NCBI RefSeq assembly: GCF_900103875.1
Contig: NZ_LT629705.1
Coordinates: forward strand, 4,101,001-4,165,000
Source: Pseudomonas arsenicoxydans
Lineage (GTDB): Bacteria; Pseudomonadota; Gammaproteobacteria; Pseudomonadales; Pseudomonadaceae
Length of the DNA stretch: 64,000 nt
Reading direction: 5' to 3'
In this document: positions 1-64,000 of the stretch, in pieces
How the letters are laid out: every line of letters starts with the position of its first letter
Position numbering within the stretch: the stretch's first letter is position 1
Program-made: the position numbers and the translations under genes
Notes under the pieces: model-generated
The model's database searches: none
Told to the model about the DNA's origin: nothing
The model's input: the letters and a program-made list of their open reading frames with translations, nothing else

Positions 1-184
1 TCGAGATACCGAGGGTGTGCAGGGTTTGCACGGCTTGAGGGTTGAGCCGGCCACTGGGAAAGCTGCCGGAACTCACTGCCGTAAAACCCACGGGGGCCAA
101 ATGATTGAACAGTGCTTCGCTCAACACGCTGCGGCAGCTGTTGGCGGTGCACATGAAAAGAACCTTGGTGGGGCGTAAGTTCAT
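1..184 (-). CDS. arsC: Arsenate reductase, LMW-phosphatase type (5' part; runs off the window)
   Basis: The reverse strand from the ATG at 184 encodes a protein beginning MNLRPTKVLFMCTANSC, with the P-loop C-T-A-N-S-C-R-S (CX5R) near residue 12, then SEALFNHLAP and a GSFPSGRLNP segment. This is the signature of the low-molecular-weight tyrosine phosphatase fold used by thioredoxin- or mycothiol-type arsenate reductases, which reduce arsenate to arsenite in the cytoplasm for export. Only about 61 residues lie in the window; the reductase and resolving cysteines further on are not visible. An AT-rich palindrome lies just upstream. It could instead be a protein tyrosine phosphatase of the same fold, but the NSCRS loop favours ArsC. 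Confidence 0.85.
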   Translation of the reverse strand, partial: MNLRPTKVLFMCTANSCRSVLSEALFNHLAPVGFTAVSSGSFPSGRLNPQAVQTLHTLGIS

Positions 185-199
185 TGCGGCGGCTCAAAT

Positions 200-223
200 A
201 TATGGATATTCGAATATACGTAT
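200..223. promoter_or_regulatory. AT-rich palindrome upstream of arsC, candidate ArsR-type operator
   Basis: A perfect 12-bp palindrome, ATATTCGAATAT (206-217), sits inside a 24-bp imperfect dyad with 10 of 12 pairs matching. It lies about 22 bp before the arsC start, in a stretch far more AT-rich than its surroundings. ArsR/SmtB repressors bind such AT-rich dyads over the promoter. Assignment to ArsR is inferred from the neighbouring gene; no arsR gene is visible in the window. Confidence 0.45.
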
Positions 224-257
224 GCTCGCCGAAAATGCCAATCCACTTTTTCCACCT

Positions 258-1298
258 TTAATGTTTGTGCCGGTGATGGATGTCCGGAAAGTGTGGATGG
301 CTGTGGCGGATCGGCGTGTGCTGATGTTCATGACTGTGCGGCTCGACACCGTCCCACTGGAACGCATGCTCATGTTGATGATGTTCGTCATGAACGTGTC
401 GGTGACTATGAAGGAGTGCGACATGCTGATGTTCATGGGCATGACGTTCCTTGAGGTGTATCCAGACGCCCAGCCCCATCAGCAGTGACGCCCCCCAGAA
501 CGTCATGCTGACCGGCTCACCGAACAGCACAATGGCAATCGCCGCCCCAAGGAACGGCGCCGTCGAGAAGTAAGCCCCCGTGCGTGCGGTGCCTAGCCCG
601 CGCAGCGCCAGGATAAACAGCACCAGACTGATCCCGTAGCCGAGGAAGCCGACGATCAGCGTCGGCCCGAGTACCGAGATGTGCGGCAGTTTTGCGCCCA
701 GCGCCAATGCAAGAGCGCAGTTCACCAGCCCGGCGGTCAGCCCCTTGATGCCCGCGATGAACACGGCGTCGGAGGCCGACACTTTGCGCGTCAGGTTGTT
801 ATCGATGGCCCAGCAGACGCACGCCAGCGCCACGGCCAGCGGTCCGAGCCAGCTCTGCGATTGCGCCGAAGCCTGCGGCCAGGCCAGCAATAATCCGCCG
901 GCAACAATGGCGAGCATTCCGGCAACGATCCGGCGGTCGGCATTTTCCTTGAACACCACCCACGCCAGCACGGCAGTCAGCACCGATTCGAGGTTGAGCA
1001 TCAACGAGGCGGTGGAGCCGGAAGTCAGGGTCAAGCCGAACATCAGCGCGACTGGCCCAAGCACGCCACCAAACGCTATCGCACCGAGCAGCCAGGGCCA
1101 TTCGGACGCTTTGAGGCCGCTGGGCTGCCAGCCCCGGTCGCGGATCAGCCTGAGGAGTGTCAGGCCCAATCCGCTGCCCAGGTACAACAGCCCGGCCAGC
1201 AAGATGGGCGAGAGGTTCAGGCCCAACACCTTGGCCAAGGGCGTGCTCGCTCCAAACAGCGCAGCGGCGCCCAAGGCATAAACAACATTCAGGTTCAT
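258..1298 (-). CDS. EamA/DMT-family permease with a histidine-rich C-terminal tail
   Basis: The protein has 346 residues. The first ~280 form the usual ten hydrophobic segments of two EamA repeats (start MNLNVVYALGAAALFGAS, second repeat near residue 150), a family of inner-membrane drug/metabolite exporters. Residues 286-346 are a hydrophilic tail with 23 histidines in 61 residues (runs such as HAHEHQH, HSHRHVH, HHQHEH, HHRHKH), which most DMT permeases lack. Such tails commonly bind divalent metals. The gene is on the same strand as and immediately upstream of arsC, which suggests a role in metal or metalloid resistance. The transported substrate is not known from sequence. Confidence 0.85.
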   Translation of the reverse strand: MNLNVVYALGAAALFGASTPLAKVLGLNLSPILLAGLLYLGSGLGLTLLRLIRDRGWQPSGLKASEWPWLLGAIAFGGVLGPVALMFGLTLTSGSTASLMLNLESVLTAVLAWVVFKENADRRIVAGMLAIVAGGLLLAWPQASAQSQSWLGPLAVALACVCWAIDNNLTRKVSASDAVFIAGIKGLTAGLVNCALALALGAKLPHISVLGPTLIVGFLGYGISLVLFILALRGLGTARTGAYFSTAPFLGAAIAIVLFGEPVSMTFWGASLLMGLGVWIHLKERHAHEHQHVALLHSHRHVHDEHHQHEHAFQWDGVEPHSHEHQHTPIRHSHPHFPDIHHRHKH

Positions 1299-1372
1299 TC
1301 GAGGCTCGGCAATTATCGATGCGGGATGCCTCGCAGTGTGAACCCGTGTCGAATCCCGTCAATCCCCTGTGC

Positions 1373-1993
1373 TCAGGCGCGGCGCGCCATCAACAGCACC
1401 GACGCCGCTGCCGACAACAACCCCGCGCAGCAACGGTTGAATATTCGTTTGCCCCGAGGCTCGGCAAACCAGCGACGCATGTGCAGGCCCATGTAGGCGT
1501 AGGCGCTGATGGCGATCCATTCCAGCATCAGAAACAACGCGCCGAGCAGCGCAAATTGCGGCGTCACTGTGTGAGTCGGGTCGACGAACTGGGGCAGGAA
1601 CGCGGTGAAGATGAAGATGGCCTTGGGGTTGCCGGCCGCCACCAGAAACTCTTGTCGTGCCAGCGCCATGATGCCGACAGGCGTTCCCGTCACTACGTGT
1701 TCGGCGCCGGGGTCGGCTCGCCACAATTGCCAGGCGAGGTAAAACAAATACGCCGCACCGACAATCTTGATGCCGTAGAACAACAGTTCAGACGTTTGCA
1801 GCACCACCGCCAACCCGGCGGAGGCGAGGGCGATCATCCCGGCAAACGCCAGCAGCCGACCGATGCCAGCCACGCAGGCAATGCGGTAGCCGTAGCGGGT
1901 CGAGTTGCTGACCGACAGCAGATTATTCGGGCCCGGCGCCATGTTCAGCGCGAAGCAGGCGGGCAGAAACAGCGAGAGGGTGGCGAGGTCCAT
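1373..1993 (-). CDS. LysE/RhtB family amino-acid exporter
   Basis: The product is 206 residues, the normal length of LysE/RhtB exporters, beginning MDLATLSLFLPACFALNMAPGPNN. The APGPN motif near residue 19 is the family hallmark, followed by about six hydrophobic segments and NPKAIFIFTAFLPQF, the conserved NPK motif of the second half. An inner-membrane efflux role for an amino acid or derivative is expected. The start at 1993 was chosen over an upstream in-frame one because GGAG lies 7 nt before it and because the extension is non-hydrophobic and atypical. It lies downstream of, and on the same strand as, the DMT permease at 2094-2990. Confidence 0.85.
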   Translation of the reverse strand: MDLATLSLFLPACFALNMAPGPNNLLSVSNSTRYGYRIACVAGIGRLLAFAGMIALASAGLAVVLQTSELLFYGIKIVGAAYLFYLAWQLWRADPGAEHVVTGTPVGIMALARQEFLVAAGNPKAIFIFTAFLPQFVDPTHTVTPQFALLGALFLMLEWIAISAYAYMGLHMRRWFAEPRGKRIFNRCCAGLLSAAASVLLMARRA

Positions 1994-2093
1994 GACAGGT
2001 CTCCAGAAGCAAGAGAACGGTAGTTTTATCACGGACAGCGAGGGCTTTCCCGGTACAGCGGTGCGCGCAGGCCGCAGTACAATTTCGCTGAGG

Positions 2094-2990
2094 TTATTTG
2101 GCGAACCTTCTCGCACCCACCACACACAGGATCACCGCCACGGTGACCCCGAGCATGCCAAGGCTGACTTGCTCGTGCAGCAACGTGGCCGCCAGTGCCA
2201 AGCCAAAAAATGGTTGCAGCAGCTGAAGCTGTCCCACGGCGGCAATCCCCCCTTGGGCAAGCCCGCGATACCAAAACACAAAACCGATCAGCATGCTGAA
2301 CAGCGAGACGTACGCCAGGCTCAACCAGGCCGGGTTACTGATGCCCGAAAACGATGCGGGGGCCAGCCACCAGGTCAGCGGTGCCACCACCGGCAACGAC
2401 AACACCAGCGCCCAGGAAATCACCTGCCAGCCGCCCAATGTCTTGGAAAGCTTCGCCCCTTCGGCATACCCGAGCCCACAGGCAAGGATGGCCAACAGCA
2501 TCAGGACGTCGCCGGCGGGGGAGGCTGTCAGCCCCTGAGCGAGGGCAAACCCCACCACCAGCAAACTGCCAAGGACCGAGAAGCACCAGAACGCCGGCCG
2601 CGGACGCTCACCCCCGCGCAACACACCAAACGCGGCCGTCGCGAGCGGCAACATGCCGACGAAGACGATGGAATGCGCCGACGTCACGTATTGAAGTGCC
2701 AGTGCCGTCAGCAGCGGAAACCCGATAACAACGCCCATTGCCACGATAATCAAGGGCAGGATCTGGTGTCGCGCAGGACGTTTTTCCTGCAACAGCAACA
2801 CAAGGCACAGCGCCAGAACAGCCGCGATGGTGGCACGCGCGACAGTCAGAAAGACCGGATCGAACTCCAGCACGGCCACCCGGGTAGCGGGCAATGAGCC
2901 GCTGAAGATCAGGACGCCGATGAGTCCATTGATCAGCCCGCTCGCGTTCTTTTCCAGTGGCTGGTGTTGCAGATTCGATGCACGTTCCAT
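2094..2990 (-). CDS. EamA/DMT-family permease
   Basis: The product is 298 residues with ten predicted membrane segments arranged as two EamA repeats, the standard architecture of inner-membrane drug/metabolite exporters. It is transcribed divergently from the MocR-type regulator at 3082, with a shared intergenic region holding an inverted repeat. This is a frequent pairing in Pseudomonas, where the regulator controls its neighbour transporter. No clear Shine-Dalgarno precedes the ATG at 2990, so the start is less certain than the rest. The substrate cannot be told from sequence. Confidence 0.85.
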   Translation of the reverse strand: MERASNLQHQPLEKNASGLINGLIGVLIFSGSLPATRVAVLEFDPVFLTVARATIAAVLALCLVLLLQEKRPARHQILPLIIVAMGVVIGFPLLTALALQYVTSAHSIVFVGMLPLATAAFGVLRGGERPRPAFWCFSVLGSLLVVGFALAQGLTASPAGDVLMLLAILACGLGYAEGAKLSKTLGGWQVISWALVLSLPVVAPLTWWLAPASFSGISNPAWLSLAYVSLFSMLIGFVFWYRGLAQGGIAAVGQLQLLQPFFGLALAATLLHEQVSLGMLGVTVAVILCVVGARRFAK

Positions 2991-3042
2991 GGGAGTCGAC
3001 TCACATATCGGGGGGGTTGCCTTGTGGGCATCGTATGACCGA

Positions 3043-3075
3043 GTATCGATACAATCAAAAAATTGTCATGGATAC
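3043..3075. promoter_or_regulatory. Inverted repeat between DMT permease and MocR gene, candidate operator
   Basis: GTATCGATACAAT at 3043-3055 and ATTGTCATGGATAC at 3062-3075 form an inverted repeat (GTATC-N2/4-ACAAT half sites) around a short A-rich spacer. It ends six bases before the MocR-type start codon. MocR/GabR proteins commonly bind repeated sites in the region shared with a divergent target gene. The position over the probable promoters supports autoregulation and control of the permease; this is inference. Confidence 0.45.
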
Positions 3076-3081
3076 ATCTTT

Positions 3082-4413
3082 ATGCCTCGCTCCCGTTACA
3101 AGTCGCTGGTGGACGCGTTTGCCGCCGATATCCGTGCTGGACGTTTGCCGCCGGGTACGCGTTTGCCGACACACCGTCAGCTCGCCACCACGGAAAAGCT
3201 GGCCTTGGTCACTGCCAGCAGGGTCTACGCAGAACTGGAGGCGATGGGGCTGGTCAGCGGTGAAACGGGGCGCGGCACGTTCGTCAGGGAGACGTCGCTG
3301 CCACCGAGCCAAGGGATTCACCAGCCGGCGGTGGCGGTCGGGATGATCGATCTCAACTTCAACTACCCCTCCGTGCCGGGGCAGGCCGACCTGCTGCGCA
3401 ATGCCTTGCGCCAGCTCGCGTTATCCGGTGATCTGGAGTCCCATCTGCGCTACCAGCCGCATGCGGGCCGCCTGCATGAGCGGGCATCGATTGCGCGTCA
3501 TCTGCTGACGCGCGGGCTGAGTGTTCAGGCCGAACAGGTGTTGATCGTCAGTGGCGCCCAGCATGGATTGGCCGTGACCCTCATGGCGCTGCTGCAACCC
3601 GGTGAGGTGATCGCCGCTGACGCCTTGACCTATCCGGGGTTCAAGGTGTTGGCCGAAACGCTGCACCTTGAAATCGTACCGATTCCGCTCACTGATCAGG
3701 GGCCAGACCTGGATGCGCTTGAAAAGCTCTGCCGCAGCCGTTCGGTGCGCGCCGTCTACACCATGCCGACGCTGCACAATCCGCTGGGGTGGGTGATGCC
3801 CGCCGATCAACGGGATCGCCTCGTGTCGATTGCGCGCACGCATGACCTGCACATCATCGAGGACGCTGCCTACGCCTTTCTGGCCCAAGATTCACTGCCG
3901 CCGATCGCGCACCTGGCACCCGAAAGAACGGTGTACGTTTCGGGCTTCTCCAAGAGCGTCGCCACCGGTTTACGCGTCGGATTCGTCGCAGCCCCAGTGC
4001 ACCGGGTGGCCGCGCTGGAGCGCACGATCCGGGCGACCACCTGGAACACGCCCGGGGTGATGACCGCGATTGCCTGCGCCTGGATCGATGACGGGACTGT
4101 CAGCGCGCTGGAAGCGCAAAAGCGCGCAGATGCGCAGGCCCGGCAAGCCTTGGCTGACACAGTGCTGACGGGGCTGCACTACATTCGTCATCCTTCTTCC
4201 TACTATATCTGGCTGCCCCTGGCGGAAGACGCGAGAGCCGATCAAATCGCCGTGGCGTTACTGCGTGAGCAGGTGGCGGTTTCAACCGCCGAACCCTTTG
4301 CGACCTCTATTCATGTGCCGCACGCGATCCGGTTGGCGCTGGGGTCGGTGGACATGGACTCGCTCGCGGCGGCGCTGGTGAAAGTGAAGCGGGTGGTGGG
4401 GGCATTTACGTAA
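3082..4413 (+). CDS. MocR/PdxR-type PLP-dependent transcriptional regulator
   Basis: The product has 443 residues. Residues 1-70 form a GntR-type winged helix (MPRSRYKSLVDAFAADIRAG, then GTRLPTHRQLA). The remainder is a fold-type I aminotransferase domain with YPGF near 184, NPLG near 233 and the Schiff-base lysine in SGFSKS (Lys291). MocR regulators use PLP and an amino compound as effector. The start at 3082 gives the canonical winged-helix N-terminus; earlier in-frame codons add an unrelated extension. It is flanked by a divergent DMT permease and a downstream LysE exporter, so control of amino-acid efflux is plausible. The start lacks an obvious ribosome binding site and may be leaderless. 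Confidence 0.9.
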   Translation: MPRSRYKSLVDAFAADIRAGRLPPGTRLPTHRQLATTEKLALVTASRVYAELEAMGLVSGETGRGTFVRETSLPPSQGIHQPAVAVGMIDLNFNYPSVPGQADLLRNALRQLALSGDLESHLRYQPHAGRLHERASIARHLLTRGLSVQAEQVLIVSGAQHGLAVTLMALLQPGEVIAADALTYPGFKVLAETLHLEIVPIPLTDQGPDLDALEKLCRSRSVRAVYTMPTLHNPLGWVMPADQRDRLVSIARTHDLHIIEDAAYAFLAQDSLPPIAHLAPERTVYVSGFSKSVATGLRVGFVAAPVHRVAALERTIRATTWNTPGVMTAIACAWIDDGTVSALEAQKRADAQARQALADTVLTGLHYIRHPSSYYIWLPLAEDARADQIAVALLREQVAVSTAEPFATSIHVPHAIRLALGSVDMDSLAAALVKVKRVVGAFT

Positions 4414-4493
4414 CTTAGGCAGTTTTCTTCAATACGCAGGGCAGGGGTGTCAGTACGTTGAGCGCTGATTTCCCTGATTGAAGAAGGTGTGCA

Positions 4494-5081
4494 ATGAGTC
4501 TGATTATTTCCATGGCCACATTTGCGCTGGTGGCTTCGATTACGCCTGGACCGGTAAACATTGTCGCGCTGAGCTCGGGGGCGCAGTTCGGTTTTCGCGC
4601 CAGTCAACGGCACGTCGCCGGGGCCACGTTGGGGTTTGTTCTGTTACTGGTGTTGATGGGGCTGGGACTGCATGAGGTGTTGCTCCTTTGGCCGGCAATG
4701 ACTCAGGTGATGCAACTGGCCGGCGTGGCGTTCCTGTTGTTCATGGCCTGGAAACTGGCGGCGGACGATGGTCGTATCGATGCGAAAGAGTCGCACCGGG
4801 CACCGTCAATGCTGTACGGCGCGGTAATGCAGTGGCTCAACCCGAAAGCCTGGCTGGCCTGCGTGGCGGGCATGGGCGCGTTCGTCGCGAACGGCGAGGC
4901 GCGGCTGGTCTGGCAGTTTGCGGCGGTGTATCTGGTGATTTGCTACGTGTCGGTGGGGTGTTGGGTGTATGCCGGTACATTCCTGCGGGGTTACCTCAAT
5001 AACCCTGCAGGGATGCGATTGTTCAACCGGAGTATGGCAATCCTGCTGGCGCTTTGTGCGGGCTACCTGCTATTGCCTTAA
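4494..5081 (+). CDS. LysE/RhtB family amino-acid exporter
   Basis: This 195-residue membrane protein has the family N-terminus (TFALVASITPGPVNIVALSS, containing the PGP motif near residue 19), a glycine-rich second segment and the NPKAW motif near residue 119. AAGG lies about 6 nt upstream of the ATG. It follows the MocR-type gene after about 80 bp and is convergent with the Fic-domain gene, whose stop codon lies only 4 bp away. Amino-acid efflux across the inner membrane is the expected function. An AraC-type regulator lies on the far side of the Fic gene and may have been its original neighbour; that is inference. Confidence 0.85.
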   Translation: MSLIISMATFALVASITPGPVNIVALSSGAQFGFRASQRHVAGATLGFVLLLVLMGLGLHEVLLLWPAMTQVMQLAGVAFLLFMAWKLAADDGRIDAKESHRAPSMLYGAVMQWLNPKAWLACVAGMGAFVANGEARLVWQFAAVYLVICYVSVGCWVYAGTFLRGYLNNPAGMRLFNRSMAILLALCAGYLLLP

Positions 5082-5084
5082 CAC

Positions 5085-8000
5085 TCAGGCCAGGCCGCTA
5101 AGCGCATTTTCGGTAGGAACGGACAGGGCAGTGAAGCGTCCCTTTCGCAGCTCCGAGATGGCATAAACAGTCCGGGCTGCCCTGCCATTACCATCGGCAA
5201 AACTGTGATATCCCAGCAAGGCACCGAATAACTGCTTGTTGAAGTGTTCGGAACTCGCGTCCAGTTTTGCCAAGTGTTTTTCCAGTAAATGAGCACCGGA
5301 AACGCTTGCGGGATATCTGGCCGTTACTGTCGGAGAACGGTAAATTTTTTCGGGGGTCGGAATGGCTTTTTTATGTATCTGTCTCAATACGGACGGATCA
5401 CTAAGCGAGTCGCTGTTGTCGGCATATTCACGAAGCAACGATTTGAACGTTTCCAGGTCATTTTTGGAGCCGGAGGCGTTGAAGATCCAGGCTGCGGCAC
5501 GTTCCACATCATCAGTCAGACCGCCAGGGTTGAAGGTGCTTTCTGTCGACACACCGATGTAGGGGGGCTTGCCGAGGTCGAGTTGAAGCAAGTTGTCCTG
5601 ATGTGCGTTCATGAAGTTGATGTTTTTGACCTCCACATCCAAGACGCTACTTAGAATGTCTGGTAATGCCGAAGGGGTGTCTTTGTAGACGTGCAGGTGT
5701 GACAGATCATATTTTTGCACCTCATGTTTAGCGATGATGTCGACAGCGTCCGCCGGCAGAACGGTTTTCAAATTTTTCGCCCCCTCGGATCTGAGCACAA
5801 TGTCGCTCAGCGAGTTCTCCAGCAAATGCTTGATTTCAATATTGGAGAATTCGTTCGCCAGCATGCTCTCGTTACTCTTCAACAAGCGTTGCAGAACGTT
5901 CTCCGCATCGAGCAAATCAGGGTCTTTAAAAACGAATCTGCCATGCTCTAGCATGGGAAGAGCCAAGCGGGATTCGGCCGCTGCATTGAGTTGCGAGGCC
6001 CGGACAAAATCGTAAGCGTCCGCGCTTCCGGTCAACTTTCGCAGTTGACCGGTCGCCAGTTCGAATCCGCTGCCGCCCAGCTTGGCAATGCGCACGGCGC
6101 CTTTACCCAGCAGGGTGGGAATGCCATCCACGGGGTTAAACAGCGATAGCGAAAACTTCAAACTCAGCCGGGTCACGGACGAAATTTTTGAACCCAGGCT
6201 GCCCGCCTTGAAGAGCAGGTTGGCAGCGGTGCCCGCAAATCCGATAAAGGGCAGCAACACGGCGGCACCATCCAGCAAACATCCCCAGATTCCGCTGGTC
6301 CGGCGGTCCTTGTCCCCGGATTCGAGGTCTTCAATACAGCTTTTGAATGGAATGATGATATTGGCAATGGTGTCCGCCCATCTGACGTCCTCTTCTAAAC
6401 GCAGCTCAAATTCTGTTTTGTCGAAACCTGCTGCGATCAGTGAGTCTTTTGTCACATACAGAGCCTCGGACACGATGAAACGCGCGATATCCTTGAATGC
6501 CATGGAACGAAAGGCCAGCAGTGGAGACCGGTAATCAGCGGTGCTCCCTGTTCGTCTGGGCAGCAAAGACAACAGGTCTACGTTAAAGAACTGATGAACC
6601 ACATTCTTCGATGGCTTGCCGTTGAAATAAGCGTCCAGATCCACCGCTGCGTTAAGCGATAGCTCTCCACGGTCATTCGCAATCAGCGCTTCAGGTATGA
6701 AATCGTCGATTTCATCTACGAGCCCGGACACTCTGAAAGCTTGTGCCAGGGACTGATTTTTTTTGCATTCGCCGGTGAGTGTATTCAGTTCGTAGCAATG
6801 GAGCTCGTTGCCCAGTGTCGCGGTGATGATCACACCAAATCGGCCGCGGTCCGTGGGCTGTATGGGCTGGCTGTTGAAAGGGTCTCGCGACACGTATCGG
6901 CGAAGCGAAAATACACCAATCTCGCCAACGCCCAACTGGCCGCGGTCTTGTTGTGGGAGAGACGCGAGCGCATGGCGAATGACGGTGGTTGTCGCTTCTT
7001 CCAAGCGTTTGAGATGAGCGTCAACTGCCTGGTGGAAAATCTCGATTATCGACGGCAGCGTCAACAGTTGTGGAAACAGCGTATAAATATCCTTGCCAAC
7101 CATATGCCATTGCCTGTTCGCCAGGTTATTGGAGAGGTAAGCGTCCAGGATCGATATGGTCAGGGGGTCTTGGCCGGAAAAACCCCGACTTTTTTTGAGG
7201 ATTTTCGTTTCTAGAAAATCGCAGTCAGGTACGTGAAATTTCAGTGTTTCAAGTGCAAGTTTTTTTCGGCTGGGAATCGGTGTCGACAGCATGTTTGCAC
7301 AATGACTCAGTTCATCCAGGTAGTCATTATATTGTGTGGTTGCGGTATTGATCGCTTCCTGACTGAAGTGACTGCCCGAATCCCGAGGTATGGATTCGTT
7401 GATCAGTGCCCAGTACAAAACCGGTTGAACCGTGGCGGCGTTATGCAGCAACTGCTGTCGATGACTGATGGGGGCTATCATCGCGCGCTTCAGTAGTTCC
7501 GCATAAGTTAATAGTTGAGATGAGCCTGCTGCACTGAATTCCGCCAGCATTACGGCACGATTCAAAACCACCCAGGCTGTCGAACCCACTTGCAGAGAAG
7601 CAGGTGCGTCTTGTACCAGAAACGCTGGAGCCAACTCTGTCAGCAGGGCGTATACAATCATCGGCACAGCCGCAGGGTCGATATATTTGCCGTTGCTGGT
7701 CACCTTATTTGCAAAGTGACTTTCCAACTCCGCACGGACCTCCAGCCAACTCTTTTCGACATTGGCGGTGGAGTACAACGTGTACCCGGCAATATTGATT
7801 TCAGAAGTTTTATTATCAAGGTTGATTCGGAGGTCGAGCATGATCGCCGCCAACAACACCTGTCGGCCCAATACGATGTTCGATACGGCGTCCATCCCGG
7901 CGTCATGCCATCCCAGTGCCTCGGTGTAATGACGAGCGATGGCGCGAGTTTCCGGTTGACTTAACAACCACTGCAAGTCGTCGTAGGTTTGCGGCTGGAT

Positions 8001-8771
8001 CGCGTTCGGCAAAGGCTGGGCACCCTGCCAGGAAATGACGTTTATCAAGTGGTTGATAAGCAATTCATTACCATCCAGCAATCGATCGGTTACTTTCCAA
8101 ATAGTCGAACGGTGTTCGGTCGTCAGCTCATATCTGGAGTGTGCAGCGCTGGCAAACACTTCACAGAAATTGCTGCGTCCCTTGGCTGGTTCAATGCTGA
8201 AAAAATCCAGCAGGTTTGCTGCCTGGTCGGCCGTTTGCGGTACGTCGATTTCATGAAAACGCAACCATTGCGCAACGCTGATCAGCGAAGTCGAGCTGAT
8301 ACCCCCAGTGGTTTGTGCTTGTGTTTTCAGGGTATTCAGCTCTTTTTCAAGCTCTGCAACTTGTTCGATCTCACTTGTGATGTCGTGTCGCTCGAAAACA
8401 GTGCGAAAGCGAACACCCAGAGCAGAGTGAAAAATTTGTTTGTGGACTTGTTCTAATACGTGGATGCGGCCATTAGTGTCGGCGTGAAAAGTAGTTTCTT
8501 TTGGTAATGATAGTGTTGCGCGAGCATCAATAAATGCCGGGTGTTGAACAAGGCCTGTTAATAAAAGTTTTCCAGGTCTGTGCGCTTTGTAAAACTGCGA
8601 GTCCTCGGTGATGTGAAGGTGGAAATTATCAAAGCCGCCTTGTTTGAAGAAGTCTGGTTGGTTGGTTGAGATGCCCAGGGCTTGAGTTGTCTGATTTTTT
8701 TCGCTGAGTTCCGGATCGGAAAAGGTAGTGCTGAAGTTGGCGACGTTATAAATGGCGAGATTGTCATTCAT
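5085..8771 (-). CDS. Giant Fic-domain, toxin-like protein
   Basis: The product is about 1228 residues from the ATG at 8771, which has an AAAGGA ribosome site; an in-frame start at 8915 would add 48 residues. Its C-terminus carries the Fic motif HSFADGNGRAAR (residues 1189-1200), with the catalytic His and the GNGR anion-binding loop. Fic enzymes transfer AMP or other phosphate-containing groups to target proteins. A weakly hydrophobic Ala/Gly/Leu stretch near residues 880-920 could insert in membranes. The long N-terminal part resembles the large dermonecrotic-toxin-like (DUF6543-type) proteins of plant-associated Pseudomonas, but I cannot place its domains securely. There is no signal peptide and no separate antitoxin gene. 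Base composition looks less GC-rich than its neighbours, suggesting acquisition. Confidence 0.75.
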   Translation of the reverse strand: MNDNLAIYNVANFSTTFSDPELSEKNQTTQALGISTNQPDFFKQGGFDNFHLHITEDSQFYKAHRPGKLLLTGLVQHPAFIDARATLSLPKETTFHADTNGRIHVLEQVHKQIFHSALGVRFRTVFERHDITSEIEQVAELEKELNTLKTQAQTTGGISSTSLISVAQWLRFHEIDVPQTADQAANLLDFFSIEPAKGRSNFCEVFASAAHSRYELTTEHRSTIWKVTDRLLDGNELLINHLINVISWQGAQPLPNAIQPQTYDDLQWLLSQPETRAIARHYTEALGWHDAGMDAVSNIVLGRQVLLAAIMLDLRINLDNKTSEINIAGYTLYSTANVEKSWLEVRAELESHFANKVTSNGKYIDPAAVPMIVYALLTELAPAFLVQDAPASLQVGSTAWVVLNRAVMLAEFSAAGSSQLLTYAELLKRAMIAPISHRQQLLHNAATVQPVLYWALINESIPRDSGSHFSQEAINTATTQYNDYLDELSHCANMLSTPIPSRKKLALETLKFHVPDCDFLETKILKKSRGFSGQDPLTISILDAYLSNNLANRQWHMVGKDIYTLFPQLLTLPSIIEIFHQAVDAHLKRLEEATTTVIRHALASLPQQDRGQLGVGEIGVFSLRRYVSRDPFNSQPIQPTDRGRFGVIITATLGNELHCYELNTLTGECKKNQSLAQAFRVSGLVDEIDDFIPEALIANDRGELSLNAAVDLDAYFNGKPSKNVVHQFFNVDLLSLLPRRTGSTADYRSPLLAFRSMAFKDIARFIVSEALYVTKDSLIAAGFDKTEFELRLEEDVRWADTIANIIIPFKSCIEDLESGDKDRRTSGIWGCLLDGAAVLLPFIGFAGTAANLLFKAGSLGSKISSVTRLSLKFSLSLFNPVDGIPTLLGKGAVRIAKLGGSGFELATGQLRKLTGSADAYDFVRASQLNAAAESRLALPMLEHGRFVFKDPDLLDAENVLQRLLKSNESMLANEFSNIEIKHLLENSLSDIVLRSEGAKNLKTVLPADAVDIIAKHEVQKYDLSHLHVYKDTPSALPDILSSVLDVEVKNINFMNAHQDNLLQLDLGKPPYIGVSTESTFNPGGLTDDVERAAAWIFNASGSKNDLETFKSLLREYADNSDSLSDPSVLRQIHKKAIPTPEKIYRSPTVTARYPASVSGAHLLEKHLAKLDASSEHFNKQLFGALLGYHSFADGNGRAARTVYAISELRKGRFTALSVPTENALSGLA

Positions 8772-8963
8772 GGGTGGGCAATCCTTTGCGCGTTGATATA
8801 TTAATAAGTTGTACGCCTGGGTTGGGCGTAGAGTAGGCGGCGTTGGAAAGGTTAGCGAACTACATTGTTCAATCACAACGGGTATCTGTTGTCCTGATGT
8901 GTCTGCTAGTGGCACTGTTAGCCAGGATAATAAAAGCTGCCTGATGTTTTAATTGTTGAATAA

Positions 8964-9797
8964 TCAGCCGCGATACTGTCCTGGCGTTGCCGCCAAATGC
9001 TGTTTGAATGCTCGCTGAAAGTGCGCCTGATCAGCAAACCCTGCTTCCAGCGCTACATCGGCAATCAACTTGCCGTTGCGCAGTTGTTCGCGAGCGAACT
9101 GGATTCGTCGGTTAACCAGAAAGGCATGGGGCGTCATGCCGTAATGCTGCTTGAAGGCGCGGATCAGGTAGGACGGCGACAGCTGCGCTGCCTCGCAAAT
9201 ATCCTCGAGCTTGAGCATCAGGGTGCAGTTGTCGCGGATGTAATCGGCTGCCCGTTCCAGCTTGAAATTGGGTTCGCGCAACGGCTGGGCAATCGGGTTG
9301 AGTTGCTGTTGGACTTCGGTGAAAAACTCCACCGCTGCGCTGTGCTTGCTCAACACGTCCTGCAGAGGATCAACCAGTATTGCGTACAGATCCTTCAGGC
9401 CCGCGAACAGGTTGCCATCGCGGGTATGGGTAACGGAAAACCGACGATACGCCGAGTCCTGACTGAAACCGAGCTGATGCTGCAAATCGGTCAGCCAGGG
9501 CGTCTCGACGTACAGCATCAGGTAGGACCAGGGTTGGTCGTCGATCGGGTTGCAGGCGTGAACATCGCCGGGATTCATCAGCACCACGGTGCCGGCGCTG
9601 ACCTCAAAGGCCGATTGCTCATGAAGGTAGGTGCTGTGCCCGGCGGTGATCGCACCGATGGAGAAGTGCGCGTGAGAATGCCGGGCGTAACAGACCTCGC
9701 GGCCATCAGCGATGGACCGGGCTTCGATGAAGGGCAGGGCATCATCGCGCCAGAAGCGTGGGGCTGTGTCTGCGTATTTGGCAACGGTGTGCTTCAT
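8964..9797 (-). CDS. AraC-family transcriptional regulator
   Basis: The 277-residue protein has an N-terminal cupin-like AraC-binding domain (residues ~20-150, with HSHAHFSIGAI and MNPGDVHACNP) and a C-terminal double helix-turn-helix domain (residues ~180-277, ending with ADQAHFQRAFKQHLAATPGQYR, the conserved second helix-turn-helix). It would bind DNA in response to a small ligand. Its stop is about 190 bp from the start of the Fic-domain gene, on the same strand. AraC proteins of this type often sit next to LysE exporters, one of which lies on the other side of the Fic gene. Confidence 0.9.
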   Translation of the reverse strand: MKHTVAKYADTAPRFWRDDALPFIEARSIADGREVCYARHSHAHFSIGAITAGHSTYLHEQSAFEVSAGTVVLMNPGDVHACNPIDDQPWSYLMLYVETPWLTDLQHQLGFSQDSAYRRFSVTHTRDGNLFAGLKDLYAILVDPLQDVLSKHSAAVEFFTEVQQQLNPIAQPLREPNFKLERAADYIRDNCTLMLKLEDICEAAQLSPSYLIRAFKQHYGMTPHAFLVNRRIQFAREQLRNGKLIADVALEAGFADQAHFQRAFKQHLAATPGQYRG

Positions 9798-9831
9798 CGT
9801 TCATGTACTCGGCGGCCAGAGCGCGAGTGTA

Positions 9832-10329
9832 TTAGCTCTCGCCGTTAAAGGCTCGCTGCAAGGTGGCGATGTCGAGTTTTTTCATCTGCATCATGGCTTG
9901 CATGGCGCGCTGGGATTTGGTCGTGTCGGGGTCTTTCATCATGTCCATCATGGCGACCGGCACGATCTGCCAGGACAGACCGAATTTGTCCTTGACCCAG
10001 CCGCACTGCTCGCTCTCTGGATGAGCGGAAAGGGTGCCCCAGAAATAGTCCACTTCTTCCTGGGTCTGGCAGTTGACCTGAAATGAAACCGCTTCATTGA
10101 ACTTGAATACCGGGCCGCCGTTGAGTGCGGTCATCGGCTGTCCGTCGAGTTCGAAACTGACCGTTAACACCGAGCCTTCAGGCCGGCCATGAACCTCCTG
10201 ACCGGCTTTGCCATAGTGGGTAATGGCAGTGATTTTGGAATGATCGAAGATCGAGCAGTAAAACTTCGCAGCCTCTTCAGCCTGATCGTCAAACCAGAGG
10301 CAGGGAGTCAGTTTTTGCACGCGTTGCAT
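9832..10329 (-). CDS. VOC-superfamily protein, PhnB / 3-demethylubiquinone-methyltransferase-like
   Basis: The 165-residue protein begins MQRVQKLTPCLWFDDQAEEAA and contains AKFYCSIFDHSKI, FELDGQPMTALNGGP, and WVKDKFGLSWQIVP. These are the landmarks of the PhnB-like branch of the vicinal-oxygen-chelate fold. Members are small cytosolic proteins of mostly undefined activity, and the old name '3-demethylubiquinone-9 3-methyltransferase' is not a proven function. The methionine-rich C-terminus (MMDMMKD, MQAMMQMKK) is typical of the Pseudomonas versions. It is separated by 34 bp from the AraC gene upstream of which it lies. Confidence 0.85.
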   Translation of the reverse strand: MQRVQKLTPCLWFDDQAEEAAKFYCSIFDHSKITAITHYGKAGQEVHGRPEGSVLTVSFELDGQPMTALNGGPVFKFNEAVSFQVNCQTQEEVDYFWGTLSAHPESEQCGWVKDKFGLSWQIVPVAMMDMMKDPDTTKSQRAMQAMMQMKKLDIATLQRAFNGES

Positions 10330-10441
10330 GGGAGATGCTCCTCTACGGGTTGCTCATGCCGGATTATCAGCGTAGCCAGCCTGTAGTCGATTGGCTGGAC
10401 CGTAGATCGACAAGCAGCCAAGTCGAATGGTTTAGGATGGA

Positions 10442-10498
10442 GTCGATATGACAACATATCGTGTCATTAAGACTCTTTTGCACTGTTGTCGATATGAC
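10442..10498. promoter_or_regulatory. Three GT-N7-AC boxes, candidate NorR-type enhancer
   Basis: GTCGATATGAC occurs twice (10442-10452 and 10488-10498), and GTCATTAAGAC lies between them (10463-10473). All three fit the GT-N7-AC core described for NorR, the nitric-oxide-sensing sigma-54 activator, which characteristically binds three such sites upstream of its target promoter. The array lies about 45-100 bp upstream of a sigma-54-like promoter, the correct enhancer distance, with an AT-rich spacer that could hold IHF. No norR gene is visible in the window. Confidence 0.6.
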
Positions 10499-10539
10499 TC
10501 ATTTAGATTTAGATGATTGATTTTAAACGATTAAAAATG

Positions 10540-10555
10540 TGGCATGGGACTTGAT
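10540..10555 (+). promoter_or_regulatory. Sigma-54-type (-24/-12) promoter before the ppyR-like/nnrS operon
   Basis: TGGCATGGGACTTGAT matches the sigma-54 consensus TGGCAC-N5-TTGCA/T, with the GG pair at 10541-10542. The -12 dinucleotide reads GA rather than the consensus GC. It lies 40 bp upstream of the start codon at 10596, so transcription would start near 10566. The upstream NorR-like boxes strengthen the assignment. Confidence 0.5.
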
Positions 10556-10595
10556 ACACCTTCGGTACAACTGACCTGTTTCAGGAGTACGGAAA

Positions 10596-10844
10596 ATGTT
10601 CGATTTCTTCAGCAATCCCCTGAACGTACTGCATCTGTCGAGCAAAGTGCTGGGCGTCGGCCTGGTCATGCTGCTGGCCGGCATCTATGGCGCCTACCTG
10701 TACAACGGCCATCTGCCGATTGTCGCGCTGGTGTCGATGCATGCCATGACCATCATCGGGCCGACCCTGCTCAAAATCGGTTATGTGATGCGTCTGCTGG
10801 CCCAGCATCGTCTGGGAATAAGTCTGGCAAGGGTGGTGGCGTAA
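10596..10844 (+). CDS. Small two-segment membrane protein, PpyR-like
   Basis: The 82-residue protein has two hydrophobic segments (about residues 12-38 and 41-64) separated by a short YNGHLP turn, and no enzymatic motif. CAGGAG precedes the ATG by 8 nt. Its stop overlaps the start of nnrS (TAATG), so the two are co-translated. In P. aeruginosa a similarly small membrane protein, PpyR (PA2663), lies beside an NnrS-type gene and the NO-detoxifying flavohaemoglobin, and responds to nitric oxide; the resemblance here rests on size, topology and context. An inner-membrane role in nitrosative stress is inferred. Confidence 0.65.
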   Translation: MFDFFSNPLNVLHLSSKVLGVGLVMLLAGIYGAYLYNGHLPIVALVSMHAMTIIGPTLLKIGYVMRLLAQHRLGISLARVVA

Positions 10845-11998
10845 TGCGCAGACTTGCCGCTGCCCCGGTCTTCAGTCTCGGCTTTCGTCCCTTTTTCCTG
10901 GCCGGTGCCGGTTTCGCTGCAATCGCGGTGGCGATCTGGGCGTTGTGGTTGTATGGCCGACTGCCCGGCGCGCAACCCGTTGGCGGCATGCTGGCCTGGC
11001 ATCGGCATGAAATGCCGTTTGGTTTTGCCACGGCGATCATCGCCGGGTTCCTGCTGACCGCCGTGCCCAACTGGACGGGGCGTCCTGGCCTCAATGGCTG
11101 GCCGCTGATCGGCCTGGTACTGGTGTGGCTGCTGGCGCGATTTGCCTGGTTACTGCCCATTCCCGATGGGCTGTTGTTGCTGGTGCAAGTGCCTTTTCTT
11201 CCGTTGCTGGCCTGGGCGATCGGGCGGGATCTGGTCGCGGCGGGCAAGCGTGACAATTATCCGGTGTTGTTGGTGATCGCGTTGATGGCCGGCGCTCAAG
11301 GCATGACCTTGTGGGGCATCGCGGTGGATGATGCGGGTCTGCAACGGCGTGGTGTACTGGCGGCCTTGTGGTTGGTGGCGGCGCTGATGACCGTGATTGG
11401 CGGGCGGGTCCTGCCGTTCTTTATCCAGCGCGGCTTGAACCGGGCTGCTGCCTGTGCCGCTCAAGCATTGCCCACTCGGGTCTTGTTGCTGTGCAGCCTG
11501 TTCGCTGCGGTGTCCTTCGCCGGTGGGTTGAATGACGGCCCCAGGCCTTGGCTGGCGCTGTTGTTTGGGTTGATGGGCGTGTTGCACCTGCTGCGTTTGT
11601 GGCGCTGGCATGATCGGGGCATTTGGCGGGTGCCGCTGCTCTGGTCGCTGTATCTGGCGTATGCCTGGTTGATGGTTGCGGCGCTGGCGATGGCACTGTG
11701 GCACGCGGGCGTCATGCCGCAGCAAAGTCTGGCTACGCATGCACTGGCTGTTGGTGGTATCGGTGGATTGATTCTGGCCATGATTGCCCGGGTCAGCCTT
11801 GGTCATACGGGGCGCTTGTTGCAACCTTCGAGTCTTGTGGTGTTGGGGTTTGCGTTGTTGTTGATTGCGGCTGTGTGTCGGGTGTTTCTGGTGCCTTTTT
11901 CCGGGTTTGGGTTGGCGCTCTCGGCGTTGTTTTGGAGTGGTGCTTTTGTGCTGTTTCTTGCTCGGTATACCGGTATTTTGCTCAAGCCCAGGTGTTGA
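10844..11998 (+). CDS. nnrS: NnrS family haem-copper membrane protein
   Basis: The 384-residue protein has about twelve hydrophobic segments. Its N-terminus, SLGFRPFFLAGAGFAA, and AWHRHEMPFGF near residue 45 are NnrS family landmarks, as is the GGRVLPFFIQRGL segment mid-protein. NnrS proteins are inner-membrane haem- and copper-containing proteins that protect cells against nitric oxide. The ATG overlaps the stop of the small membrane protein upstream, and the pair is preceded by NorR-like boxes and a sigma-54-like promoter. It ends just before the large inverted-repeat region. Confidence 0.9.
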   Translation: MRRLAAAPVFSLGFRPFFLAGAGFAAIAVAIWALWLYGRLPGAQPVGGMLAWHRHEMPFGFATAIIAGFLLTAVPNWTGRPGLNGWPLIGLVLVWLLARFAWLLPIPDGLLLLVQVPFLPLLAWAIGRDLVAAGKRDNYPVLLVIALMAGAQGMTLWGIAVDDAGLQRRGVLAALWLVAALMTVIGGRVLPFFIQRGLNRAAACAAQALPTRVLLLCSLFAAVSFAGGLNDGPRPWLALLFGLMGVLHLLRLWRWHDRGIWRVPLLWSLYLAYAWLMVAALAMALWHAGVMPQQSLATHALAVGGIGGLILAMIARVSLGHTGRLLQPSSLVVLGFALLLIAAVCRVFLVPFSGFGLALSALFWSGAFVLFLARYTGILLKPRC

Positions 11999-12015
11999 TT
12001 TTTTGAGGCTTGGCG

Positions 12016-12883
12016 TTGGGTTGGGTTGGGTTGGGTTGGGGGCATATCCGTTTTTCTGGTGATGGCGGATATTGGTTCCGCCCTGACGGCGGGTTACTTG
12101 GAAAAGCGCCAAGTAACCAAGCGCTTGCGCCCCTGACGTACGGTGCCTCGCCTAGGCTCGGCATTCCCTCACTCCGGTCCTGCTCCGTGGGCCCGCCGCC
12201 ATCGGCCATCCATGGCCGGGGGCGGCTAACCCGGCATCCATGCCGGGTTGCCCACTGCGCAGAACCTGCGTTCGGCCTCCCGACGGGGCAGATCACGATC
12301 AAGATCAAAAGCGGAAGGCGAGCTAACGCTCGACCTGATGAGTGGTGAGGAGCAACAGCGGTGCGCTGATCTGCTTTTTGTGGGAGTGAGCCTGCTCGCG
12401 ATGTTGTTGCTGTTGATCGTTCCCACGCTCCGCGTGGGAATGCCGCCGGGGACGCTCTGCGTCCCAACTATCGACACCAGACTTGAGTCTTGCGCAAGGG
12501 TGACGCGGAGCGTCACGGGATGCATTCCCACGCAGAGCATGGGAACGATCAGGACGCGCAAGCGTTGAAGAATCAGGTCGGCCGGTAGGCCGCCTCGCTT
12601 TGCTTTTGCAGTGCACGCCGCCTCGAGAGGCCGAGTGGAGGTTCTGCGCAGTGGGCAACCCGGCATGGATGCCGGGTTAGCCGCCCCCGGCCATGGATGG
12701 CCGATGGCGGCGGGCCCACGGAGCAGGACCGGAACGAGGGCATGCCGAGCCTTAGCGAGGCACCGAACGTCAGGGGCAAAAGCGCTTGGTTACTTGGCGC
12801 TCTTCCAAGTGACCCGCCGTCAGGGCGGAACCAATATCCGCCATCACCAAAAAAACGGATATACACCCAATCCCAATCCCAAT
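12016..12883. repeat. Long nested inverted repeat with G-rich tips; no gene
   Basis: Two arms of about 237 bp (12044-12280 and 12626-12862) are closely similar in opposite orientation, covering ATATCCG, the CCGCCCTGACGGCGGG palindrome, a GGCCGGGGGCGGC-rich stretch and CCCACTGCGCAGAACCT. The outer tips are simple repeats: TTGGG five times (12016-12040) on the left and CCCAAT three times (12866-12883) on the right. The centre holds a single REP (about 12378-12403) and a REP pair (12416-12550). Short open frames across it are by-products of the repeats and lack ribosome sites. It resembles a non-autonomous mobile or MITE-like element, but I saw no clear target-site duplication. It fills most of the gap between nnrS and the molybdenum-enzyme operon. 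Confidence 0.75.
12416..12550. repeat. REP pair inside the large inverted repeat
   Basis: The left end reads GATCGTTCCCACGCTCCGCG and the right end is its near reverse complement, finishing GGGAACGATC. In between are smaller palindromes such as GACGCTCTGCGTC and GTGACGCGGAGCGTCAC. Two inverted REPs in this arrangement make a REPIN. The same family recurs at 54551-54658 and 57357-57387. Confidence 0.8.
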
Positions 12884-13033
12884 CCCATCAAGACCCAACC
12901 GTGACCGATGGTCGATGAACCCCTCTCGCCCGGCATTTTGCGCTTAGCTGTATGGATAACCCAAGCGCGCATAGCCATCTTCATCACCACAGCGACGCCC
13001 CTCCAGAACACCGTGAGTCTGAGGAAATTCACA

Positions 13034-13489
13034 ATGCTGACCCTGAACATCAACGGCAAGGACCAAGAGCTCGATGTCCCCGCAGACATGCCATTGCTCT
13101 GGGTCCTGCGCGACGTCGCGCACCTCACCGGGACCAAATTCGGTTGCGGCATGGCCCAGTGCGGCGCCTGCACCGTACACATCGACGGCGCACCACTGCG
13201 CTCCTGCATCACCCCCGTCACGGCAGTCGCCCACGGCCAAAAAATTCTCACCATCGAAGGCCTCTCCACCGACGGCTCGCACCCGGTGCAGCAAGCCTGG
13301 GCCGAACTCGACGTGGTGCAGTGCGGTTACTGCCAGTCCGGACAAATCATGTCCGCCGCCGCATTGCTGGCCAAGATCCCCAAACCCACCGACAGCGACA
13401 TCGACCAGGCGCTCTCCGGCAACATCTGCCGCTGCGGCACCTACCCAAGGATCCGTGCCGCGGTCAAACGCGCGGCCGAGATCGGTTGA
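13034..13489 (+). CDS. Isoquinoline 1-oxidoreductase-like small subunit, two [2Fe-2S] clusters
   Basis: The 151-residue protein carries a plant-type ferredoxin cluster ([17 protein letters not shown], around residues 38-55) and a C-terminal helical cluster ([11 protein letters not shown] around 99 and [13 protein letters not shown] around 136). It is the small electron-transfer subunit of molybdenum hydroxylases of the xanthine oxidase family. The ATG at 13034 has GAGG about 10 nt upstream; an earlier in-frame start would add 42 residues of non-family sequence. It lacks its own export signal and is presumably carried to the periplasm with the Tat-tagged large subunit encoded 24 bp downstream. 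The substrate is unknown. Confidence 0.92.
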
Positions 13490-13513
13490 TGTCACGTTGA
13501 AGGGAGTCTGAAC

Positions 13514-15682
13514 ATGAACAGCATCAACCCTGTGTCACGCCGCAGTTTCCTCAAGGGCAGCGCCGCATTGGGCGCGGGTCTGGTGGTGGCGTTCGTCATC
13601 CCCGGCGCTCATCGCTTTGCTCTGGGGGCGGAGAATGAAGGCAATGTTTTTGCGCCGAATGCTTTCCTGCGCATTGGCAATGACAACACCGTCACCGTGC
13701 TGCTCGGCCATTCGGAAATGGGCCAGGGCATCTGGACCGGCCTGACCATGTTGATCGCCGAAGAGCTGGACGCCGACTGGTCGAAGATCCGCGTCGAGCA
13801 TTCACCCGCTTCGGCGGCGGACTATGGCATGGCGGGGTTCGGCGGGATGCAGATCACCGGCGGCTCGACCTCGACCTGGATGGAATTCGACCGCTATCGG
13901 CAGGCCGGCGCGGCGGCGCGCTTGATGCTGATCCAGGCGGCGGCCAAGCGCTTCAACGTTGCGCCCTCCGAGATTCATACCGAATCAGGCGTGGTGGTTG
14001 CCGGCGACAAGCGTGCGACCTACGGCGAGCTCGCGGATGACGCAGGCAAGCTGCCAGTGCCGGATCCCGCGTCAATCAAGTTCAAGGATGCCAAGGACTG
14101 GAAAGTCATCGGCAAACCCACCAAGCGCCTGGACACCCCGGAGAAAATCACCGGCCGCGCCAAGTTCGGCATGGACGTGCAGTTCGACGGCTTGATGACG
14201 GCCATGGTGGCCCGTTCGCCGGTGTTCGGTGGCAGCGTCAAATCTTTCGAGGGTGCCGAAGCGCTGGCGGTGCCAGGCGTGCATAAAGTGGTGCAAGTGC
14301 CTACTGGCGTGGCGGTGATTGCCGATCATTACTGGGCTGCGAAGCTTGGGCGCGATGCGTTGAAGGTCGAGTGGGACCTGGGGCCGAACACCGGTCTCGA
14401 CAGCCAGCAACTGCTGGAAACTTTCCGCAAGCTCGCGGCCACTCCCGGCATTTCGGCGAGCAAGGCCGGTGATACGGCCGCCGCTTTGGGCAAAGCGGTC
14501 AAGACCATCGACGTCGAGTACAGCGTGCCGTACCTGGCCCACGCACCGATGGAACCGCTCAATTGCACTGTGAAAATCAGCAAGGACAAGTGCGAGATCT
14601 GGACCGGCACGCAGTTCCAGACGCTGGATCAGATGATCGCGGGCAAGATCACCGGGCTCAAGCCTGAAAAGGTGGAAATCCACACCGAATTTCTCGGCGG
14701 CGGTTTCGGCCGCCGGGCCAATCCGACCTCGGATTTTGTCGCTGAAGCCGTGCAAGTGGCCAAGGCAGCGGGCGAACCGGTGAAAACCGTCTGGTCGCGG
14801 GAGGACGACATCCGCGGCGGCTATTACCGCTCGGCGTTCTTGCATCAGGCTCGAATCGGCCTGGACGCCGACGGCATGCCCCTGGCCTGGAAGCATGTGA
14901 TGGTCGGTCAGTCGATCATGGCCGGCACCATGCTCGAGGCAACGATGGTCAAGGACGGCGTCGACAAGACCTCGGTCGAAGGCGTCGCCGACAGTCCGTA
15001 CCTTGAAGGCCTGGCCAATCATCAAGTGGAACTGCACTCGCCGAAAACCGGCATCAACGTGCTGTGGCTGCGTTCGGTGGGGCACAGCCACACGGCGTTC
15101 GTCATGGAATCGTTGATCGACGAATTGGCGGAGGCGGCCGGCAAGGACCCGGTGGAATATCGACGCACCTTGCTCAAGGCGCATCCGCGGCACCTGGGCG
15201 TGCTCAACCTTGCTGTCGAGAAAGCCAACTGGACGGCGCCTCTGCCGGACGGCCACGCGTTGGGGGTGGCGGTGCATGAGTCCTTCGGCAGTTACGTGGC
15301 ACAGGTGGCTGAAGTGTCCCAGGACAACCTGGCGATTCGAGTGCATCGGGTGGTGTGCGCAGTGGATTGCGGGATTGCCGTCAACCCGATGAGCATCGCC
15401 GCACAGATGGAATCCGGCATCACCTTCGGGCTCGGGTTCACCTTGCACAGCAAGCTGACGCTGAAGAACGGGCAGGTCGTGCAGTCCAATTACCATGATT
15501 ATCAAGTGCTGCGGCTGAACGAAATGCCGGTGGTCGAAGTGCACATCGTGCCGAGCACCGAAAGGTCCGGAGGGATCGGCGAGGCCGGCGTCCCACCCAC
15601 GGCGCCGGCGGTGGCCAGCGCGGTGTTCGCCCTGACCGGGCAACGCCTGCGGGAACTGCCGTTGCAACTGTCGGGGGTGTGA
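13514..15682 (+). CDS. Tat-exported molybdopterin-binding large subunit (isoquinoline 1-oxidoreductase/aldehyde dehydrogenase type)
   Basis: The 722-residue protein begins with a twin-arginine signal (SRRSFLKGSAALGAG, residues 8-22, then FALGA before the mature part). Molybdopterin-binding segments follow, including GHSEMGQG, GGFGRRANPTSDF, and GGIGEAGVPPTAP near the C-terminus, whose Glu corresponds to the catalytic glutamate of the family. It hydroxylates or dehydrogenates N-heterocycles or aldehydes in the periplasm; the true substrate cannot be read from sequence. It works with the 2Fe-2S subunit upstream and passes electrons to the cytochrome c gene that starts 1 bp after its stop. No XdhC-type maturation gene is nearby. 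Confidence 0.92.
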   Translation: MNSINPVSRRSFLKGSAALGAGLVVAFVIPGAHRFALGAENEGNVFAPNAFLRIGNDNTVTVLLGHSEMGQGIWTGLTMLIAEELDADWSKIRVEHSPASAADYGMAGFGGMQITGGSTSTWMEFDRYRQAGAAARLMLIQAAAKRFNVAPSEIHTESGVVVAGDKRATYGELADDAGKLPVPDPASIKFKDAKDWKVIGKPTKRLDTPEKITGRAKFGMDVQFDGLMTAMVARSPVFGGSVKSFEGAEALAVPGVHKVVQVPTGVAVIADHYWAAKLGRDALKVEWDLGPNTGLDSQQLLETFRKLAATPGISASKAGDTAAALGKAVKTIDVEYSVPYLAHAPMEPLNCTVKISKDKCEIWTGTQFQTLDQMIAGKITGLKPEKVEIHTEFLGGGFGRRANPTSDFVAEAVQVAKAAGEPVKTVWSREDDIRGGYYRSAFLHQARIGLDADGMPLAWKHVMVGQSIMAGTMLEATMVKDGVDKTSVEGVADSPYLEGLANHQVELHSPKTGINVLWLRSVGHSHTAFVMESLIDELAEAAGKDPVEYRRTLLKAHPRHLGVLNLAVEKANWTAPLPDGHALGVAVHESFGSYVAQVAEVSQDNLAIRVHRVVCAVDCGIAVNPMSIAAQMESGITFGLGFTLHSKLTLKNGQVVQSNYHDYQVLRLNEMPVVEVHIVPSTERSGGIGEAGVPPTAPAVASAVFALTGQRLRELPLQLSGV

Positions 15683-15683
15683 A

Positions 15684-16262
15684 ATGAGACGACATCTGAT
15701 TCTGGGCGCGGTGGTGCTGGTCGGTCTGGTCAGCTACGCCGAGGACCTGTTTGCCGATGACAAGGAAGCCATAAAGGCGTTTGAAACGGTGCAGAAGTTG
15801 TTCCAGAGCCCGCGCTGCCAGAACTGCCATATCCCGGGGGACTCACCGTTGCAGTTCGACGCCGGCATCCCCCATGCGATGAATGTCGTTCGCGGGATGG
15901 ACGGCAAGGGCGCGGCGGGTTTGCCCTGTGCGACGTGTCATGCCGACAGTAATCCGCCCGCCAGTTACGGGCCCCATGCCCCACCGGGAGCGCCGCATTG
16001 GAGCTTGCCGCCTGCGGCGCACAAAATGGCCTGGATCGGGCTGCCGGCCGACCGTTTGTGCGCAATGATCAAGGATCGCGCCAGCAATGGTGATCGGGAT
16101 TTCGCCGCGCTGATCAAGCATGTCAGTGACGACAAACTGGTGCTATGGGGCTGGAACCCCGGAGAAGGAAGGGCGCCGGTGCCGGTGCCACACGACATTT
16201 TCGTCACCCAGTTCAAGCTCTGGGCGGACGCAGGAGGGCCATGTCCGGTGGAGGGCAGTTGA
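15684..16262 (+). CDS. Diheme c-type cytochrome of the molybdenum hydroxylase operon
   Basis: The 192-residue protein has an N-terminal hydrophobic signal (RRHLILGAVVLVGLVSYAE) and two haem-binding CXXCH motifs, CQNCH (Cys45-His49) and CATCH (Cys82-His86). Covalent haem attachment places it in the periplasm. Its start follows the large-subunit stop by 1 bp, so it is almost certainly translationally coupled, and it probably carries electrons from the molybdenum enzyme to the respiratory chain. Met and His residues in the C-terminal half could be axial ligands, but I did not assign them. Confidence 0.85.
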   Translation: MRRHLILGAVVLVGLVSYAEDLFADDKEAIKAFETVQKLFQSPRCQNCHIPGDSPLQFDAGIPHAMNVVRGMDGKGAAGLPCATCHADSNPPASYGPHAPPGAPHWSLPPAAHKMAWIGLPADRLCAMIKDRASNGDRDFAALIKHVSDDKLVLWGWNPGEGRAPVPVPHDIFVTQFKLWADAGGPCPVEGS

Positions 16263-16290
16263 CCGGCGGTCCGGTAACAGGGAGTCATAC

Positions 16291-16321
16291 CGGGTATGCA
16301 CCACTCTAAAGTACATACCCG
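16291..16321. promoter_or_regulatory. Inverted repeat upstream of the GGDEF-like gene
   Basis: CGGGTATG (16291-16298) and CATACCCG (16314-16321) are perfect inverted complements separated by 15 bp, lying 16 bp before the start at 16337 and 29 bp after the cytochrome stop. It could be an operator or a weak hairpin; no T-tract follows, so a terminator is less likely. Confidence 0.3.
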
Positions 16322-16336
16322 TCACTGGAGTGAGTC

Positions 16337-16927
16337 ATGCTGATCCCAGGCAAACCGGTCAAAAACGGCGCGTGCGCAGACACATTGCGTTCGCCACAAC
16401 AGGAACGCCAACAGCTGCGCGACCTGGCCCGTATGGCCGAGCAAGAATTGATGGGCGTGCAGATGGCGAGCATGGACGAGTTGACGCTGCTGCCCAACCG
16501 TCACGGCTTCACCGCGCTGGCCGAACAGGGGCTAAACGCCTGCCAGCAGATGGGCAAGCCGGCCACGCTGCTGCTGTTCAACCTCGATGACTTCAAGCAC
16601 ATCAACTACCTCTACGGACACGCCGAGGGCGACAACGCGCTCAAAACCTTCGCGGATGTGCTGCGAATCGCCTTTCGCGAAAGCGATGTGATCGGCCGTC
16701 TGGGCAGCGACAAATTCGTTGCCTTGCTGACAGGCTCGAGTGCCGTGGAAATAGCGGCGATCAGGGCGCGCCTCGAAGAAATACTCGAAGAGCGCAACGC
16801 CACGGTGCATCGCGCTTATGACCTGCACTTCAGCATCGGCCAGATCGAGGTCGACCCGTTACTGCATGACACGGTGGATCAATTGCTGGCCGCGGCCGAT
16901 GCGTTCACTTGGCAAACAGTTGGCTGA
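16337..16927 (+). CDS. GGDEF-fold protein with degenerate active site
   Basis: The 196-residue protein has a short coiled-coil-like N-terminus (residues 18-45) and a GGDEF fold: [12 protein letters not shown] at 47-58, [15 protein letters not shown] at 81-95, and [11 protein letters not shown] at 121-131. The signature GGDEF reads GSDKF, so the second Gly and the acidic metal/catalytic residue are lost. Diguanylate cyclase activity (2 GTP to c-di-GMP) is therefore unlikely. The protein may instead be a regulatory or GTP-binding relic. It has no sensory domain and no membrane segment. Its 3' end overlaps the convergent VOC gene by 23 bp. Confidence 0.8.
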
Positions 16928-17330
16928 TGTCTTTGAATGCCTTGAATTCCAGCGCATTTCCGCAGGGGTCGAACAGAAACATCGTCGCTTGCTCGCCCAC
17001 CAAACCCTGAAAGCGAATGCCCGGTTCGATCACGAATCGGGTGTCGCGATCTTTCAATCGCTGCGCCAGGGCTTCCCACTCTTTCATTCCCAGCACTACG
17101 CCGAAATGCGGCACGGGCACGTCATGACCGTCCACTGCATTGGTGTGTGCCGCTTCCTGAGACGCGTTTTTCGGCGCCAAGTGGATCACCAGTTGATGGC
17201 CAAAAAAGTTGAAGTCGACCCAATGGTCACTGGAGCGGCCTTCTTCCAGGCCAAATACTTCGGCGTAGAAATTCCGGGCGGCGGCCAGGTCATACACCGG
17301 AATAGCTAGGTGAAAAGGGGAGAGCTGCAT
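16905..17330 (-). CDS. VOC-family glyoxalase/dioxygenase-like protein
   Basis: The 141-residue protein begins [22 protein letters not shown] and has [24 protein letters not shown] and [15 protein letters not shown], the two beta-alpha-beta-beta-beta modules of the vicinal-oxygen-chelate fold. His8, the second-module His and the Glu of LEFK look like metal ligands. Relatives are named glyoxalase or bleomycin-resistance protein, but the reaction is not determined by sequence. Its start is about 110 bp from the divergent LysR gene, a possible regulator. Confidence 0.88.
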
Positions 17331-17443
17331 TGGTTTTGCCTCGGATGTGTCGGGAGTGAGGCTGAGTTTAGCGCTGTGCTTTTTGATTGAAAGACGATAG
17401 TTTTTGCATCGAGCTCAAATTATTTCGATCAATCGAGAACGCC

Positions 17444-18361
17444 ATGCTGCGCGAACTGAAAACTTTCATTGCCGTTACGCGCTTCGGCACGTTTGCGGCG
17501 GCCGGAATGCATATCGGGCTGACTCAGTCGGCGGTCAGTGCGCAGATGCGCAATCTGGAACAGGCGCTGGGCATTCGTCTGTTCGATCGCACCGGGCGCC
17601 AGGCGATCCTCAATGCGGCGGGGCAACGGGCGTTACCGATGGCGCGGGAGATCCTTGAAACGTTCAGTCGGATGGCGGTCAGTGAGGATGTCAGTGAATA
17701 CCGTGGCGAATTGAAGATTGGCGCGGTGGCCACGGCGCAGACCGGCTTGTTGCCGCAGGCATTGGTGCGATTGCGTCAGCAGGCGCCGTTGCTTGAGCCC
17801 AAACTCGTGCCAGGTGTGTCGTTGAATTTGTTGAGTCAGGTGGACACTGGGGAGGTGGACCTGGCGATTCTGATCAAGCCCCCGTTCGACTTGCCTAAAG
17901 AGCTGTCAGCGCAGGTTATCCGCCGGGAAGCCTTTGTATTGATCGTGCCGCCGGACCTCGAAGGCGATGACCCGTTACAGATTCTCGCGAGTCATCCTCA
18001 TGTGCGTTACGACCGCAATTCGTTTGGTGGGCGCCTGGTCACGCGGTTTCTGCGTGAACAGCAGATTGATGTGCAGGTGGCGCTGGAGCTGGATGAGCTG
18101 GAAGCCATCGTGAAAATGGTCGAATGCGGACTCGGCGTTTCGTTGCTGCCCGAAGCGGGGTTGTGGCTGGACTATGGGGCGAAGGTCAGGATCATCCCGC
18201 TGGGCGATTTGACGTTCTATCGCGAAATCGTCCTGTTACAGCGCTACAGCCAGCGCGCACAGCCGATCCAGCAGTTGTTCGCCGAGTGCCTGAATTGCGC
18301 GTCAGTCGACCATGATGCTGCCATCGGCCTGCTGACGGTAGAGGGTGTAGGGCAGCAATAA
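17444..18361 (+). CDS. LysR-family transcriptional regulator
   Basis: The product is 305 residues. Residues 1-60 form the LysR winged helix (MLRELKTFIAVTRFGTFAAA, then QSAVSAQMRNLEQALGIRLF). Residues ~90-300 are the periplasmic-binding-protein-like effector domain (ELKIGAVATAQ, VDLAILIKP). The start at 17444 gives the canonical first helix; an upstream start adds 19 residues of unlikely sequence. It is divergent from the VOC gene, its probable target. Its last 60 bp overlap the convergent lipoprotein gene. Confidence 0.9.
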   Translation: MLRELKTFIAVTRFGTFAAAGMHIGLTQSAVSAQMRNLEQALGIRLFDRTGRQAILNAAGQRALPMAREILETFSRMAVSEDVSEYRGELKIGAVATAQTGLLPQALVRLRQQAPLLEPKLVPGVSLNLLSQVDTGEVDLAILIKPPFDLPKELSAQVIRREAFVLIVPPDLEGDDPLQILASHPHVRYDRNSFGGRLVTRFLREQQIDVQVALELDELEAIVKMVECGLGVSLLPEAGLWLDYGAKVRIIPLGDLTFYREIVLLQRYSQRAQPIQQLFAECLNCASVDHDAAIGLLTVEGVGQQ

Positions 18362-18628
18362 CGTATCGAGCGCACCGGATAGAACCACGTCGATCAGCAC
18401 AATGGCCGGAGCGTTGTCATGCACTTCGGCATCCCGTCCTTTTTCCAGGGGCGCATTCAGTATGCAGAAATCGTAAGTCACACCGCTGTAGATTCGCGGA
18501 ACGGCGCCGCAGTAGCTTTTGCGCTCCTTGAGACTCTTCGCCGCCACTTCGTCACCGCGCATCACTGTTTGTACCGTACCGCAACCCGCGAGCATCAATG
18601 CCGCGAGTAAAACCGCCTGAGTTTTCAT
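18302..18628 (-). CDS. YceK/YidQ family lipoprotein
   Basis: The product is 108 residues from the ATG at 18628, beginning with a lipoprotein signal (MKTQAVLLAALMLAGC, modified Cys16). The mature part has the YceK/YidQ pattern SYCGAVPRIYSGVTYDF and DVVLSGALDTLLLPYTLY. The family consists of small outer-membrane lipoproteins of unknown function. An upstream in-frame start would add ten charged residues before the signal and is less likely. The last 60 bp overlap the 3' end of the convergent LysR gene. Confidence 0.88.
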   Translation of the reverse strand: MKTQAVLLAALMLAGCGTVQTVMRGDEVAAKSLKERKSYCGAVPRIYSGVTYDFCILNAPLEKGRDAEVHDNAPAIVLIDVVLSGALDTLLLPYTLYRQQADGSIMVD

Positions 18629-18685
18629 ACCGCCAATCCTTCGCCGGAAAACCGTCAATCTACGCGTTTCACATCAAAACATCAC

Positions 18686-19123
18686 TCACGCCATTGGGGG
18701 CAAGCGGCGTTTGACCGGGGTCTTTTTGACAATGGCGGTGTTGGTTTCAGCGTGGGTGTTGAGGCGGTCGAGCAGGGTGTCCAGTTGCTCCATCGAACGC
18801 ACATGCAGGCGCGCGATGAAGCAGTCGTCGCCGGTGACTTTGTCGCATTCGGTGAATTCGGGGATGGCCTGGATTTGCCGCTCCACTTCCTGCAACTGAC
18901 CCGGCAGCGGGCGGATGCGCACGATGGCCTGGAGTTGATAACCAAAGCATTTTGGATCGATCTCGACGGTGTAGCCCTTGAGCACGCCACGCTCCTCCAG
19001 ACGACGCAGACGCTCGGCAACGCTGGGCGATGACAGGCCGCTGATGTTCGCCAAGGCCTTGAGCGAGCGGCGTGAGTCTTCCATCAAGGCGCTGATCAGC
19101 ACTTGGTCGATGTCGTCGGTCAT
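18686..19123 (-). CDS. Lrp/AsnC-family transcriptional regulator
   Basis: The 145-residue protein has an N-terminal helix-turn-helix (residues ~5-60: DIDQVLISALMEDSRRSLKA, SSPSVAERLRRLEERGVLKGY) and a C-terminal RAM ligand-binding domain (FECDKVTGD-type motif present as TECDKVTGDDCF). Lrp-type proteins are amino-acid-responsive octameric regulators. It is divergent from a DMT permease gene 130 bp away, the usual arrangement when the regulator controls the exporter. That permease is broken here. Confidence 0.92.
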   Translation of the reverse strand: MTDDIDQVLISALMEDSRRSLKALANISGLSSPSVAERLRRLEERGVLKGYTVEIDPKCFGYQLQAIVRIRPLPGQLQEVERQIQAIPEFTECDKVTGDDCFIARLHVRSMEQLDTLLDRLNTHAETNTAIVKKTPVKRRLPPMA

Positions 19124-19255
19124 GGCAAAACCTCTGTTAGGCGGTTGAGGGAATATGCCTTGATAAAAAAGGCAGAAACCGAGTTTAGCCTGCTTTTTGC
19201 GCTGGAGAAGGCCTGCGCCGGATTGGCATACTTTGGCCTCAAACAGAGGAGTCTG

Positions 19256-20162
19256 ATGATGGACAAAACAATACGTCGCGGTTCATTTGAAATGACCGCC
19301 GCCATGCTGATTTCCGGGACCATCGGCTGGTTTGTGCTGGTGTCCGGGCAACCGGTGCTGGACGTGGTGTTCTGGCGTTGCGTGTTCGGCGCCGGCACGC
19401 TGTTGCTGATCTGCGCGGCATTCGGTTTCCTGCGTCCAGGCATTCTGACCCGCACCACGTTCTGGCTGGCGGTGCTCAGCGGCGTCGCGATTGTCGGCAA
19501 CTGGTTGCTGTTGTTCGCCTCTTATTCCCGTGCATCGATTGCCATCGGCACGGCGGTTTATAACGTTCAGCCGTTCATGCTGGTCGGGTTGGCTGCGCTG
19601 TTCCTCGGCGAGAAGATCACCCTGCAGAAACTGTTCTGGCTGGGCGTTTCGTTTCTGGGAATGCTGGCGATTGTCAGCGCTCATGGCGAGCAGGGTGCGA
19701 GCGGCAACGATTACCTGATGGGGATCGGGCTGGCACTGGGTGCGGCGTTTCTTTATGCGATTGCAGCACTGATCATCAAGCACCTGACCGGCACGCCACC
19801 GCATTTGATCGCGCTGATCCAGGTCAGCACCGGCGTGCTGTTGCTGGCGCCATTCGCGCACTTTTCAGCGTTGCCGCAGGCACCCGGTGCCTGGGGCAGC
19901 CTGGGGCAGCCTGGTGACGCTGGGCATTTTCCACACGGGCGTGATGTATGTGCTGCTGTACGGTGCGATTCAAAAGTTGCCGACAGCACTGACCGGAGCG
20001 CTGTCGTTCATCTACCCGATTGCGGCGATTTTCGTCGACTGGTTTGCCTTCGGCCACCGCCTCGATCCGCTGCAATGGATCGGTGTCGCGGCGATTCTGC
20101 TGGCCGCTGCCGGCATGCAGCAAGGCTGGGGCCTGAAGGTTCGTCGCACGGTTACCTCATAA
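19256..20162 (+). pseudogene. EamA/DMT permease disrupted by a 10-bp tandem duplication
   Basis: From the ATG at 19256 (AGAGGAG just upstream) the frame encodes a normal EamA permease for about 210 residues, up to LPQAPGAWGS. CTGGGGCAGC then occurs twice in tandem (19891-19900 and 19901-19910), shifting the frame. After the duplication the family sequence continues in another frame (LVTLGIFHTGVMYVLLYGAI through GWGLKVRRTVTS, stop at 20162). Removing one copy restores one continuous permease of about 298 residues. As it stands, translation would run in the wrong frame into the downstream gene. It is divergent from an Lrp regulator. A sequencing error cannot be excluded, though an exact 10-bp duplication is more like replication slippage. 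Confidence 0.85.
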
Positions 20163-20170
20163 AACGCGCA

Positions 20171-21142
20171 TCAGATGCTCCAGCGCGGCGCAGTCTTCGC
20201 CAAGCGCTGGCGCATCTCGCCGATATTCAAGGCGAACTGACGGATCAGTAACCGATAACCATCCAGCGGGTTGTACACCGGCGCTTCGAGACTGGAATTA
20301 ACCGGCAAGTCGATAGGGCGATTCAGTCGTTGCGACGCGCCGGTTTTCAGCGCTCGGGCCATGCCGATCAATTGCACCCGAATCTGCCGGTGTTCGGCTT
20401 TCAAAGACGATTGCAGGTGCGCCATGGCGTCGGGGTCATTGGCATCCGGTCGGGTGTTACCGAGGATTTCCAGGGTGCTGACGCACATCCGCAAGTTACG
20501 CTGGATCGCATCGAGTTCGGTCATGGAAATCTTCACTTCCTTGGACACCGACGGCATCAGCGAGCGCAATTGCACCATTACTGTATTCAAGCGATTCATG
20601 AGTTTGAGGTGTTCGTCGTCACTGACCGGTTGGCCATTGATGATGCGCCCGTAAATCGTCGCGCAATCGCGCAGCGAATCCGCGAGGTTGTAGCGCCAGG
20701 AATAGACCGCATACAGCGGCAGGGCGAAGGAAAACGCCAGGGCCAGGGCGATGCCGATCAGAATATCCACCCCGCGCCACAGGCCATCGGTGACAGGGTT
20801 GTCTCCGTGCCCGGCGACGATAAACACGGTAATCGCCGACAGCAGCGCCGTGTAACCGCCCTTGCCAATGGCGTGGTACGAGAAGAACCCGCACACCACC
20901 GACATCGCAAAATAGGTCAGCCACGGCATGCCAAGCCAGGCTTGTTGCGCCACCAGTAAAAGCCCGACACCCGCACCGATCAGGGTGCCGATGGCGCGTT
21001 CGGCGGCTTTTTTGCCAATGTTGCCGTGGTGCTGCAAGCCGCCGATCACCACCAGCATCGTCACCGACGCCCACTCACCGTGGGGCAGGTGGATGCCGGT
21101 GGTCAGCAGGATCGTCGCCAGCAATCCGAGCGATACGCGCAC
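20171..21142 (-). CDS. FUSC-family membrane protein (start uncertain)
   Basis: The product is at least 323 residues: a block of about five hydrophobic helices (ATILLTTGIHLPHGEWASVT, LLLVAQQAWLGMPWLTYFAM, FFSYHAIGKGGYTALLSA) followed by a cytosolic helical region. This is the half-size FUSC/YccS layout, related to aromatic-acid efflux (AaeB) proteins. The GTG at 21142 is the first usual start, but the same frame stays open upstream and encodes an arginine-rich, family-like segment (LLRRVLRPLLDPYRRYRHAK) back to about 21247. There a CTG is preceded by GAGGA, so the true protein is probably about 35 residues longer. The extended start lies 12 bp after the dehydrogenase stop. Confidence 0.85.
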   Translation of the reverse strand: MRVSLGLLATILLTTGIHLPHGEWASVTMLVVIGGLQHHGNIGKKAAERAIGTLIGAGVGLLLVAQQAWLGMPWLTYFAMSVVCGFFSYHAIGKGGYTALLSAITVFIVAGHGDNPVTDGLWRGVDILIGIALALAFSFALPLYAVYSWRYNLADSLRDCATIYGRIINGQPVSDDEHLKLMNRLNTVMVQLRSLMPSVSKEVKISMTELDAIQRNLRMCVSTLEILGNTRPDANDPDAMAHLQSSLKAEHRQIRVQLIGMARALKTGASQRLNRPIDLPVNSSLEAPVYNPLDGYRLLIRQFALNIGEMRQRLAKTAPRWSI

Positions 21143-21258
21143 CGCGTGGATCAGTTTCGCGTGGCGATAGCGCCGATACGGGTCCAGCAGCGGACGCAGT
21201 ACACGGCGCAGCAGTGGTGGCAGTCGGTTGGCTCTGAATGTGCTCAGGCTCGGTGTCC

Positions 21259-22884
21259 TCAGAAAATGTAATCGGTGGTCAGGAAGCTTGAACTGCGTCC
21301 GCTGATGATTTCACTGATGAGTTCCTTGTTGGTTTCCTGGAACTTGGTCGCCACCAGCGTGCGGATCGAAAACACCCGCAGCGCATCATGTACCGACAGC
21401 GTGCCTTCGGCTGAGTTCTTGCGGCCGTTGAACGGGTAGGTGTCCGGGCCGCGCTGGCACTGGGCGTTTAGGTTGATCCGCCCGACCTGGTTGGCAAAGG
21501 TGTCCACCAAACGCCCGACGGCCACCGGGTTGGTGCCGAAGATGCTCAGTTGCTGGCCGAAGTCCGACTCCAGGACGTAGTCGATCACCGTGTCCAGATG
21601 ACGATAAGGCACGATGGGCACCACCGGGCCGAACTGTTCTTCCTGATAGACACGCATCTGCGGCGTCACCGGAAACAACACGGCAGGATAGAAGAACGAC
21701 GCCCGGGCCTGACCGCCGTTCGGATTCACCACCGTGGCGCCTTTGCTCACGGCATCCGCCACCAGCGAATGCAGGTAATCGACCTTGCTCGCTTCCGGCA
21801 ATGGCGTCAGGGCCACGCCGCTGTCCCACGGCATTCCCGGCTTCAGGGTGGCGAGTTTGGCGTTGAATTTCTCGATGAACGACTCGACCACATCTTCGTG
21901 GACAAAGAGGATTTTCAGCGCCGTGCAGCGCTGGCCGTTGAACGACAGCGAGCCGGTCACCGCTTCGCTGACCGCGTTGTCGAGGTCGACCTCGGGCAAC
22001 ACGATGCCGGGGTTCTTCGCATCCAGGCCCAATGCCGCGCGCAAGCGGTGCGGTTTTGGGTGGAGTTTTTTCAAGTCGCTGGCGGCTTTGTTGGTGCCGA
22101 TGAACGCAAAGATGTCGATCTTGCCGCTGGCCATCAGCGCGCTGACGGTCTCGCGACCGCTGCCGTAGATCACGTTGATCACGCCTGCCGGGAAGCTGTC
22201 GCGGAAGGCTTCCAGCAATGGCCGAATCAGCAGCACGCCGAGTTTGGCCGGTTTGAACACCACAGTGTTGCCCATGATCAACGCCGGGATCAGCGTGGTG
22301 AAGGTTTCATTCAGCGGATAGTTGTAAGGCCCCATGCACAGCGCCACACCCATCGGTACGCGGCGGATCTGCCCAAGCGTGTCCTGCTCCAGCTCGAAAC
22401 GGCTGGAGCGGCGGTCGAGTTCTTTCAGGGCGTTGATGGTGTCGACGATGTAATCACAGGTGCGGTCGAACTCTTTCTCCGAGTCCTTGAGGTTCTTGCC
22501 GATCTCCCACATCAGTAGCTTGACCACGGCTTCACGTTGTTCGCGCATCCGGCTGAGGAAGGTTTCGACGTGCTGGATGCGTTCGGCCACCCGCATGGTC
22601 GGCCACAAGCCCTGGCCCCGGTCATAGGCGCGGACGGCGGCATCGAGCGCGGTCAGCGCGGTCTCGGCGTCGAGCAACGGCGTGCTGCCGAGGATCACTT
22701 GTTCATCGCCATTGGCACCGGTCAGGTACACCGGGCTGCGGACCTGGGCGAGGGGCCCGGACCAGGTTTTCAGTTCGCCGTCGACCAGGTATTCACGTTG
22801 CTCGGTCTGGCCGTCGAGGCGGTATTTTTCCGGAATGTCGGCGTGGCTCGGGAACAGGTTGTCGAGAATGTTGGCTGTGGTCAT
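21259..22884 (-). CDS. NADP-dependent glyceraldehyde-3-phosphate dehydrogenase-like (GapN/ALDH family)
   Basis: The 541-residue aldehyde dehydrogenase-fold protein has GPYNYPLNE (Asn188), KPAK (Lys211), the Rossmann turn FIGTNKAASD, and the catalytic cysteine in SFNGQRCTALK (Cys320). The pattern and length fit the long GapN-like branch, which oxidises glyceraldehyde 3-phosphate to 3-phosphoglycerate with NADP, without phosphate. The usual ELGGK motif that supplies the general-base Glu reads GLDAK (286-290), so the base is replaced or shifted. Substrate assignment therefore rests on family resemblance. The FUSC gene follows on the same strand. Confidence 0.85.
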   Translation of the reverse strand: MTTANILDNLFPSHADIPEKYRLDGQTEQREYLVDGELKTWSGPLAQVRSPVYLTGANGDEQVILGSTPLLDAETALTALDAAVRAYDRGQGLWPTMRVAERIQHVETFLSRMREQREAVVKLLMWEIGKNLKDSEKEFDRTCDYIVDTINALKELDRRSSRFELEQDTLGQIRRVPMGVALCMGPYNYPLNETFTTLIPALIMGNTVVFKPAKLGVLLIRPLLEAFRDSFPAGVINVIYGSGRETVSALMASGKIDIFAFIGTNKAASDLKKLHPKPHRLRAALGLDAKNPGIVLPEVDLDNAVSEAVTGSLSFNGQRCTALKILFVHEDVVESFIEKFNAKLATLKPGMPWDSGVALTPLPEASKVDYLHSLVADAVSKGATVVNPNGGQARASFFYPAVLFPVTPQMRVYQEEQFGPVVPIVPYRHLDTVIDYVLESDFGQQLSIFGTNPVAVGRLVDTFANQVGRINLNAQCQRGPDTYPFNGRKNSAEGTLSVHDALRVFSIRTLVATKFQETNKELISEIISGRSSSFLTTDYIF

Positions 22885-23145
22885 GTCGCTACCCCGTCTG
22901 GATTGGGTGACTGATGAATCGTTTTAGCAGACCTCGGCCCCGCTTGTCATGACTCATCTCATCGTTTTGTGGCTCAGGGTTTCTACCCTCAACCCACTCG
23001 CGTCGGTGCCTTCGTGTTGACCTGTGCTTGAGCACAATGAAAAAGGTGGCCCCGTCGAGGGATGCCGTCAACCCGCAAATCCCGTATGGGGTGCACACAA
23101 ATGCTCATCCCCGGTTAAACTCAGCGCTCTTTTTAAGGAGTTCAT

Positions 23146-24033
23146 ATGAGTTATTACCAGCCGGGCATTCTCGCCACCCCTGTTCCGCCACAAGCCCGTC
23201 ATATGTTCTTCGCCCTCGAATCCGCCGAAGCCTTGCCGGCCGCGCTCGATAACCTGGCGCAACTGGTGGACGGGAAATCGGCGGTGGTCGGTTTTGGTGA
23301 GTCCCTGGTCAAGGCGCTGCACGCTGAAGTCGAAGGCCTGCGGGCGTTCCCGGCGCTGGCCGGTGTCGGCGTCGATAACCCGTCGACCCAGCACGCGCTC
23401 TGGTGCTGGTTGCACGGCGTCGACCGCGGTGAATTGCTCAATCGCAGCAACGCCATCGAAGCCGCACTGGCACCGGCCTTGCGCCTGGTGCAGATGAACG
23501 AAACCTTCCGCCACCAGACCGGCCACGATTTGACCGGTTACGAAGACGGCACTGAAAACCCCCACGATGAAGCCGCGGTGGCTGCCGCGCTGTTGGGCGA
23601 AGGTGCAGAAGGCCTGGTCGGTGGCAGCTTTGCCGCGATCCAGCAGTGGCAGCATGACCTCAGGGGCTTTCACGCCATGGCGCCCCATGAGAAAGACAAC
23701 ATCATGGGCCGCCGCCTGATCGACAACGAGGAAATCGACGACGCGCCGATTTCGGCCCACGTCAAACGCACCGCTCAGGAAAGCTTTGCCCCTGAAGCGT
23801 TTGTGGTCCGTCGTTCGATGCCGTGGATCGAAGGCGATCGCGCCGGCCTGATGTTCCTGGCGTTCGGCTTTTCCCTCGATGCCTTCGAAGCCCAGTTACG
23901 CCGCATGAGCGGCCTGGAAGACGGCATCACCGACGGCTTGTACCGTATCAGTCGCCCAATCACCGGCGGCTACTACTGGTGCCCGCCGCTCAAGGACGGC
24001 CATCTGGACCTGCGCGCCTTGCGCGTCGGCTAA
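23146..24033 (+). CDS. Dye-decolourising (Dyp-type) haem peroxidase
   Basis: The 295-residue protein has the family GXXDG motif as GYEDGTENP (Asp134), the proximal haem-ligand region SAHVKRTAQE (His205) and GLMFLAFGFSLDAFE. Dyp peroxidases use H2O2 to oxidise dyes, phenols or Mn(II). No signal peptide is present, so it is cytoplasmic or packaged in an encapsulin; no encapsulin gene is seen nearby. AAGGAG precedes the ATG. The Gfo/Idh/MocA gene follows after 16 bp and is probably co-transcribed. Confidence 0.92.
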   Translation: MSYYQPGILATPVPPQARHMFFALESAEALPAALDNLAQLVDGKSAVVGFGESLVKALHAEVEGLRAFPALAGVGVDNPSTQHALWCWLHGVDRGELLNRSNAIEAALAPALRLVQMNETFRHQTGHDLTGYEDGTENPHDEAAVAAALLGEGAEGLVGGSFAAIQQWQHDLRGFHAMAPHEKDNIMGRRLIDNEEIDDAPISAHVKRTAQESFAPEAFVVRRSMPWIEGDRAGLMFLAFGFSLDAFEAQLRRMSGLEDGITDGLYRISRPITGGYYWCPPLKDGHLDLRALRVG

Positions 24034-24049
24034 CCATCAAGGAGTGATT

Positions 24050-25018
24050 ATGGACGTGGTGCGCTGGGGCATGATCGGCTGTGGCAGCGTCGCCGAGCGC
24101 AAGAGCGGGCCGGCCTTCTACAAGGCACCTGGCTCGGCGTTGGTGGCAGTGATGGGACGGCGTCTGGAGGCGGTCAGCGATTACGCCGCACGCCACGGCA
24201 TCGCCCGGATCTACACCGATGCCGAAGCGCTGATCAATGATCCCGAGGTGGACGCGGTGTACATCGCCACGCCACCCGACAGTCACCACGCCTACAGCTT
24301 GCAGGTGGCTGCGGCCGGCAAACATTGCTGCGTCGAGAAACCCATGTCACTGAATGCCAGGCAGAGTCGCGAGATGCAAAAGGTCTTTGCTGACGCCGGA
24401 CTTAACCTGTTTGTTTCCTATTACCGACGTTCGTTGCCGCGCTTTCAACAAGTGCGGCGATGGCTGGAGGAGGGGCGGATCGGTGAAGTGCGGCACCTGA
24501 CCTGGACACTCACCAAAGCGCCGTCGCCCGCCGATCTGAGCGGCACGGACAACTGGCGCACCGATCCGGAGATTGCCGGCGGCGGTTACTTCGCTGACCT
24601 GGCCAGTCATGGCTTTGACCTGTTTCAGTACCTGCTGGGTGACATCGTCGACGTCGCCGGTTTCACTGCGCGGCAGGCAGGTTTGTATGCCGCCGAAGAC
24701 GCTGTCAGCGCCAGTTGGCGGTTTGCGTCGGGCGCGACGGGCATGGGCTGCTGGAACTTCGTGGCGGATCGACGCGAAGACCGGGTCGAGTTGATCGGCA
24801 GCCGAGGACGGATCAGCTTCTCGGTGTTCGATGAGCATCCGCTGCAGCTTGAAGCCGATGAGAACCTCAGCCTGCACATCGACCATCACGAGCATATCCA
24901 GTGGCATCACGTGCTCGGCATGAACGCGCATATCCGTGGTGAAGCGCAGCATCCGGCCGTGGCCGGGCAGGCGTTGAAAACTGATTGGGTGATGGATCAG
25001 ATTCTTGGGCGTGGCTGA
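24050..25018 (+). CDS. Gfo/Idh/MocA-family NAD(P)-dependent oxidoreductase
   Basis: The product is 322 residues with an N-terminal Rossmann fold (RWGMIGCGSVAERKSGPAFY, residues 5-24) and the family motif EKPMSLN near residue 103 holding the catalytic Lys, then a C-terminal alpha/beta sheet domain (GGGYFADLASHGFDLFQYLL). Members oxidise or reduce sugars, inositols or related compounds. The ATG at 24050 lies 6 nt after AAGGAG; an upstream GTG overlaps that ribosome site and is unlikely. It is downstream of the Dyp peroxidase and followed by a long perfect hairpin that may end transcription. Confidence 0.9.
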   Translation: MDVVRWGMIGCGSVAERKSGPAFYKAPGSALVAVMGRRLEAVSDYAARHGIARIYTDAEALINDPEVDAVYIATPPDSHHAYSLQVAAAGKHCCVEKPMSLNARQSREMQKVFADAGLNLFVSYYRRSLPRFQQVRRWLEEGRIGEVRHLTWTLTKAPSPADLSGTDNWRTDPEIAGGGYFADLASHGFDLFQYLLGDIVDVAGFTARQAGLYAAEDAVSASWRFASGATGMGCWNFVADRREDRVELIGSRGRISFSVFDEHPLQLEADENLSLHIDHHEHIQWHHVLGMNAHIRGEAQHPAVAGQALKTDWVMDQILGRG

Positions 25019-25028
25019 TACATAGGCA

Positions 25029-25118
25029 AAAGATCGCAGCCTCGTTTCACTCGACAGCTCCTACAGGGTTTTGCGTTGATCTGTAGGAGCTGTCGAGTGA
25101 AACGAGGCTGCGATCTTT
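25029..25118. repeat. REPIN-like perfect inverted repeat (38-bp arms)
   Basis: The arms 25029-25066 and 25081-25118 are perfect reverse complements of 38 bp around a 14-bp loop and contain the core CGAGTGAAACGAGGCTGCGA. The same core occurs, in the opposite arm order, at 32591-32689 and 38529-38627. The hairpin lies in the gap after the Gfo/Idh/MocA gene and could act as a terminator. Confidence 0.9.
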
Positions 25119-25173
25119 CGATCTTCTAACCTTATGCTTAATCAGTATTTCTCAATCCCCGTAGCGGCTCTCT

Positions 25174-25209
25174 AAGATCACGTCATAACTCGTTATAACA
25201 AGTGATCTT
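25174..25209. promoter_or_regulatory. Nested dyad over the GntR gene promoter/start, candidate operator
   Basis: AAGATCAC (25174-25181) and GTGATCTT (25202-25209) form a perfect 8-bp outer inverted repeat. Inside are ATAAC (25185-25189) and GTTAT (25192-25196). The element ends one base before the GntR-type start codon at 25211, an ideal position for autorepression of the operon. HutC-type regulators bind similar short dyads, but the site assignment is inference. Confidence 0.5.
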
Positions 25210-25210
25210 C

Positions 25211-25978
25211 ATGACCGATAACGTTCTATCCCTCAGCCCGCTTTCCCACAGCAGTATTCCGCTGCACACCCAACTGCGCGATGTGCTGCGCGCCCGTATC
25301 CTCGACGGCGAATACCCGCAAGACAGCCAGATGCCCTCCGAAAGCGAGCTCGGCGCGTTGTTCAAAGTCAGTCGCATCACCGTGCGCCAGGCCTTGGGCG
25401 ATCTGCAAAAGGAAGGGCTGATCTTCAAGATTCATGGCAAGGGCACTTTCGTCGCCAAGCCCAAGACCTTCCAGAACGTCAGCACCCTGCAAGGCCTGGC
25501 CGAGTCCATGACCGGTCGCGGCTACGAGGTAATCAACCGCCTGCGCAGTTTCAAATTCATTGCCGCCGACAAGCTGGTCGCCGAGCGTTTGCACGTCGCC
25601 GAAGGTGAAACCGTGGCGCAGATCAAACGGGTGCGGTTGATCAATCGCGAGCCGATTTCGCTGGAAATCACCTACCTGCCCAAAGCCCTCGGTGAGCGGC
25701 TGGAGAAGGCCGATCTGGTGACCCGCGACATCTTCCTGATCCTTGAGAACGACTGCGGCCTGGCCCTCGGCCACGCCGATCTGGCCATCGACGCGGTGCT
25801 GGCTGACAGCGACCTGACCCAGGCGCTGAACGTCGAACCCGGCTCGCCGATCATGCGCATCGAGCGCCTGACCCACGACGCCAGCGGCCAGCCCGTGGAC
25901 TTCGAACACCTTTACTACCGCGGCGATGCCTTCCAGTACCGCTTGCGGATCGACCGGCAAAAAGGGGATCAGGCATGA
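25211..25978 (+). CDS. GntR-family (HutC/UTRA) transcriptional regulator
   Basis: The product is 255 residues, with a winged helix at residues ~15-75 (PLHTQLRDVLRARILDGEYP, then MPSESELGALFKVSRITVRQ) and a UTRA effector domain at ~95-240 (ISLEITYLPKALGE, PVDFEHLYYRGDAFQYRL). The start at 25211 is preferred to a GTG three codons earlier, which falls within the right arm of the upstream dyad. Its stop overlaps the start of the flavoprotein gene (ATGA), so it heads the eight-gene operon and probably represses it until the imported substrate or a product is sensed. Confidence 0.9.
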   Translation: MTDNVLSLSPLSHSSIPLHTQLRDVLRARILDGEYPQDSQMPSESELGALFKVSRITVRQALGDLQKEGLIFKIHGKGTFVAKPKTFQNVSTLQGLAESMTGRGYEVINRLRSFKFIAADKLVAERLHVAEGETVAQIKRVRLINREPISLEITYLPKALGERLEKADLVTRDIFLILENDCGLALGHADLAIDAVLADSDLTQALNVEPGSPIMRIERLTHDASGQPVDFEHLYYRGDAFQYRLRIDRQKGDQA

Positions 25979-27720
25979 CCCACAGCTCTATCACCAGAAA
26001 CACTCTGGAGCAGGAATACGACATCGTCGTGATCGGCGGCGGCACCGCTGGCCCGATGGCGGCGATCAAGGCCAAGGAACGCAACCGCGATCTGCGCGTG
26101 CTGTTGATCGACAAGGCCAACGTCAAACGCAGCGGCGCGATCAGCATGGGCATGGACGGCCTGAACAACGCGATCATTCCCGGCCACTCGACGCCGGAGC
26201 AGTACACCAAGGAAATCACCATTGCCAACGACGGCATCGTCAATCAGGCGGCGGTCTATGCCTACGCGACCCACAGCTTCGAAACCATCGAGCAACTGGA
26301 CCGCTGGGGCGTCAAGTTCGAGAAGGATGAGACCGGCGACTACGCGGTGAAAAAGGTCCACCACATGGGCGCCTACGTATTGCCGATGCCGGAAGGGCAT
26401 GACATCAAGAAAGTCCTGTACCGCCAGTTGAAGCGGGCGCGGGTCAGCATCACCAATCGCCTGGTCTGCACACGATTGCTGACGGATGAAGAGGGCGCCG
26501 TCAACGGCGTGATGGGCTTCGATTGCCGCACCGCCGACTTCCATGTGATCAAGGCCAAATCCGTGATCCTGTGCTGCGGCGCGGCCGGGCGCCTGGGGCT
26601 GCCAGCCTCCGGCTACCTGATGGGCACCTACGAAAACCCGACCAATGCCGGCGACGGCTATGCCATGGCCTATCACGCCGGGGCCGAGCTTTCGAACCTC
26701 GAATGCTTCCAGATCAACCCTTTGATCAAGGACTACAACGGCCCGGCCTGCGCCTACGTCACCGGCCCGCTGGGCGGCTACACCGCGAACAACAAGGGCG
26801 AGCGCTTCATCGAATGCGACTACTGGAGCGGCCAGATGATGTGGGAGTTCCACCAGGAACTCGAGAGCGGCAACGGCCCTGTGTTCCTCAAGCTCGATCA
26901 CCTGGCCGAGGAAACCATCCAGAACATCGAAGAGATTCTGCACAGCAACGAACGCCCGAGCCGTGGCCAGTTCCACGCCAATCGCGGCACCGATTACCGC
27001 ACGCAAATGGTCGAGATGCACATCTCGGAAATCGGCTTTTGCAGCGGGCATTCGGCGTCCGGCGTGTGGGTCAACGAGAAGGCTGAAACCTCGGTCAAGG
27101 GCTTGTACTCGGCGGGAGACATGGCGGCGGTGCCGCATAACTACATGCTCGGCGCGTTCACGTATGGCTGGTTTGCCGGCACCAATGCGGCGGATTTTGT
27201 CGCTGGACGCGAGTTTTCAGCGGTCGATGCCGAGCAGGTCGAAACGGAAAAACAACGGGTCTACGCACCACTGGACCGAGAACACGGACTGCCGCCCGCA
27301 CAGGTCGAGTACAAGCTGCGGCGTTTTGTGAACGATTACCTGCAACCGCCGAAAGTAACCAAAAAGATGCAGATCGGCCTGCAACGCTTCAGCGATATCC
27401 AGCGCGATCTCGATCAGATCAAGGCCCACAACGCCCACGAACTGATGCGTGCCATGGAAGTCAGCATGATCCGCGACTGCGCCGAAATGGCTGCCCGCGC
27501 GTCCTTGTTCCGTGCCGAAAGTCGTTGGGGGCTTTACCACTATCGCGTCGATCACCCGCAACGCAACGACAGCGACTGGTTCTGCCATTGCCACCTGAAG
27601 AAGGGTGAGAACGGCTTGATGACCAGCTTCAAGAAAGCCGTCGAGCCTTACATCATTCCGCTCGATGCCGAAGAAATGCTGGCCTATGACCGGCTGCGGG
27701 TCGGTGCCTTCGCGGCCTGA
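25975..27720 (+). CDS. AprA/fumarate-reductase-like FAD flavoprotein
   Basis: The 581-residue protein has an N-terminal dinucleotide fold (YDIVVIGGGTAGPMAAI, residues 15-31), KANVKRSGAISMGMDGLNN, a capping domain mid-protein, and a C-terminal FAD segment (SGVWVNEKAETSVKGLYSAG, then LGAFTYGWFAGTNAA), followed by the helical domain of succinate dehydrogenase/fumarate reductase/APS reductase flavoproteins. The next gene encodes an 8-Cys ferredoxin, mirroring the aprA-aprB pair of APS reductase. In this setting a redox reaction on an imported, possibly sulfur-containing, compound is likely. No sulfate-reduction genes are near, so true APS reductase activity is doubtful. The start overlaps the GntR stop (ATGA). 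Confidence 0.85.
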   Translation: MTHSSITRNTLEQEYDIVVIGGGTAGPMAAIKAKERNRDLRVLLIDKANVKRSGAISMGMDGLNNAIIPGHSTPEQYTKEITIANDGIVNQAAVYAYATHSFETIEQLDRWGVKFEKDETGDYAVKKVHHMGAYVLPMPEGHDIKKVLYRQLKRARVSITNRLVCTRLLTDEEGAVNGVMGFDCRTADFHVIKAKSVILCCGAAGRLGLPASGYLMGTYENPTNAGDGYAMAYHAGAELSNLECFQINPLIKDYNGPACAYVTGPLGGYTANNKGERFIECDYWSGQMMWEFHQELESGNGPVFLKLDHLAEETIQNIEEILHSNERPSRGQFHANRGTDYRTQMVEMHISEIGFCSGHSASGVWVNEKAETSVKGLYSAGDMAAVPHNYMLGAFTYGWFAGTNAADFVAGREFSAVDAEQVETEKQRVYAPLDREHGLPPAQVEYKLRRFVNDYLQPPKVTKKMQIGLQRFSDIQRDLDQIKAHNAHELMRAMEVSMIRDCAEMAARASLFRAESRWGLYHYRVDHPQRNDSDWFCHCHLKKGENGLMTSFKKAVEPYIIPLDAEEMLAYDRLRVGAFAA

Positions 27721-27745
27721 GCATCACTAAAAGAGAGACCGCCAA

Positions 27746-27991
27746 ATGGCCTATCAACCCCAGGAAATCTTCTTCCGCTCCAACGCACCGGTCACGGTCG
27801 ATGAAGACCTTTGCATCGCCCATAAAGGCTGCACCGTGTGTGTCGACGTCTGCCCGATGGACCTGCTGGCGATCAACCCGGCCACGCAGAAAGCCTACAT
27901 GGCCTTCGATGAATGCTGGTACTGCATGCCCTGCGAAAAGGACTGCCCGACAGGCGCCGTGAAAGTCGAAATCCCGTATTTGCTTCGTTGA
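27746..27991 (+). CDS. Ferredoxin with two [4Fe-4S] clusters (AprB-like)
   Basis: The 81-residue protein has eight cysteines in two groups: Cys23, 29, 32, 36 (spacing x5, x2, x3) and Cys57, 60, 63, 67 (x2, x2, x3, in CWYCMPCEKDC). This matches two [4Fe-4S] clusters, and the wider first spacing resembles the beta subunit of APS reductase. It lies 25 bp after the flavoprotein gene and presumably feeds it electrons or takes them away as a cytosolic heterodimer partner. The short length lacks the C-terminal tail that classical AprB wraps around AprA. Confidence 0.9.
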   Translation: MAYQPQEIFFRSNAPVTVDEDLCIAHKGCTVCVDVCPMDLLAINPATQKAYMAFDECWYCMPCEKDCPTGAVKVEIPYLLR

Positions 27992-28003
27992 AATGCAATC
28001 CAA

Positions 28004-28028
28004 TGTGGGAGCGGGCTTGCCCGCGATG
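28004..28028. repeat. Single REP element
   Basis: A 25-bp imperfect palindrome, beginning TGTGGGAGCGGGCTTGCCCG, lies between the ferredoxin and substrate-binding-protein genes. The same family occurs as inverted pairs at 29588-29679 and 47471-47563. Confidence 0.85.
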
Positions 28029-28158
28029 ACGTCCGTCCAGACAACATAAAACGCCATCCGGCAACACCGGACGCTTGCTTCAAAACACCCCTCGTTTCCC
28101 ACCACGCCCTGATCGTGGCGGAGACGAACATCCTATAAATGATTCGAGGGGATTCACC

Positions 28159-29577
28159 ATGTCTTTGCCAACATCGCTGCGTGCAGCATTTGCCGGTCTG
28201 GTACTGGCTTCATTCACCTTGTCGGCCTCGGCCGAAACCATCCGTATCGCCATCGGCACCCAGGACACCACGATCAATTGCGCCGCCGGCGGCTTGTTGA
28301 TTCGCGAGCTTGGTCTGCTCGACAAATACCTGCCCCACGACGGCCCCTACAAGGACGCCAACTATGAAGTGGAGTGGAAAAACTTCACCAGCGGCGCGCC
28401 CCTGACCAATGAGATGGTCGCTGGCAAACTCGACTTCGGCGCCATGGCCGATTTCCCCGGTTCGTTCAACGGTGTGGCTTTCGAGACCGCCGGCAAGCAC
28501 AGCCTGTTTATCAGCGTGTTGTCGGGCAGCATCAAGGGCAGCGGTAACGGCATCGTGGTGCCGAGCGCCTCGGGCGTGCAGTCGCTGGCTGAGTTGAAAG
28601 GCAAGACCATTTCCGTGCCGTTCGCGTCCACTGCCCACGGCATGTTGTTGCGGGCCGTGGCGGCGCAAGGCTGGGATCCGCTCAAAGACGTGAACATCAT
28701 CGCCCAACCGCCGGAAGTGGCCGGTTCCGCGTTGCAAGCCGGGAAGATCGACGCCCACGCCGACTTCGTGCCGTTCGCCGAACTGTTCCCGAGCCGAGGT
28801 TTCGCACGCAAGATTTATGACGGTTCCCAGGCCAACACACCGACCTTCCATGGCGCCCTGGTCGATCAGGCCTATGCGAAGAAGTACCCGGAAATCGTCG
28901 TCGCCTACCTGCGAGCGAGCATCGAGGCCAATCAACTGCTGGCGGCCGAGCCGGAGAAATACAGCGAGCTGATTGCCAAAGTCTCCGGGGTCGACGCCGA
29001 GGTCAATTACCTGTTCCACGGTCCACTGGGCGTGCAAACCCGCGACCTGAGCTGGAAGCCGGAATACCGCCAGGCCGTCGGCACCGCCATCGATACGCTC
29101 AAGCTGTTGAAGAAGGCGGATCGCGGCCTGGACCTGAATACCTTCATCGACGACCAGTATATCCGCGCCGCGTTCAAGGCCTCGAACCTGGACTACACCG
29201 CGCAATTGGCCAACTACGGGCAGACGCCGCTCAACGCGGTGGATGCTACGAGCGGCAAAGCCATCACCGATTTCAGTCATGTGGCGGAAATCTGGGTGCG
29301 CGGTGAACCGAAAGTCCGTCAATACGCTTCGGCCGAATCGGCATTCACCGCATTGGCCGGCTTGAAGCAGGAAGGCAAAAGCATTCGCGCGGTGTATGCC
29401 CAGGCGAGCGACAGCGGGATCAAGTTGCTGGCCGACCAGGCGTGGTTTGCCAGTGATGCGAAAGGCCGCTTGAGTGCATTCCTGCTCAAAGGCCAGGCCC
29501 AGCAATTCGCCACGGCCCAGGGTGGCAAAGTCTTCGACTTCACCGACGCCACCACCCAGGCCGTCGCCACCCGCTAA
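28159..29577 (+). CDS. ABC transporter periplasmic substrate-binding protein (SsuA/TauA/NMT1-like)
   Basis: The 472-residue protein starts with a clear signal peptide (MSLPTSLRAAFAGLVLASFT, cleavage after SASA near residue 25). The mature part has ETIRIAIGTQDTTINCAAGG, KLDFGAMADFPGSFNG and GKTISVPFASTAHGMLLRA, the pattern of periplasmic proteins for nitrate, sulfonate, taurine or pyrimidine precursors. It is 100 residues or more longer than typical SsuA (about 320 residues), with an extra C-terminal region. GAGGGG precedes the ATG at 28159; an upstream in-frame start adds 28 non-signal residues. With the permease and ATPase downstream it forms a complete importer. Confidence 0.9.
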   Translation: MSLPTSLRAAFAGLVLASFTLSASAETIRIAIGTQDTTINCAAGGLLIRELGLLDKYLPHDGPYKDANYEVEWKNFTSGAPLTNEMVAGKLDFGAMADFPGSFNGVAFETAGKHSLFISVLSGSIKGSGNGIVVPSASGVQSLAELKGKTISVPFASTAHGMLLRAVAAQGWDPLKDVNIIAQPPEVAGSALQAGKIDAHADFVPFAELFPSRGFARKIYDGSQANTPTFHGALVDQAYAKKYPEIVVAYLRASIEANQLLAAEPEKYSELIAKVSGVDAEVNYLFHGPLGVQTRDLSWKPEYRQAVGTAIDTLKLLKKADRGLDLNTFIDDQYIRAAFKASNLDYTAQLANYGQTPLNAVDATSGKAITDFSHVAEIWVRGEPKVRQYASAESAFTALAGLKQEGKSIRAVYAQASDSGIKLLADQAWFASDAKGRLSAFLLKGQAQQFATAQGGKVFDFTDATTQAVATR

Positions 29578-29587
29578 GCGCAAATCC

Positions 29588-29679
29588 CTGTGGGAGCGGG
29601 CTTGCCCGCGATGGGGCCAGTTCAGGCGTCATCAGTGTTGACTGGCACACAGCAATCGCGGGCAAGCCCACTCCCACAG
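29588..29679. repeat. REPIN (inverted REP pair) inside the operon
   Basis: CTGTGGGAGCGGGCTTGCCC at the left end and GGGCAAGCCCACTCCCACAG at the right are two inverted REPs spaced by about 40 bp. It lies between the substrate-binding protein and permease genes and could stabilise the upstream mRNA or lower downstream expression. Confidence 0.9.
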
Positions 29680-29703
29680 TGATCTCGGTTGAGAGGAAGA
29701 ATT

Positions 29704-30486
29704 GTGTACGGATCATATTTGCGCTGGATACCAAGAGCCGCCTCGCTGCTGCTCTGCCTTTTATTCTGGCAACTCGCCGCCAGCCACCACTGGAACCTCG
29801 GCCTGGTGACCTTCGCCAACGTGCCAACGCCGCTGGCGGTTATCCAGGCAGCCTTGGGCCTGGGCGATTCCGGCAAGCTGGCCCAACACCTGAGCAGCAG
29901 CCTCGGCCGCGTCTTCGCCGGTTACCTGGCGGCGATGATCATCGGCATCGTTTTGGGCCTGGCCATCGGTCGCTCGAAATGGGCCGAAGATTTATTGCTG
30001 CCACCGCTGGAAGTCCTGCGCCCGATTCCGGCCGTCGCCTGGATTCCCCTGGCCATCCTGATGTTTCCGTCCTCGGAATTGTCGATGGTTTTCATCACTT
30101 TCACGGGCGCGCTGTTCCCGATCCTGCTCAACACCGTGCACGGGGTCGAAGGCGTCGACCCGCGCCTGATCGCCTCGGCGAAAAGCCTCGGGGCAGGGCG
30201 CCGGGCGATTCTGTGGGAAGTGATTGTGCCGGGCGCCGCGCCGAGCATCATCACGGGCCTAGCCATCGGCATGGGCACCTCGTGGTTCTGCCTGGTGACC
30301 GCCGAAATGATCTCCGGCCAGTACGGCATCGGCTATTACACCTGGGAGTCCTACACCCTCCAGAACTACGCCGACATCGTCGTCGGCATGTTGCTGATCG
30401 GTGTCCTCGGGATGGGCAGCAGCCTACTGATCAAACGTCTCGGCGGATTGTTCACGCCGTGGCACCGACCACGAGGAAAAGCCTGA
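29704..30486 (+). CDS. ABC transporter permease (SsuC/TauC-like)
   Basis: The 260-residue inner-membrane protein has about six hydrophobic helices and the cytoplasmic EAA loop (ASAKSLGAGRRAILWEVIVPGA, near residues 160-180) that contacts the ATPase. The family is the nitrate/sulfonate/taurine BPD transporter permease. The GTG at 29704 is preferred, as GAGAGGAAGA lies just upstream; a TTG at 29689 would overlap that ribosome site. Its stop overlaps the ATPase start (TGATG). Confidence 0.9.
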   Translation: MYGSYLRWIPRAASLLLCLLFWQLAASHHWNLGLVTFANVPTPLAVIQAALGLGDSGKLAQHLSSSLGRVFAGYLAAMIIGIVLGLAIGRSKWAEDLLLPPLEVLRPIPAVAWIPLAILMFPSSELSMVFITFTGALFPILLNTVHGVEGVDPRLIASAKSLGAGRRAILWEVIVPGAAPSIITGLAIGMGTSWFCLVTAEMISGQYGIGYYTWESYTLQNYADIVVGMLLIGVLGMGSSLLIKRLGGLFTPWHRPRGKA

Positions 30487-31334
30487 TGAGCATGATGCAA
30501 ACCCCTGAAGGGCGGATCGACATCCGCCAACTGTCCATCGTCCTCGGCGAAGCGCAGCACGCCTTCGAAGCCGTGCAGGGCCTCGACTGCCAGATCGAAC
30601 CGGGGCAATTCGTGTGCATTCTCGGGCCGTCCGGTTGCGGCAAATCGACCTTGCTCGGCGCGCTGGCCGGGCACTTGCAGCCGAGCGCCGGCAGCCTGAA
30701 AGTCGATGGCGCGCATGTCTGCGGCCCGTCGCCGCAACGGGGCATGGTGTTCCAGCACCACACCCTGTTCCCGTGGCGAACCGTGCGCGACAACGTGGCG
30801 TTCGGCTTGAAAATGCGTGGCATCGGCAAGGTCGAACGCCACCAGGCCGCCGACGAAATACTCGCACTGGTGGGCCTCGAAGGCTTCGCCGAGCGCTGGC
30901 CGGATCAGCTCTCCGGTGGCATGCAGCAACGGGTGGAAATCGCCCGGGTGCTGGTCAACCGTCCGCGCCTGTTGCTGATGGACGAGCCCTTCGGCGCCCT
31001 CGATGCGCTGACCCGGCTGAACATGCAGGAGTTGCTGCTGGACATCTGGACACGGATCCGCACCACCGTGGTGTTCGTCACCCACGACATCGACGAAGCG
31101 CTGTTCCTCGCCGACCGCCTGTTGGTCATGAGTTCCCGGCCCGGTCGAATCATCGAGGACTTGCGCCTGGACTTCCCTCGGCCACGCACCACCGAATTGG
31201 TGACCCGCCATGAGTTTTCCCGCTTGAAACGTCATTGCCTCGAACTACTGCGTCACGAAGACGGTCGGCAGTTGCCACGCCTGAACCCTCTCGGACTTCC
31301 TCCTGAAAACAAACTGCCGCGATTTGCCCTATGA
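30486..31334 (+). CDS. ABC transporter ATP-binding protein (SsuB/TauB-like)
   Basis: The 282-residue protein has Walker A GPSGCGKST (47-55), Q-loop FQHHTLFPW (89-97), signature LSGGMQQR (142-149), Walker B LLLMDEP (162-168) and the H-loop VTHDIDEA. It energises the importer encoded immediately upstream; the closest families are sulfonate, taurine and nitrate ATPases. Both ends overlap neighbouring genes (TGATG upstream, ATGA downstream), so expression is translationally coupled. Confidence 0.93.
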   Translation: MSMMQTPEGRIDIRQLSIVLGEAQHAFEAVQGLDCQIEPGQFVCILGPSGCGKSTLLGALAGHLQPSAGSLKVDGAHVCGPSPQRGMVFQHHTLFPWRTVRDNVAFGLKMRGIGKVERHQAADEILALVGLEGFAERWPDQLSGGMQQRVEIARVLVNRPRLLLMDEPFGALDALTRLNMQELLLDIWTRIRTTVVFVTHDIDEALFLADRLLVMSSRPGRIIEDLRLDFPRPRTTELVTRHEFSRLKRHCLELLRHEDGRQLPRLNPLGLPPENKLPRFAL

Positions 31335-32293
31335 CCTCTCTATTCGATGTAACCGACAACGACGACATTCTCGCCCTGCAACCGCGCCTGACCGACGACG
31401 ACCCCGGCGTGCGCCGGATTGCCCTGATCGAACTGGCCGACCTTGAAGAACCGGACGGTCTGCTGTGGCTGGTGAATCGCCTGGCTGAAGACCCGACCGA
31501 AGACGTCCGCGCCGAGGCCGCCCGCCTGCTTGAAGCCTGGGAAGACACGCCCGTGGTCGAGGCGCTGTGCCAGGCCCTGACCGATCCCTCCTTGGCCGTG
31601 CAAGCGGCCGCCGCGCAAAGCCTGAGCCTGCTCAAGAGCGAGGCGGCGGGCAGGGTGGTTCTGCCGTGGACCGGGCATGCCGAGGTCAACGTGCGCATCG
31701 CCGCGTTCCGGGCGCTACGCGAACTGCGCTTCCCCGATGCCGCGGGCGCTGCTGCAGCGGCACTGAACGATGAAAACGCCAGCGTCCGTCGCGAAGCCGT
31801 GGGCGTACTCGGCTGGCTCAAGCAGCTTGATGCCTTGCCGGCCCTGGCCAAACTGGCCGGCGACGATCCGGACACCGAAGTCCGCCGCGCCGCCACCGGG
31901 GCCTTGGGCCTGGCGTCCGACGCTCAAGTGCTGCCGGCGTTGCGCCAGGCGTTGCAGGACCCGGCCTGGCAAGTGCGCGAAGAAGCCGCCACCACCCTGG
32001 GCAAAGTCGGCCATGCTGACGCCGGTCCCGCCCTGGTCGAAGCCTTGAGCGACGATTACTGGCAAGTCCGCCTGCGCGCCACTCGCAGCCTCGGTCGTTT
32101 GCGCTACATCCCGGCGCTCGACGCGCTGATCGACACCCTCGGCCATCGCATCAGCAACCTGCGCAAGGAAGCTGCGTTGGCCCTTGGCGAATTGAACGAT
32201 AAAGGCGCCATCGCGCCCTTGCAGGCCGCGCAAGACGACGGCGACCCGGAAGTGCGCAAAGCCGTGCGCATCGCGTTGAGTCAACTGCAATGA
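31331..32293 (+). CDS. HEAT-repeat (PBS lyase-type) protein
   Basis: The 320-residue protein is built almost entirely of about nine to ten 30-residue helical repeats with the E-Z/PBS-lyase HEAT pattern (DDPGVRRIALIELADL, DPTEDVRAEAARLLEAW, DPEVRKAVRIALSQL). It has no signal peptide, no membrane segment and no catalytic motif. Such proteins are scaffolds, and some (CpcE type) act as lyases or maturation factors. It overlaps the ATPase and DUF971 genes by 4 bp each (ATGA), so a scaffold or assembly role for the flavoprotein-ferredoxin enzyme is plausible; that is inference. Confidence 0.88.
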   Translation: MTSLFDVTDNDDILALQPRLTDDDPGVRRIALIELADLEEPDGLLWLVNRLAEDPTEDVRAEAARLLEAWEDTPVVEALCQALTDPSLAVQAAAAQSLSLLKSEAAGRVVLPWTGHAEVNVRIAAFRALRELRFPDAAGAAAAALNDENASVRREAVGVLGWLKQLDALPALAKLAGDDPDTEVRRAATGALGLASDAQVLPALRQALQDPAWQVREEAATTLGKVGHADAGPALVEALSDDYWQVRLRATRSLGRLRYIPALDALIDTLGHRISNLRKEAALALGELNDKGAIAPLQAAQDDGDPEVRKAVRIALSQLQ

Positions 32294-32565
32294 ACCCGGT
32301 AGCGGTGGGCAACTCCCAAAGCAAGCAGCAGCTGCGATTGAGCTGGCCGGATGGGCGAGAACAGTGGCTGGATCATGTTGAGTTGCGACGTCAGTGCCCG
32401 TGCTCGCAGTGCCGGGCGTTTCGGCTGCAAGGGCTGACGGTAAAAGTCGACGAGCGCATCCGCGTGATTGAACTCAACCAACAGGGCTACGGCCTGCAAC
32501 TGATCTTCAGCGACGGCCATGAGCGCGGCATCTACCCATGGCCCTACCTGGCTGACCTAACCTGA
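32290..32565 (+). CDS. DUF971-family protein
   Basis: The 91-residue protein consists of a single DUF971 domain: LRLSWPDGREQWLDHVELRR, RQCPCSQCRAF (Cys36, 38, 41), and a C-terminal GIYPWPYL. The same domain is fused to the Fe-S carrier HCF101/ApbC in some proteins and to gamma-butyrobetaine hydroxylase in others, where it binds metal. Being the last gene of an operon with a [4Fe-4S] ferredoxin, it may help cluster assembly. The ATG overlaps the HEAT gene stop. Confidence 0.9.
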   Translation: MNPVAVGNSQSKQQLRLSWPDGREQWLDHVELRRQCPCSQCRAFRLQGLTVKVDERIRVIELNQQGYGLQLIFSDGHERGIYPWPYLADLT

Positions 32566-32590
32566 TCCCTGTGACTTGACCTGATCCTCC

Positions 32591-32689
32591 GTAGGAGCTG
32601 TCGAGTGAAACGAGGCTGCGATCTTTTGATCTTGCTTTTAAACATCAAAGTCAAAAGATCGCAGCCTCGTTTCACTCGACAGCTCCTAC
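32591..32689. repeat. REPIN-like repeat, 99 bp, copy upstream of the mutasome operon
   Basis: Perfect 39-bp arms (32591-32629 and 32651-32689) surround a 21-bp loop. The unit is repeated with one substitution at 38529-38627 and shares its arm core with 25029-25118. Decayed partial ends (CAGCTCCTAC variants) follow up to about 32723. It probably also terminates the DUF971 transcript. Confidence 0.92.
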
Positions 32690-32766
32690 ACAGCTCCTAC
32701 CAGCTCCTACACAGCTTCTACACCTGCACGTCGTCTGCAAGTCCTTGTCAGGAAAAAGCCGAAAGA

Positions 32767-32778
32767 GTACAAATGTAC
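32767..32778. promoter_or_regulatory. GTAC-N4-GTAC palindrome at the lexA2 start, candidate LexA2 operator
   Basis: GTACAAATGTAC is a 12-bp dyad whose centre includes the lexA2 start codon. The LexA2 repressors associated with imuA-imuB-dnaE2 in Pseudomonas recognise a GTAC-N4-GTGC-like box instead of the usual CTGTATATAT-type LexA box, and this site matches that pattern. Binding here would block initiation of the whole operon and give autoregulation. Confidence 0.7.
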
Positions 32779-33390
32779 TCCATGACGACTTTAACTCCCC
32801 GCCGTACCGCCATCCTGACTTTTATCCGTGATCGAATCGCGGAGCACGGTCAGTCCCCCAGCCTCGCTGAAATCAGCGAGGCGTTCGGTTTTGCCTCTCG
32901 CAGCGTGGCGCGCAAGCATGTGCTGGCGCTGACCGAGGCCGGTTTCATCGAGGTCAATGCGCATCAGGCCCGGGGCATCCGTTTGCTCGGGCAGCCCGCG
33001 CGGCCCGAGCTGCTGGACGTCCCGGTTCTCGGTCGGGTGGCGGCGGGTGCACCCATCGGCGCCGATGCCGAGGTGCACAGCCGCTTGCTGCTGGACCCGT
33101 CGATCTTCTCGCGGGTGCCCGATTACATGCTGCGGGTGCAAGGCGACTCGATGATCGAGGACGGCATTCTCGACGGCGACCTGGTGGGTGTGCACCGCAA
33201 TCCCGAGGCGCTCAACGGCCAGATCGTCGTGGCGCGGCTCGACGGCGAAGTCACCATCAAGCGTTTCGAGCGCAACGGCGACGTGGTCCGGTTACTGCCA
33301 CGCAACCCGGCCTACCAGCCGATCATCGTCGAGGCTAATCAGGACCTGGCCATCGAAGGAGTGTTCTGCGGTCTGGTGAGGCAAGGGTGA
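32773..33390 (+). CDS. lexA2: LexA2 SOS repressor of the mutasome operon
   Basis: The 205-residue protein has an N-terminal winged helix (residues ~5-70: TLTPRRTAILTFIRDRIAEH, SLAEISEAFGF, SVARKHVLAL) and a C-terminal S24 autoprotease domain with the Ala91-Gly92 cleavage site (RVAAGAP), Ser126 (GDSMIEDG) and Lys163 (TIKRF). RecA filaments trigger self-cleavage after DNA damage. It heads the lexA2-imuA-imuB-dnaE2 operon. The ATG at 32773 lies inside the operator palindrome; an alternative ATG at 32782 would give 202 residues. The stop overlaps the imuA start. Confidence 0.93.
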   Translation: MYSMTTLTPRRTAILTFIRDRIAEHGQSPSLAEISEAFGFASRSVARKHVLALTEAGFIEVNAHQARGIRLLGQPARPELLDVPVLGRVAAGAPIGADAEVHSRLLLDPSIFSRVPDYMLRVQGDSMIEDGILDGDLVGVHRNPEALNGQIVVARLDGEVTIKRFERNGDVVRLLPRNPAYQPIIVEANQDLAIEGVFCGLVRQG

Positions 33391-34007
33391 TGGGCGCCGT
33401 CGTTGCGTTGGATACGCTGTTCAATGGCGGCCAGGTCTGGAAGGGCCGGCCTGCGCCACCAGCGGTCAGCCCGCAACCCACCGGGCATGCCGCGCTGGAC
33501 GCGGCGTTGCCCACCGGCGGATGGCCGGAAGCGGCGCTGACTGAAATCCTCCTGGCCGGGCAGGGCGTTGGCGAGCTGCAACTGGTGTGGCCAGCGCTGG
33601 CGCGCCTGTCGGCGGCGGGTGAACGCATCGTGCTGGTGGCGCCGCCTTACGTACCCTATCCGCAGGCCTGGCAGAACGCCGGGGTCGATCTGCGCCAGTT
33701 GTCGATCATCCAGGCCAGCGAACGCGATGCCCTGTGGGCGGCGGAACAATGCCTGCGTTCGGGCAGTTGCGGCGCGGTGCTGTGCTGGCCGCACAAGGCC
33801 GATGACCGGGCGTTGCGCCGTTTGCAGGTGGCGGCGGAAACCGGTTCGACCCTGGCGTTCGCCTATCGCTCGATCCATGAAGCGATCAACCCGTCACCAG
33901 CTGCGCTGCGCATCGCCATCGATGCCAGGCCCGCGCAGTTGCGCGTGCTCAAGTGCCGGGGCGGATTGGCGCGTTCGGCACCGATTGCCTTCCCCGTGGG
34001 GCATTGA
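33390..34007 (+). CDS. imuA: ImuA, translesion synthesis accessory protein
   Basis: The 205-residue protein is related to RecA/SulA-like folds: GGWPEAALTEILLAGQGVGE (around residues 42-61), LVWPALARLSAAGERIVLVA, and GAVLCWPHKADDRALRRLQ. A complete Walker A is not evident. ImuA works with ImuB and the error-prone polymerase DnaE2 in SOS-induced mutagenesis and binds RecA and ImuB in related bacteria. The ATG at 33390 overlaps the lexA2 stop (TGATG); a GTG one codon earlier is also possible. imuB starts 7 bp after its stop. Confidence 0.92.
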   Translation: MGAVVALDTLFNGGQVWKGRPAPPAVSPQPTGHAALDAALPTGGWPEAALTEILLAGQGVGELQLVWPALARLSAAGERIVLVAPPYVPYPQAWQNAGVDLRQLSIIQASERDALWAAEQCLRSGSCGAVLCWPHKADDRALRRLQVAAETGSTLAFAYRSIHEAINPSPAALRIAIDARPAQLRVLKCRGGLARSAPIAFPVGH

Positions 34008-34014
34008 GGTTGCC

Positions 34015-35430
34015 ATGCGCTGGGTGTGCATTCTTTTTCCGCAATTGGCGCTGGACGCGGTGCTGCGTCAGCGTCCCGATCCCGATGAGCCACTGGCGCT
34101 GCTGACCGGCCCGGCCCAGCGTCGGGTGCTGCAAGCGGTGAACGCTTCGGCGCGGGCGCTGGGTTTGCGTGCGGGGCAGTCGATGACCGCCGCGCAAGCC
34201 TTGAGCAAAGCCTTTGCCACGGCTGAATACGACGTCGCCGAGATCGAGCACTGGCAACAGTTTCTGGCGGCGTGGGCCTATCGTTTCAGCTCGCAGGTCA
34301 GCGTCCATTACCCGCGTGCCGTGGTGTTTGAAATCGAATCCAGCTTGGGACTGTTCGGGTCCTGGCCGCAGTTCGAGGCACGATTGCGGACCGAACTCGG
34401 CGAGCTGGGCTTTCGTCATCGGATCGTCGCCGCGCCCAACCCGGTGGCGGCGCGGGTATTGGCCAACGCTTATGACGGTCTGGTGGTGCCGGACAACGAG
34501 GCCTTGCAACACCATCTCGGGCAGTTGCCGGTCGACCGGATTGCTCTGGAGCCAGCGGTGGCCACGGCGTTGTCACGCATGGGGCTGCGCACCCTGGGCC
34601 AGGTGCAGGCGTTGCCGCGTCATAGCCTGGCGCGGCGTTTCGAGGCTCAGGTGCTCAAGCACCTGGACGCCTTGTTCGGTGAGCGTCGGCTGGCGCTGGC
34701 GTTCTACCTGCCGCCGGACCGTTTTGATGTGCGCATCGAACTCAATTTCGACGTGCAATCGCATCAGGCGCTGCTGTTTCCATTACGCCGGTTGGCGGGC
34801 GATCTGTCGGCCTTCCTCTGTGGCCGGGACAGCGGCGTGCAACGGTTCGACCTGCATCTTGAACACGCAGGCCTGCCGGACACAGTGATCAAGGTCGGCC
34901 TGCTCAGCGCCGAGCGTGACCCGGCGATGCTCTTCGAACTGGCCCGGGGACGACTGGAGCAGGTTCAAGTCGAAGCCCCGGTACGCGGTTTTCGGCTGCG
35001 CGCCGAGGACCTGCCAAGCTTTGTCCCGCAGCGTCAGGAACTGTTCGACGACCGCCCGCAGCAGTCCTTGCCCTGGGAGCAACTGCGTGAACGCTTGCGC
35101 GCGCGGCTCGGGGATGAAGCGGTGCATGGCTTGCGCTTCCAGGCCGACCACCGGCCCGAGTGCGCGTGGCAGGCGCGGGTCGACAATCAGCTCTGTGCGG
35201 GGTTGGCGGGTGTGCAGCGTCCGGGCTGGTTGCTGACGCAGCCACTGGCGATCCACGAAGGGTCGGCGCGCATTCTCATGGGGCCGGAGCGCATCGAATC
35301 CGGCTGGTGGGACGGCGATGATGTGCGTCGCGACTACTACCTGGTCGAAACCCGTTCCGGCCAGCAGGGCTGGGCCTATCGTGCGGTGGGTGAGGGCGGT
35401 CCGCTGTGGCTGCAAGGCTGGTTCGCATGA
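34015..35430 (+). CDS. imuB: ImuB, catalytically inactive Y-family polymerase homologue
   Basis: The 471-residue protein has a Y-family (DinB/UmuC-like) fold: [41 protein letters not shown], then the little-finger region and a long C-terminal extension ending [19 protein letters not shown]. The catalytic carboxylates of active Y-family polymerases are not present at the N-terminal position (FPQLALD instead of a DxD-type motif), as is usual for ImuB. It serves as the hub linking the beta clamp, ImuA and DnaE2. GAGG precedes the ATG at 34015, and the stop overlaps the dnaE2 start (ATGA). Confidence 0.93.
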
Positions 35431-38400
35431 GCATCGGCTATGCCGAGTTGCACTGCCTGTCGAACTTCAGTTTCCAGCGCGGTGCTTCCAGTGCCCTGGA
35501 ACTGTTTCAACGGGCAAAACAGCACGGCTATCACGCGCTGGCGATCACCGATGAATGCACCCTGGCCGGCATCGTCCGTGCCTGGCAAGCCGCAAAGTCG
35601 GTGGAGCTGCCACTGATCATCGGCAGCGAAATACGCATCGAGGACGGTCCGAAACTGGTGCTGCTGGTGGAGAACCTCGAGGGTTACCAGACCCTGTGTC
35701 GGCTGATTACCCGAGCGCGGCGGCGCACGCAAAAAGGCCAGTATCAGGTCCTGCGCGAAGACTTCAACGAACCCATGGCAGGACTGCTGGCGTTGTGGGT
35801 GCCGGACGCTGTCGATGATTTTGCAAGCGGCCACTGGTTGAAACAGGCTTTCGCCGAGCGCTTGTGGCTGGCGGTGCAGTTGCATCACGGCCAGGACGAC
35901 CGCGGGCGACTGGACGCTTTGCTGACCCTGGCCAGGGAACTGCGGATTCCAGCAGTAGCCAGCGGCGATGTGCACATGCACACCCGTGGCCGACGCGCCT
36001 TGCAGGACACCATGACCGCGATCCGCCATCACCTGCCGGTGGCCGAGGCCGGGTTGCGTCTTCATCCCAATGGCGAGCGGCATGTGCGCAGCCTTGAGGC
36101 GCTGCAATCGATTTATCCGCCCACGCTGCTCGCTGAAACCTTGACCATCGCCCGGCGCTGCACGTTCGACCTCGGCCAGTTGCGTTATCAATATCCCCGC
36201 GAACTGGTGCCGCAAGGCCAGACGGCCACGTCCTGGCTGCGCCATCTGACTGACGAGGGGATTGCGTGGCGCTGGCCAAAAGGCCCGCAAGCCAAGGTGC
36301 TGGTGCAGATCGACAAGGAACTGCAACTGATCGCCGAGCTGGGCTATGAAAGCTACTTCCTGACCGTGCATGACATTGTGCGATTTGCCCGTGAGCAACA
36401 CATCCTGTGTCAGGGCCGTGGTTCAGCGGCCAACTCGGCGGTGTGTTTTGCCTTGGGCATCACGGAAATCGATCCGGATCGCACCACGCTGCTGTTCGAA
36501 CGTTTTCTCTCCAAAGAGCGCAACGAGCCGCCGGACATCGACGTCGATTTCGAACATGAACGCCGCGAGGAAGTCTTGCAGTACGTGTTCCAGCGCTATG
36601 GCCGAACCCGCGCGGCGCTGACGGCGGTGGTCAGCACGTATCACGCGGCCGGCGCGGTGCGTGACGTGGCCAAGGCCTTGGGTTTGCCGCCGGACCAGAT
36701 CAATGCGCTGGCCGATTGCTGCGGTCACTGGAGTGATGCAACGCCGCCGGTGGAGCGCCTGGTCGAGGGCGGTTTCGACCCCGAGAGCCCGGTGCTGCGT
36801 CGGGTGCTGAGCCTGACGGGGCAACTGATCGGTTTTCCCCGGCACCTGTCCCAGCACCCCGGCGGCTTCGTGATTTCCGAGCAGCCGCTGGACAGCCTGG
36901 TGCCGGTGGAAAACGCCGCCATGGCCGAACGCACCATCATTCAGTGGGACAAGGACGATCTGGATGCGGTGGGACTGCTCAAGGTGGATATTCTGGCACT
37001 GGGCATGCTCAGCGCGATTCGTCGTTGCTTTGATCTGCTGCGCCGTCATCGCCATCTCGACCTGAGCCTGGCAACGATTCCGTCCGAAGACCCGGATACC
37101 TACGACATGATCGGCCGTGCCGACACCATCGGCGTGTTCCAGATCGAATCCCGGGCGCAGATGTCGATGCTGCCCAGACTCAAGCCGCGCACGTTTTACG
37201 ATCTGGTGATCGAGGTGGCCATCGTCCGTCCGGGGCCGATTCAGGGCGGAATGGTGCATCCGTACCTGCGCCGGCGAAACAAGCAAGAACCCGAGGTTTA
37301 CCCGTCTCCGGCCCTGGAAGTCGTGCTCAAACGTACCTTGGGCGTGCCGCTGTTCCAGGAACAAGTGATGCAGATTGCGATTGTCGCCGCCGACTACAGC
37401 CCCGGCGAGGCCGATCAGTTACGCCGTTCCATGGCGGCCTGGAAGCGTCACGGTGGATTGGAGCCGCACAAGGACCGCCTGGCCGCCGGCATGAAGAAAA
37501 ATGGCTACACCCCGGAGTTCGCCGCACAGATCTTCGAACAGATCAAAGGCTTTGGCAGCTACGGTTTTCCTGAGTCCCACGCCGCCAGTTTCGCCTTGCT
37601 GACCTACGCCAGTTGCTGGCTGAAATGCCACGAACCGGCGGCCTTCGCCTGTGCGCTGATCAACAGCTGGCCGATGGGGTTCTACAGCCCGGACCAGATC
37701 CTGCAGGACGCGCGCCGGCATCATTTGCAGATCCGCCCGGTGGACGTGCGCGCCAGTGACTGGGATTGCAGTCTGGAACCGATCAGCGGCGCGCAGCCGG
37801 CGATTCGCATGGGGCTGCGGATGATCAAGGGCTTTCGCGAGGACGATGCCCGGCGCATCGAAGCGGCGAGGGCGAAGGGGATATTTGTCGACATCGCCGA
37901 CTTGGGCGAACGGGCGCAACTCGATGCCCGTGCCCAGGAGCAACTGGCCGATGCCGGTGCGCTGCGCGGCCTGGCCGGTGACCGCCATCGGGCGCGCTGG
38001 GAAGTGGCGGGGGTGCACAAGCAACTGGGCTTGTTCGCCGGCCTGCCGAGTCAGGAAGAGGACGCGGTGTCGCTGCCCAAACCCACTGTGGGCGAGGACC
38101 TGCTGGCCGATTACAACAGTGTCGGCACCACCCTCGGCCCGCATCCGCTGGCCTTGCTGCGCGGTGAATTGAAAGCCAGGCGTTGCCGCAGTTCGAAAGA
38201 ACTGATGGAGGTCGAGCACGGGCGCCCGGTGAGCGTCGCCGGGCTGGTCACCGGGCGACAACGGCCGGGCACCGCCAGCGGCGTGACGTTCGTCACCCTT
38301 GAAGATGAGTTCGGCAACGTCAACGTCATTGTCTGGCGTGACCTGGCAGAACGGCAGCGCAAGGTGCTGGTCGGCTCGCAACTGCTCAAGGTCGATGGCC

Positions 38401-38504
38401 GCTGGGAAAAGGAAGGCGAAGTGCGCCACCTCATCGCCGGGCGCTTGAGCGACCTGAGTCCTCTGCTCGATGGCATCAGCGTGCGCAGCCGCGACTTCCA
38501 CTAA
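35427..38504 (+). CDS. dnaE2: Error-prone DNA polymerase DnaE2
   Basis: The 1025-residue C-family polymerase begins with a PHP domain ([20 protein letters not shown], residues 1-~200). The polymerase core follows: [21 protein letters not shown], the catalytic PDIDVDF near residue 370, and [20 protein letters not shown] near 710. It ends in an OB-fold region ([18 protein letters not shown]). DnaE2 copies damaged templates together with ImuA and ImuB. The ATG at 35427 overlaps the imuB stop; an in-frame start seven codons earlier lies inside imuB. A hairpin repeat follows the stop. Confidence 0.95.
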
Positions 38505-38528
38505 ATGTGGGAGCTGTGTAGGAGCTGT

Positions 38529-38627
38529 GTAGGAGCTGTCGAGTGAAACGAGGCTGCGATCTTTTGATCTTGCTTTTAAACATCAAAGTCAAAAGATCGA
38601 AGCCTCGTTTCACTCGACAGCTCCTAC
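38529..38627. repeat. REPIN-like repeat, 99 bp, copy downstream of the mutasome operon
   Basis: This unit is identical to 32591-32689 except for one base in the right arm (GATCGAAGCC versus GATCGCAGCC) and lies in the same orientation, so the two copies are direct repeats around the lexA2-imuA-imuB-dnaE2 operon. Partial TAGGAGCTGTG units precede it (38511-38528). The rest of the 326-bp gap to 38830 holds a possible -10 box CATAAT (38698-38703) for the following gene; no further gene is seen. Confidence 0.92.
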
Positions 38628-38830
38628 GAGTGCAGGTGGTTGCCAATCTACTGGCGCCAGAAAAAATTAAACACTGTCCTCAATGATGGCACTTTGGCAT
38701 AATGCCGGCCGCCGACGTCCCGCACGTCGATCATCGATTTGATTTCCCCTTCGCTTTTTCGCCGCTGCAACCCGCAGTGGCTGGCTATTGTCGCGCCGGG
38801 ATAAACCGTTTTTTTCTAAAGGAATGTGCA

Positions 38831-39511
38831 GTGAGAATGATCTCTCGAGTGTTGGTATCGGCGGCAGCGATTGCCCTCTTGGGCAGCATGGCCGGCTGCG
38901 CGACCGAAAGCTCGCAAGCCTTGCCGATTGCCAAAGTCGAAAGCGCCAGCGTGGCGTATGCCGGTGTTCGTGTGCCGATGGCTGTCGGCAAGTTCGATAA
39001 CCGCTCGAGCTACATGCGCGGGATCTTCTCCGACGGCGTGGATCGCCTCGGCGGTCAGGCCAAGACCATCCTGATCACCCACTTGCAGCAGACCAATCGC
39101 TTCAGCGTGCTGGACCGCGACAACATGGGCGAGATCCAGCAGGAAGCCGCGATCAAGGGCCAGTCCCAGCGACTCAAGGGCGCTGATTTTGTGGTGACCG
39201 GCGACGTCACCGAGTTCGGCCGCAAAGAGACCGGCGATCACCAGTTGTTCGGCATTCTCGGTCGCGGCAAGACTCAGGTGGCCTACGCCAAGGTCAACCT
39301 GAACATCGTTAACATCAGCACGTCCGAAGTGGTGTATTCCACCCAGGGCGCGGGTGAATACGCCTTGTCCAACCGCGAAATCATCGGCTTTGGCGGTACT
39401 GCTGCCTACGATTCGACCCTCAACGGCAAGGTGCTCGACCTGGCCATGCGCGAGGCGATCAATCGCCTGGTGGATGGCATGAACGCCGGTGCATGGAAAC
39501 CGGGCAACTGA
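38831..39511 (+). CDS. CsgG-family lipoprotein
   Basis: The 226-residue protein starts with a lipoprotein signal (MRMISRVLVSAAAIALLGSM, modified Cys23 in MAGC). The mature part has the CsgG pattern: AVGKFDNRSSYMRGIFSDG, ILITHLQQTNRFSVLDRDNM, GADFVVTGDVTEFG. CsgG is the outer-membrane curli secretion pore, but no curli genes are nearby, and this family branch sits with DUF4810 and DUF799 lipoproteins. The GTG at 38831 is chosen because AAAGGA lies 7 nt upstream; the ATG two codons later is possible. It heads a three-lipoprotein operon. Confidence 0.9.
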   Translation: MRMISRVLVSAAAIALLGSMAGCATESSQALPIAKVESASVAYAGVRVPMAVGKFDNRSSYMRGIFSDGVDRLGGQAKTILITHLQQTNRFSVLDRDNMGEIQQEAAIKGQSQRLKGADFVVTGDVTEFGRKETGDHQLFGILGRGKTQVAYAKVNLNIVNISTSEVVYSTQGAGEYALSNREIIGFGGTAAYDSTLNGKVLDLAMREAINRLVDGMNAGAWKPGN

Positions 39512-39542
39512 TCAAGGTTTGATGACAAGGAGCGGTACGCAC

Positions 39543-39914
39543 ATGTTCAAGATGTATGCGAAATGGGCGCTAATGGCGTCGACATTACTGGCCAGCGGCC
39601 TGTTGGCCGGTTGCAGCAGCCCGAAAACCCTTTACCAGTGGGAAAGCTACCAGCCTGAGGTCTATGAGTACTTCAAGGGTGAGCAACCCAAGGAAGCGCA
39701 GGCCGAAGCGCTGGAGCGCGATCTGCAGAAGATCCGCTCCACCGGCAAGACGCCGCCTCCTGGCTACCACGCTCACCTGGGCCTGTTGTACCTGAGCATG
39801 GGCAAGGACGATCAGATGGTGCAGCAATTCAGAACCGAGAAGACATTGTTCCCCGAGTCGACGCCGTACATGGATTTTCTGCTTAAAAACGCCAAGACCG
39901 GAGACACCCAATGA
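39543..39914 (+). CDS. DUF4810 lipoprotein
   Basis: The 123-residue lipoprotein has signal MFKMYAKWALMASTLLASGL with LAGC (Cys24). The mature part includes TLYQWESYQPEVYEYFKGE and a TPR-like helix pair (GYHAHLGLLYLSMGKDDQMV). It belongs to the DUF4810 family, found almost always between a CsgG-like and a DUF799 lipoprotein. An envelope assembly role is likely but unproven. AAGGAG precedes the ATG, and its stop overlaps the next start (ATGA). Confidence 0.9.
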   Translation: MFKMYAKWALMASTLLASGLLAGCSSPKTLYQWESYQPEVYEYFKGEQPKEAQAEALERDLQKIRSTGKTPPPGYHAHLGLLYLSMGKDDQMVQQFRTEKTLFPESTPYMDFLLKNAKTGDTQ

Positions 39915-40570
39915 TCGCGCGCTCAGTGAAACTGATGGCCGGGCTGCTGGCTCTGGCACTGCTTGGCGGTTGTGTCAGCCCCAAGACCGTGGACTATGCG
40001 GCTTACAAGCAGGCCCGTCCGAAAACCATTCTGGTACTGCCACCGCTGAACAACTCACCGGACGTCAAGGCGTCCTACAGCATGCTGTCGCAAGTCACCT
40101 TCCCGTTGGCTGAAGCCGGTTACTACGTGCTGCCGATCACGTTGGTCGATGAGACATTTCGCCAGAACGGTCTGACCACGCCGGCCGATATCCATCAGGC
40201 ACCGGCCAACAAACTGCAGGAAATCTTCGGTGCCGATGCAGCGCTCTACATCACTGTGACGGATTACGGTACGCGCTACTTGATCATCAGCAGCGAAACC
40301 GTGGTAACCGCCACCGCGAAACTGGTTGATCTCAAGACCGGCACCACCCTGTGGACCGGCTCCGCTCGGGCGTCGAGCGAAGAGGGCAACAACAACAGCG
40401 GCGGTGGTTTGATCGGCGCGCTGATTACTGCGGCGGTCAAGCAGGTGATCAACAGCTCCACCGATGCCGGTTACCCGATTGCCGGTGTGACCAGTGCGCG
40501 GCTGTTGTCGGCAGGTCAACCGGCAGGGTTGCTGTACGGGCCGCGTTCGCCGAAATACGGCACTGACTGA
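39911..40570 (+). CDS. DUF799 (GNA1162-like) lipoprotein
   Basis: The 219-residue lipoprotein has signal MIARSVKLMAGLLALALLGG and Cys21. The mature part contains PKTILVLPPLNNSPDVKASY, GADAALYITVTDYGTRYLI and a glycine/asparagine-rich loop (EEGNNNSGGGLIGALI). This resembles the neisserial GNA1162/DUF799 proteins, whose fold is like the periplasmic component TolB/CsgG-type domains. It completes the CsgG-DUF4810-DUF799 operon, with a 4-bp overlap upstream and a hairpin downstream. Confidence 0.9.
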   Translation: MIARSVKLMAGLLALALLGGCVSPKTVDYAAYKQARPKTILVLPPLNNSPDVKASYSMLSQVTFPLAEAGYYVLPITLVDETFRQNGLTTPADIHQAPANKLQEIFGADAALYITVTDYGTRYLIISSETVVTATAKLVDLKTGTTLWTGSARASSEEGNNNSGGGLIGALITAAVKQVINSSTDAGYPIAGVTSARLLSAGQPAGLLYGPRSPKYGTD

Positions 40571-40584
40571 TACCCGTCGGTTCA

Positions 40585-40613
40585 AGCAAGCTCCCGTGAC
40601 AAGGGAGCTTGCT
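40585..40613 (+). terminator. Hairpin after the lipoprotein operon
   Basis: AGCAAGCTCCC (40585-40595) and GGGAGCTTGCT (40603-40613) form an 11-bp perfect stem with a 7-nt loop, 15 bp after the DUF799 stop. There is no long T-run, so termination may be Rho-assisted. It lies between convergent operons. Confidence 0.6.
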
Positions 40614-40666
40614 GGCGTTGGCCCGTCCACGCTCGGCAAGGGGCGGACCAATCCACCTTCAGCGAA

Positions 40667-42019
40667 TCAGCTGGCTCTTCTCAACCAGACCGAAACACAC
40701 AATCCGCTTTTGTTATTTTCATCCGAAAAACTCAATCGCAGATGTGCTCCCATGCGGTCAGCGATGGCTTTGACGATCGCCAAACCCAGCCCGGAGCCTG
40801 CTTCATCGGTTCCCAGACTGCGGTAAAACGGATCGAACACCAGCAATTGCTCTTCTGCGCTGATCCCCGGGCCTGAGTCCTTGATTTCAAGGATCACGGA
40901 TTCACCCGCCAATTCGACCGCCAGGTCAACTCGCCCACCCTCAGGGGTATAACGGATCGCGTTGTCCACCAGATTCCTGACCAGAATCAGAAGGTCCATC
41001 TCGTTGCCCACGACCTGTACGTCGTCGAAGCTTTCGACACCGATATCGATATTTCGGCGTTCTGCCAGCGGCAGCAAGTCTTCCAGTACCCGCCGATAGA
41101 TGTCATGCACTGAAACGGATCCCTGCGATCGCTCGGCGCTCGATTGTGCGGTCGCCAGGGCCAGTAATTGATCGATCAGTTTTCTGCTGCGTTCAATGCC
41201 CTGGGTCAATGGCAACAAGCGTTGATGGGCCGCTGCCGACATTTCTATGGCCGACAGTCGCTCGGCTTGTAGCGACAGGGCGGTCATCGGCGAACGCAGT
41301 TCGTGGGCTGCGTCGGCAATGAAGCGCCGCTGGGTTTCCATGGATTGCGCGACACGCGTCAACAATCGATTGATGGCCACGACGAAAGGCCGGATCTCGG
41401 TTGGCAGGTGGTTCTCGTCGATAGGGTGGAGCGCCTGTTCGTCGCGCTGATCGATTTCCTCCGAAAGGGTCGCTATGGGCCGGAACAGTTTGCGCACCAG
41501 ATCGCTCACCACCAGCAACAGCACGGGAAACAGAATGAGAAACGGCAACAGACTCCGCCAGGCGCTCTTTCGCGCCTCTTTTTCGCGCACGTCTGCTTCT
41601 TGAGCGACAACGATGCGTTCGCCGCTGGCCGTTGTTCTCACCAGCACGCGGAAATTTTCGCCGGCAACGCTCAACGTCGAAAAGCCATCGGCCAGACCGG
41701 TCGGGAAGGGCAGCGGCGTTGTGGCGTCACCACTGCCGTTCGCTTTGGTGCTGTCGGCCAGGTATTGCACGATCACCCGCGACTCTTCGTCGTCGCCAGC
41801 GACCTGCTCCACCACCGGGTAGTGCAAGGTCATCCTTTGCCGATCAAAAAGAATGGCCACTTGGCGCAGGGTCTCGTCCTGCATTTCGTGGGTCTCGTTG
41901 ATCGCAGAAAAAAAAGCGAAAAAACCAGCCAGTGCCGCCACGATCAGGATGGCCAGCGACAGCGTTACAGACAAACGTACCTGCACCGAGTCATTCAAGC
42001 GTTCTTTGAAACCATCCAT
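40667..42019 (-). CDS. Two-component sensor histidine kinase (QseC/PmrB-like)
   Basis: The 450-residue inner-membrane kinase has helix 1 at ~16-38 (SLAILIVAALAGFFAFFSAI), a periplasmic sensor of about 120 residues, helix 2 at ~158-180 (LLPFLILFPVLLLVVSDLV), HAMP, a dimerisation helix with the phospho-accepting His in FIADAAHELRSPMTALS, and an ATPase domain (LVRNLVDNAIRYTPEGG, DSGPGISAEE, GSGLGLAIV). Its start overlaps the response regulator by 25 bp, and the two form a cognate pair. The stimulus is unknown; a lipoprotein and a COG4705 membrane protein are encoded upstream on the same strand. Confidence 0.92.
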   Translation of the reverse strand: MDGFKERLNDSVQVRLSVTLSLAILIVAALAGFFAFFSAINETHEMQDETLRQVAILFDRQRMTLHYPVVEQVAGDDEESRVIVQYLADSTKANGSGDATTPLPFPTGLADGFSTLSVAGENFRVLVRTTASGERIVVAQEADVREKEARKSAWRSLLPFLILFPVLLLVVSDLVRKLFRPIATLSEEIDQRDEQALHPIDENHLPTEIRPFVVAINRLLTRVAQSMETQRRFIADAAHELRSPMTALSLQAERLSAIEMSAAAHQRLLPLTQGIERSRKLIDQLLALATAQSSAERSQGSVSVHDIYRRVLEDLLPLAERRNIDIGVESFDDVQVVGNEMDLLILVRNLVDNAIRYTPEGGRVDLAVELAGESVILEIKDSGPGISAEEQLLVFDPFYRSLGTDEAGSGLGLAIVKAIADRMGAHLRLSFSDENNKSGLCVSVWLRRAS

Positions 42020-42660
42020 CCCATACCCCTGACATTCTTGATGATGTGGTTTCCCAGTTTTCGCCGCAGAGCATGAATCAGAAACTCCACGGCGTTGCTT
42101 TCCACCTCATTGCCCCAGCCGTAAATCCGCTCTTCAAGTTCGCTGCGCGAGAGAATGGTGCCCGGCCGGATCAACAGGGCCTGTAGCAGGGCGAACTCAC
42201 GGTTGGAAAGCTGAACGTCGGCAATGTCGGCGGTGCTGGCTTGTTTGGTGAGAAGATCCAGCGACACCACGCCATTATCGAGTCGTGACTGGGCGCTGCC
42301 GCCTTTACGGCGTAACACCGCGCGGATACGGGCTAGCAGCTCCGCCATGGCGAAAGGTTTGAGCAAGTAATCGTCGGCACCGCCGTCGAGCCCGCGCAGG
42401 CGATCATCGAGGCTGTCCCTCGCGGTAATGATCAGCAGCGGCACCGGATTGTTGCGGGCGCGTATGCCATCGAGCACATCGAGCCCGTCCTTGCCGGGCA
42501 ATCCGAGATCCAACAACACCAGGTCATAGACATGGGTCTCCAGGGCTGCCAGGGCGATGAGTCCGTTTCTGACCCAATCGGTGGCATAGCTCGCATCGTT
42601 CAGCGCGCCCTGAATGGCATCACCAATCATTGAGTCATCTTCGACCAGCAGGATTCGCAT
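41995..42660 (-). CDS. OmpR-family response regulator (QseB/PmrA-like)
   Basis: The 221-residue protein has a receiver domain (MRILLVEDDS; phospho-acceptor Asp51 in VLLDLGLPG; Lys in LLKPFA) and a C-terminal winged helix (LSNREFALLQALLIRPGTIL, VEFLIHALRRKLG). It is translationally coupled to the histidine kinase. Just upstream of its ATG is a strong intrinsic terminator-like palindrome, so it may have its own promoter or be controlled by attenuation from the lipoprotein gene. Confidence 0.93.
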   Translation of the reverse strand: MRILLVEDDSMIGDAIQGALNDASYATDWVRNGLIALAALETHVYDLVLLDLGLPGKDGLDVLDGIRARNNPVPLLIITARDSLDDRLRGLDGGADDYLLKPFAMAELLARIRAVLRRKGGSAQSRLDNGVVSLDLLTKQASTADIADVQLSNREFALLQALLIRPGTILSRSELEERIYGWGNEVESNAVEFLIHALRRKLGNHIIKNVRGMGWMVSKNA

Positions 42661-42671
42661 GTACGGCTCCG

Positions 42672-42702
42672 AAAAAAAGCGCGACGGTCATGACCGTCGC
42701 GC
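42672..42702 (-). terminator. Perfect 24-bp palindrome with T7 tract before the response regulator
   Basis: GCGCGACGGTCA / TGACCGTCGCGC (42679-42702) is a perfect palindrome. On the minus strand it is followed by seven T residues (42678-42672), the hallmark of an intrinsic terminator. The response-regulator ATG at 42660 begins only 11 nt further on, after a CGGAG ribosome site. It would end the transcript of the COG4705/lipoprotein pair or act as an attenuator. Confidence 0.8.
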
Positions 42703-42763
42703 CTGTATTGAAGCACCTGAGCCGGTGTTTGTCCGCCACCGGATTAACCCTGTGCGCTGTTGG

Positions 42764-43201
42764 TCACTGTGTGCCTTTCATCGAGTCGAAGGCTTTCAAC
42801 AGCTCATCCATCGTTGCCTTGCAATCGCTCTGCTTTGGCGTGCTGGCGCGCAGGGCGTCGAGTGCCCGGTCAATGGCTTTGTCCAGCACATGCCAGTCAC
42901 TGGCGGCACGGGGTTTGATGCCGGCTTCGGCGGAGTCCCAAGACGTTTCCAGATCCTTGATGCGGGTTTTCGCGCCGGGCAGGTCGTTTTTATCGACAAG
43001 CGCGGCGACATCCGCAGCGATGGCTCGGAACTCAGACAAATCACCCAGTTTTGAACCGGTCTGGGCAGCGGCACTTACCGACGTGGTCGGTGTGGCTGCA
43101 CCGGGCTTGTCGGCAGGTTTGGAGCAACCAGCGGTGACGCTGAGTAACACGATCGATGAAACGATGGCGACGTGGCGAAGGGCATTTTGAAGTGGACGCA
43201 T
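42764..43201 (-). CDS. Small lipoprotein of unknown function
   Basis: The 145-residue protein has a lipoprotein signal ([20 protein letters not shown], then SVTAGC, Cys26), an Ala/Pro/Thr-rich linker and a helical domain ([39 protein letters not shown]). I do not recognise an enzymatic motif; similar proteins are found next to two-component systems in Pseudomonas. It follows the COG4705 gene by 28 bp and precedes the response regulator, separated from it by a terminator-like palindrome. A sensor-accessory role is inferred from position only. Confidence 0.8.
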
Positions 43202-43228
43202 GACAAATCCTTAAAGGGTTTTGAAAGG

Positions 43229-43993
43229 TTACTGAGTGACGGTTTTACGGTTGACCACGTTGAATTGCGCAACCGCGACCAAAAGAAAAATGACGCACAG
43301 GAAGATGGCGCTCGTCCAGGTCGCTCCCATGCCGAGGCCCCCATAGGTCTTGGCCTGGGTCAGCAAATCGCCGAGAGAAGCGCCGAATGGACGGGTCAGG
43401 ATGTAGGCCAGCCAAAACGTCAGCACCACATTGCCGCCCAAGCGCCAAGCCACCAGCGTCGCGGCGATAAGTGCACCGAAAATCACCACGCCAAGGGTGA
43501 AGCCCAGGCCCAGGGCTTCGGTGGCCAGGTCACCCGCTGCGGTGCCGAGGGCAAAGGTACAAAGCACCGTGGCCCAGTAGAAAAGCTCCCGTCGCGGGGT
43601 GACGATTTCGCGGATCGACAGGTTGTGCTCCACCCGATACCAGACGAGAAAGTTGACCGCCAGCAGAACGGCAAAGACTGCCGTGCTGGTGTACAGGCTG
43701 ATGTCGAGCATGTCGGTCATGATGTCGGTGATCTGCGTCCCGACGATGCTGACCAGCACCACGGTCAGCCAGTAGATCCAGGGTGTATAGGCCTTGGTAC
43801 GCAGTTGAAAACACAACGCGAGCGCGAGCAGGACGGCCATGCCGATGCTCGTCCAGCCCGCGCCAAAACCGGCATCCACGGCCAGAAAGTCCGCGCCGGT
43901 TTCACCTACCGTCGTCGAAAGAATCTTGATCACCCAGAATGACAGCGTCACCTCGGGCACTTTGTTGAGCCATCCGGCTTTATCGAAAGTCAT
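43229..43993 (-). CDS. COG4705-type integral membrane protein
   Basis: The product is 254 residues with about eight hydrophobic helices beginning around residue 17 (LSFWVIKILSTTVGETGADF) and the conserved segments LTRPFGASLGDLLTQAK and GLGMG near the C-terminus, characteristic of the uncharacterised COG4705 membrane-anchored family. The ATG at 43993 is preceded by AGGAGAGG; the longer in-frame extension upstream is arginine-rich and atypical. It is the first gene of a cluster with a lipoprotein and a two-component system and may be the output or a co-sensor. Function unknown. Confidence 0.85.
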   Translation of the reverse strand: MTFDKAGWLNKVPEVTLSFWVIKILSTTVGETGADFLAVDAGFGAGWTSIGMAVLLALALCFQLRTKAYTPWIYWLTVVLVSIVGTQITDIMTDMLDISLYTSTAVFAVLLAVNFLVWYRVEHNLSIREIVTPRRELFYWATVLCTFALGTAAGDLATEALGLGFTLGVVIFGALIAATLVAWRLGGNVVLTFWLAYILTRPFGASLGDLLTQAKTYGGLGMGATWTSAIFLCVIFLLVAVAQFNVVNRKTVTQ

Positions 43994-44075
43994 GGGCGGG
44001 TCGCCTCTCCTGATCTGCGCTGAACTTGCGTAGGGGAGAAGATACGTCGCCAGACTTAGCTGAGACTGAGGGGGT

Positions 44076-44738
44076 CTATTTGATGGTCGGCCAAAAGCGC
44101 TCCCCGCCGCCTGGCGCCTCCGTCCAGGCCTGCAATGAGCGCGTCGGCAGATCAAAATAATCGCGGGTTCGCGCGTAACCATGGCCACCCATGCGCCCGA
44201 TCGCATCCAGCCCGAGTTGATCGATGTACAGGGTTTTCGGATCGATCAATTCGTCGCGCACATGGGCCATCAACACTTCCCCGAAGATGATTTCCCGCGA
44301 CTGGCCGATGGACAGCGCCATCATGCGTCGGCATTCCAGCGCCACTGGCGCTTCACCGATACGCGGGCATTTGACCGTGGTGCCGGGGATCGCCGTCAGT
44401 CCGGCCGCCGTCAATTCATCGAAGCCGGGCGCGAAGGGCACGGCGCAGACATTCATCGCCTCGACCAGCGCGTCGCTGACGATGTTGACGGTGAATTCCT
44501 GGTTGAGCTGGATGTTGCGCGTGGTGTCCTTGGGGCTTTGATCGCCGTAGTTTTCCACGCCCAGCGCGAGGATCGGCGGGTCGGCGGACAGTGCATTGAA
44601 AAAGCTGAACGGCGCGGCATTGATCCGGCCTTCGCCATCAATCGTGGTGACCAGCGCGATGGGGCGTGGCACCACGCTGCCGATCAGGATCTTGTATTTG
44701 TCTCGGGCACTCAGGGTGCTGAAGTCGAAGCTTTGCAT
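44076..44738 (-). CDS. Flavin reductase-like FMN-binding protein
   Basis: The 220-residue protein has the split-barrel FMN pattern: DKYKILIGSVVPRPIALVTT, GRINAAPFSFFNALSADPP, and a C-terminal LGGHGYART-type motif (MGGHGYARTRDYF). Such proteins reduce flavins for two-component monooxygenases or act as oxidoreductases. It starts 12 bp after the amidohydrolase stop, so it belongs to the transporter-amidohydrolase operon and may take part in breakdown of the same compound. Which substrate is not evident. Confidence 0.88.
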   Translation of the reverse strand: MQSFDFSTLSARDKYKILIGSVVPRPIALVTTIDGEGRINAAPFSFFNALSADPPILALGVENYGDQSPKDTTRNIQLNQEFTVNIVSDALVEAMNVCAVPFAPGFDELTAAGLTAIPGTTVKCPRIGEAPVALECRRMMALSIGQSREIIFGEVLMAHVRDELIDPKTLYIDQLGLDAIGRMGGHGYARTRDYFDLPTRSLQAWTEAPGGGERFWPTIK

Positions 44739-44750
44739 AGGCAGACATCT

Positions 44751-46238
44751 CTAAAGAAGGGGAACGATTGCGCTCAGTGGCGCGTGTGCGCTGTAGTCGT
44801 CGGCGAACGGGATGGAGGGTTTGAACAGGGTTTTCCAGTCCGGTTGGCCAAAGGCCCGGTCGCTGTGGCTGCGCATCAGTTTTTCGAATTGTCGTTGGGC
44901 CTGGCGTTGCAGGGCAGGGTAGTCGACGCCCTGGACCTGGCCGTCCTGCATCACGCAGCGGCCGTTGATGTAGCTGGCGATGCAGTCGTCGCCGCGCCCG
45001 GCCAGCACCAGGTTTTTCAGCGGATCGAACAGCGGCCCCAGGTGCAGGCCGCGAAGATTGAACACAGTGATATCGGCCTTGGCCCCGGTTGCCAGACGAC
45101 CGAGATCGTCGCGGCCCAAAGCCTTGGCGCCGCCGAGGGTGGCGGCGTTGTACAGGTCCAGGGTGCTGGTCAATGAGGCACCGCCCTCCATCAGCCGAGC
45201 GATGTTCAAACCCTGACGCATGTTTTCCAGCAGATCCGCCGGCCAGGTGTCGGTGCCGAGGGCAAAGTTGATGCCTTTGGCCCGATAACGGCCAAACGAA
45301 TTCAGCGCCTCGCCATCGCGAGCAAACACCACCGGGCAATGCACCAGGCTGGCGCCGCCATCCACCACCCGCTGCAAGTCTTCATCGCCGGCGGTGTAGA
45401 TGCCATGGGGCAGCAGACTGCGCGGCGTCAGCAGGTCCAGTTGCTGCAGCCAGCCCAGTGGTGAAGCGCCGCGCAGTTGCTCGACCATCGCCACTTCGCC
45501 CAGCCCCTGGCAGCAATGCAAACGCATCGGCGCGTTCAGTTCGCGGCTCAGCGCGGCGGTGCGTTGCAGCAGCGCCGGGGTGCAGGTTTGAATCCGGTCG
45601 GGCAACAGCGCGCCGCGAATCAAGTCGCCGTGCGCACCGTCGAAATCCTTGAAAAAATCGCAAGCAGCCTCAAGCCCGGCCAATCCCCGCGCTTCATCCC
45701 AGTGATGCGCCAAGGTGCCATCGGCCCGCCAATAACTCATGCCGCTCATGTAGCAGGGCCCAAGATACGTCCGCAGCCCCAACTCGGCGGCCACACCCGC
45801 CACTGCTGCAAATTCGGTATAAGTCTCGGCCCACTCGCGGTAATACATCGAGGTGATCGGCATGGCCGTGGTGATGCCGTTGCGGATCAGTTGCGTGAAG
45901 GCGTAGCGGTATTTGAAAACCTCTTCGTCCTGGGTGTAACTCTCCAGTGGACCGGCCGCCAGAGAGTCCTCGGACCACATTCGGCCCATGTCGCGCTCAT
46001 CGCCGTTGTCGAGCGTCAGCACCGTGGAATCGAGATCCCCCAGTGCATCCAGATCGATGAAACCCGGGCCGATCAACGCGTTGCCGTAGTCGATCCACTG
46101 ATCCACCGGCCCTGCATAATCACGCCCGACAAACACGATGCGCGACCCTTCAAACACCACTTCGCCGTCGCGCCACAGCACATGTTGCACGCCGTCGAAA
46201 CCGACCACGCAGCTGCTTTTAAGGCCAATGCGCTTCAC
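44751..46238 (-). CDS. Amidohydrolase-superfamily protein (ATZ/TRZ-like) with an altered HxH motif
   Basis: The 495-residue protein has the layout of chlorohydrolase/guanine-deaminase-type enzymes: an N-terminal beta domain, GPGFIDLDALGDLDSTV, LHCCQGLGEVAMVEQL, LLPHGIYTAGDED, LVHCPVVFARDGEALN and GTDTWPADLLENMRQG. The first metal-binding motif, normally HxH in PGFIDxHxH, reads DLDAL, so two histidine ligands are missing, while the later His and the Asp of GTDT remain. The reaction is uncertain: possibly a deaminase using a modified metal site. It starts with GTG overlapping the stop of the deaminase gene upstream. Confidence 0.85.
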   Translation of the reverse strand: MKRIGLKSSCVVGFDGVQHVLWRDGEVVFEGSRIVFVGRDYAGPVDQWIDYGNALIGPGFIDLDALGDLDSTVLTLDNGDERDMGRMWSEDSLAAGPLESYTQDEEVFKYRYAFTQLIRNGITTAMPITSMYYREWAETYTEFAAVAGVAAELGLRTYLGPCYMSGMSYWRADGTLAHHWDEARGLAGLEAACDFFKDFDGAHGDLIRGALLPDRIQTCTPALLQRTAALSRELNAPMRLHCCQGLGEVAMVEQLRGASPLGWLQQLDLLTPRSLLPHGIYTAGDEDLQRVVDGGASLVHCPVVFARDGEALNSFGRYRAKGINFALGTDTWPADLLENMRQGLNIARLMEGGASLTSTLDLYNAATLGGAKALGRDDLGRLATGAKADITVFNLRGLHLGPLFDPLKNLVLAGRGDDCIASYINGRCVMQDGQVQGVDYPALQRQAQRQFEKLMRSHSDRAFGQPDWKTLFKPSIPFADDYSAHAPLSAIVPLL

Positions 46239-47431
46239 AGACGGCTGTCCAGCAAACGACCGCCAGAGGCAATCAACTCACCGCTGCGATAGACCTGTCG
46301 AACCGGGCGTGAAACTACCGCTTCGCCCAGGGTCTGCACAGGCATCAGCAGGAAGTCCGCCGCCCGCCCGATCTCCAAACCATAACCTTCACAACCCAGC
46401 GCTCGCGCACCATTCACCGTCGCCGCCTTGAATGCAGCGGCCAGTTCATCGTCCTTGTTCAAGTCGAAACGGAACGCCAGCAACATCGCCCGTTCGAGCA
46501 TGTCGCCATTGCCCATCGGCGACCAGGCATCACGAATGCCGTCAGAGCCCAGGCAGACATTCACGCCGGTCTCGCGCAACGCCAGGAAAGGCGGCACCGT
46601 ACAATCGGCCGGTGCCGAGCTCATCAGCGAAATCCGCAGCGCCGCCAAGCGTTCGGCCACCGGTTTGACCTGACTCCACGGCAACATCCCCAGGCAATAC
46701 GCGTGACTGATCATCACCCGACCCTGACACCCGAAACGCTCGGTGTAGTCGGCGATCAGCGCGATTTGCCACAGGCCCAGCTCACCTTTGTCATGCAGGT
46801 GAATGTCGACGCCTCGCTTGAATTCGCTGGCCAGCTTGAAGACGAAATCGAGCTGCGCAATCGGATCGTTGTCGATGCCACACGGGTCGAGTCCACCGAC
46901 GTTTTCCACGCCCAGGGTCATGGCTTCACGCATCAGTTCGGCGGTGCCGGGGCGGCTGATCAGACCGGTTTGCGGAAACACCACCAGTTGCAGGTCGATC
47001 AGGTCGCGATAGGTTTCGCGCAGTTGTTGCATGGCTTCGACGTGGCGCAGACCGAACTCAGGATCGATGTCGACGTGGCAGCGCATCGTCAGCGAACCAC
47101 GGGCGATGCAGTTTTCCAGCAGCGCACCGGCGCGTTGGGCGATGGGGGCGTCGACTTCCCGCAGGACGCGGCGCTCGTTGGCGATGTAATCCTTGAGCGT
47201 CGGCCCGGCGCTGTTCGGGCGCCAGGGTTGGCCCCAGAGGGTTTTGTCGAGGTGGACGTGGCTTTCCACCAGGGCCGGGGTGAGCAATTGATTCTGGCCA
47301 TCGATGTCGGTGGCGGTCAGGGCCGCAGTCGAAGCCGGGCGGCGTTGTTTGAACAGACCGTTTTCGATCAGCAGGTCTTCGGCGGGTGCGCCGTAGGGCC
47401 GCACGTTGCGCAGCCAGCGGGGTTGGGTCAT
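46235..47431 (-). CDS. Cytosine deaminase-like amidohydrolase
   Basis: The 398-residue protein resembles CodA-type deaminases: PALVESHVHLDKTLWGQ (HVH metal ligands), LTMRCHVDIDPEFGLRHVEA, GVDIHLHDKGELG, HAYCLGM, and CLGSDGIRDAWSPMGNGDML (the catalytic Asp in SDGIRD). The family releases ammonia from cytosine, isocytosine, creatinine-type or related N-heterocycles in the cytoplasm. The ATG at 47431 has GAGG upstream; a start four codons earlier lacks one. It overlaps the next amidohydrolase by 4 bp, and a REPIN separates it from the substrate-binding gene upstream. Confidence 0.88.
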   Translation of the reverse strand: MTQPRWLRNVRPYGAPAEDLLIENGLFKQRRPASTAALTATDIDGQNQLLTPALVESHVHLDKTLWGQPWRPNSAGPTLKDYIANERRVLREVDAPIAQRAGALLENCIARGSLTMRCHVDIDPEFGLRHVEAMQQLRETYRDLIDLQLVVFPQTGLISRPGTAELMREAMTLGVENVGGLDPCGIDNDPIAQLDFVFKLASEFKRGVDIHLHDKGELGLWQIALIADYTERFGCQGRVMISHAYCLGMLPWSQVKPVAERLAALRISLMSSAPADCTVPPFLALRETGVNVCLGSDGIRDAWSPMGNGDMLERAMLLAFRFDLNKDDELAAAFKAATVNGARALGCEGYGLEIGRAADFLLMPVQTLGEAVVSRPVRQVYRSGELIASGGRLLDSRL

Positions 47432-47470
47432 TGCAAACCTCATTGAGTTTCAGGGTGTCTGGGCCGGCCT

Positions 47471-47563
47471 CATCGCGGGCAAGCCCGGCTCCCACAGCAT
47501 TTGGGGTGGTGCCAAATTTTGTGATCGACACAAAACCTGTGGGAGCTGGCTTGCCTGCGATGG
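47471..47563. repeat. REPIN between the deaminase and transporter genes
   Basis: CATCGCGGGCAAGCCCGGCT at the left and its inverted counterpart CTGTGGGAGCTGGCTTGCCT at the right are REPs of the 28004/29588 family, about 40 bp apart. It lies inside the predicted operon. Confidence 0.88.
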
Positions 47564-47590
47564 CCGCACCTCGGTCTCAAAACCAGATCA

Positions 47591-48643
47591 TCAGCCCTTG
47601 AGCTTCGACCAGACCAGATCCTGCAGCTCGCGCGCCTTGTTGCTGCACTCTTTCTCCGGGCGCAGGCGCGAGGCGAATTCGTCGGGCATGTTGATGGCGT
47701 CCATGACTTTCCATTTGGCGTCGAGCAGCTTGTCGCTCTGGATGCCGTTGGCGTAGGCGATGGCGTTGGACACGGCGGCGGCGTTTTCCGGCTTCATCAT
47801 CCAGTCGATGAAGATTTTCGCGTTGCCGGGGTGCGGCGCGCTTTTCGGGACGGCGAAGTTGTCCTGGAACATCGCCACGCCTTCGAGCGGGTACACGTAT
47901 TTGATGGTGCTCTTCTGCAACGTGGCGCGGGCGGTCGAGCCGTTCCAGTTCTGCATCATGATTACTTCACCGGAGGCCATGCGGTCGACGGTGTTGTCCG
48001 AGCTGTACATTTTCAGGAAGGGTTTCTGTTTTTGCAGCAGTTCGAGGATGCGCTTGGCGTCCTGCGGGTTTTCGCTGCATTCGTCGACGCCCAGGTAATG
48101 GCTGGCGGCGTTGATCACGCTGCTTGAAGTGTCGAGGGCGGCGAGCTGGCCTTGCAGTTCCTTGCGCGGTTCGAAGAACTCTTTCCACGAGTCATCCAGC
48201 TTGCCGCCGGGCACTCGCGCACTGTCATAGGAAAACCCGGTGGTGCCCCACAAATAGGGCGCCGAAAACTTGCGGCCGGGGTCGAACACCGGGTCGCGAA
48301 AGGCCGGTTTCACGTATTGGAAGTTCGGCAGGGTCGGTGCATCGATCTCCATCAGCAAGTTCTGATTGATCAAGGTGCGCATGATCGACTGCGACGGCAC
48401 GATCACGTCATACGCTGCGCCGCCGGCCTGCAACTTGGCCAGCAGGGTTTCGTTGCTGTCATAGCCGTCCATGGTGACCTTGATTCCGGTCTCCTTTTCG
48501 AACTTGGCCAGCAGGTCGACCGGGTAGTAGTCGGTCCAGTTGTAGAAGAACAGTTCCTTGGGCTCGGCCGCCTGCGCGGAAAAAACGCTGAAGCAACTGA
48601 GGGCCAGGCCGGCGACGGCGAAACGCATTTTTTTTGTTTTCAT
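47591..48643 (-). CDS. ABC transporter substrate-binding protein, PotD/PotF-like
   Basis: The 350-residue protein has a signal peptide (MKTKKMRFAVAGLALSCFSV, cleavage near FSAQA, residue ~25). The mature part has ELFFYNWTDYYPVDLLAKFE, the hallmark of spermidine/putrescine-binding proteins, together with KLQAGGAAYDVIVPS and WGTTGFSYD. The partner deaminases suggest that the ligand here is a nitrogen compound that need not be a polyamine. The ATG at 48643 begins the signal peptide; the longer in-frame extension upstream runs into the permease gene. Confidence 0.92.
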   Translation of the reverse strand: MKTKKMRFAVAGLALSCFSVFSAQAAEPKELFFYNWTDYYPVDLLAKFEKETGIKVTMDGYDSNETLLAKLQAGGAAYDVIVPSQSIMRTLINQNLLMEIDAPTLPNFQYVKPAFRDPVFDPGRKFSAPYLWGTTGFSYDSARVPGGKLDDSWKEFFEPRKELQGQLAALDTSSSVINAASHYLGVDECSENPQDAKRILELLQKQKPFLKMYSSDNTVDRMASGEVIMMQNWNGSTARATLQKSTIKYVYPLEGVAMFQDNFAVPKSAPHPGNAKIFIDWMMKPENAAAVSNAIAYANGIQSDKLLDAKWKVMDAINMPDEFASRLRPEKECSNKARELQDLVWSKLKG

Positions 48644-48660
48644 TCGAGGACGCTCCAGAC

Positions 48661-49449
48661 TCATTGTTGTTTGCCGCGCTGTCCCAGCCAGAAGGCCAGC
48701 ACCACCAGCACGATGGAAATCACCAGCATCAGGGTCGAGATCGCATTGATTTCTGGCGTCACGCCGGCCTTGATTGCGGAGAAGATGTACACCGGCAACG
48801 TCGTCGAACCGGGACCGGCGACGAAGAAAGTCATGATGAAATCGTCGAGGCTGACCACGAACGCCAGCACCGAACCGGACAACACCGCTGGCCACAGCAG
48901 CGGCAGCGTCACCCGGCGGAAAACCTGCCAGGGGTTGGCATACAAATCGTTCGCCGCCTCCAGCAGGCTCTTGTCGAGGTCGTTAAGCCGCGCACGAATC
49001 GGCAGGTACGCGAAGGGAATGCAGAAGCCGACATGCGCGACGATCACCGTCAGCAAACCGAGCTTGATTCCCAGCGCCATGAACAGCAGCAGGGTAGCCA
49101 CGGCGGTGACGATCTCCGGCAGGATCAGCGGCAGGTTGATCCCGCCTTCGACCATTTTCTGTCCGTAGAACGGCCGGTAAGTCGCCAGCGCCGCGAGCAG
49201 CGCAATGGCCGTGGCGCACACCGTGGCGATGCTGGCGACGATGATCGAGTTCAGCGCCGCCGTCTGGATCGACGGGTTGGCCAGAATCCGTCCGTACCAG
49301 GCGAAGGAGAACTCGGTCCACACCGTCGCCGAGCGGTTGGCGTTGAAGCTGTAGGCGATCAGGACAAAGATCGGCACGTACAGGTAGGCCAGGATCAACA
49401 GGCTGACTTCCCGGGTCAGGGGCAGTTTTTTCAGGTGCAGGGCGATCAT
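48661..49449 (-). CDS. ABC transporter permease, PotC/PotI-like
   Basis: The 262-residue inner-membrane protein has six hydrophobic helices and the EAA loop (EAANDLYANPWQVFRRVTLP, around residues 150-169). It forms the translocation pore with the PotB-like permease encoded upstream, whose stop overlaps its start by 4 bp. Family members import putrescine, spermidine or related amines. Confidence 0.92.
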   Translation of the reverse strand: MIALHLKKLPLTREVSLLILAYLYVPIFVLIAYSFNANRSATVWTEFSFAWYGRILANPSIQTAALNSIIVASIATVCATAIALLAALATYRPFYGQKMVEGGINLPLILPEIVTAVATLLLFMALGIKLGLLTVIVAHVGFCIPFAYLPIRARLNDLDKSLLEAANDLYANPWQVFRRVTLPLLWPAVLSGSVLAFVVSLDDFIMTFFVAGPGSTTLPVYIFSAIKAGVTPEINAISTLMLVISIVLVVLAFWLGQRGKQQ

Positions 49450-50363
49450 GCGGTGGCTCCCCGACGTAGAGTTTTGGCGGCGTTGCGGCTATAGAGCGCG
49501 TAAAGCACCAGCGACAGCAGCAGGATTCCCAGCAACAGGAACGACAGCGAACTGCCCAGGGGCCAGTTGCGCGCGGTCCCGAACTGTTGCTGGATCAGGT
49601 TGCCGATCATCAGCGTCTTGCCGCCGCCGAGGATCGCCGGGGTGATGAAGGCACCGAGGCTGGGCACAAACACCAGCAGCGCGCCGGCAATCACCCCGGG
49701 CATCGACAGCGGCAGGATGATCCGCTTCAGCGCGTACCAGCGATTGGCGCCCAGGTCGTAGGCGGCTTCCACCAGGCGCCAGTCGAGTTTTTCCAGGGTC
49801 GAGTAGATCGGCAGAATCATGAACGGCAGGAAGCTGTAGACCAGCCCGACGCTGACGGCGAAGTCGTTGTAGAGCAGGGTGATACCGCCGGCCTGGGGGA
49901 ACAGCGCATTAAGAGTCTGGGCGACCCAGCCTTGTTCGCGCAGGATGATCAGCCACGCGTAGTTGCGGATCAGCAGGTTGGTCCAGAACGGGATGGTGAT
50001 CAGCAAGACCATCAGGTTGCGCCGGCGTGGCGTCAGGCTCGACATCCACAAGGCCACGGGAAAGCCGAACAGGAAGCACAACAACGTCGTGCCACCGGCC
50101 TGGAACACCGAGCGCAATAGCGCCTGGGCGTAGACCCAGTTCAGTTCCAGCTCGCCGTCGAAACCTTCCTGGAAAAACAGCTGCACGTAGCTTTGCAATT
50201 GCCAGTTGGCTTGCCAGTCGACACCGCCGTACACATTGCGCGGCAGCAGGCTGATATAGCCCATGATCCCCAGCGGAATCGCGATCAGGGCCAGTAACGT
50301 CAGGACCACCGGGCTCAGTAGCAACGCACGGTTAAGGGCAGGAGAAGTGCTGCTGACGCTCAT
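49446..50363 (-). CDS. ABC transporter permease, PotB/PotH-like
   Basis: The 305-residue inner-membrane protein has six helices and the EAA loop EAAYDLGANRWYALKRIILP, the PotB/PotH pattern. An extended periplasmic loop after the first helix (RNVYGGVDWQANWQLQSYV) is typical. It starts 1 bp from the ATPase stop and overlaps the second permease gene, so the subunits are made in step. Confidence 0.92.
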   Translation of the reverse strand: MSVSSTSPALNRALLLSPVVLTLLALIAIPLGIMGYISLLPRNVYGGVDWQANWQLQSYVQLFFQEGFDGELELNWVYAQALLRSVFQAGGTTLLCFLFGFPVALWMSSLTPRRRNLMVLLITIPFWTNLLIRNYAWLIILREQGWVAQTLNALFPQAGGITLLYNDFAVSVGLVYSFLPFMILPIYSTLEKLDWRLVEAAYDLGANRWYALKRIILPLSMPGVIAGALLVFVPSLGAFITPAILGGGKTLMIGNLIQQQFGTARNWPLGSSLSFLLLGILLLSLVLYALYSRNAAKTLRRGATA

Positions 50364-50364
50364 C

Positions 50365-51450
50365 TCAGGCCTCCATCAACAGGCAGGCGTGGGGCGGCAG
50401 GTGGACCGCAACGCGATCACCGACCCCGCGGCCGCGATTCAGGCCTTCGTTGTTCTCGCGCAGCATGACCTTGATGTCGTTGTTCAACCGGCATTGGTAA
50501 AGGGTCGCGGTGCCGACGTACAGCACCGCTTCGATCACTCCGCGCAGGTGGTGCGGTTGCTCAAGGTCAACCAGTTGCGAACGCTCCGGGCGGAAGGCCA
50601 ATTGCACCGCAGCACCGTCGAAGCCTTGGGCCGGGCAGGGGATTTCCACCGGCATGCCGCTGGGCACGAAGAGCTTTTCGTTGTGCTGGCCGCGCTTGAG
50701 GTGGCCAGGAAGGAAGTTGATGTCGCCGATGAACTGGGCAACGAAGCGATGTTGCGGACGTTCGTAGATATCGTTCGGCGTGCCGATCTGCAGGATCTTG
50801 CCGGCGGACATCACGGCAATGCGATCGGACAGCGTCAGGGCTTCTTCCTGATCATGGGTCACGAAAATGAAGGTGATCCCCGCTTCCTTCTGCACGCGCT
50901 TGAGTTCGACCTGCATTTCCTTGCGCAGCTTGAGGTCCAGTGCCGACAGCGGTTCATCCAGCAACAGCACTTTGGGTTTGGGCGCCAAGGCCCGAGCCAG
51001 CGCTACGCGTTGCTGTTGGCCACCGGACAATTCCGCCGGTTTGCGCCTGGCCAGGTGTTGCATTTGCACCAGCGCCAGCATCTCATTGACACGCTGGGCA
51101 ATTTGCTCGCGATCAAGACCCTGCATCTCGAGGCCGAAGGCGATATTCTGCGCAACACTCATGTGCGGAAACAGCGCGTAGCTCTGGAAGACTGTGTTGA
51201 CCCGACGCTTGAACGGTGGCAGATCGTTGACAGGCTCGCCCGCGAGACGAATCTGTCCTTCGCTGACATGCTCGAAGCCGGCGATGGTGCGCAGCAAGGT
51301 GGTTTTGCCGCAGCCAGAGGGGCCGAGCAGGGTGAAGAACTCGTTGTCGGCAATGTCGACCGACACGTTGTCGAGCGCGGGAGCTTGCCCCGGATCGTCG
51401 GAATACCGCTTGGAGACGTTACGCACTTCGATTGCTATTGGTTGACCCAT
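50365..51450 (-). CDS. ABC transporter ATP-binding protein, PotA-like
   Basis: The 361-residue protein has Walker A GPSGCGKTT near residue 44, Q-loop FQSYALFPH, signature LSGGQQQR, Walker B VLLLDEP, the H-loop VTHDQEEA and a C-terminal TOBE domain (LAFRPERSQLV). This is the PotA architecture of polyamine-type importers. It is the first gene of the operon, about 140 bp from the divergent GntR regulator, whose probable operator lies at 51471-51482. Confidence 0.93.
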   Translation of the reverse strand: MGQPIAIEVRNVSKRYSDDPGQAPALDNVSVDIADNEFFTLLGPSGCGKTTLLRTIAGFEHVSEGQIRLAGEPVNDLPPFKRRVNTVFQSYALFPHMSVAQNIAFGLEMQGLDREQIAQRVNEMLALVQMQHLARRKPAELSGGQQQRVALARALAPKPKVLLLDEPLSALDLKLRKEMQVELKRVQKEAGITFIFVTHDQEEALTLSDRIAVMSAGKILQIGTPNDIYERPQHRFVAQFIGDINFLPGHLKRGQHNEKLFVPSGMPVEIPCPAQGFDGAAVQLAFRPERSQLVDLEQPHHLRGVIEAVLYVGTATLYQCRLNNDIKVMLRENNEGLNRGRGVGDRVAVHLPPHACLLMEA

Positions 51451-51470
51451 AATGGTGCAATCCTCTAATT

Positions 51471-51482
51471 ATTGTATGCAAT
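51471..51482. promoter_or_regulatory. ATTG-N4-CAAT palindrome, candidate FCD/GntR operator
   Basis: ATTGTATGCAAT is a near-perfect dyad, followed by a second partial copy, GGATGCAAT (51488-51496). It lies between the divergent transporter operon and GntR gene, about 20 bp from the PotA-like start codon. FadR-subfamily regulators typically bind TNGTNNNACNA-like palindromes of this kind. Confidence 0.5.
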
Positions 51483-51591
51483 ATCTGGATGCAATCTACA
51501 AATAACCGGATTAATCTGCCCGTGCAACCCCCTTTTTCAAAGGCTGTTCATCGCCTGGGGCCGGTTGTTTAGCGCTAAAGGAGTGTTTCCA

Positions 51592-52281
51592 ATGACCGAG
51601 AAGAAACTCGAGACCACGGTCGACCGCGTCTACCAAGGGGTTTACGAGGCGATCAGCAAACGTTCGTTGCGGCCCGGCATGAAGCTGGGCGAGGCGTCCC
51701 TGGCCGAACTTTTCAATGTCAGCCGCACGTCGGTTCGTGCCGCGCTCAAGCAATTGGAAGCGGATGGGCTGGTCACCACCGAGCCCAATAAAGGTGCTTC
51801 GGTGTCGTTACCGAGTGACGAAGAGATCCGCTCGCTGTTCGAAACCCGGCGCCTGATCGAGATCGGCATCGTCAGTGAACTGTGCCGCCGACGGGACACC
51901 GCAGTGACCCAGGACTTGCGTGATCACCTGTTGCTTGAGGACGAGGCGCACCGCAGTGGCGACCATGAGCGGCTGATTCATCTGCTCGGCGAGTTCCACA
52001 TCAAACTTGCGCAAAGCCTGAACAACCCGGTGTTGCTGGACTGGTTCCAGAAGCTGATATCCCGCGCCTCGCTGTACGCCGCCGCGCTGGATGATGACAG
52101 CCACGAGGCTTGCCGCGACGACGAACACTTGCGGCTGATCGAATACATCGAGGCCGGCAATCAGAATGCCGCTATCGAGCTGACCTGCATGCACTTGAAC
52201 GGTATCGAGAAGGCGATTCTCGACGTCGCCGCCACGCTCAAAACCGGCTATCACCCGCTCAAGCACCTGATCGAAGTGTGA
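51592..52281 (+). CDS. GntR-family (FadR/FCD) transcriptional regulator
   Basis: The 229-residue protein has a winged helix (residues ~8-75: VYQGVYEAISKRSLRPGMKL, SVRAALKQLEADGLV) and an FCD effector domain (residues ~85-220: ETRRLIEIGIVSELCRRRD, GDHERLIHLLGEFH, HLRLIEYIEAGNQNAAIELT) whose His and Asp residues usually bind a metal. AAAGGAG precedes the ATG at 51592. It is divergent from the PotA-like transporter and deaminase operon and is probably its repressor. Confidence 0.92.
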   Translation: MTEKKLETTVDRVYQGVYEAISKRSLRPGMKLGEASLAELFNVSRTSVRAALKQLEADGLVTTEPNKGASVSLPSDEEIRSLFETRRLIEIGIVSELCRRRDTAVTQDLRDHLLLEDEAHRSGDHERLIHLLGEFHIKLAQSLNNPVLLDWFQKLISRASLYAAALDDDSHEACRDDEHLRLIEYIEAGNQNAAIELTCMHLNGIEKAILDVAATLKTGYHPLKHLIEV

Positions 52282-52418
52282 GGTCCGCGCAGATACAATT
52301 CAGCTATACCTCTAATGAAACCATTGGCATCGGTTAAGCTCGAAACAAACGGGCTCACACCGTCCTCATGAGGTTTCGATCCCGCAAGTCAGTCACTTTC
52401 AGGGATATTGATCAGTCG

Positions 52419-54530
52419 ATGCAGTTTCTATCTGATAGCCACGGATGTGCCGGCTGGGACGGTGAAATGGCCGCACGCATTCGTGCGTTCGACTGGAACC
52501 GGACCGAACTTGGAAACATCGAGGCCTGGCCCAGGAGTCTGTGCAGCGCGGTGCAGTTATTGCTCGCCTCGCCGTTGCCCATGGTGATGCTCTGGGGCCG
52601 TGCGGGCTACATGATTTATAACGACGCCTATTCGGTCTTCGCCGGTGGCCGCCATCCGTATCTGTTGGGCTCCCCTGTGGAATTAGGCTGGCCGGAGGTG
52701 GCCGATTTCAACCGCCACGTGGTCGATACCTGCCTGGCCGGCGGCACGTTGTCCTACCGTAACAAAGACCTCGTACTCCTGCGTGATGGCATCCCCGAAG
52801 AGGTCTGGCTGGACCTCTTTTACAGCCCGGTCGCCGATGATGATGGAAAACCGGCTGGCGTCATGGCGATGGTGGTGGAAACAACTGAGCGGGTGATTTC
52901 CGAACGCCGACGCCAGGAAGCGGAAGATGCCTATCGCGCCGACAACGAACGCGTGCGCCTGGCACTCAATGCCGGGGCCTTGCTGGGCTCCTTCGTCTGG
53001 GATGTCAAAGCCAATACGCTGTCCGGCGATGAACGCTTCGCCCGCACCTTTTCCTTTCCGGCGGAGCAGAACCTGACCGACTTGCCGGCGGATCTTGCCG
53101 GATCAAGAGTTCATCCCGACGACCGCAGCTGGGTCAAGGAGCAGGTCGACAAGTCCGTCTCCACCGGTGTGCCCTTTAACGCCGAGTACCGGGTGCTGCG
53201 TCCCGACGGCAGTTATCTGTGGGTGCAGGCGAGCGGGTGCTGCGAATTCAACGAACAGGGCGAGCCCTTCCGTTTTCCCGGTGTGTTGATCGATATTCAC
53301 GAACGCAAGATGGCCGAAGAGTCGCTGCTCAAGTTCACCCGCAACCTGGAGCAGCGCGTAGCCGACGAAGTCGAAGCACGGCTTGCGGCGGAAGAACAAC
53401 TGCGCCAGTCGCAGAAACTCGAAGCCATCGGTGGCCTCACCGGCGGCGTGGCCCATGACTTCAACAATCTGCTGCAGGTGATCGCCGGCAACCTGCATTT
53501 GCTGGCTCGGCATGAGCCGGACAATGCCAATGTGCAGCGCCGGGTCACTGCATCGATTGCCGCAGTCGAGCGCGGCGCCAAGCTGTCTTCGCAATTGCTT
53601 GCGTTTGCCCGTCGTCAACCGTTGTCGCCGGCGGTGTGCAATCCACAGCAGATCTTCGAAGGGGTAGGAGAGCTGTTGCAGCGGGCGCTAGGGGAAACCA
53701 TTCAGATCGAAGTAGACGTGCCTGAGGATTCCTGGAACATCAACGTCGACCGTAACCAGTTGGAAAACGCCATTCTCAACCTGGCGATCAACGCCCGTGA
53801 CGCCATGCAGGGCGAAGGCACCATCGAGCTGAGCGCCGAGAATGTAACGCTCGACCGTAAATTCTGTGCCGGCAAGGGCCTTATCCCCGGCGATTTTGTC
53901 CGTGTTGCGGTGGCCGATACTGGCGCCGGTATGACGCCCGAAGTGCTCGAGCAGGCGTTCGAACCGTTTTTCACCACCAAGGCCGACGGTCAGGGCACAG
54001 GGCTTGGGTTGAGCATGGTGTTCGGTTTCGTCAAGCAGAGCGGCGGGCATATCGATATCTCCAGCGTGGTGGGGCAGGGCACTCGGGTACAGCTTTTCTT
54101 TCCACGCAGCTTGCGAGCCTTGCCCGAGGAATCAACGCTGCGAGATTCCGCCGGTCGGGGCGGTCACGAAACCATTCTGGTGGTCGAGGACAACGATGCG
54201 GTGCGCAGTACGGCGGTGGAACTGCTGCGTGAGGAGGGCTATCAGGTCCTGACCGCGGCCAATGGCGACCAGGCGATGCAGATGTTGTTGGAGGGCATAA
54301 CGGTCGACCTGATCTTCACCGACGTGGTCATGCCCGGTCTGATCAAAAGCTCGGACCTGGCGGCGTGGGCCAAGGTGCAGAATCCTCCAGTGACGGTGCT
54401 GTTCACTTCCGGCCACACGCGCGACATCATTTCGCGCAACCACCAGCTCAGCCCCGATACTTTTTTGCTGACCAAACCTTATGGGCCGCAAGCCCTGACC
54501 CAAATGATCCGCACAGTTCTCAGCGGCTGA
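52419..54530 (+). CDS. PAS-domain hybrid histidine kinase
   Basis: The product is about 703 residues from the ATG at 52419; an in-frame ATG at 52368 adds 17 residues, and neither has a clear ribosome site. There is no signal or membrane helix. The order is a PAS-like sensor (residues ~10-155), a second PAS/PAC (~180-300, VKANTLSGDERFARTF, RVLRPDGSYLWVQASG), a coiled linker, the dimerisation helix with His in GGLTGGVAHDFNNLLQVI, an ATPase domain (NLAINARDAMQ, TGLGLSMVFGFVKQSGG) and a C-terminal receiver (TILVVEDNDAVR, Asp in LIFTDVVMPG). It is a soluble sensor; its partner is unknown. Confidence 0.88.
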   Translation: MQFLSDSHGCAGWDGEMAARIRAFDWNRTELGNIEAWPRSLCSAVQLLLASPLPMVMLWGRAGYMIYNDAYSVFAGGRHPYLLGSPVELGWPEVADFNRHVVDTCLAGGTLSYRNKDLVLLRDGIPEEVWLDLFYSPVADDDGKPAGVMAMVVETTERVISERRRQEAEDAYRADNERVRLALNAGALLGSFVWDVKANTLSGDERFARTFSFPAEQNLTDLPADLAGSRVHPDDRSWVKEQVDKSVSTGVPFNAEYRVLRPDGSYLWVQASGCCEFNEQGEPFRFPGVLIDIHERKMAEESLLKFTRNLEQRVADEVEARLAAEEQLRQSQKLEAIGGLTGGVAHDFNNLLQVIAGNLHLLARHEPDNANVQRRVTASIAAVERGAKLSSQLLAFARRQPLSPAVCNPQQIFEGVGELLQRALGETIQIEVDVPEDSWNINVDRNQLENAILNLAINARDAMQGEGTIELSAENVTLDRKFCAGKGLIPGDFVRVAVADTGAGMTPEVLEQAFEPFFTTKADGQGTGLGLSMVFGFVKQSGGHIDISSVVGQGTRVQLFFPRSLRALPEESTLRDSAGRGGHETILVVEDNDAVRSTAVELLREEGYQVLTAANGDQAMQMLLEGITVDLIFTDVVMPGLIKSSDLAAWAKVQNPPVTVLFTSGHTRDIISRNHQLSPDTFLLTKPYGPQALTQMIRTVLSG

Positions 54531-54550
54531 GCTCGCTTTCATCGTTGAAT

Positions 54551-54658
54551 GATCGTTCCCACGTTCTGCGTGGGAATGCAGCCCGGGACGCTCCGCGTTC
54601 CAGAAGCGTGACGCAGAGCGTCACAAGAGGCATTCCCACGCAGAGCGTGGGAACGATC
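54551..54658. repeat. REPIN before the UvrA2 gene
   Basis: GATCGTTCCCACGTTCTGCG at the left and its inverted counterpart ending CGTGGGAACGATC at the right are paired REPs, with inner palindromes of the GTGACGCAGAGCGTCAC type. It is the same family as 12416-12550 and 57357-57387 and lies 20 bp after the kinase stop. Confidence 0.9.
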
Positions 54659-54721
54659 AATCGTCAGGCTCGCTTCCACAGGGGTTTTGTGTTTTTTCCA
54701 GTTATTTTTTAAGGCCACTCG

Positions 54722-57358
54722 ATGACTTCCAAGCGCACTTCAACTCCTCCTTCCGGCATGGTCAGGGTGCGCGGTGCCCGTGAACACAACCTCAAGAACG
54801 TCGACGTCGACATCCCCCGGGATGCGCTGGTGGTGTTCACCGGCGTCTCGGGTTCGGGCAAGTCGTCGCTGGCCTTTTCGACGCTCTACGCCGAAGCGCA
54901 ACGCCGCTACTTCGAATCCGTGGCGCCGTATGCGCGGCGTCTGATCGATCAGGTTGGCGTGCCGGACGTTGACTCCATCGAAGGCCTGCCACCGGCCGTG
55001 GCCCTGCAACAGCAGCGCGGTACGCCAAGCACGCGGTCTTCGGTGGGCAGCGTGACGACGCTGTCGAGCCTGATCCGCATGCTCTATTCCCGCGCCGGCA
55101 GTTACCCGCCGGGACAGCCGATGCTGTATGCCGAGGACTTCTCGCCCAACACCCCTCAAGGGGCGTGCGCCGAATGTCACGGCCTGGGCCGAGTGTATGA
55201 CGTCACCGAAGCGCTGATGGTCCCGGACCCGAGCCTGACCATCCGCCAACGCGCGGTCGCCTCCTGGCCCACCGCGTGGCAGGGGCAAAACCTGCGAGAC
55301 ATCCTCGTGACCATGGGCTACGACGTCGACAAACCGTGGCGCGACCTGCCGAAAAAACAGCGTGACTGGATCCTCTTCACCGAAGAAACACCCACCGTGC
55401 CGGTGTATGCCGGGCTGACGCCTGACGAAACCAGAGTCGCGCTCAAGCGCAAAATGGAGCCCAGCTACCAGGGCACGTTCACCGGCGCCCGACGCTACAT
55501 CCTGCACACCTTCAGTCATTCGCAAAGTGCGCTGATGAAGAAGCGTGTTTCGCAATTCATGCTCGGCAGCCCTTGCCCGTTGTGCGACGGCAAGCGGCTC
55601 AAGCGCGAGGCATTGTCGGTGACGTTTGCCGGCTACGACATCGGTGAGTTATCGCAGATGCCGTTGCTGCAAGTCGCCGATGTGCTCAAGCCGGTAGCGG
55701 CGCAAAGCTACCTCGAACAGGCCGATGAAGCGGGCGAGGTATTGACCCATGTCCAGACCCGCGAGGCCCGTGAACAGCGCGTCGCCCACGGCGCCAGCGG
55801 CCATGCCAGCGCCCCGGACGTGCGGCATACGCCGAACCTGTCGGTGGAAAAGCGCCTGGCCGCGCAACGGATCGCACAGGACCTGCTCGAGCGGGTCAGC
55901 ACCTTGACCGACCTTGGGCTTGGTTACCTGGCCCTGGATCGCAGCACGCCGACGTTGTCCTCCGGTGAGTTGCAGCGCTTGCGCCTGGCGACTCAATTGG
56001 GTTCGCAGCTATTTGGCGTGATCTACGTTTTGGATGAACCGTCGGCCGGTCTGCACCCGGCGGATGGCGAAGCGTTGTTCGAAGCGCTGCAACGCTTGAA
56101 GGCAGCAGGCAACACGCTATTTGTGGTTGAGCACGACCTGGAAACCATGCGCCGTTCGGACTGGCTGATCGATGTCGGCCCGGCGGCCGGTGAGCACGGC
56201 GGCCGGATTCTGTACAGCGGACCGCCGCAGGGATTGGCCCAGGTCAAGGATTCCCAGACCCGCGCCTACTTGTTTGCCGAGCAGGTCAGCGAAACCAGAA
56301 CGAGCCGCAAGGCGACGGACTGGCTAAGGCTCGAAGGCATCACACGCAATAACCTGGACGACCTCAGCGTCGAGTTTCCGCTGGGTTGTTTTACCGCCGT
56401 AACCGGCGTTTCGGGTTCGGGTAAATCGAGCCTGGTCAGCCAGGCGCTGCTGGAACTGGTAGGCGCGCACCTGGGGCGTGCCACCAGCGACAGCGAGCCT
56501 GAAGCATTGAGCCTTGAGGACGATGCGCCGCAAGTCAGCGGCGGTCAGGTCACGGCGGGGCTGGAGTCGATCAAACGCCTGGTGCAGGTCGATCAGAAAC
56601 CCATCGGCCGCACGCCACGCTCGAACCTGGCGACGTACACCGGGCTGTTCGACAACGTGCGCAAACTGTACGCCGCCACCCCTGAGGCGCAAGCCGAGGG
56701 CTACGACGCCGGGCAGTTCTCCTTCAACGTTGCCAAGGGCCGTTGCCCGACCTGCGAAGGCGAAGGGTTTGTCAGCGTCGAGTTGCTGTTCATGCCCAGC
56801 GTCTATGCGCCATGCCCGACGTGCCACGGCGCACGCTACAACCCTCAGACGCTGGCAGTCACTTGGCAAGGCTTGAACATCGCCCAGGTGTTGCAGCTGA
56901 CGGTGGACGAGGCGGTCGAGGTGTTCGCCGAGCAGGCGGGTATCCGCCGCTCTCTGGAGGTCTTGCGTGATATTGGCTTGGGGTATTTGCGTCTCGGGCA
57001 ACCGGCGACCGAGCTCTCGGGCGGTGAGGCCCAGCGCATCAAACTGGCTACCGAGCTGCAACGCAATCAGCGGGGAGCGACGTTGTATGTGCTCGATGAG
57101 CCTACGACCGGTTTGCATCCCCGGGATGTGGATCGGTTGCTTGAGCAATTGAATACGCTGGTGGTGGCGGGGCATACGGTGATTGTGGTGGAGCATGAAA
57201 TGCGCGTGGTAGCGCAGAGTGACTGGGTGATCGATATCGGGCCGGGGGCTGGGGATCAGGGCGGCAAGATTGTCGTGGCCGGCACGCCGCAGAAAGTGGC
57301 GAAGAGCAAGAAGAGCCGCACGGCCCCGTTTTTGGCCCGGGTGCTTGGGAGTCTATGA
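54722..57358 (+). CDS. UvrA2-type ABC ATPase (excinuclease subunit A-like)
   Basis: The 878-residue tandem ABC protein has [12 protein letters not shown] and a second [12 protein letters not shown] (Walker A motifs near 41 and 560), two signature motifs ([24 protein letters not shown]), two Walker B sites ([26 protein letters not shown]) and CXXC zinc ligands (CAECHG, CPLCDG, CPTCEG, CPTCHG). It is about 60 residues shorter than housekeeping UvrA, which fits the UvrA2 class. UvrA2 proteins in other bacteria are linked to DNA damage or drug tolerance rather than essential repair. Its stop codon lies within a REP that also acts as a hairpin. Confidence 0.92.
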
Positions 57359-57387
57359 TCGTTCCCACGCTCCGCGTGGGAATGATC
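57357..57387. repeat. Single REP overlapping the UvrA2 stop codon
   Basis: A 31-bp near-perfect palindrome starting GATCGTTCCCACGCTCCGCG shares its first bases with the TGA stop of the UvrA2 gene (57356-57358). It lies between convergent genes and may serve as a bidirectional terminator or mRNA stabiliser. Confidence 0.85.
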
Positions 57388-57404
57388 CGTAATTCAGGCG
57401 AATA

Positions 57405-59348
57405 TCAGCTGTAGCCGAGGGTGAGCCGAACCTTGTCCAGCAGTTCATTGATCTGAAACGGTTTGATCAACATCTCCATGCCATCGCCGAGGAATACCTG
57501 GCGGTTGATGGCGTTTTCCGCATAACCGGTCATGAACAGGATCGGCAAACTCTCGCGCCAGCCACGGGCGACATCCGCCAGTTCCCGGCCATTCATGCGC
57601 GGTAGCCCCACGTCGGTCAGCATCAGATCGATCGAGGGGTCGTTTTGCAGGCGCTCCAGTGCACTGTCGATGTCGCCGACCTGGGTGCAACGATAACCGG
57701 CGTCCGCCAGCACTTCGGCAACAAACATGCGCACCGACGGCATGTCCTCGACAATCAGTACATGCTCGCCCGAACCCTGATTATCAACGGTTATCGACGC
57801 CGGTTCAGCGGTGGTCGAATCCGTGCTGGCGGGCAGCATGATGGTCACTTCCGTGCCCCGGCGGGCCACGCTGCGAATGTGCGCATCGCCACCTGATTGA
57901 CGGGCGAACCCGTAAATACTCGACAACCCCAGCCCGGTGCCCTGACCCAGCGGCTTGGTGGTGAAAAACGGATCGAACACCTTATCGATCACGCTGTGTT
58001 CGATACCGGTGCCGTCATCACGCACCGACAACGCAACGTAGGCGCCATCCGCCAGCTTCATGTCACCGTGGGAATGCGCGGCATAGGTGCTGACCCAGAT
58101 ATTGCCGCCCTGCGGCAAGGCATCGCGGGCGTTGATCACCAGGTTGAGCATGGCACTTTCCAGCTGGATCGGGTCGACCAACGCAATCGCGGCTTTGGAG
58201 GTCAGTTCGAGCTTCAGCGCAATGTGTTCGCCGATGGTGCGCACCAGCAACTCTTCGAGGGAGCGGATGTGTTCGTTGATGTCCACCGGTCGTGTATCGA
58301 GTGGCTGCTGGCGGGCAAAGGCCAGCAAGCGATGGGTCAACGAGGCGGCGCTCATGGCCGAGTTCAACGCCGCTTCGGCGTATAACTGGACCTTGTCGGT
58401 ACGGTTGTTGGCCACGCGTTTCTGGATCAATTCCAGACTGGTGATGATGCCCGTCAGCAGGTTGTTGAAGTCATGGGCGATGCCGCCGGTCAGCTTGCCC
58501 AGGGCGTCCATCTTCTGCACTTGCAGCAGCTGGGCCTCGGTGCGCACGCGCACGGCAATCTCATGTTCGAGCTGCGAGGTGGCGTCGTCGAGCTGGGCCA
58601 GGTGCGAACGTTCGCGGTGGCGATGTTCGGTGACGTCCTCGACGAACACCAGGCTCAACTCAGGGGTGCGATACGGCGAAATCTGCCACTCGGTTTCCCG
58701 CAGTTCGCCCTCCACCCGCATGTTCAGGGTGCCTTTCCAGCGCTCGCCCGCCGTCAGGCGCACACGCAGTTCGTCGAGGATCGCCTCCTGTTGGTCGGCG
58801 AAGCACTCGCGCAAGGTCTGCGGATCGCGGTTGTCCTGGATCAGCCGGGCGAACGCATGGTTGCATTCGTGGACGTTGAATTGGGCGTCCAGCACGGCAA
58901 TGGGCGCCGAGACGTTGACGAAAATCTCGCGAAATCGCGCCTCGCTTTCGCGCAGGGCGTGTTCGGTTTCACGCACCCGCAGCAGGGTGCGCAAGGTCGC
59001 CAGCAACACATCCGGGTCCACGGGATGGATCAGGTAGGCATCGGCCCCGGCGTCCAGGCCGGTGATGATGTCACCGGTCTGGATCGAGGCGGCCGACACG
59101 TGAATCACCGGCAACAAGGCCGTGGCAGGTTCAGAGCGCAGTTTACGGACAATGTCGAACCCGCTCATGTCGGGCAGATTGACGTCCAGAATCAGCGCAT
59201 CGATCTGCTCACTGTCGATCATTGCCAGGCCATCGCCGCCGGTTCCGGCCTCCAGCACGCTGTAGCCATGCGGTTCCAGGCGTCGGCGCAGGGCGTAGCG
59301 CGTGGCGGCGTTGTCATCGACAATCAACAGGCGAATGTCACGTTTCAT
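57405..59348 (-). CDS. Hybrid histidine kinase (receiver-PAS-kinase-receiver), stressosome-linked
   Basis: The 647-residue soluble protein has an N-terminal receiver (residues 1-125, LLIVDDNAATRYAL, Asp55 in LILDVNLPD), PAS (130-240, ESEARFREIFVNVSAPIAVL), the dimerisation helix with His292 (GGIAHDFNNLLTG), an ATPase domain (MLNLVINARDALP, DDGTGIEHSV, GTGLGLSSIYGFARQSGG) and a C-terminal receiver (HVLIVEDMPSVRMF, Asp in LMLTDVGLP). It is the last gene of the rsbR-S-T operon and overlaps the upstream kinase gene by 11 bp. It probably turns stressosome signals into a phosphorelay; no output DNA-binding protein is encoded here. Confidence 0.9.
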   Translation of the reverse strand: MKRDIRLLIVDDNAATRYALRRRLEPHGYSVLEAGTGGDGLAMIDSEQIDALILDVNLPDMSGFDIVRKLRSEPATALLPVIHVSAASIQTGDIITGLDAGADAYLIHPVDPDVLLATLRTLLRVRETEHALRESEARFREIFVNVSAPIAVLDAQFNVHECNHAFARLIQDNRDPQTLRECFADQQEAILDELRVRLTAGERWKGTLNMRVEGELRETEWQISPYRTPELSLVFVEDVTEHRHRERSHLAQLDDATSQLEHEIAVRVRTEAQLLQVQKMDALGKLTGGIAHDFNNLLTGIITSLELIQKRVANNRTDKVQLYAEAALNSAMSAASLTHRLLAFARQQPLDTRPVDINEHIRSLEELLVRTIGEHIALKLELTSKAAIALVDPIQLESAMLNLVINARDALPQGGNIWVSTYAAHSHGDMKLADGAYVALSVRDDGTGIEHSVIDKVFDPFFTTKPLGQGTGLGLSSIYGFARQSGGDAHIRSVARRGTEVTIMLPASTDSTTAEPASITVDNQGSGEHVLIVEDMPSVRMFVAEVLADAGYRCTQVGDIDSALERLQNDPSIDLMLTDVGLPRMNGRELADVARGWRESLPILFMTGYAENAINRQVFLGDGMEMLIKPFQINELLDKVRLTLGYS

Positions 59349-60213
59349 CGGCAGGCTCCATGGCGATGGCCAGCGGGATGATCACGAAGAAGGTCGAACC
59401 GACCCCCGGCGTACTCTCGACCCCGACCTCGCCGCCCAGCAATGCAGCGAAGCGTTTACATAAAGACAGGCCCAGGCCGGTACCACGCAAGCGTTTTTGC
59501 AGCGGTGAGTCTACCTGGGAAAAGTCCTCGAACAATGCCCCATGTAGCTCGGGAGCGATACCTATTCCTGTATCGCTGACGGCAAAGCGCACCTGGTTTT
59601 CGCCTTCCAGCGATGCCGAAACCCGCACTTCGCCGCGCGCGGTGAACTTCAGCGAGTTGGAAATGAAGTTGCGCAGGATCTGCGCCAGCTTCTTGTCATC
59701 GGTGAAAAGACGCGGCAGACCAACCGGTTCTTCGAAGATCAGGTCCACCGCCGTAGCGTCGACGATTGGGCGAAACATGCCGCGCAGGGCGGCGAACAAA
59801 TCGAGCATGTCGAACCAGGCGGGTGAGATGGTGATGCGCCCAGCCTCGATTTTTGCCAGGTCGAGCAGGTCGTCGACCATATCGCTCAGCTCCCGCGCGG
59901 CGGTGCTGACGAACGTGACCTGCTTGTGTTGCTCGGGGCTCAGCGGGCCGTCGAGCTCATCGATCAACAGGCTGGCGATGCTCAGGATCGAGCCCAGCGG
60001 CGTGCGAAACTCATGACTCATGTACGAGAGGAAGCGGCTTTTGAGATCTGATGCCTGACGCAGTTCTTCGGCCTGGTTATCGAGTTCGGCGTACAGCGCG
60101 AGCACGCCCTGATTGGTTTCTTCGAGCTCTTCGCGCAGCGACGCGGTCTCATTCTGCAAGCGTTCGATGAGTGCCGCTTGTTCGTCGCTCGTAAGCGCGG
60201 GCAATTCAGTCAT
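59338..60213 (-). CDS. Cytosolic sensor histidine kinase, stressosome-linked
   Basis: The product is 291 residues with an N-terminal coiled coil (residues ~10-58, ERLQNETASLREELEETNQG), a dimerisation helix with His67 (FLSYMSHEFRTPLGSILSI) and an ATPase domain (ILRNFISNSLKFTARGEVRV, DTGIGIAPELHGALFEDF, GTGLGLSLCKRFAALLGG). There is no sensor or membrane part, so its input must come from a partner, plausibly the RsbT-like protein encoded upstream. The start at 60213 overlaps the SpoIIE-like gene stop by 8 bp; an earlier in-frame start would add 13 residues. Confidence 0.9.
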   Translation of the reverse strand: MTELPALTSDEQAALIERLQNETASLREELEETNQGVLALYAELDNQAEELRQASDLKSRFLSYMSHEFRTPLGSILSIASLLIDELDGPLSPEQHKQVTFVSTAARELSDMVDDLLDLAKIEAGRITISPAWFDMLDLFAALRGMFRPIVDATAVDLIFEEPVGLPRLFTDDKKLAQILRNFISNSLKFTARGEVRVSASLEGENQVRFAVSDTGIGIAPELHGALFEDFSQVDSPLQKRLRGTGLGLSLCKRFAALLGGEVGVESTPGVGSTFFVIIPLAIAMEPADET

Positions 60214-61222
60214 GGCCGGCCTCCAGATCGACGACCAGGACCGTTGCGTCATCCCGGCCGCGACAGAAATCGCGGTGCAGAACAGCGGCGATGACCGCCG
60301 GATGGCGGTGCACCAGACCGGGGTAGTCTTGCAGGGTCCAACGGGACTGCAGGCCGTCGCTGTACATGATCAATAGTTGTCCGTTCACGTGAGCATATTC
60401 AAAGGGTTGGGCTTTGCGGTATTGCCCGCCGACGATGCCCGGATGGGACGCCATGCCACGGGACTTGTCCGGTGCGATCAGGCAGGCACCAATATTACCG
60501 ATACCGGTGAAGGTAAGGGTGTCGAGGTGACCGTTGAACTGGGCAATCGCCAGCGCACCGCCACGGGTGCCGAGCATGGCCTGATGAATGTCTTCGAGCA
60601 GCCACACCGGCGACGCGAACGGCGCCAGGGCGAAGGCTTGTTCACCGGCGCGGGCGGCGCGCTCGGCGTCTTCGCCATGGCCCAGTCCGTCGATCACCAA
60701 GGCGCTGAGGTGGGGGCCATCAATCGACAGGTGCCAGACATCGCCGCACGCCGGGTCATTGTGTAACGAATGCTGGCTGACACCCAGGCGCAGGTCTGAG
60801 TCTTTGTGACGACGGGAATAAAAACGGGCCAGAATCACCGCGCCTCGGGAATCGGCGTAGACATCGAACACTTCTGTCTGACGTGACACCGCGCCCAGGC
60901 CAATGCCTTGAGTGCCTCCGGTGGAAAACCCGTCGGTCAGGCAAGCCTGCAAGTCAAAACCCTGCGCACGGTCGACTGCGATGATCTCGATGCCGTTGGC
61001 TTTTTTACCGGGCAGGGTCCGCAGGTGCAATTCGCCACGGGTGGCGTGCTTGAGCACATTGCTCGCCAGTTCAGTGATCACCAGTGCCACGCGTCCAGCG
61101 TCAGTGGCGTCGAATCCAGTGTCTTCGGCGAGCCTTTGCGCCGTGCGCCGGGCATGACCAATCTGACTGACGTCCTCGATCAACAACACTTGGGTCAGCG
61201 AACCCGTGATGTTCATGTCCAT
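60206..61222 (-). CDS. RsbT-like ATPase fused to a SpoIIE/PP2C-type phosphatase
   Basis: The 338-residue protein has an N-terminal GHKL/RsbT-like ATPase domain (residues ~10-135: RVALVITELASNVLKHATRG, FSTGGTQGIGLGAVSR) and a C-terminal PP2C-like domain (~145-335: VWHLSIDGPHLSALVIDGLG, FTGIGNIGACLIAP, LLIMYSDGLQSRW, RGRDDATVLVVD). It combines the kinase-type fold with an RsbX/RsbU-like phosphatase in one chain. In stressosome operons RsbX resets the scaffold by dephosphorylating RsbR and RsbS; this protein probably does the same. It overlaps rsbT by 10 bp. Confidence 0.88.
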   Translation of the reverse strand: MDMNITGSLTQVLLIEDVSQIGHARRTAQRLAEDTGFDATDAGRVALVITELASNVLKHATRGELHLRTLPGKKANGIEIIAVDRAQGFDLQACLTDGFSTGGTQGIGLGAVSRQTEVFDVYADSRGAVILARFYSRRHKDSDLRLGVSQHSLHNDPACGDVWHLSIDGPHLSALVIDGLGHGEDAERAARAGEQAFALAPFASPVWLLEDIHQAMLGTRGGALAIAQFNGHLDTLTFTGIGNIGACLIAPDKSRGMASHPGIVGGQYRKAQPFEYAHVNGQLLIMYSDGLQSRWTLQDYPGLVHRHPAVIAAVLHRDFCRGRDDATVLVVDLEAGHD

Positions 61223-61617
61223 CGGGTTATCGTTATGCGAGTGCCTTTGCCGGGCGCGGTGTCCAGTTCGAACTCGTCCACCAGGCGTTTTGCTCCGGTC
61301 AAGCCCAGGCCCAGACCGCTGCCGGAGGTCCAGCCATCGGTCATTGCCAACTTGATGTCCGGGATGCCCGGGCCCTCATCGCGAAAGGTCAGGCGCAAAC
61401 CGACTCTGGCGTTTTCGTCGAGGATCTGCCAGTCCATGTCGCCACCGCCGCCATACACCATCGTATTACGCGCCAGCTCGCTGACGGCGGTGACCATCTT
61501 GGTCAAGTCGATCAGGCGCATGCCGCACTCCGTAGCGAGCTTGCGCGCGGTCTGTCGAGCCAGGACCACATCCTGCTCGATATGAATCGCTTGCGTACCG
61601 CTGCTACGTACGTTCAT
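61213..61617 (-). CDS. rsbT: RsbT-like serine/threonine kinase of the stressosome
   Basis: The 134-residue protein is a single GHKL ATPase domain: VTAVSELARNTMVYGGGG (N-box Asn), RDEGPGIPD and GSGLGLGLTGAKRLVDEF, the RsbT/RsbW pattern. RsbT phosphorylates RsbS and RsbR in the stressosome and is then released to activate a downstream effector. Its start overlaps the rsbS stop (ATGA) and its stop overlaps the SpoIIE-like gene start. Confidence 0.92.
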   Translation of the reverse strand: MNVRSSGTQAIHIEQDVVLARQTARKLATECGMRLIDLTKMVTAVSELARNTMVYGGGGDMDWQILDENARVGLRLTFRDEGPGIPDIKLAMTDGWTSGSGLGLGLTGAKRLVDEFELDTAPGKGTRITITRWT

Positions 61618-61976
61618 TGCTCACGTACCCGTTCCTGAAGCAGCTTCATCCCACGTTCGACGTTCAGCGCAGTCTTCACGCCGGGCAGGGTCAGCCCCAG
61701 CTCTACCAGCGTGATCGCCACGGCAGGCTGCATACCCACCAGAACGGTTTGTGCGTCCATGATTGCCGACAGGCCGGAAATCGTCCCGATCATCCGGCCG
61801 ATAAACGAATCGACCATGTCCAACGCGGAGATGTCGATCAACACACCGCGCGCCGAGGTTCTACTGATGCGTTCGGACAGATCGTCCTGAAGGGTCAGGG
61901 CGAGCTGGTCATGCATGTCGACCTGAATGGTCACCAGCAAAAAGTCGCCCATTTGCAGAATTGGAATGCGTTCCAT
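61614..61976 (-). CDS. rsbS: RsbS-like STAS protein of the stressosome
   Basis: The 120-residue STAS-domain protein is MERIPILQMGDFLLVTIQVD, then GVLIDISALDMVDSFIGRM with Ser57 in the conserved phosphorylation loop, and a C-terminal helix. RsbS binds RsbT until phosphorylated. It starts 4 bp after the rsbR stop and overlaps rsbT, giving the gene order of the Bacillus rsbRST module. Confidence 0.93.
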   Translation of the reverse strand: MERIPILQMGDFLLVTIQVDMHDQLALTLQDDLSERISRTSARGVLIDISALDMVDSFIGRMIGTISGLSAIMDAQTVLVGMQPAVAITLVELGLTLPGVKTALNVERGMKLLQERVREQ

Positions 61977-61980
61977 CGGC

Positions 61981-62832
61981 TTATACCGACTTGCTGACGG
62001 TAATTCCCAGACGGGTCAGGGCCAGTTTCAATGCATCGGCCAGGTTGGCTTTGGTGACTACGCCTTGCAGGTCCAGGCCAAGGTGCACGATGGTCTGGGC
62101 GATTTGTGGTCGCACGCCGCTGATGATGCAATCGGCACCCATCAGGCGAATGGCGGTCACGGTTTTGAGCAAATGCTGAGCCACCAGGGTGTCGACGGTC
62201 GGCACGCCAGTGATGTCGATAATGGCGATTTCCGAACCGGTATCGACGATCCGCTGCAGCAAGGATTCCATGACCACTTGGGTACGTTGCGAATCGAGGG
62301 TGCCGATCATCGGCAGCGCCAGCACGCCGTCCCAGAGCTTGACCACCGGGGTCGAGAGTTCCAGCAATTCTTCCTGCTGGCGCTTGATCACCGCTTCGCG
62401 CGATTTCTGGAAGGTGCGGATGGTGTGCATGCCCAACGCGTCGACCAATTCGGAAACTTCCCAGAGCTGCTCGGCGAGCATGGCTGGATTGGCTTCGTAG
62501 TGGCGTTGCAACAGACCGAACATCGGGCCTTTGAGCGAGAAAATGAAGCTGGCGGTCTGGTGCGAGTCCTGACCTGTCAGGGCGCGGCTGTGGGAGAGCT
62601 TTTCGAGGAATTGACGAATGTCATCCCAGCCCGGCGCGTTGACGTTCGGGCCATTGCCGTTTTCCAGGCCGGCGATCAGCAGTTGCAGAAATTCCGACGT
62701 CTGCTGTTTAAGGTCGTGTTCTTTCAAGTTGCGGGTAGCGCCAGTGGCTTCCTGGCTGGTCATCCAATCGCCAACCAGTTGTGTCTGGTTGCTTTTCATC
62801 GCATCGAGAGTGCCGATATGCAGTGCTGCCAT
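61981..62832 (-). CDS. rsbR: RsbR-like stressosome scaffold/sensor
   Basis: The 283-residue protein has an N-terminal helical sensor region with no clear haem or flavin motif (residues ~1-150, non-haem-globin-like) and a C-terminal STAS domain (~160-275). The threonines equivalent to the two RsbRA phosphosites are present: Thr215 in PTVDTLVAQ and Thr247 in RPQIAQTIV. It forms the stressosome shell with RsbS and senses stress through its N-terminus. The ATG at 62832 follows AGGAG; an upstream in-frame start adds 16 residues. It is the first gene of a six-gene operon. The 280-bp gap upstream probably holds its promoter. Confidence 0.92.
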   Translation of the reverse strand: MAALHIGTLDAMKSNQTQLVGDWMTSQEATGATRNLKEHDLKQQTSEFLQLLIAGLENGNGPNVNAPGWDDIRQFLEKLSHSRALTGQDSHQTASFIFSLKGPMFGLLQRHYEANPAMLAEQLWEVSELVDALGMHTIRTFQKSREAVIKRQQEELLELSTPVVKLWDGVLALPMIGTLDSQRTQVVMESLLQRIVDTGSEIAIIDITGVPTVDTLVAQHLLKTVTAIRLMGADCIISGVRPQIAQTIVHLGLDLQGVVTKANLADALKLALTRLGITVSKSV

Positions 62833-63113
62833 GTGTCTGAGCTCCTGAAAAAATTCTGTGCCGATTCCCCAAAAAAACACCGGCGTGAATCAATGACAAT
62901 TGCCGTACGCAATAGTTAGCCGTGCGCGTGGATTATTTTATCCCCGCAACAGTTGCCGCTAACTCTAGTAGGTACCCACGTCCACGGCGATTTAATGACG
63001 ACTCTCTAGTCAGGCGCTGTTTTATTGGATGGAACCCCTGACGCTGTATGACTTCGAACTTTCAAGGCCTCGGTGTTTCGAGGTGCGGGCTTGCCTATAT
63101 GAGCGAGGTACGT

Positions 63114-63389
63114 ATGAAAGACGAAACGACACAACGACAGGATCAATCGGGTGCACCGATCGATCGCAATGACCCGGCGATTGATCCGCAAATGCCGGGC
63201 GACGAGGGAGCAGGTGCTCAACGTCAACAATCATCCACCGGTTCTGCGCAAAGCGCTGATGCGGCGGTCGATCAGAAAAACCTCCACGATGACAACGACA
63301 ACGAATTCAGCCCGGGTTTCAAACCCCATCCCGACCGGCCAAAGCCCAGTGATGAGACCGACGCCGACATCGATACCGATGGCGGCTAG
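63114..63389 (+). CDS. Small acidic, disordered protein
   Basis: The 91-residue protein is rich in Asp, Gln, Ser and Pro with few hydrophobics (RNDPAIDPQMPGDEGAGA, DNDNEFSPGFKPHP, SDETDADIDTDGG). No domain is recognised. GAGG lies 7 nt before the ATG at 63114. Small hydrophilic Pseudomonas proteins of this kind are often stress- or stationary-phase-expressed, but no function can be given. It ends just before a strong bidirectional terminator. Confidence 0.7.
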   Translation: MKDETTQRQDQSGAPIDRNDPAIDPQMPGDEGAGAQRQQSSTGSAQSADAAVDQKNLHDDNDNEFSPGFKPHPDRPKPSDETDADIDTDGG

Positions 63390-63402
63390 TTCGTCCAGCC
63401 GT

Positions 63403-63436
63403 AAAAAAGGCCGCATCAATCGATGCGGCCTTTTTT
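63403..63436. terminator. Bidirectional Rho-independent terminator
   Basis: AAAAAAGGCCGCATC and GATGCGGCCTTTTTT form a 15-bp palindromic stem around a 4-nt loop, with A-run before and T-run after. It can stop transcription in both directions between the convergent small acidic protein gene and the DUF4142 gene. Confidence 0.95.
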
Positions 63437-63445
63437 ATGGACGTT

Positions 63446-63967
63446 TTATTTGCTGGGGTGAGCAGCCTGGAGTTTTTTCGCCATCTCCAAATGTTTTTCC
63501 AGCGCCGGCAACATCTTTTGCGCGAACCCTTTGAGTTCTGTGGCGCCCTTGACCTTATCGTCTGTCACGGTATCGGCTTCTTTTTTGAATCGCGCGATGG
63601 TTTCTTCGTGCGCTTTCACCTGATTGTTGGCGTAGGCGGCGTCGAACGATTCATCGCGCATATCGAGAATTTTTTCCTTGGCTTGCTTCACCAGCGTGGT
63701 GTCGTCCGGCACCTTGATGTCGTTCTTTTTCGCCAACGCCGCCAATTCTTCATTGGCCTTGGTGTGATCGGTGATCATCATGTTGGCGAATGCCTTGACG
63801 TCCGCCGATGAGCTTTTTTCCAGGGCCAGTTTGCTGGTTTCGACTTCTGCGATCCCGCCGGCCGCGGCGTCATCGACGAAGTCATTGGAGGTCGCGGCAA
63901 ACGCAACACCCATGCTGGAACTCAAGGCTACGGCCAAGGCAAGGTGGCGCAGGGTAAATCCGTCCAT
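63446..63967 (-). CDS. DUF4142 exported protein
   Basis: The 173-residue protein has a signal peptide (MDGFTLRHLALAVALSSSMG, cleavage near VAFA, residue ~24) and a mature helical-bundle domain of the DUF4142 family (FVDDAAAGGIAEVETSKLAL, ADVKAFANMMITDHTKANEE, AHEETIARFKKEADTVTDDK). The fold is ferritin-like or four-helix-bundle; members are periplasmic proteins of unknown function, often stress-induced. GGAGAA precedes the ATG. It shares the downstream terminator with the convergent gene. Confidence 0.92.
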   Translation of the reverse strand: MDGFTLRHLALAVALSSSMGVAFAATSNDFVDDAAAGGIAEVETSKLALEKSSSADVKAFANMMITDHTKANEELAALAKKNDIKVPDDTTLVKQAKEKILDMRDESFDAAYANNQVKAHEETIARFKKEADTVTDDKVKGATELKGFAQKMLPALEKHLEMAKKLQAAHPSK

Positions 63968-64000
63968 TGGTTATTCTCCACACAGTTTTGAAGACGATCC

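Follow-up and report, generated by a model that had tools for sequence, protein, structure and literature searches.

Gene content and layout of the operon

In the 64,000-nt window of Pseudomonas arsenicoxydans DNA that we analysed, all eight open reading frames of the operon are present, in place and on the + strand, as the sequence-only reading had claimed, and the family assignment of their products is backed by Pfam and NCBIfam matches. The first gene, gntR (25211..25978), encodes a GntR/UTRA (HutC-type) regulator matching Pfam GntR and UTRA. It is followed by genes for a 581-aa FAD flavoprotein resembling AprA and an archaeal PAPS reductase, MtPAPSR (25975..27720), and for an 81-aa, 8-Cys, AprB-like 2x[4Fe-4S] ferredoxin (27746..27991). 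Next come a periplasmic substrate-binding protein (SBP; 28159..29577) with an SsuA/TauA fold (residues ~25-335) and a C-terminal NosL-like domain (~335-472), an ABC permease of the SsuC/TauC/NtrB type (~29704..30486, starting at GTG 29704 or TTG 29689; Pfam BPD_transp_1) and an ABC ATPase of the TauB/SsuB type (30486..31334). The last two genes encode a HEAT-repeat protein (31331..32293; HEAT_2) and a DUF971/GBBH-like_N protein with a CxCxxC motif (32290..32565; PF06155, 74 bits against a cut-off of 22.8). Stop and start codons overlap at four of the seven junctions (ATGA three times, TGATG once), so that the claim of overlaps at most junctions is barely true; elsewhere, 25, 167 and ~126 bases separate the genes. 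REP-like repeats occupy both long gaps, one on the + strand between the ferredoxin and SBP genes (28005..28028) and an inverted pair between the SBP and permease genes (29590..29677).

Just 5' of gntR lies a near-palindromic candidate operator, CTCGTTATAACAAG (25189..25202), which is the only match in the window at up to one mismatch, where 0.08 would be expected. Since this site covers the upstream GTG at 25202, that codon is less likely to be the gntR start. The consensus CTTGTYATRACAAG occurs in 12 of the 18 gntR upstream regions read (at locus L029 with one mismatch); the palindrome has diverged at L036 and at the Acinetobacter baumannii locus L128 (two mismatches in the latter), and was not found upstream of gntR at the remaining loci, L129, L133, L134 and L138. 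Exactly one perfect copy is present in eight of the ten genomes scanned, always at the operon, with a one-mismatch copy at the operon in a ninth (G328) and no copy in the tenth (G170). GntR may bind this candidate operator.

Conservation and genomic neighbours

The flavoprotein is carried by 21 of 398 genomes drawn from the phylum, the window's own genome included. We compared three sets of loci, namely, 20 from this genome draw, 80 named loci and 19 plasmid loci; the module is found on many plasmids. In the first set, the ferredoxin, HEAT and DUF971 genes lie within 8 kb of the flavoprotein gene at 20/20 loci and the importer genes at 18/20. The ferredoxin is likewise within 8 kb at 77/80 named and 19/19 plasmid loci, and the HEAT gene at 79/80 and 17/19, respectively, the other two plasmid loci having HEAT fused. 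The genes are kept together across genomes, contrary to the refuting case named earlier, and relatives of the system are seen in Acinetobacter, Acidithiobacillus, cyanobacteria and actinobacteria. This is no chance assembly: three phyla have conserved the gene set, and in Acinetobacter the orthologues of its first six genes have been shown to be transcribed together (PMC13104710).

Two variants bear on the last two genes. Both actinobacterial loci read encode a flavoprotein-HEAT fusion, an arrangement with its own NCBI family, NF010374 (PRK13800), which is labelled just as a generic fumarate reductase/succinate dehydrogenase and whose HEAT part (positions 620-866) matches the window HEAT protein; loci L133 and L134 belong to this family at 1568 and 1586 bits (cut-off 1196). 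In each of the four cyanobacterial loci that we read, a gene for the Fe-S carrier Mrp/NBP35 adjoins HEAT in place of DUF971. The cyanobacterial Mrp proteins themselves do not carry DUF971, no such domain being found in the four copies scanned. The earlier suggestion that HEAT and DUF971 act in assembly or maturation draws support, as a hypothesis, from this swap and from the fusion.

A ferredoxin-NADP reductase gene accompanies the module at 9/20 genome-draw, 61/80 named and 1/19 plasmid loci. YeiH, annotated as a putative sulfate exporter, is encoded within 10 kb in 6 of the 21 genomes, which together hold ~25 copies, where by our estimate ~0.1 genome would be expected by chance; five of the six are Bradyrhizobium. 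Among 29 named loci outside Bradyrhizobium, YeiH also occurs at six, and it is found on three cyanobacterial plasmids. The ssuD gene adjoins the flavoprotein-HEAT genes at three Hyphomicrobium loci, and sulfonate ABC and TauD-family genes accompany the module on two Sinorhizobium plasmids. Genes for TauE/SafE exporters adjoin part of the loci. As general evidence these are weak, and we counted them only where they abut the module (cyanobacteria, Aquabacterium), because each of the 21 genomes holds 2-12 copies. An amidase neighbour was set aside as a substrate clue: the copies from Nostoc and Methylocystis share 51% identity, but since the Tardiphaga copy is only ~30% identical, we draw no shared substrate from it.

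Relation to AprAB and to sulfonate importers

The flavoprotein belongs to NF006131 (PRK08275), scoring 1139.8 bits over residues 7-578 against a cut-off of 587; this family was already curated at NCBI, again under a generic fumarate reductase/succinate dehydrogenase name only. Its nearest relatives are AprA and the archaeal PAPS reductase, yet it falls below the cut-offs of the AprA model TIGR02061 (192 against 641.75 bits) and the PAPS reductase model NF005331 (296 against 557). In an unrooted FastTree tree of 23 sequences, the 12 family members form one clade (support 0.999), separate from SdhA, NadB and AprA plus MtPAPSR; the genome's own SdhA and NadB were picked by recognition rather than annotation and are presumed to be such. 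The possibility raised earlier of a grouping with fumarate-type dehydrogenases is thus not borne out. The predicted structure has a mean pLDDT of 62.6 and a poor middle part, and we took no active-site geometry from it.

Residue comparison points the same way. The sulfate-contacting Asn74 and His398 of AprA correspond to N64 and H359, present in 20/20 family members, whereas Trp234 is replaced by Tyr (Y219) and Arg265 by Leu (L250) in all 20; all four are kept in the eight AprA proteins compared. The column of the adenine-clamping Arg317 is a gap in 12/12 family members, against Arg in 8/8 AprA and MtPAPSR. Moreover, the SdhA motifs GCRGEGG and QFHPT, which we take to hold the catalytic Arg and the substrate His/Arg of fumarate reductase/succinate dehydrogenase, correspond to TGPLGG and QINPL in the window protein. 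Lacking Arg265, Trp234 and Arg317 while keeping Asn74 and His398, the flavoprotein is therefore, on sequence grounds, no APS reductase and no fumarate reductase: residues and family scores led us to reject an APS/PAPS reductase, and residues and tree a fumarate reductase.

The ferredoxin has eight Cys and a Trp58 that are invariant in the 19 sequences aligned, and W58 aligns with the electron-transfer Trp of AprB (3gyx_B); the protein matches both AprB and MtPAPSR beta, although polyferredoxins score higher. The pair shares with AprAB an FAD alpha and a 2x[4Fe-4S] beta subunit, the Asn74, His398 and His446 positions and the beta Trp, but its beta subunit is the ferredoxin domain alone (81 versus 150-166 aa), and the operon differs. 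Among solved alpha subunits, the closest match along the entire protein is that of the Methanothermococcus thermolithotrophicus PAPS reductase (8a8o), whose beta subunit is likewise small and ferredoxin-like (104 aa); that enzyme retains the Trp, Arg265 and Arg317 positions lost in the window family, and the section describing it mentions no importer, HEAT or DUF971 protein (PMC10322725).

The transporter resembles SsuABC/TauABC in SBP fold and in permease and ATPase type. The best eight solved chains in a Foldseek search with the SBP are all SsuA or TauA, and Gln30 and Gly61 of the TauA sulfonate cradle correspond to Q35 (mapped by model offset only) and G79 (by HMMER alignment), both invariant in 22/22 SBPs. 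On the other hand, Glu106 and Asp205, which bind the taurine amine in TauA, are replaced by Asn130 and His231 in all 22, the SBP has an extra C-terminal domain, and the enzyme encoded alongside is no oxygenase. The SBP remains below the SsuA and TauA NCBIfam cut-offs (126.8 versus 163.5 and 90 versus 304.25), as does the permease for the NtrB, SsuC and TauC models that match it, and the ATPase for NF008421 (264.4 bits, cut-off 357).

Proposed function and competing explanations

We consider it an even chance that the operon, induced by its substrate, serves to take up and cleave a small sulfur oxyanion, most likely an organosulfonate or a sulfonate-like anion that carries no cationic amine. 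GntR/UTRA would sense the substrate and act at the single operator, and the SBP, permease and ATPase would form the importer. The AprA-like flavoprotein and AprB-like ferredoxin would make up a two-subunit enzyme, in which electrons pass from NADPH through ferredoxin-NADP reductase to the two [4Fe-4S] clusters, and the conserved Trp hands them to FAD. Asn64 and His359 may hold the substrate while reduced FAD attacks its sulfur, forming a flavin-sulfite adduct from which sulfite is released; sulfite would then enter cysteine synthesis, any surplus leaving through YeiH or TauE/SafE where present. HEAT would be a bound partner of the flavoprotein, whose Fe-S clusters DUF971 (in cyanobacteria, Mrp/NBP35) may mature. 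The gene set, its conservation, the families, the conserved residues and the neighbours are read from the sequences; the substrate class, the reductive direction, the sulfite product and the HEAT and DUF971 roles we infer. The earlier proposal of a sulfonate-type importer coupled to an AprAB-like enzyme acting on a small, possibly sulfur-containing anion holds up in this inferential form, with substrate and redox direction its conjectural parts.

Sulfonate assimilation by aerobes is otherwise generally credited to oxygenases, SsuD and TauD among them. Only tentatively do we suggest a widespread, oxygen-independent desulfonating complex, derived from AprAB and joined by HEAT and an Fe-S maturation factor, in which ferredoxin electrons cut sulfite from imported small sulfonates in aerobic and phototrophic bacteria. 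If true, O2-free sulfite cleavage from sulfonates would be a new step in the sulfur cycle and a reuse of AprAB-type enzymes beyond sulfate reduction. The module is fairly common; existing annotation calls it only a fumarate reductase or, in one pathogen of humans, an efflux pump.

Among the alternatives, the least unlikely is an importer paired with a fumarate-reductase-type enzyme that reduces or oxidises a C-C bond of a non-sulfur anion (a carboxylate, a nitrate- or bicarbonate-like anion, or a phosphonate), against which stand the loss of the SdhA/FrdA substrate Arg and His, the placement outside SdhA/NadB, and the sulfur exporter and ssu/tau genes adjoining part of the loci. Unlikely too, but still a serious rival, is a copper- and redox-linked role: copper or thiols of the periplasm would be the concern of Sco, PCuAC, TlpA, cytochrome c and the SBP with its NosL-like domain, with the cytoplasmic flavoprotein and ferredoxin serving the same end or oxidative-stress repair and the sulfur neighbours incidental. 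Sco, PCuAC and cytochrome c genes do form part of some alphaproteobacterial clusters, Sco at 12/80 and PCuAC at 10/80 named loci, directly 3' of the ATPase gene in those mapped, and NosL matches four of the six SBPs tested (the window fragment, L130, L128 and L041 at 21.8, 21.7, 19.6 and 20.2 bits; not L126 or L133); an OxyR/H2O2 link in A. baumannii (below) would fit as well. However, all four scores lie under the Pfam gathering score of 24, the window domain contains no Cys or Met, and neither Sco nor PCuAC was matched in the 20 genome-draw or 19 plasmid loci. Rather unlikely, too, is an enzyme that acts oxidatively on the same sulfur substrate as in the main proposal, by dehydrogenation or by sulfite oxidation with ferredoxin as acceptor, sulfite or sulfate leaving in later steps: AprAB is considered to run in reverse in sulfur oxidisers (PMC2211403), and YeiH is named a putative sulfate exporter, but the ferredoxin-NADP reductase linkage, though itself reversible, better suits electron supply. 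The least credible reading is a true APS or PAPS reductase that serves assimilatory sulfate reduction, for although AprA and MtPAPSR are the best relatives, the loss of Arg265, Trp234 and Arg317 and both family scores speak against it.

The earlier statement that no named system with this gene content was known is not supported, given that the flavoprotein family is curated and the A. baumannii orthologue (AUO97_RS16340-16365 = A1S_1717-1722) was studied genetically and named 'GntR-ABC efflux system' in 2026 (PMC13104710). It has the same order, gntR-flavoprotein-ferredoxin-SBP-permease-ATPase, with a flavoprotein ~80% identical to ours; the chrA-gntR gap at L128 is 241 bp, equal to the published value, and HEAT and DUF971 genes follow there, with no mention in that paper. 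The operon has been linked to the OxyR regulon (Juttukonda et al. 2018, as cited in PMC13104710) and to H2O2 tolerance: gntR and permease mutants survive H2O2 less well and have MICs reduced 2-4-fold for some drugs, chiefly aminoglycosides, and complementation restores both (PMC13104710). These phenotypes favour a drug or ROS efflux pump, which we nevertheless regard as very improbable, because a periplasmic SBP with a TauC/SsuC-type permease and a TauB-type ATPase is importer architecture; in addition, the terms 'transport assay' and 'accumulation' are absent from the text of PMC13104710. That text gives no sulfur role, with no occurrence of sulfonate, sulfur or sulfate, and the H2O2 phenotype may alternatively reflect a defect in sulfur import and not in efflux. 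Among the matches listed from open-licence PMC papers we found no biochemical role for the system, and a text search of PMC8557817 for its terms gave no match. PMC13108547 lists two genes from a different organism, one of the ferredoxin family and one for an SBP, whose link to the window system would be conjectural, and the A. baumannii ATPase gene appears among biofilm expression values (PMC9603859).

Gene content and conservation of the module

An ORF check of the window bore out the eight genes of the sequence-only reading, in the order it named and all on the forward strand (25211-32565), and domain searches gave GntR+UTRA, FAD_binding_2/Succ_DH_flav_C, an eight-cysteine ferredoxin, an NMT1-type substrate-binding protein (SBP), permease, ATPase, HEAT and DUF971 across the operon. 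Genes overlap at four of the seven junctions, and two of the three intergenic gaps, the two long ones, contain REP-like repeats (28005-28028 and 29590-29677), which may cap mRNA segments. The genome is a single contig of 6.5 Mb; its flavoprotein matches NCBIfam NF006131 at 1139.8 bits (cutoff 587) and is 98% identical to that of a named Pseudomonas brassicacearum. A 33-base repeat, which looks like a dispersed intergenic repeat, forms three inverted pairs (25032-25115, 32591-32689 and 38529-38627), two of which bracket the operon, one on each side. By eye, the downstream ORFs (32605-38504) resemble a LexA, ImuA, ImuB and DnaE2 mutagenesis cassette.

The flavoprotein was found in 21 of the 398 genomes of a phylum draw (10 of 212 genera), its own genome counted. 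In 19-kb stretches around it in the 20 other genomes, tblastn placed ferredoxin within 0.5 kb and both HEAT and DUF971 within 8 kb at all 20 loci; at 18 it also placed SBP, permease and ATPase inside this 8-kb range. Among named genomes at least 515 relatives were confirmed, and the best 80 of these, 51 of them from Bradyrhizobium and several on contigs that end early, had ferredoxin at 77, HEAT at 79, DUF971 at 73, SBP at 72, permease at 75 and ATPase at 76 loci; the three loci that lack ferredoxin belong to Hyphomicrobium. Searching plasmids gave 51 records, among them Acinetobacter, Acidithiobacillus caldus, three cyanobacterial and two actinobacterial genera. Nineteen such plasmid loci, chosen for closer study, harbored ferredoxin (19), HEAT (17), DUF971 (9) and Mrp/NBP35 (4, namely the four cyanobacterial loci). 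Tsukamurella and Nonomuraea have no separate HEAT gene; there a single reading frame encodes flavoprotein and HEAT together (Pfam HEAT_2 at residues 747-825 in the former and 715-790 in the latter), and the fusions score 1568 and 1586 bits against NF010374, the fused family (cutoff 1196). The genes are conserved together, and the module is real and widely conserved.

Ferredoxin, neighboring genes and likely chemistry

The eight cysteines and Trp58 of the ferredoxin are invariant (19/19), and Trp58 aligns with the AprB tryptophan of 3gyx_B, a residue described as electron-transferring (PMC2211403). Archaeal polyferredoxins outscore AprB in a search with this ferredoxin; therefore its likeness to AprB rests also on the tryptophan and the partner. 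The module combines an importer of the sulfonate type with a variant of the AprAB kind, and its chemistry is apparently undescribed, as we found no description of it in the open-licence PMC literature searched. Release of sulfite from a small sulfur oxyanion by ferredoxin electrons is the best reading, which we hold at about even confidence.

Alphaproteobacterial clusters carry extra genes, which encode a ferredoxin-NADP reductase, a Crp/Fnr regulator and a putative sulfate exporter of the YeiH type. The reductase occurs at 9 of the 20 phylum-draw, 61 of the 80 named (best 80 of at least 515) and 1 of the 19 plasmid loci. Six of the 21 genomes, which together hold about 25 YeiH genes, have one no more than 10 kb from the flavoprotein; by our estimate about 0.1 genome would do so by chance, but five of the six positives are Bradyrhizobium. 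Among the 29 non-Bradyrhizobium loci of the best 80 of at least 515, YeiH is present at six (Afipia, Chelativorans, Mesorhizobium, Labrenzia, Thalassococcus and Actibacterium), adjoining the reductase gene in three. Two Pseudanabaena plasmids and one of Leptolyngbya carry flavoprotein-ferredoxin-HEAT-Mrp followed by YeiH and TauE/SafE, and TauE/SafE lies directly 5' of gntR in Aquabacterium. At three Hyphomicrobium loci ssu genes diverge from flavoprotein-HEAT (ssuD of one, L106, 656 bits; cutoff 510), on two Sinorhizobium plasmids the module adjoins a TauD-family gene and ABC genes for sulfate and sulfonate, and an LLM oxidoreductase, 3-mercaptopropionate dioxygenase and rhodanese follow it in Paraburkholderia. 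By raw count from annotations, with one tblastn match in an unannotated Nonomuraea record included, a sulfur-linked neighbor is present at 10 of the 19 plasmid loci and absent at 9; the A. baumannii locus (L128), with a TSUP transporter 6 kb off, was scored as without. Neither YeiH nor the reductase was found at nine gamma- and betaproteobacterial loci (L028-L036) or at the Acinetobacter, Cupriavidus and Paraburkholderia loci.

Other neighbors could point to copper. Sco is found at 12 of the same 29 loci (from the best 80 of at least 515), with PCuAC in 10 of these 12, directly after the ATPase gene and with a cytochrome c gene next in mapped cases; some Sco-bearing loci add a TlpA-like protein. 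The C-terminal 130 residues of the SBP are NosL-like in four of six SBPs tested, each match falling under the 24-bit cutoff. Such features count against a simple sulfur story; a copper-linked role is a live but rather unlikely alternative, and so is a non-sulfur role of the module.

Regulation and the Acinetobacter orthologue

A near-palindrome (consensus CTTGTYATRACAAG) lies directly 5' of gntR in 12 of the 18 upstream regions examined, including that of the window (one mismatch in L029); it has diverged in L036 and L128 and was not found in L129, L133, L134 and L138. Scanning at up to one mismatch revealed exactly one perfect copy, at the operon, in 8 of 10 genomes; genome G328 has its operon copy with one mismatch, and G170 has none. 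In none of the ten did one-mismatch sites outside the operon outnumber those of a reversed-pattern control. The loci themselves served to define the motif, so its presence at the operon is not independent evidence; its uniqueness within genomes is. GntR probably serves as a local regulator dedicated to the operon.

In A. baumannii the orthologous operon, six genes on one transcript, belongs to the OxyR regulon, and its GntR, which binds its own upstream region, is an activator of the operon (PMC13104710). Mutants in gntR and the permease gene, whose transporter is termed an efflux pump there, survived H2O2 and macrophages less well, were modestly drug-sensitive, and showed reduced motility and virulence (PMC13104710). 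The HEAT and DUF971 genes are not named there; at L128 both lie directly 3' of the ATPase gene. The ferredoxin gene is listed among genes seen only in biofilm (PMC3758355).

Cyanobacterial clusters include a LysR regulator of unusual length (L130, 6661-8673, reverse strand; also annotated in L132 and L149). In L130 its C-terminal half weakly resembles an SBP (NMT1_2, 20.8 bits, below cutoff), as if the regulator itself sensed the transported ligand. In some alphaproteobacterial clusters a conserved membrane protein of about 222-230 residues lies between permease and ATPase (L110, 16091-16783; L126, 14613-15281), and the one copy scanned had no Pfam family above cutoff (weak MerT). On the A. 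caldus plasmid pTcM1 (L129, 10574-14032), FdxA and a 1153-residue Pyr_redox_2-domain protein are encoded directly 3' of flavoprotein-ferredoxin-HEAT. A GNAT gene and an amidase gene stand beside the module in Nostoc and Methylocystis (L131 and L137), the two amidases being 51% identical.
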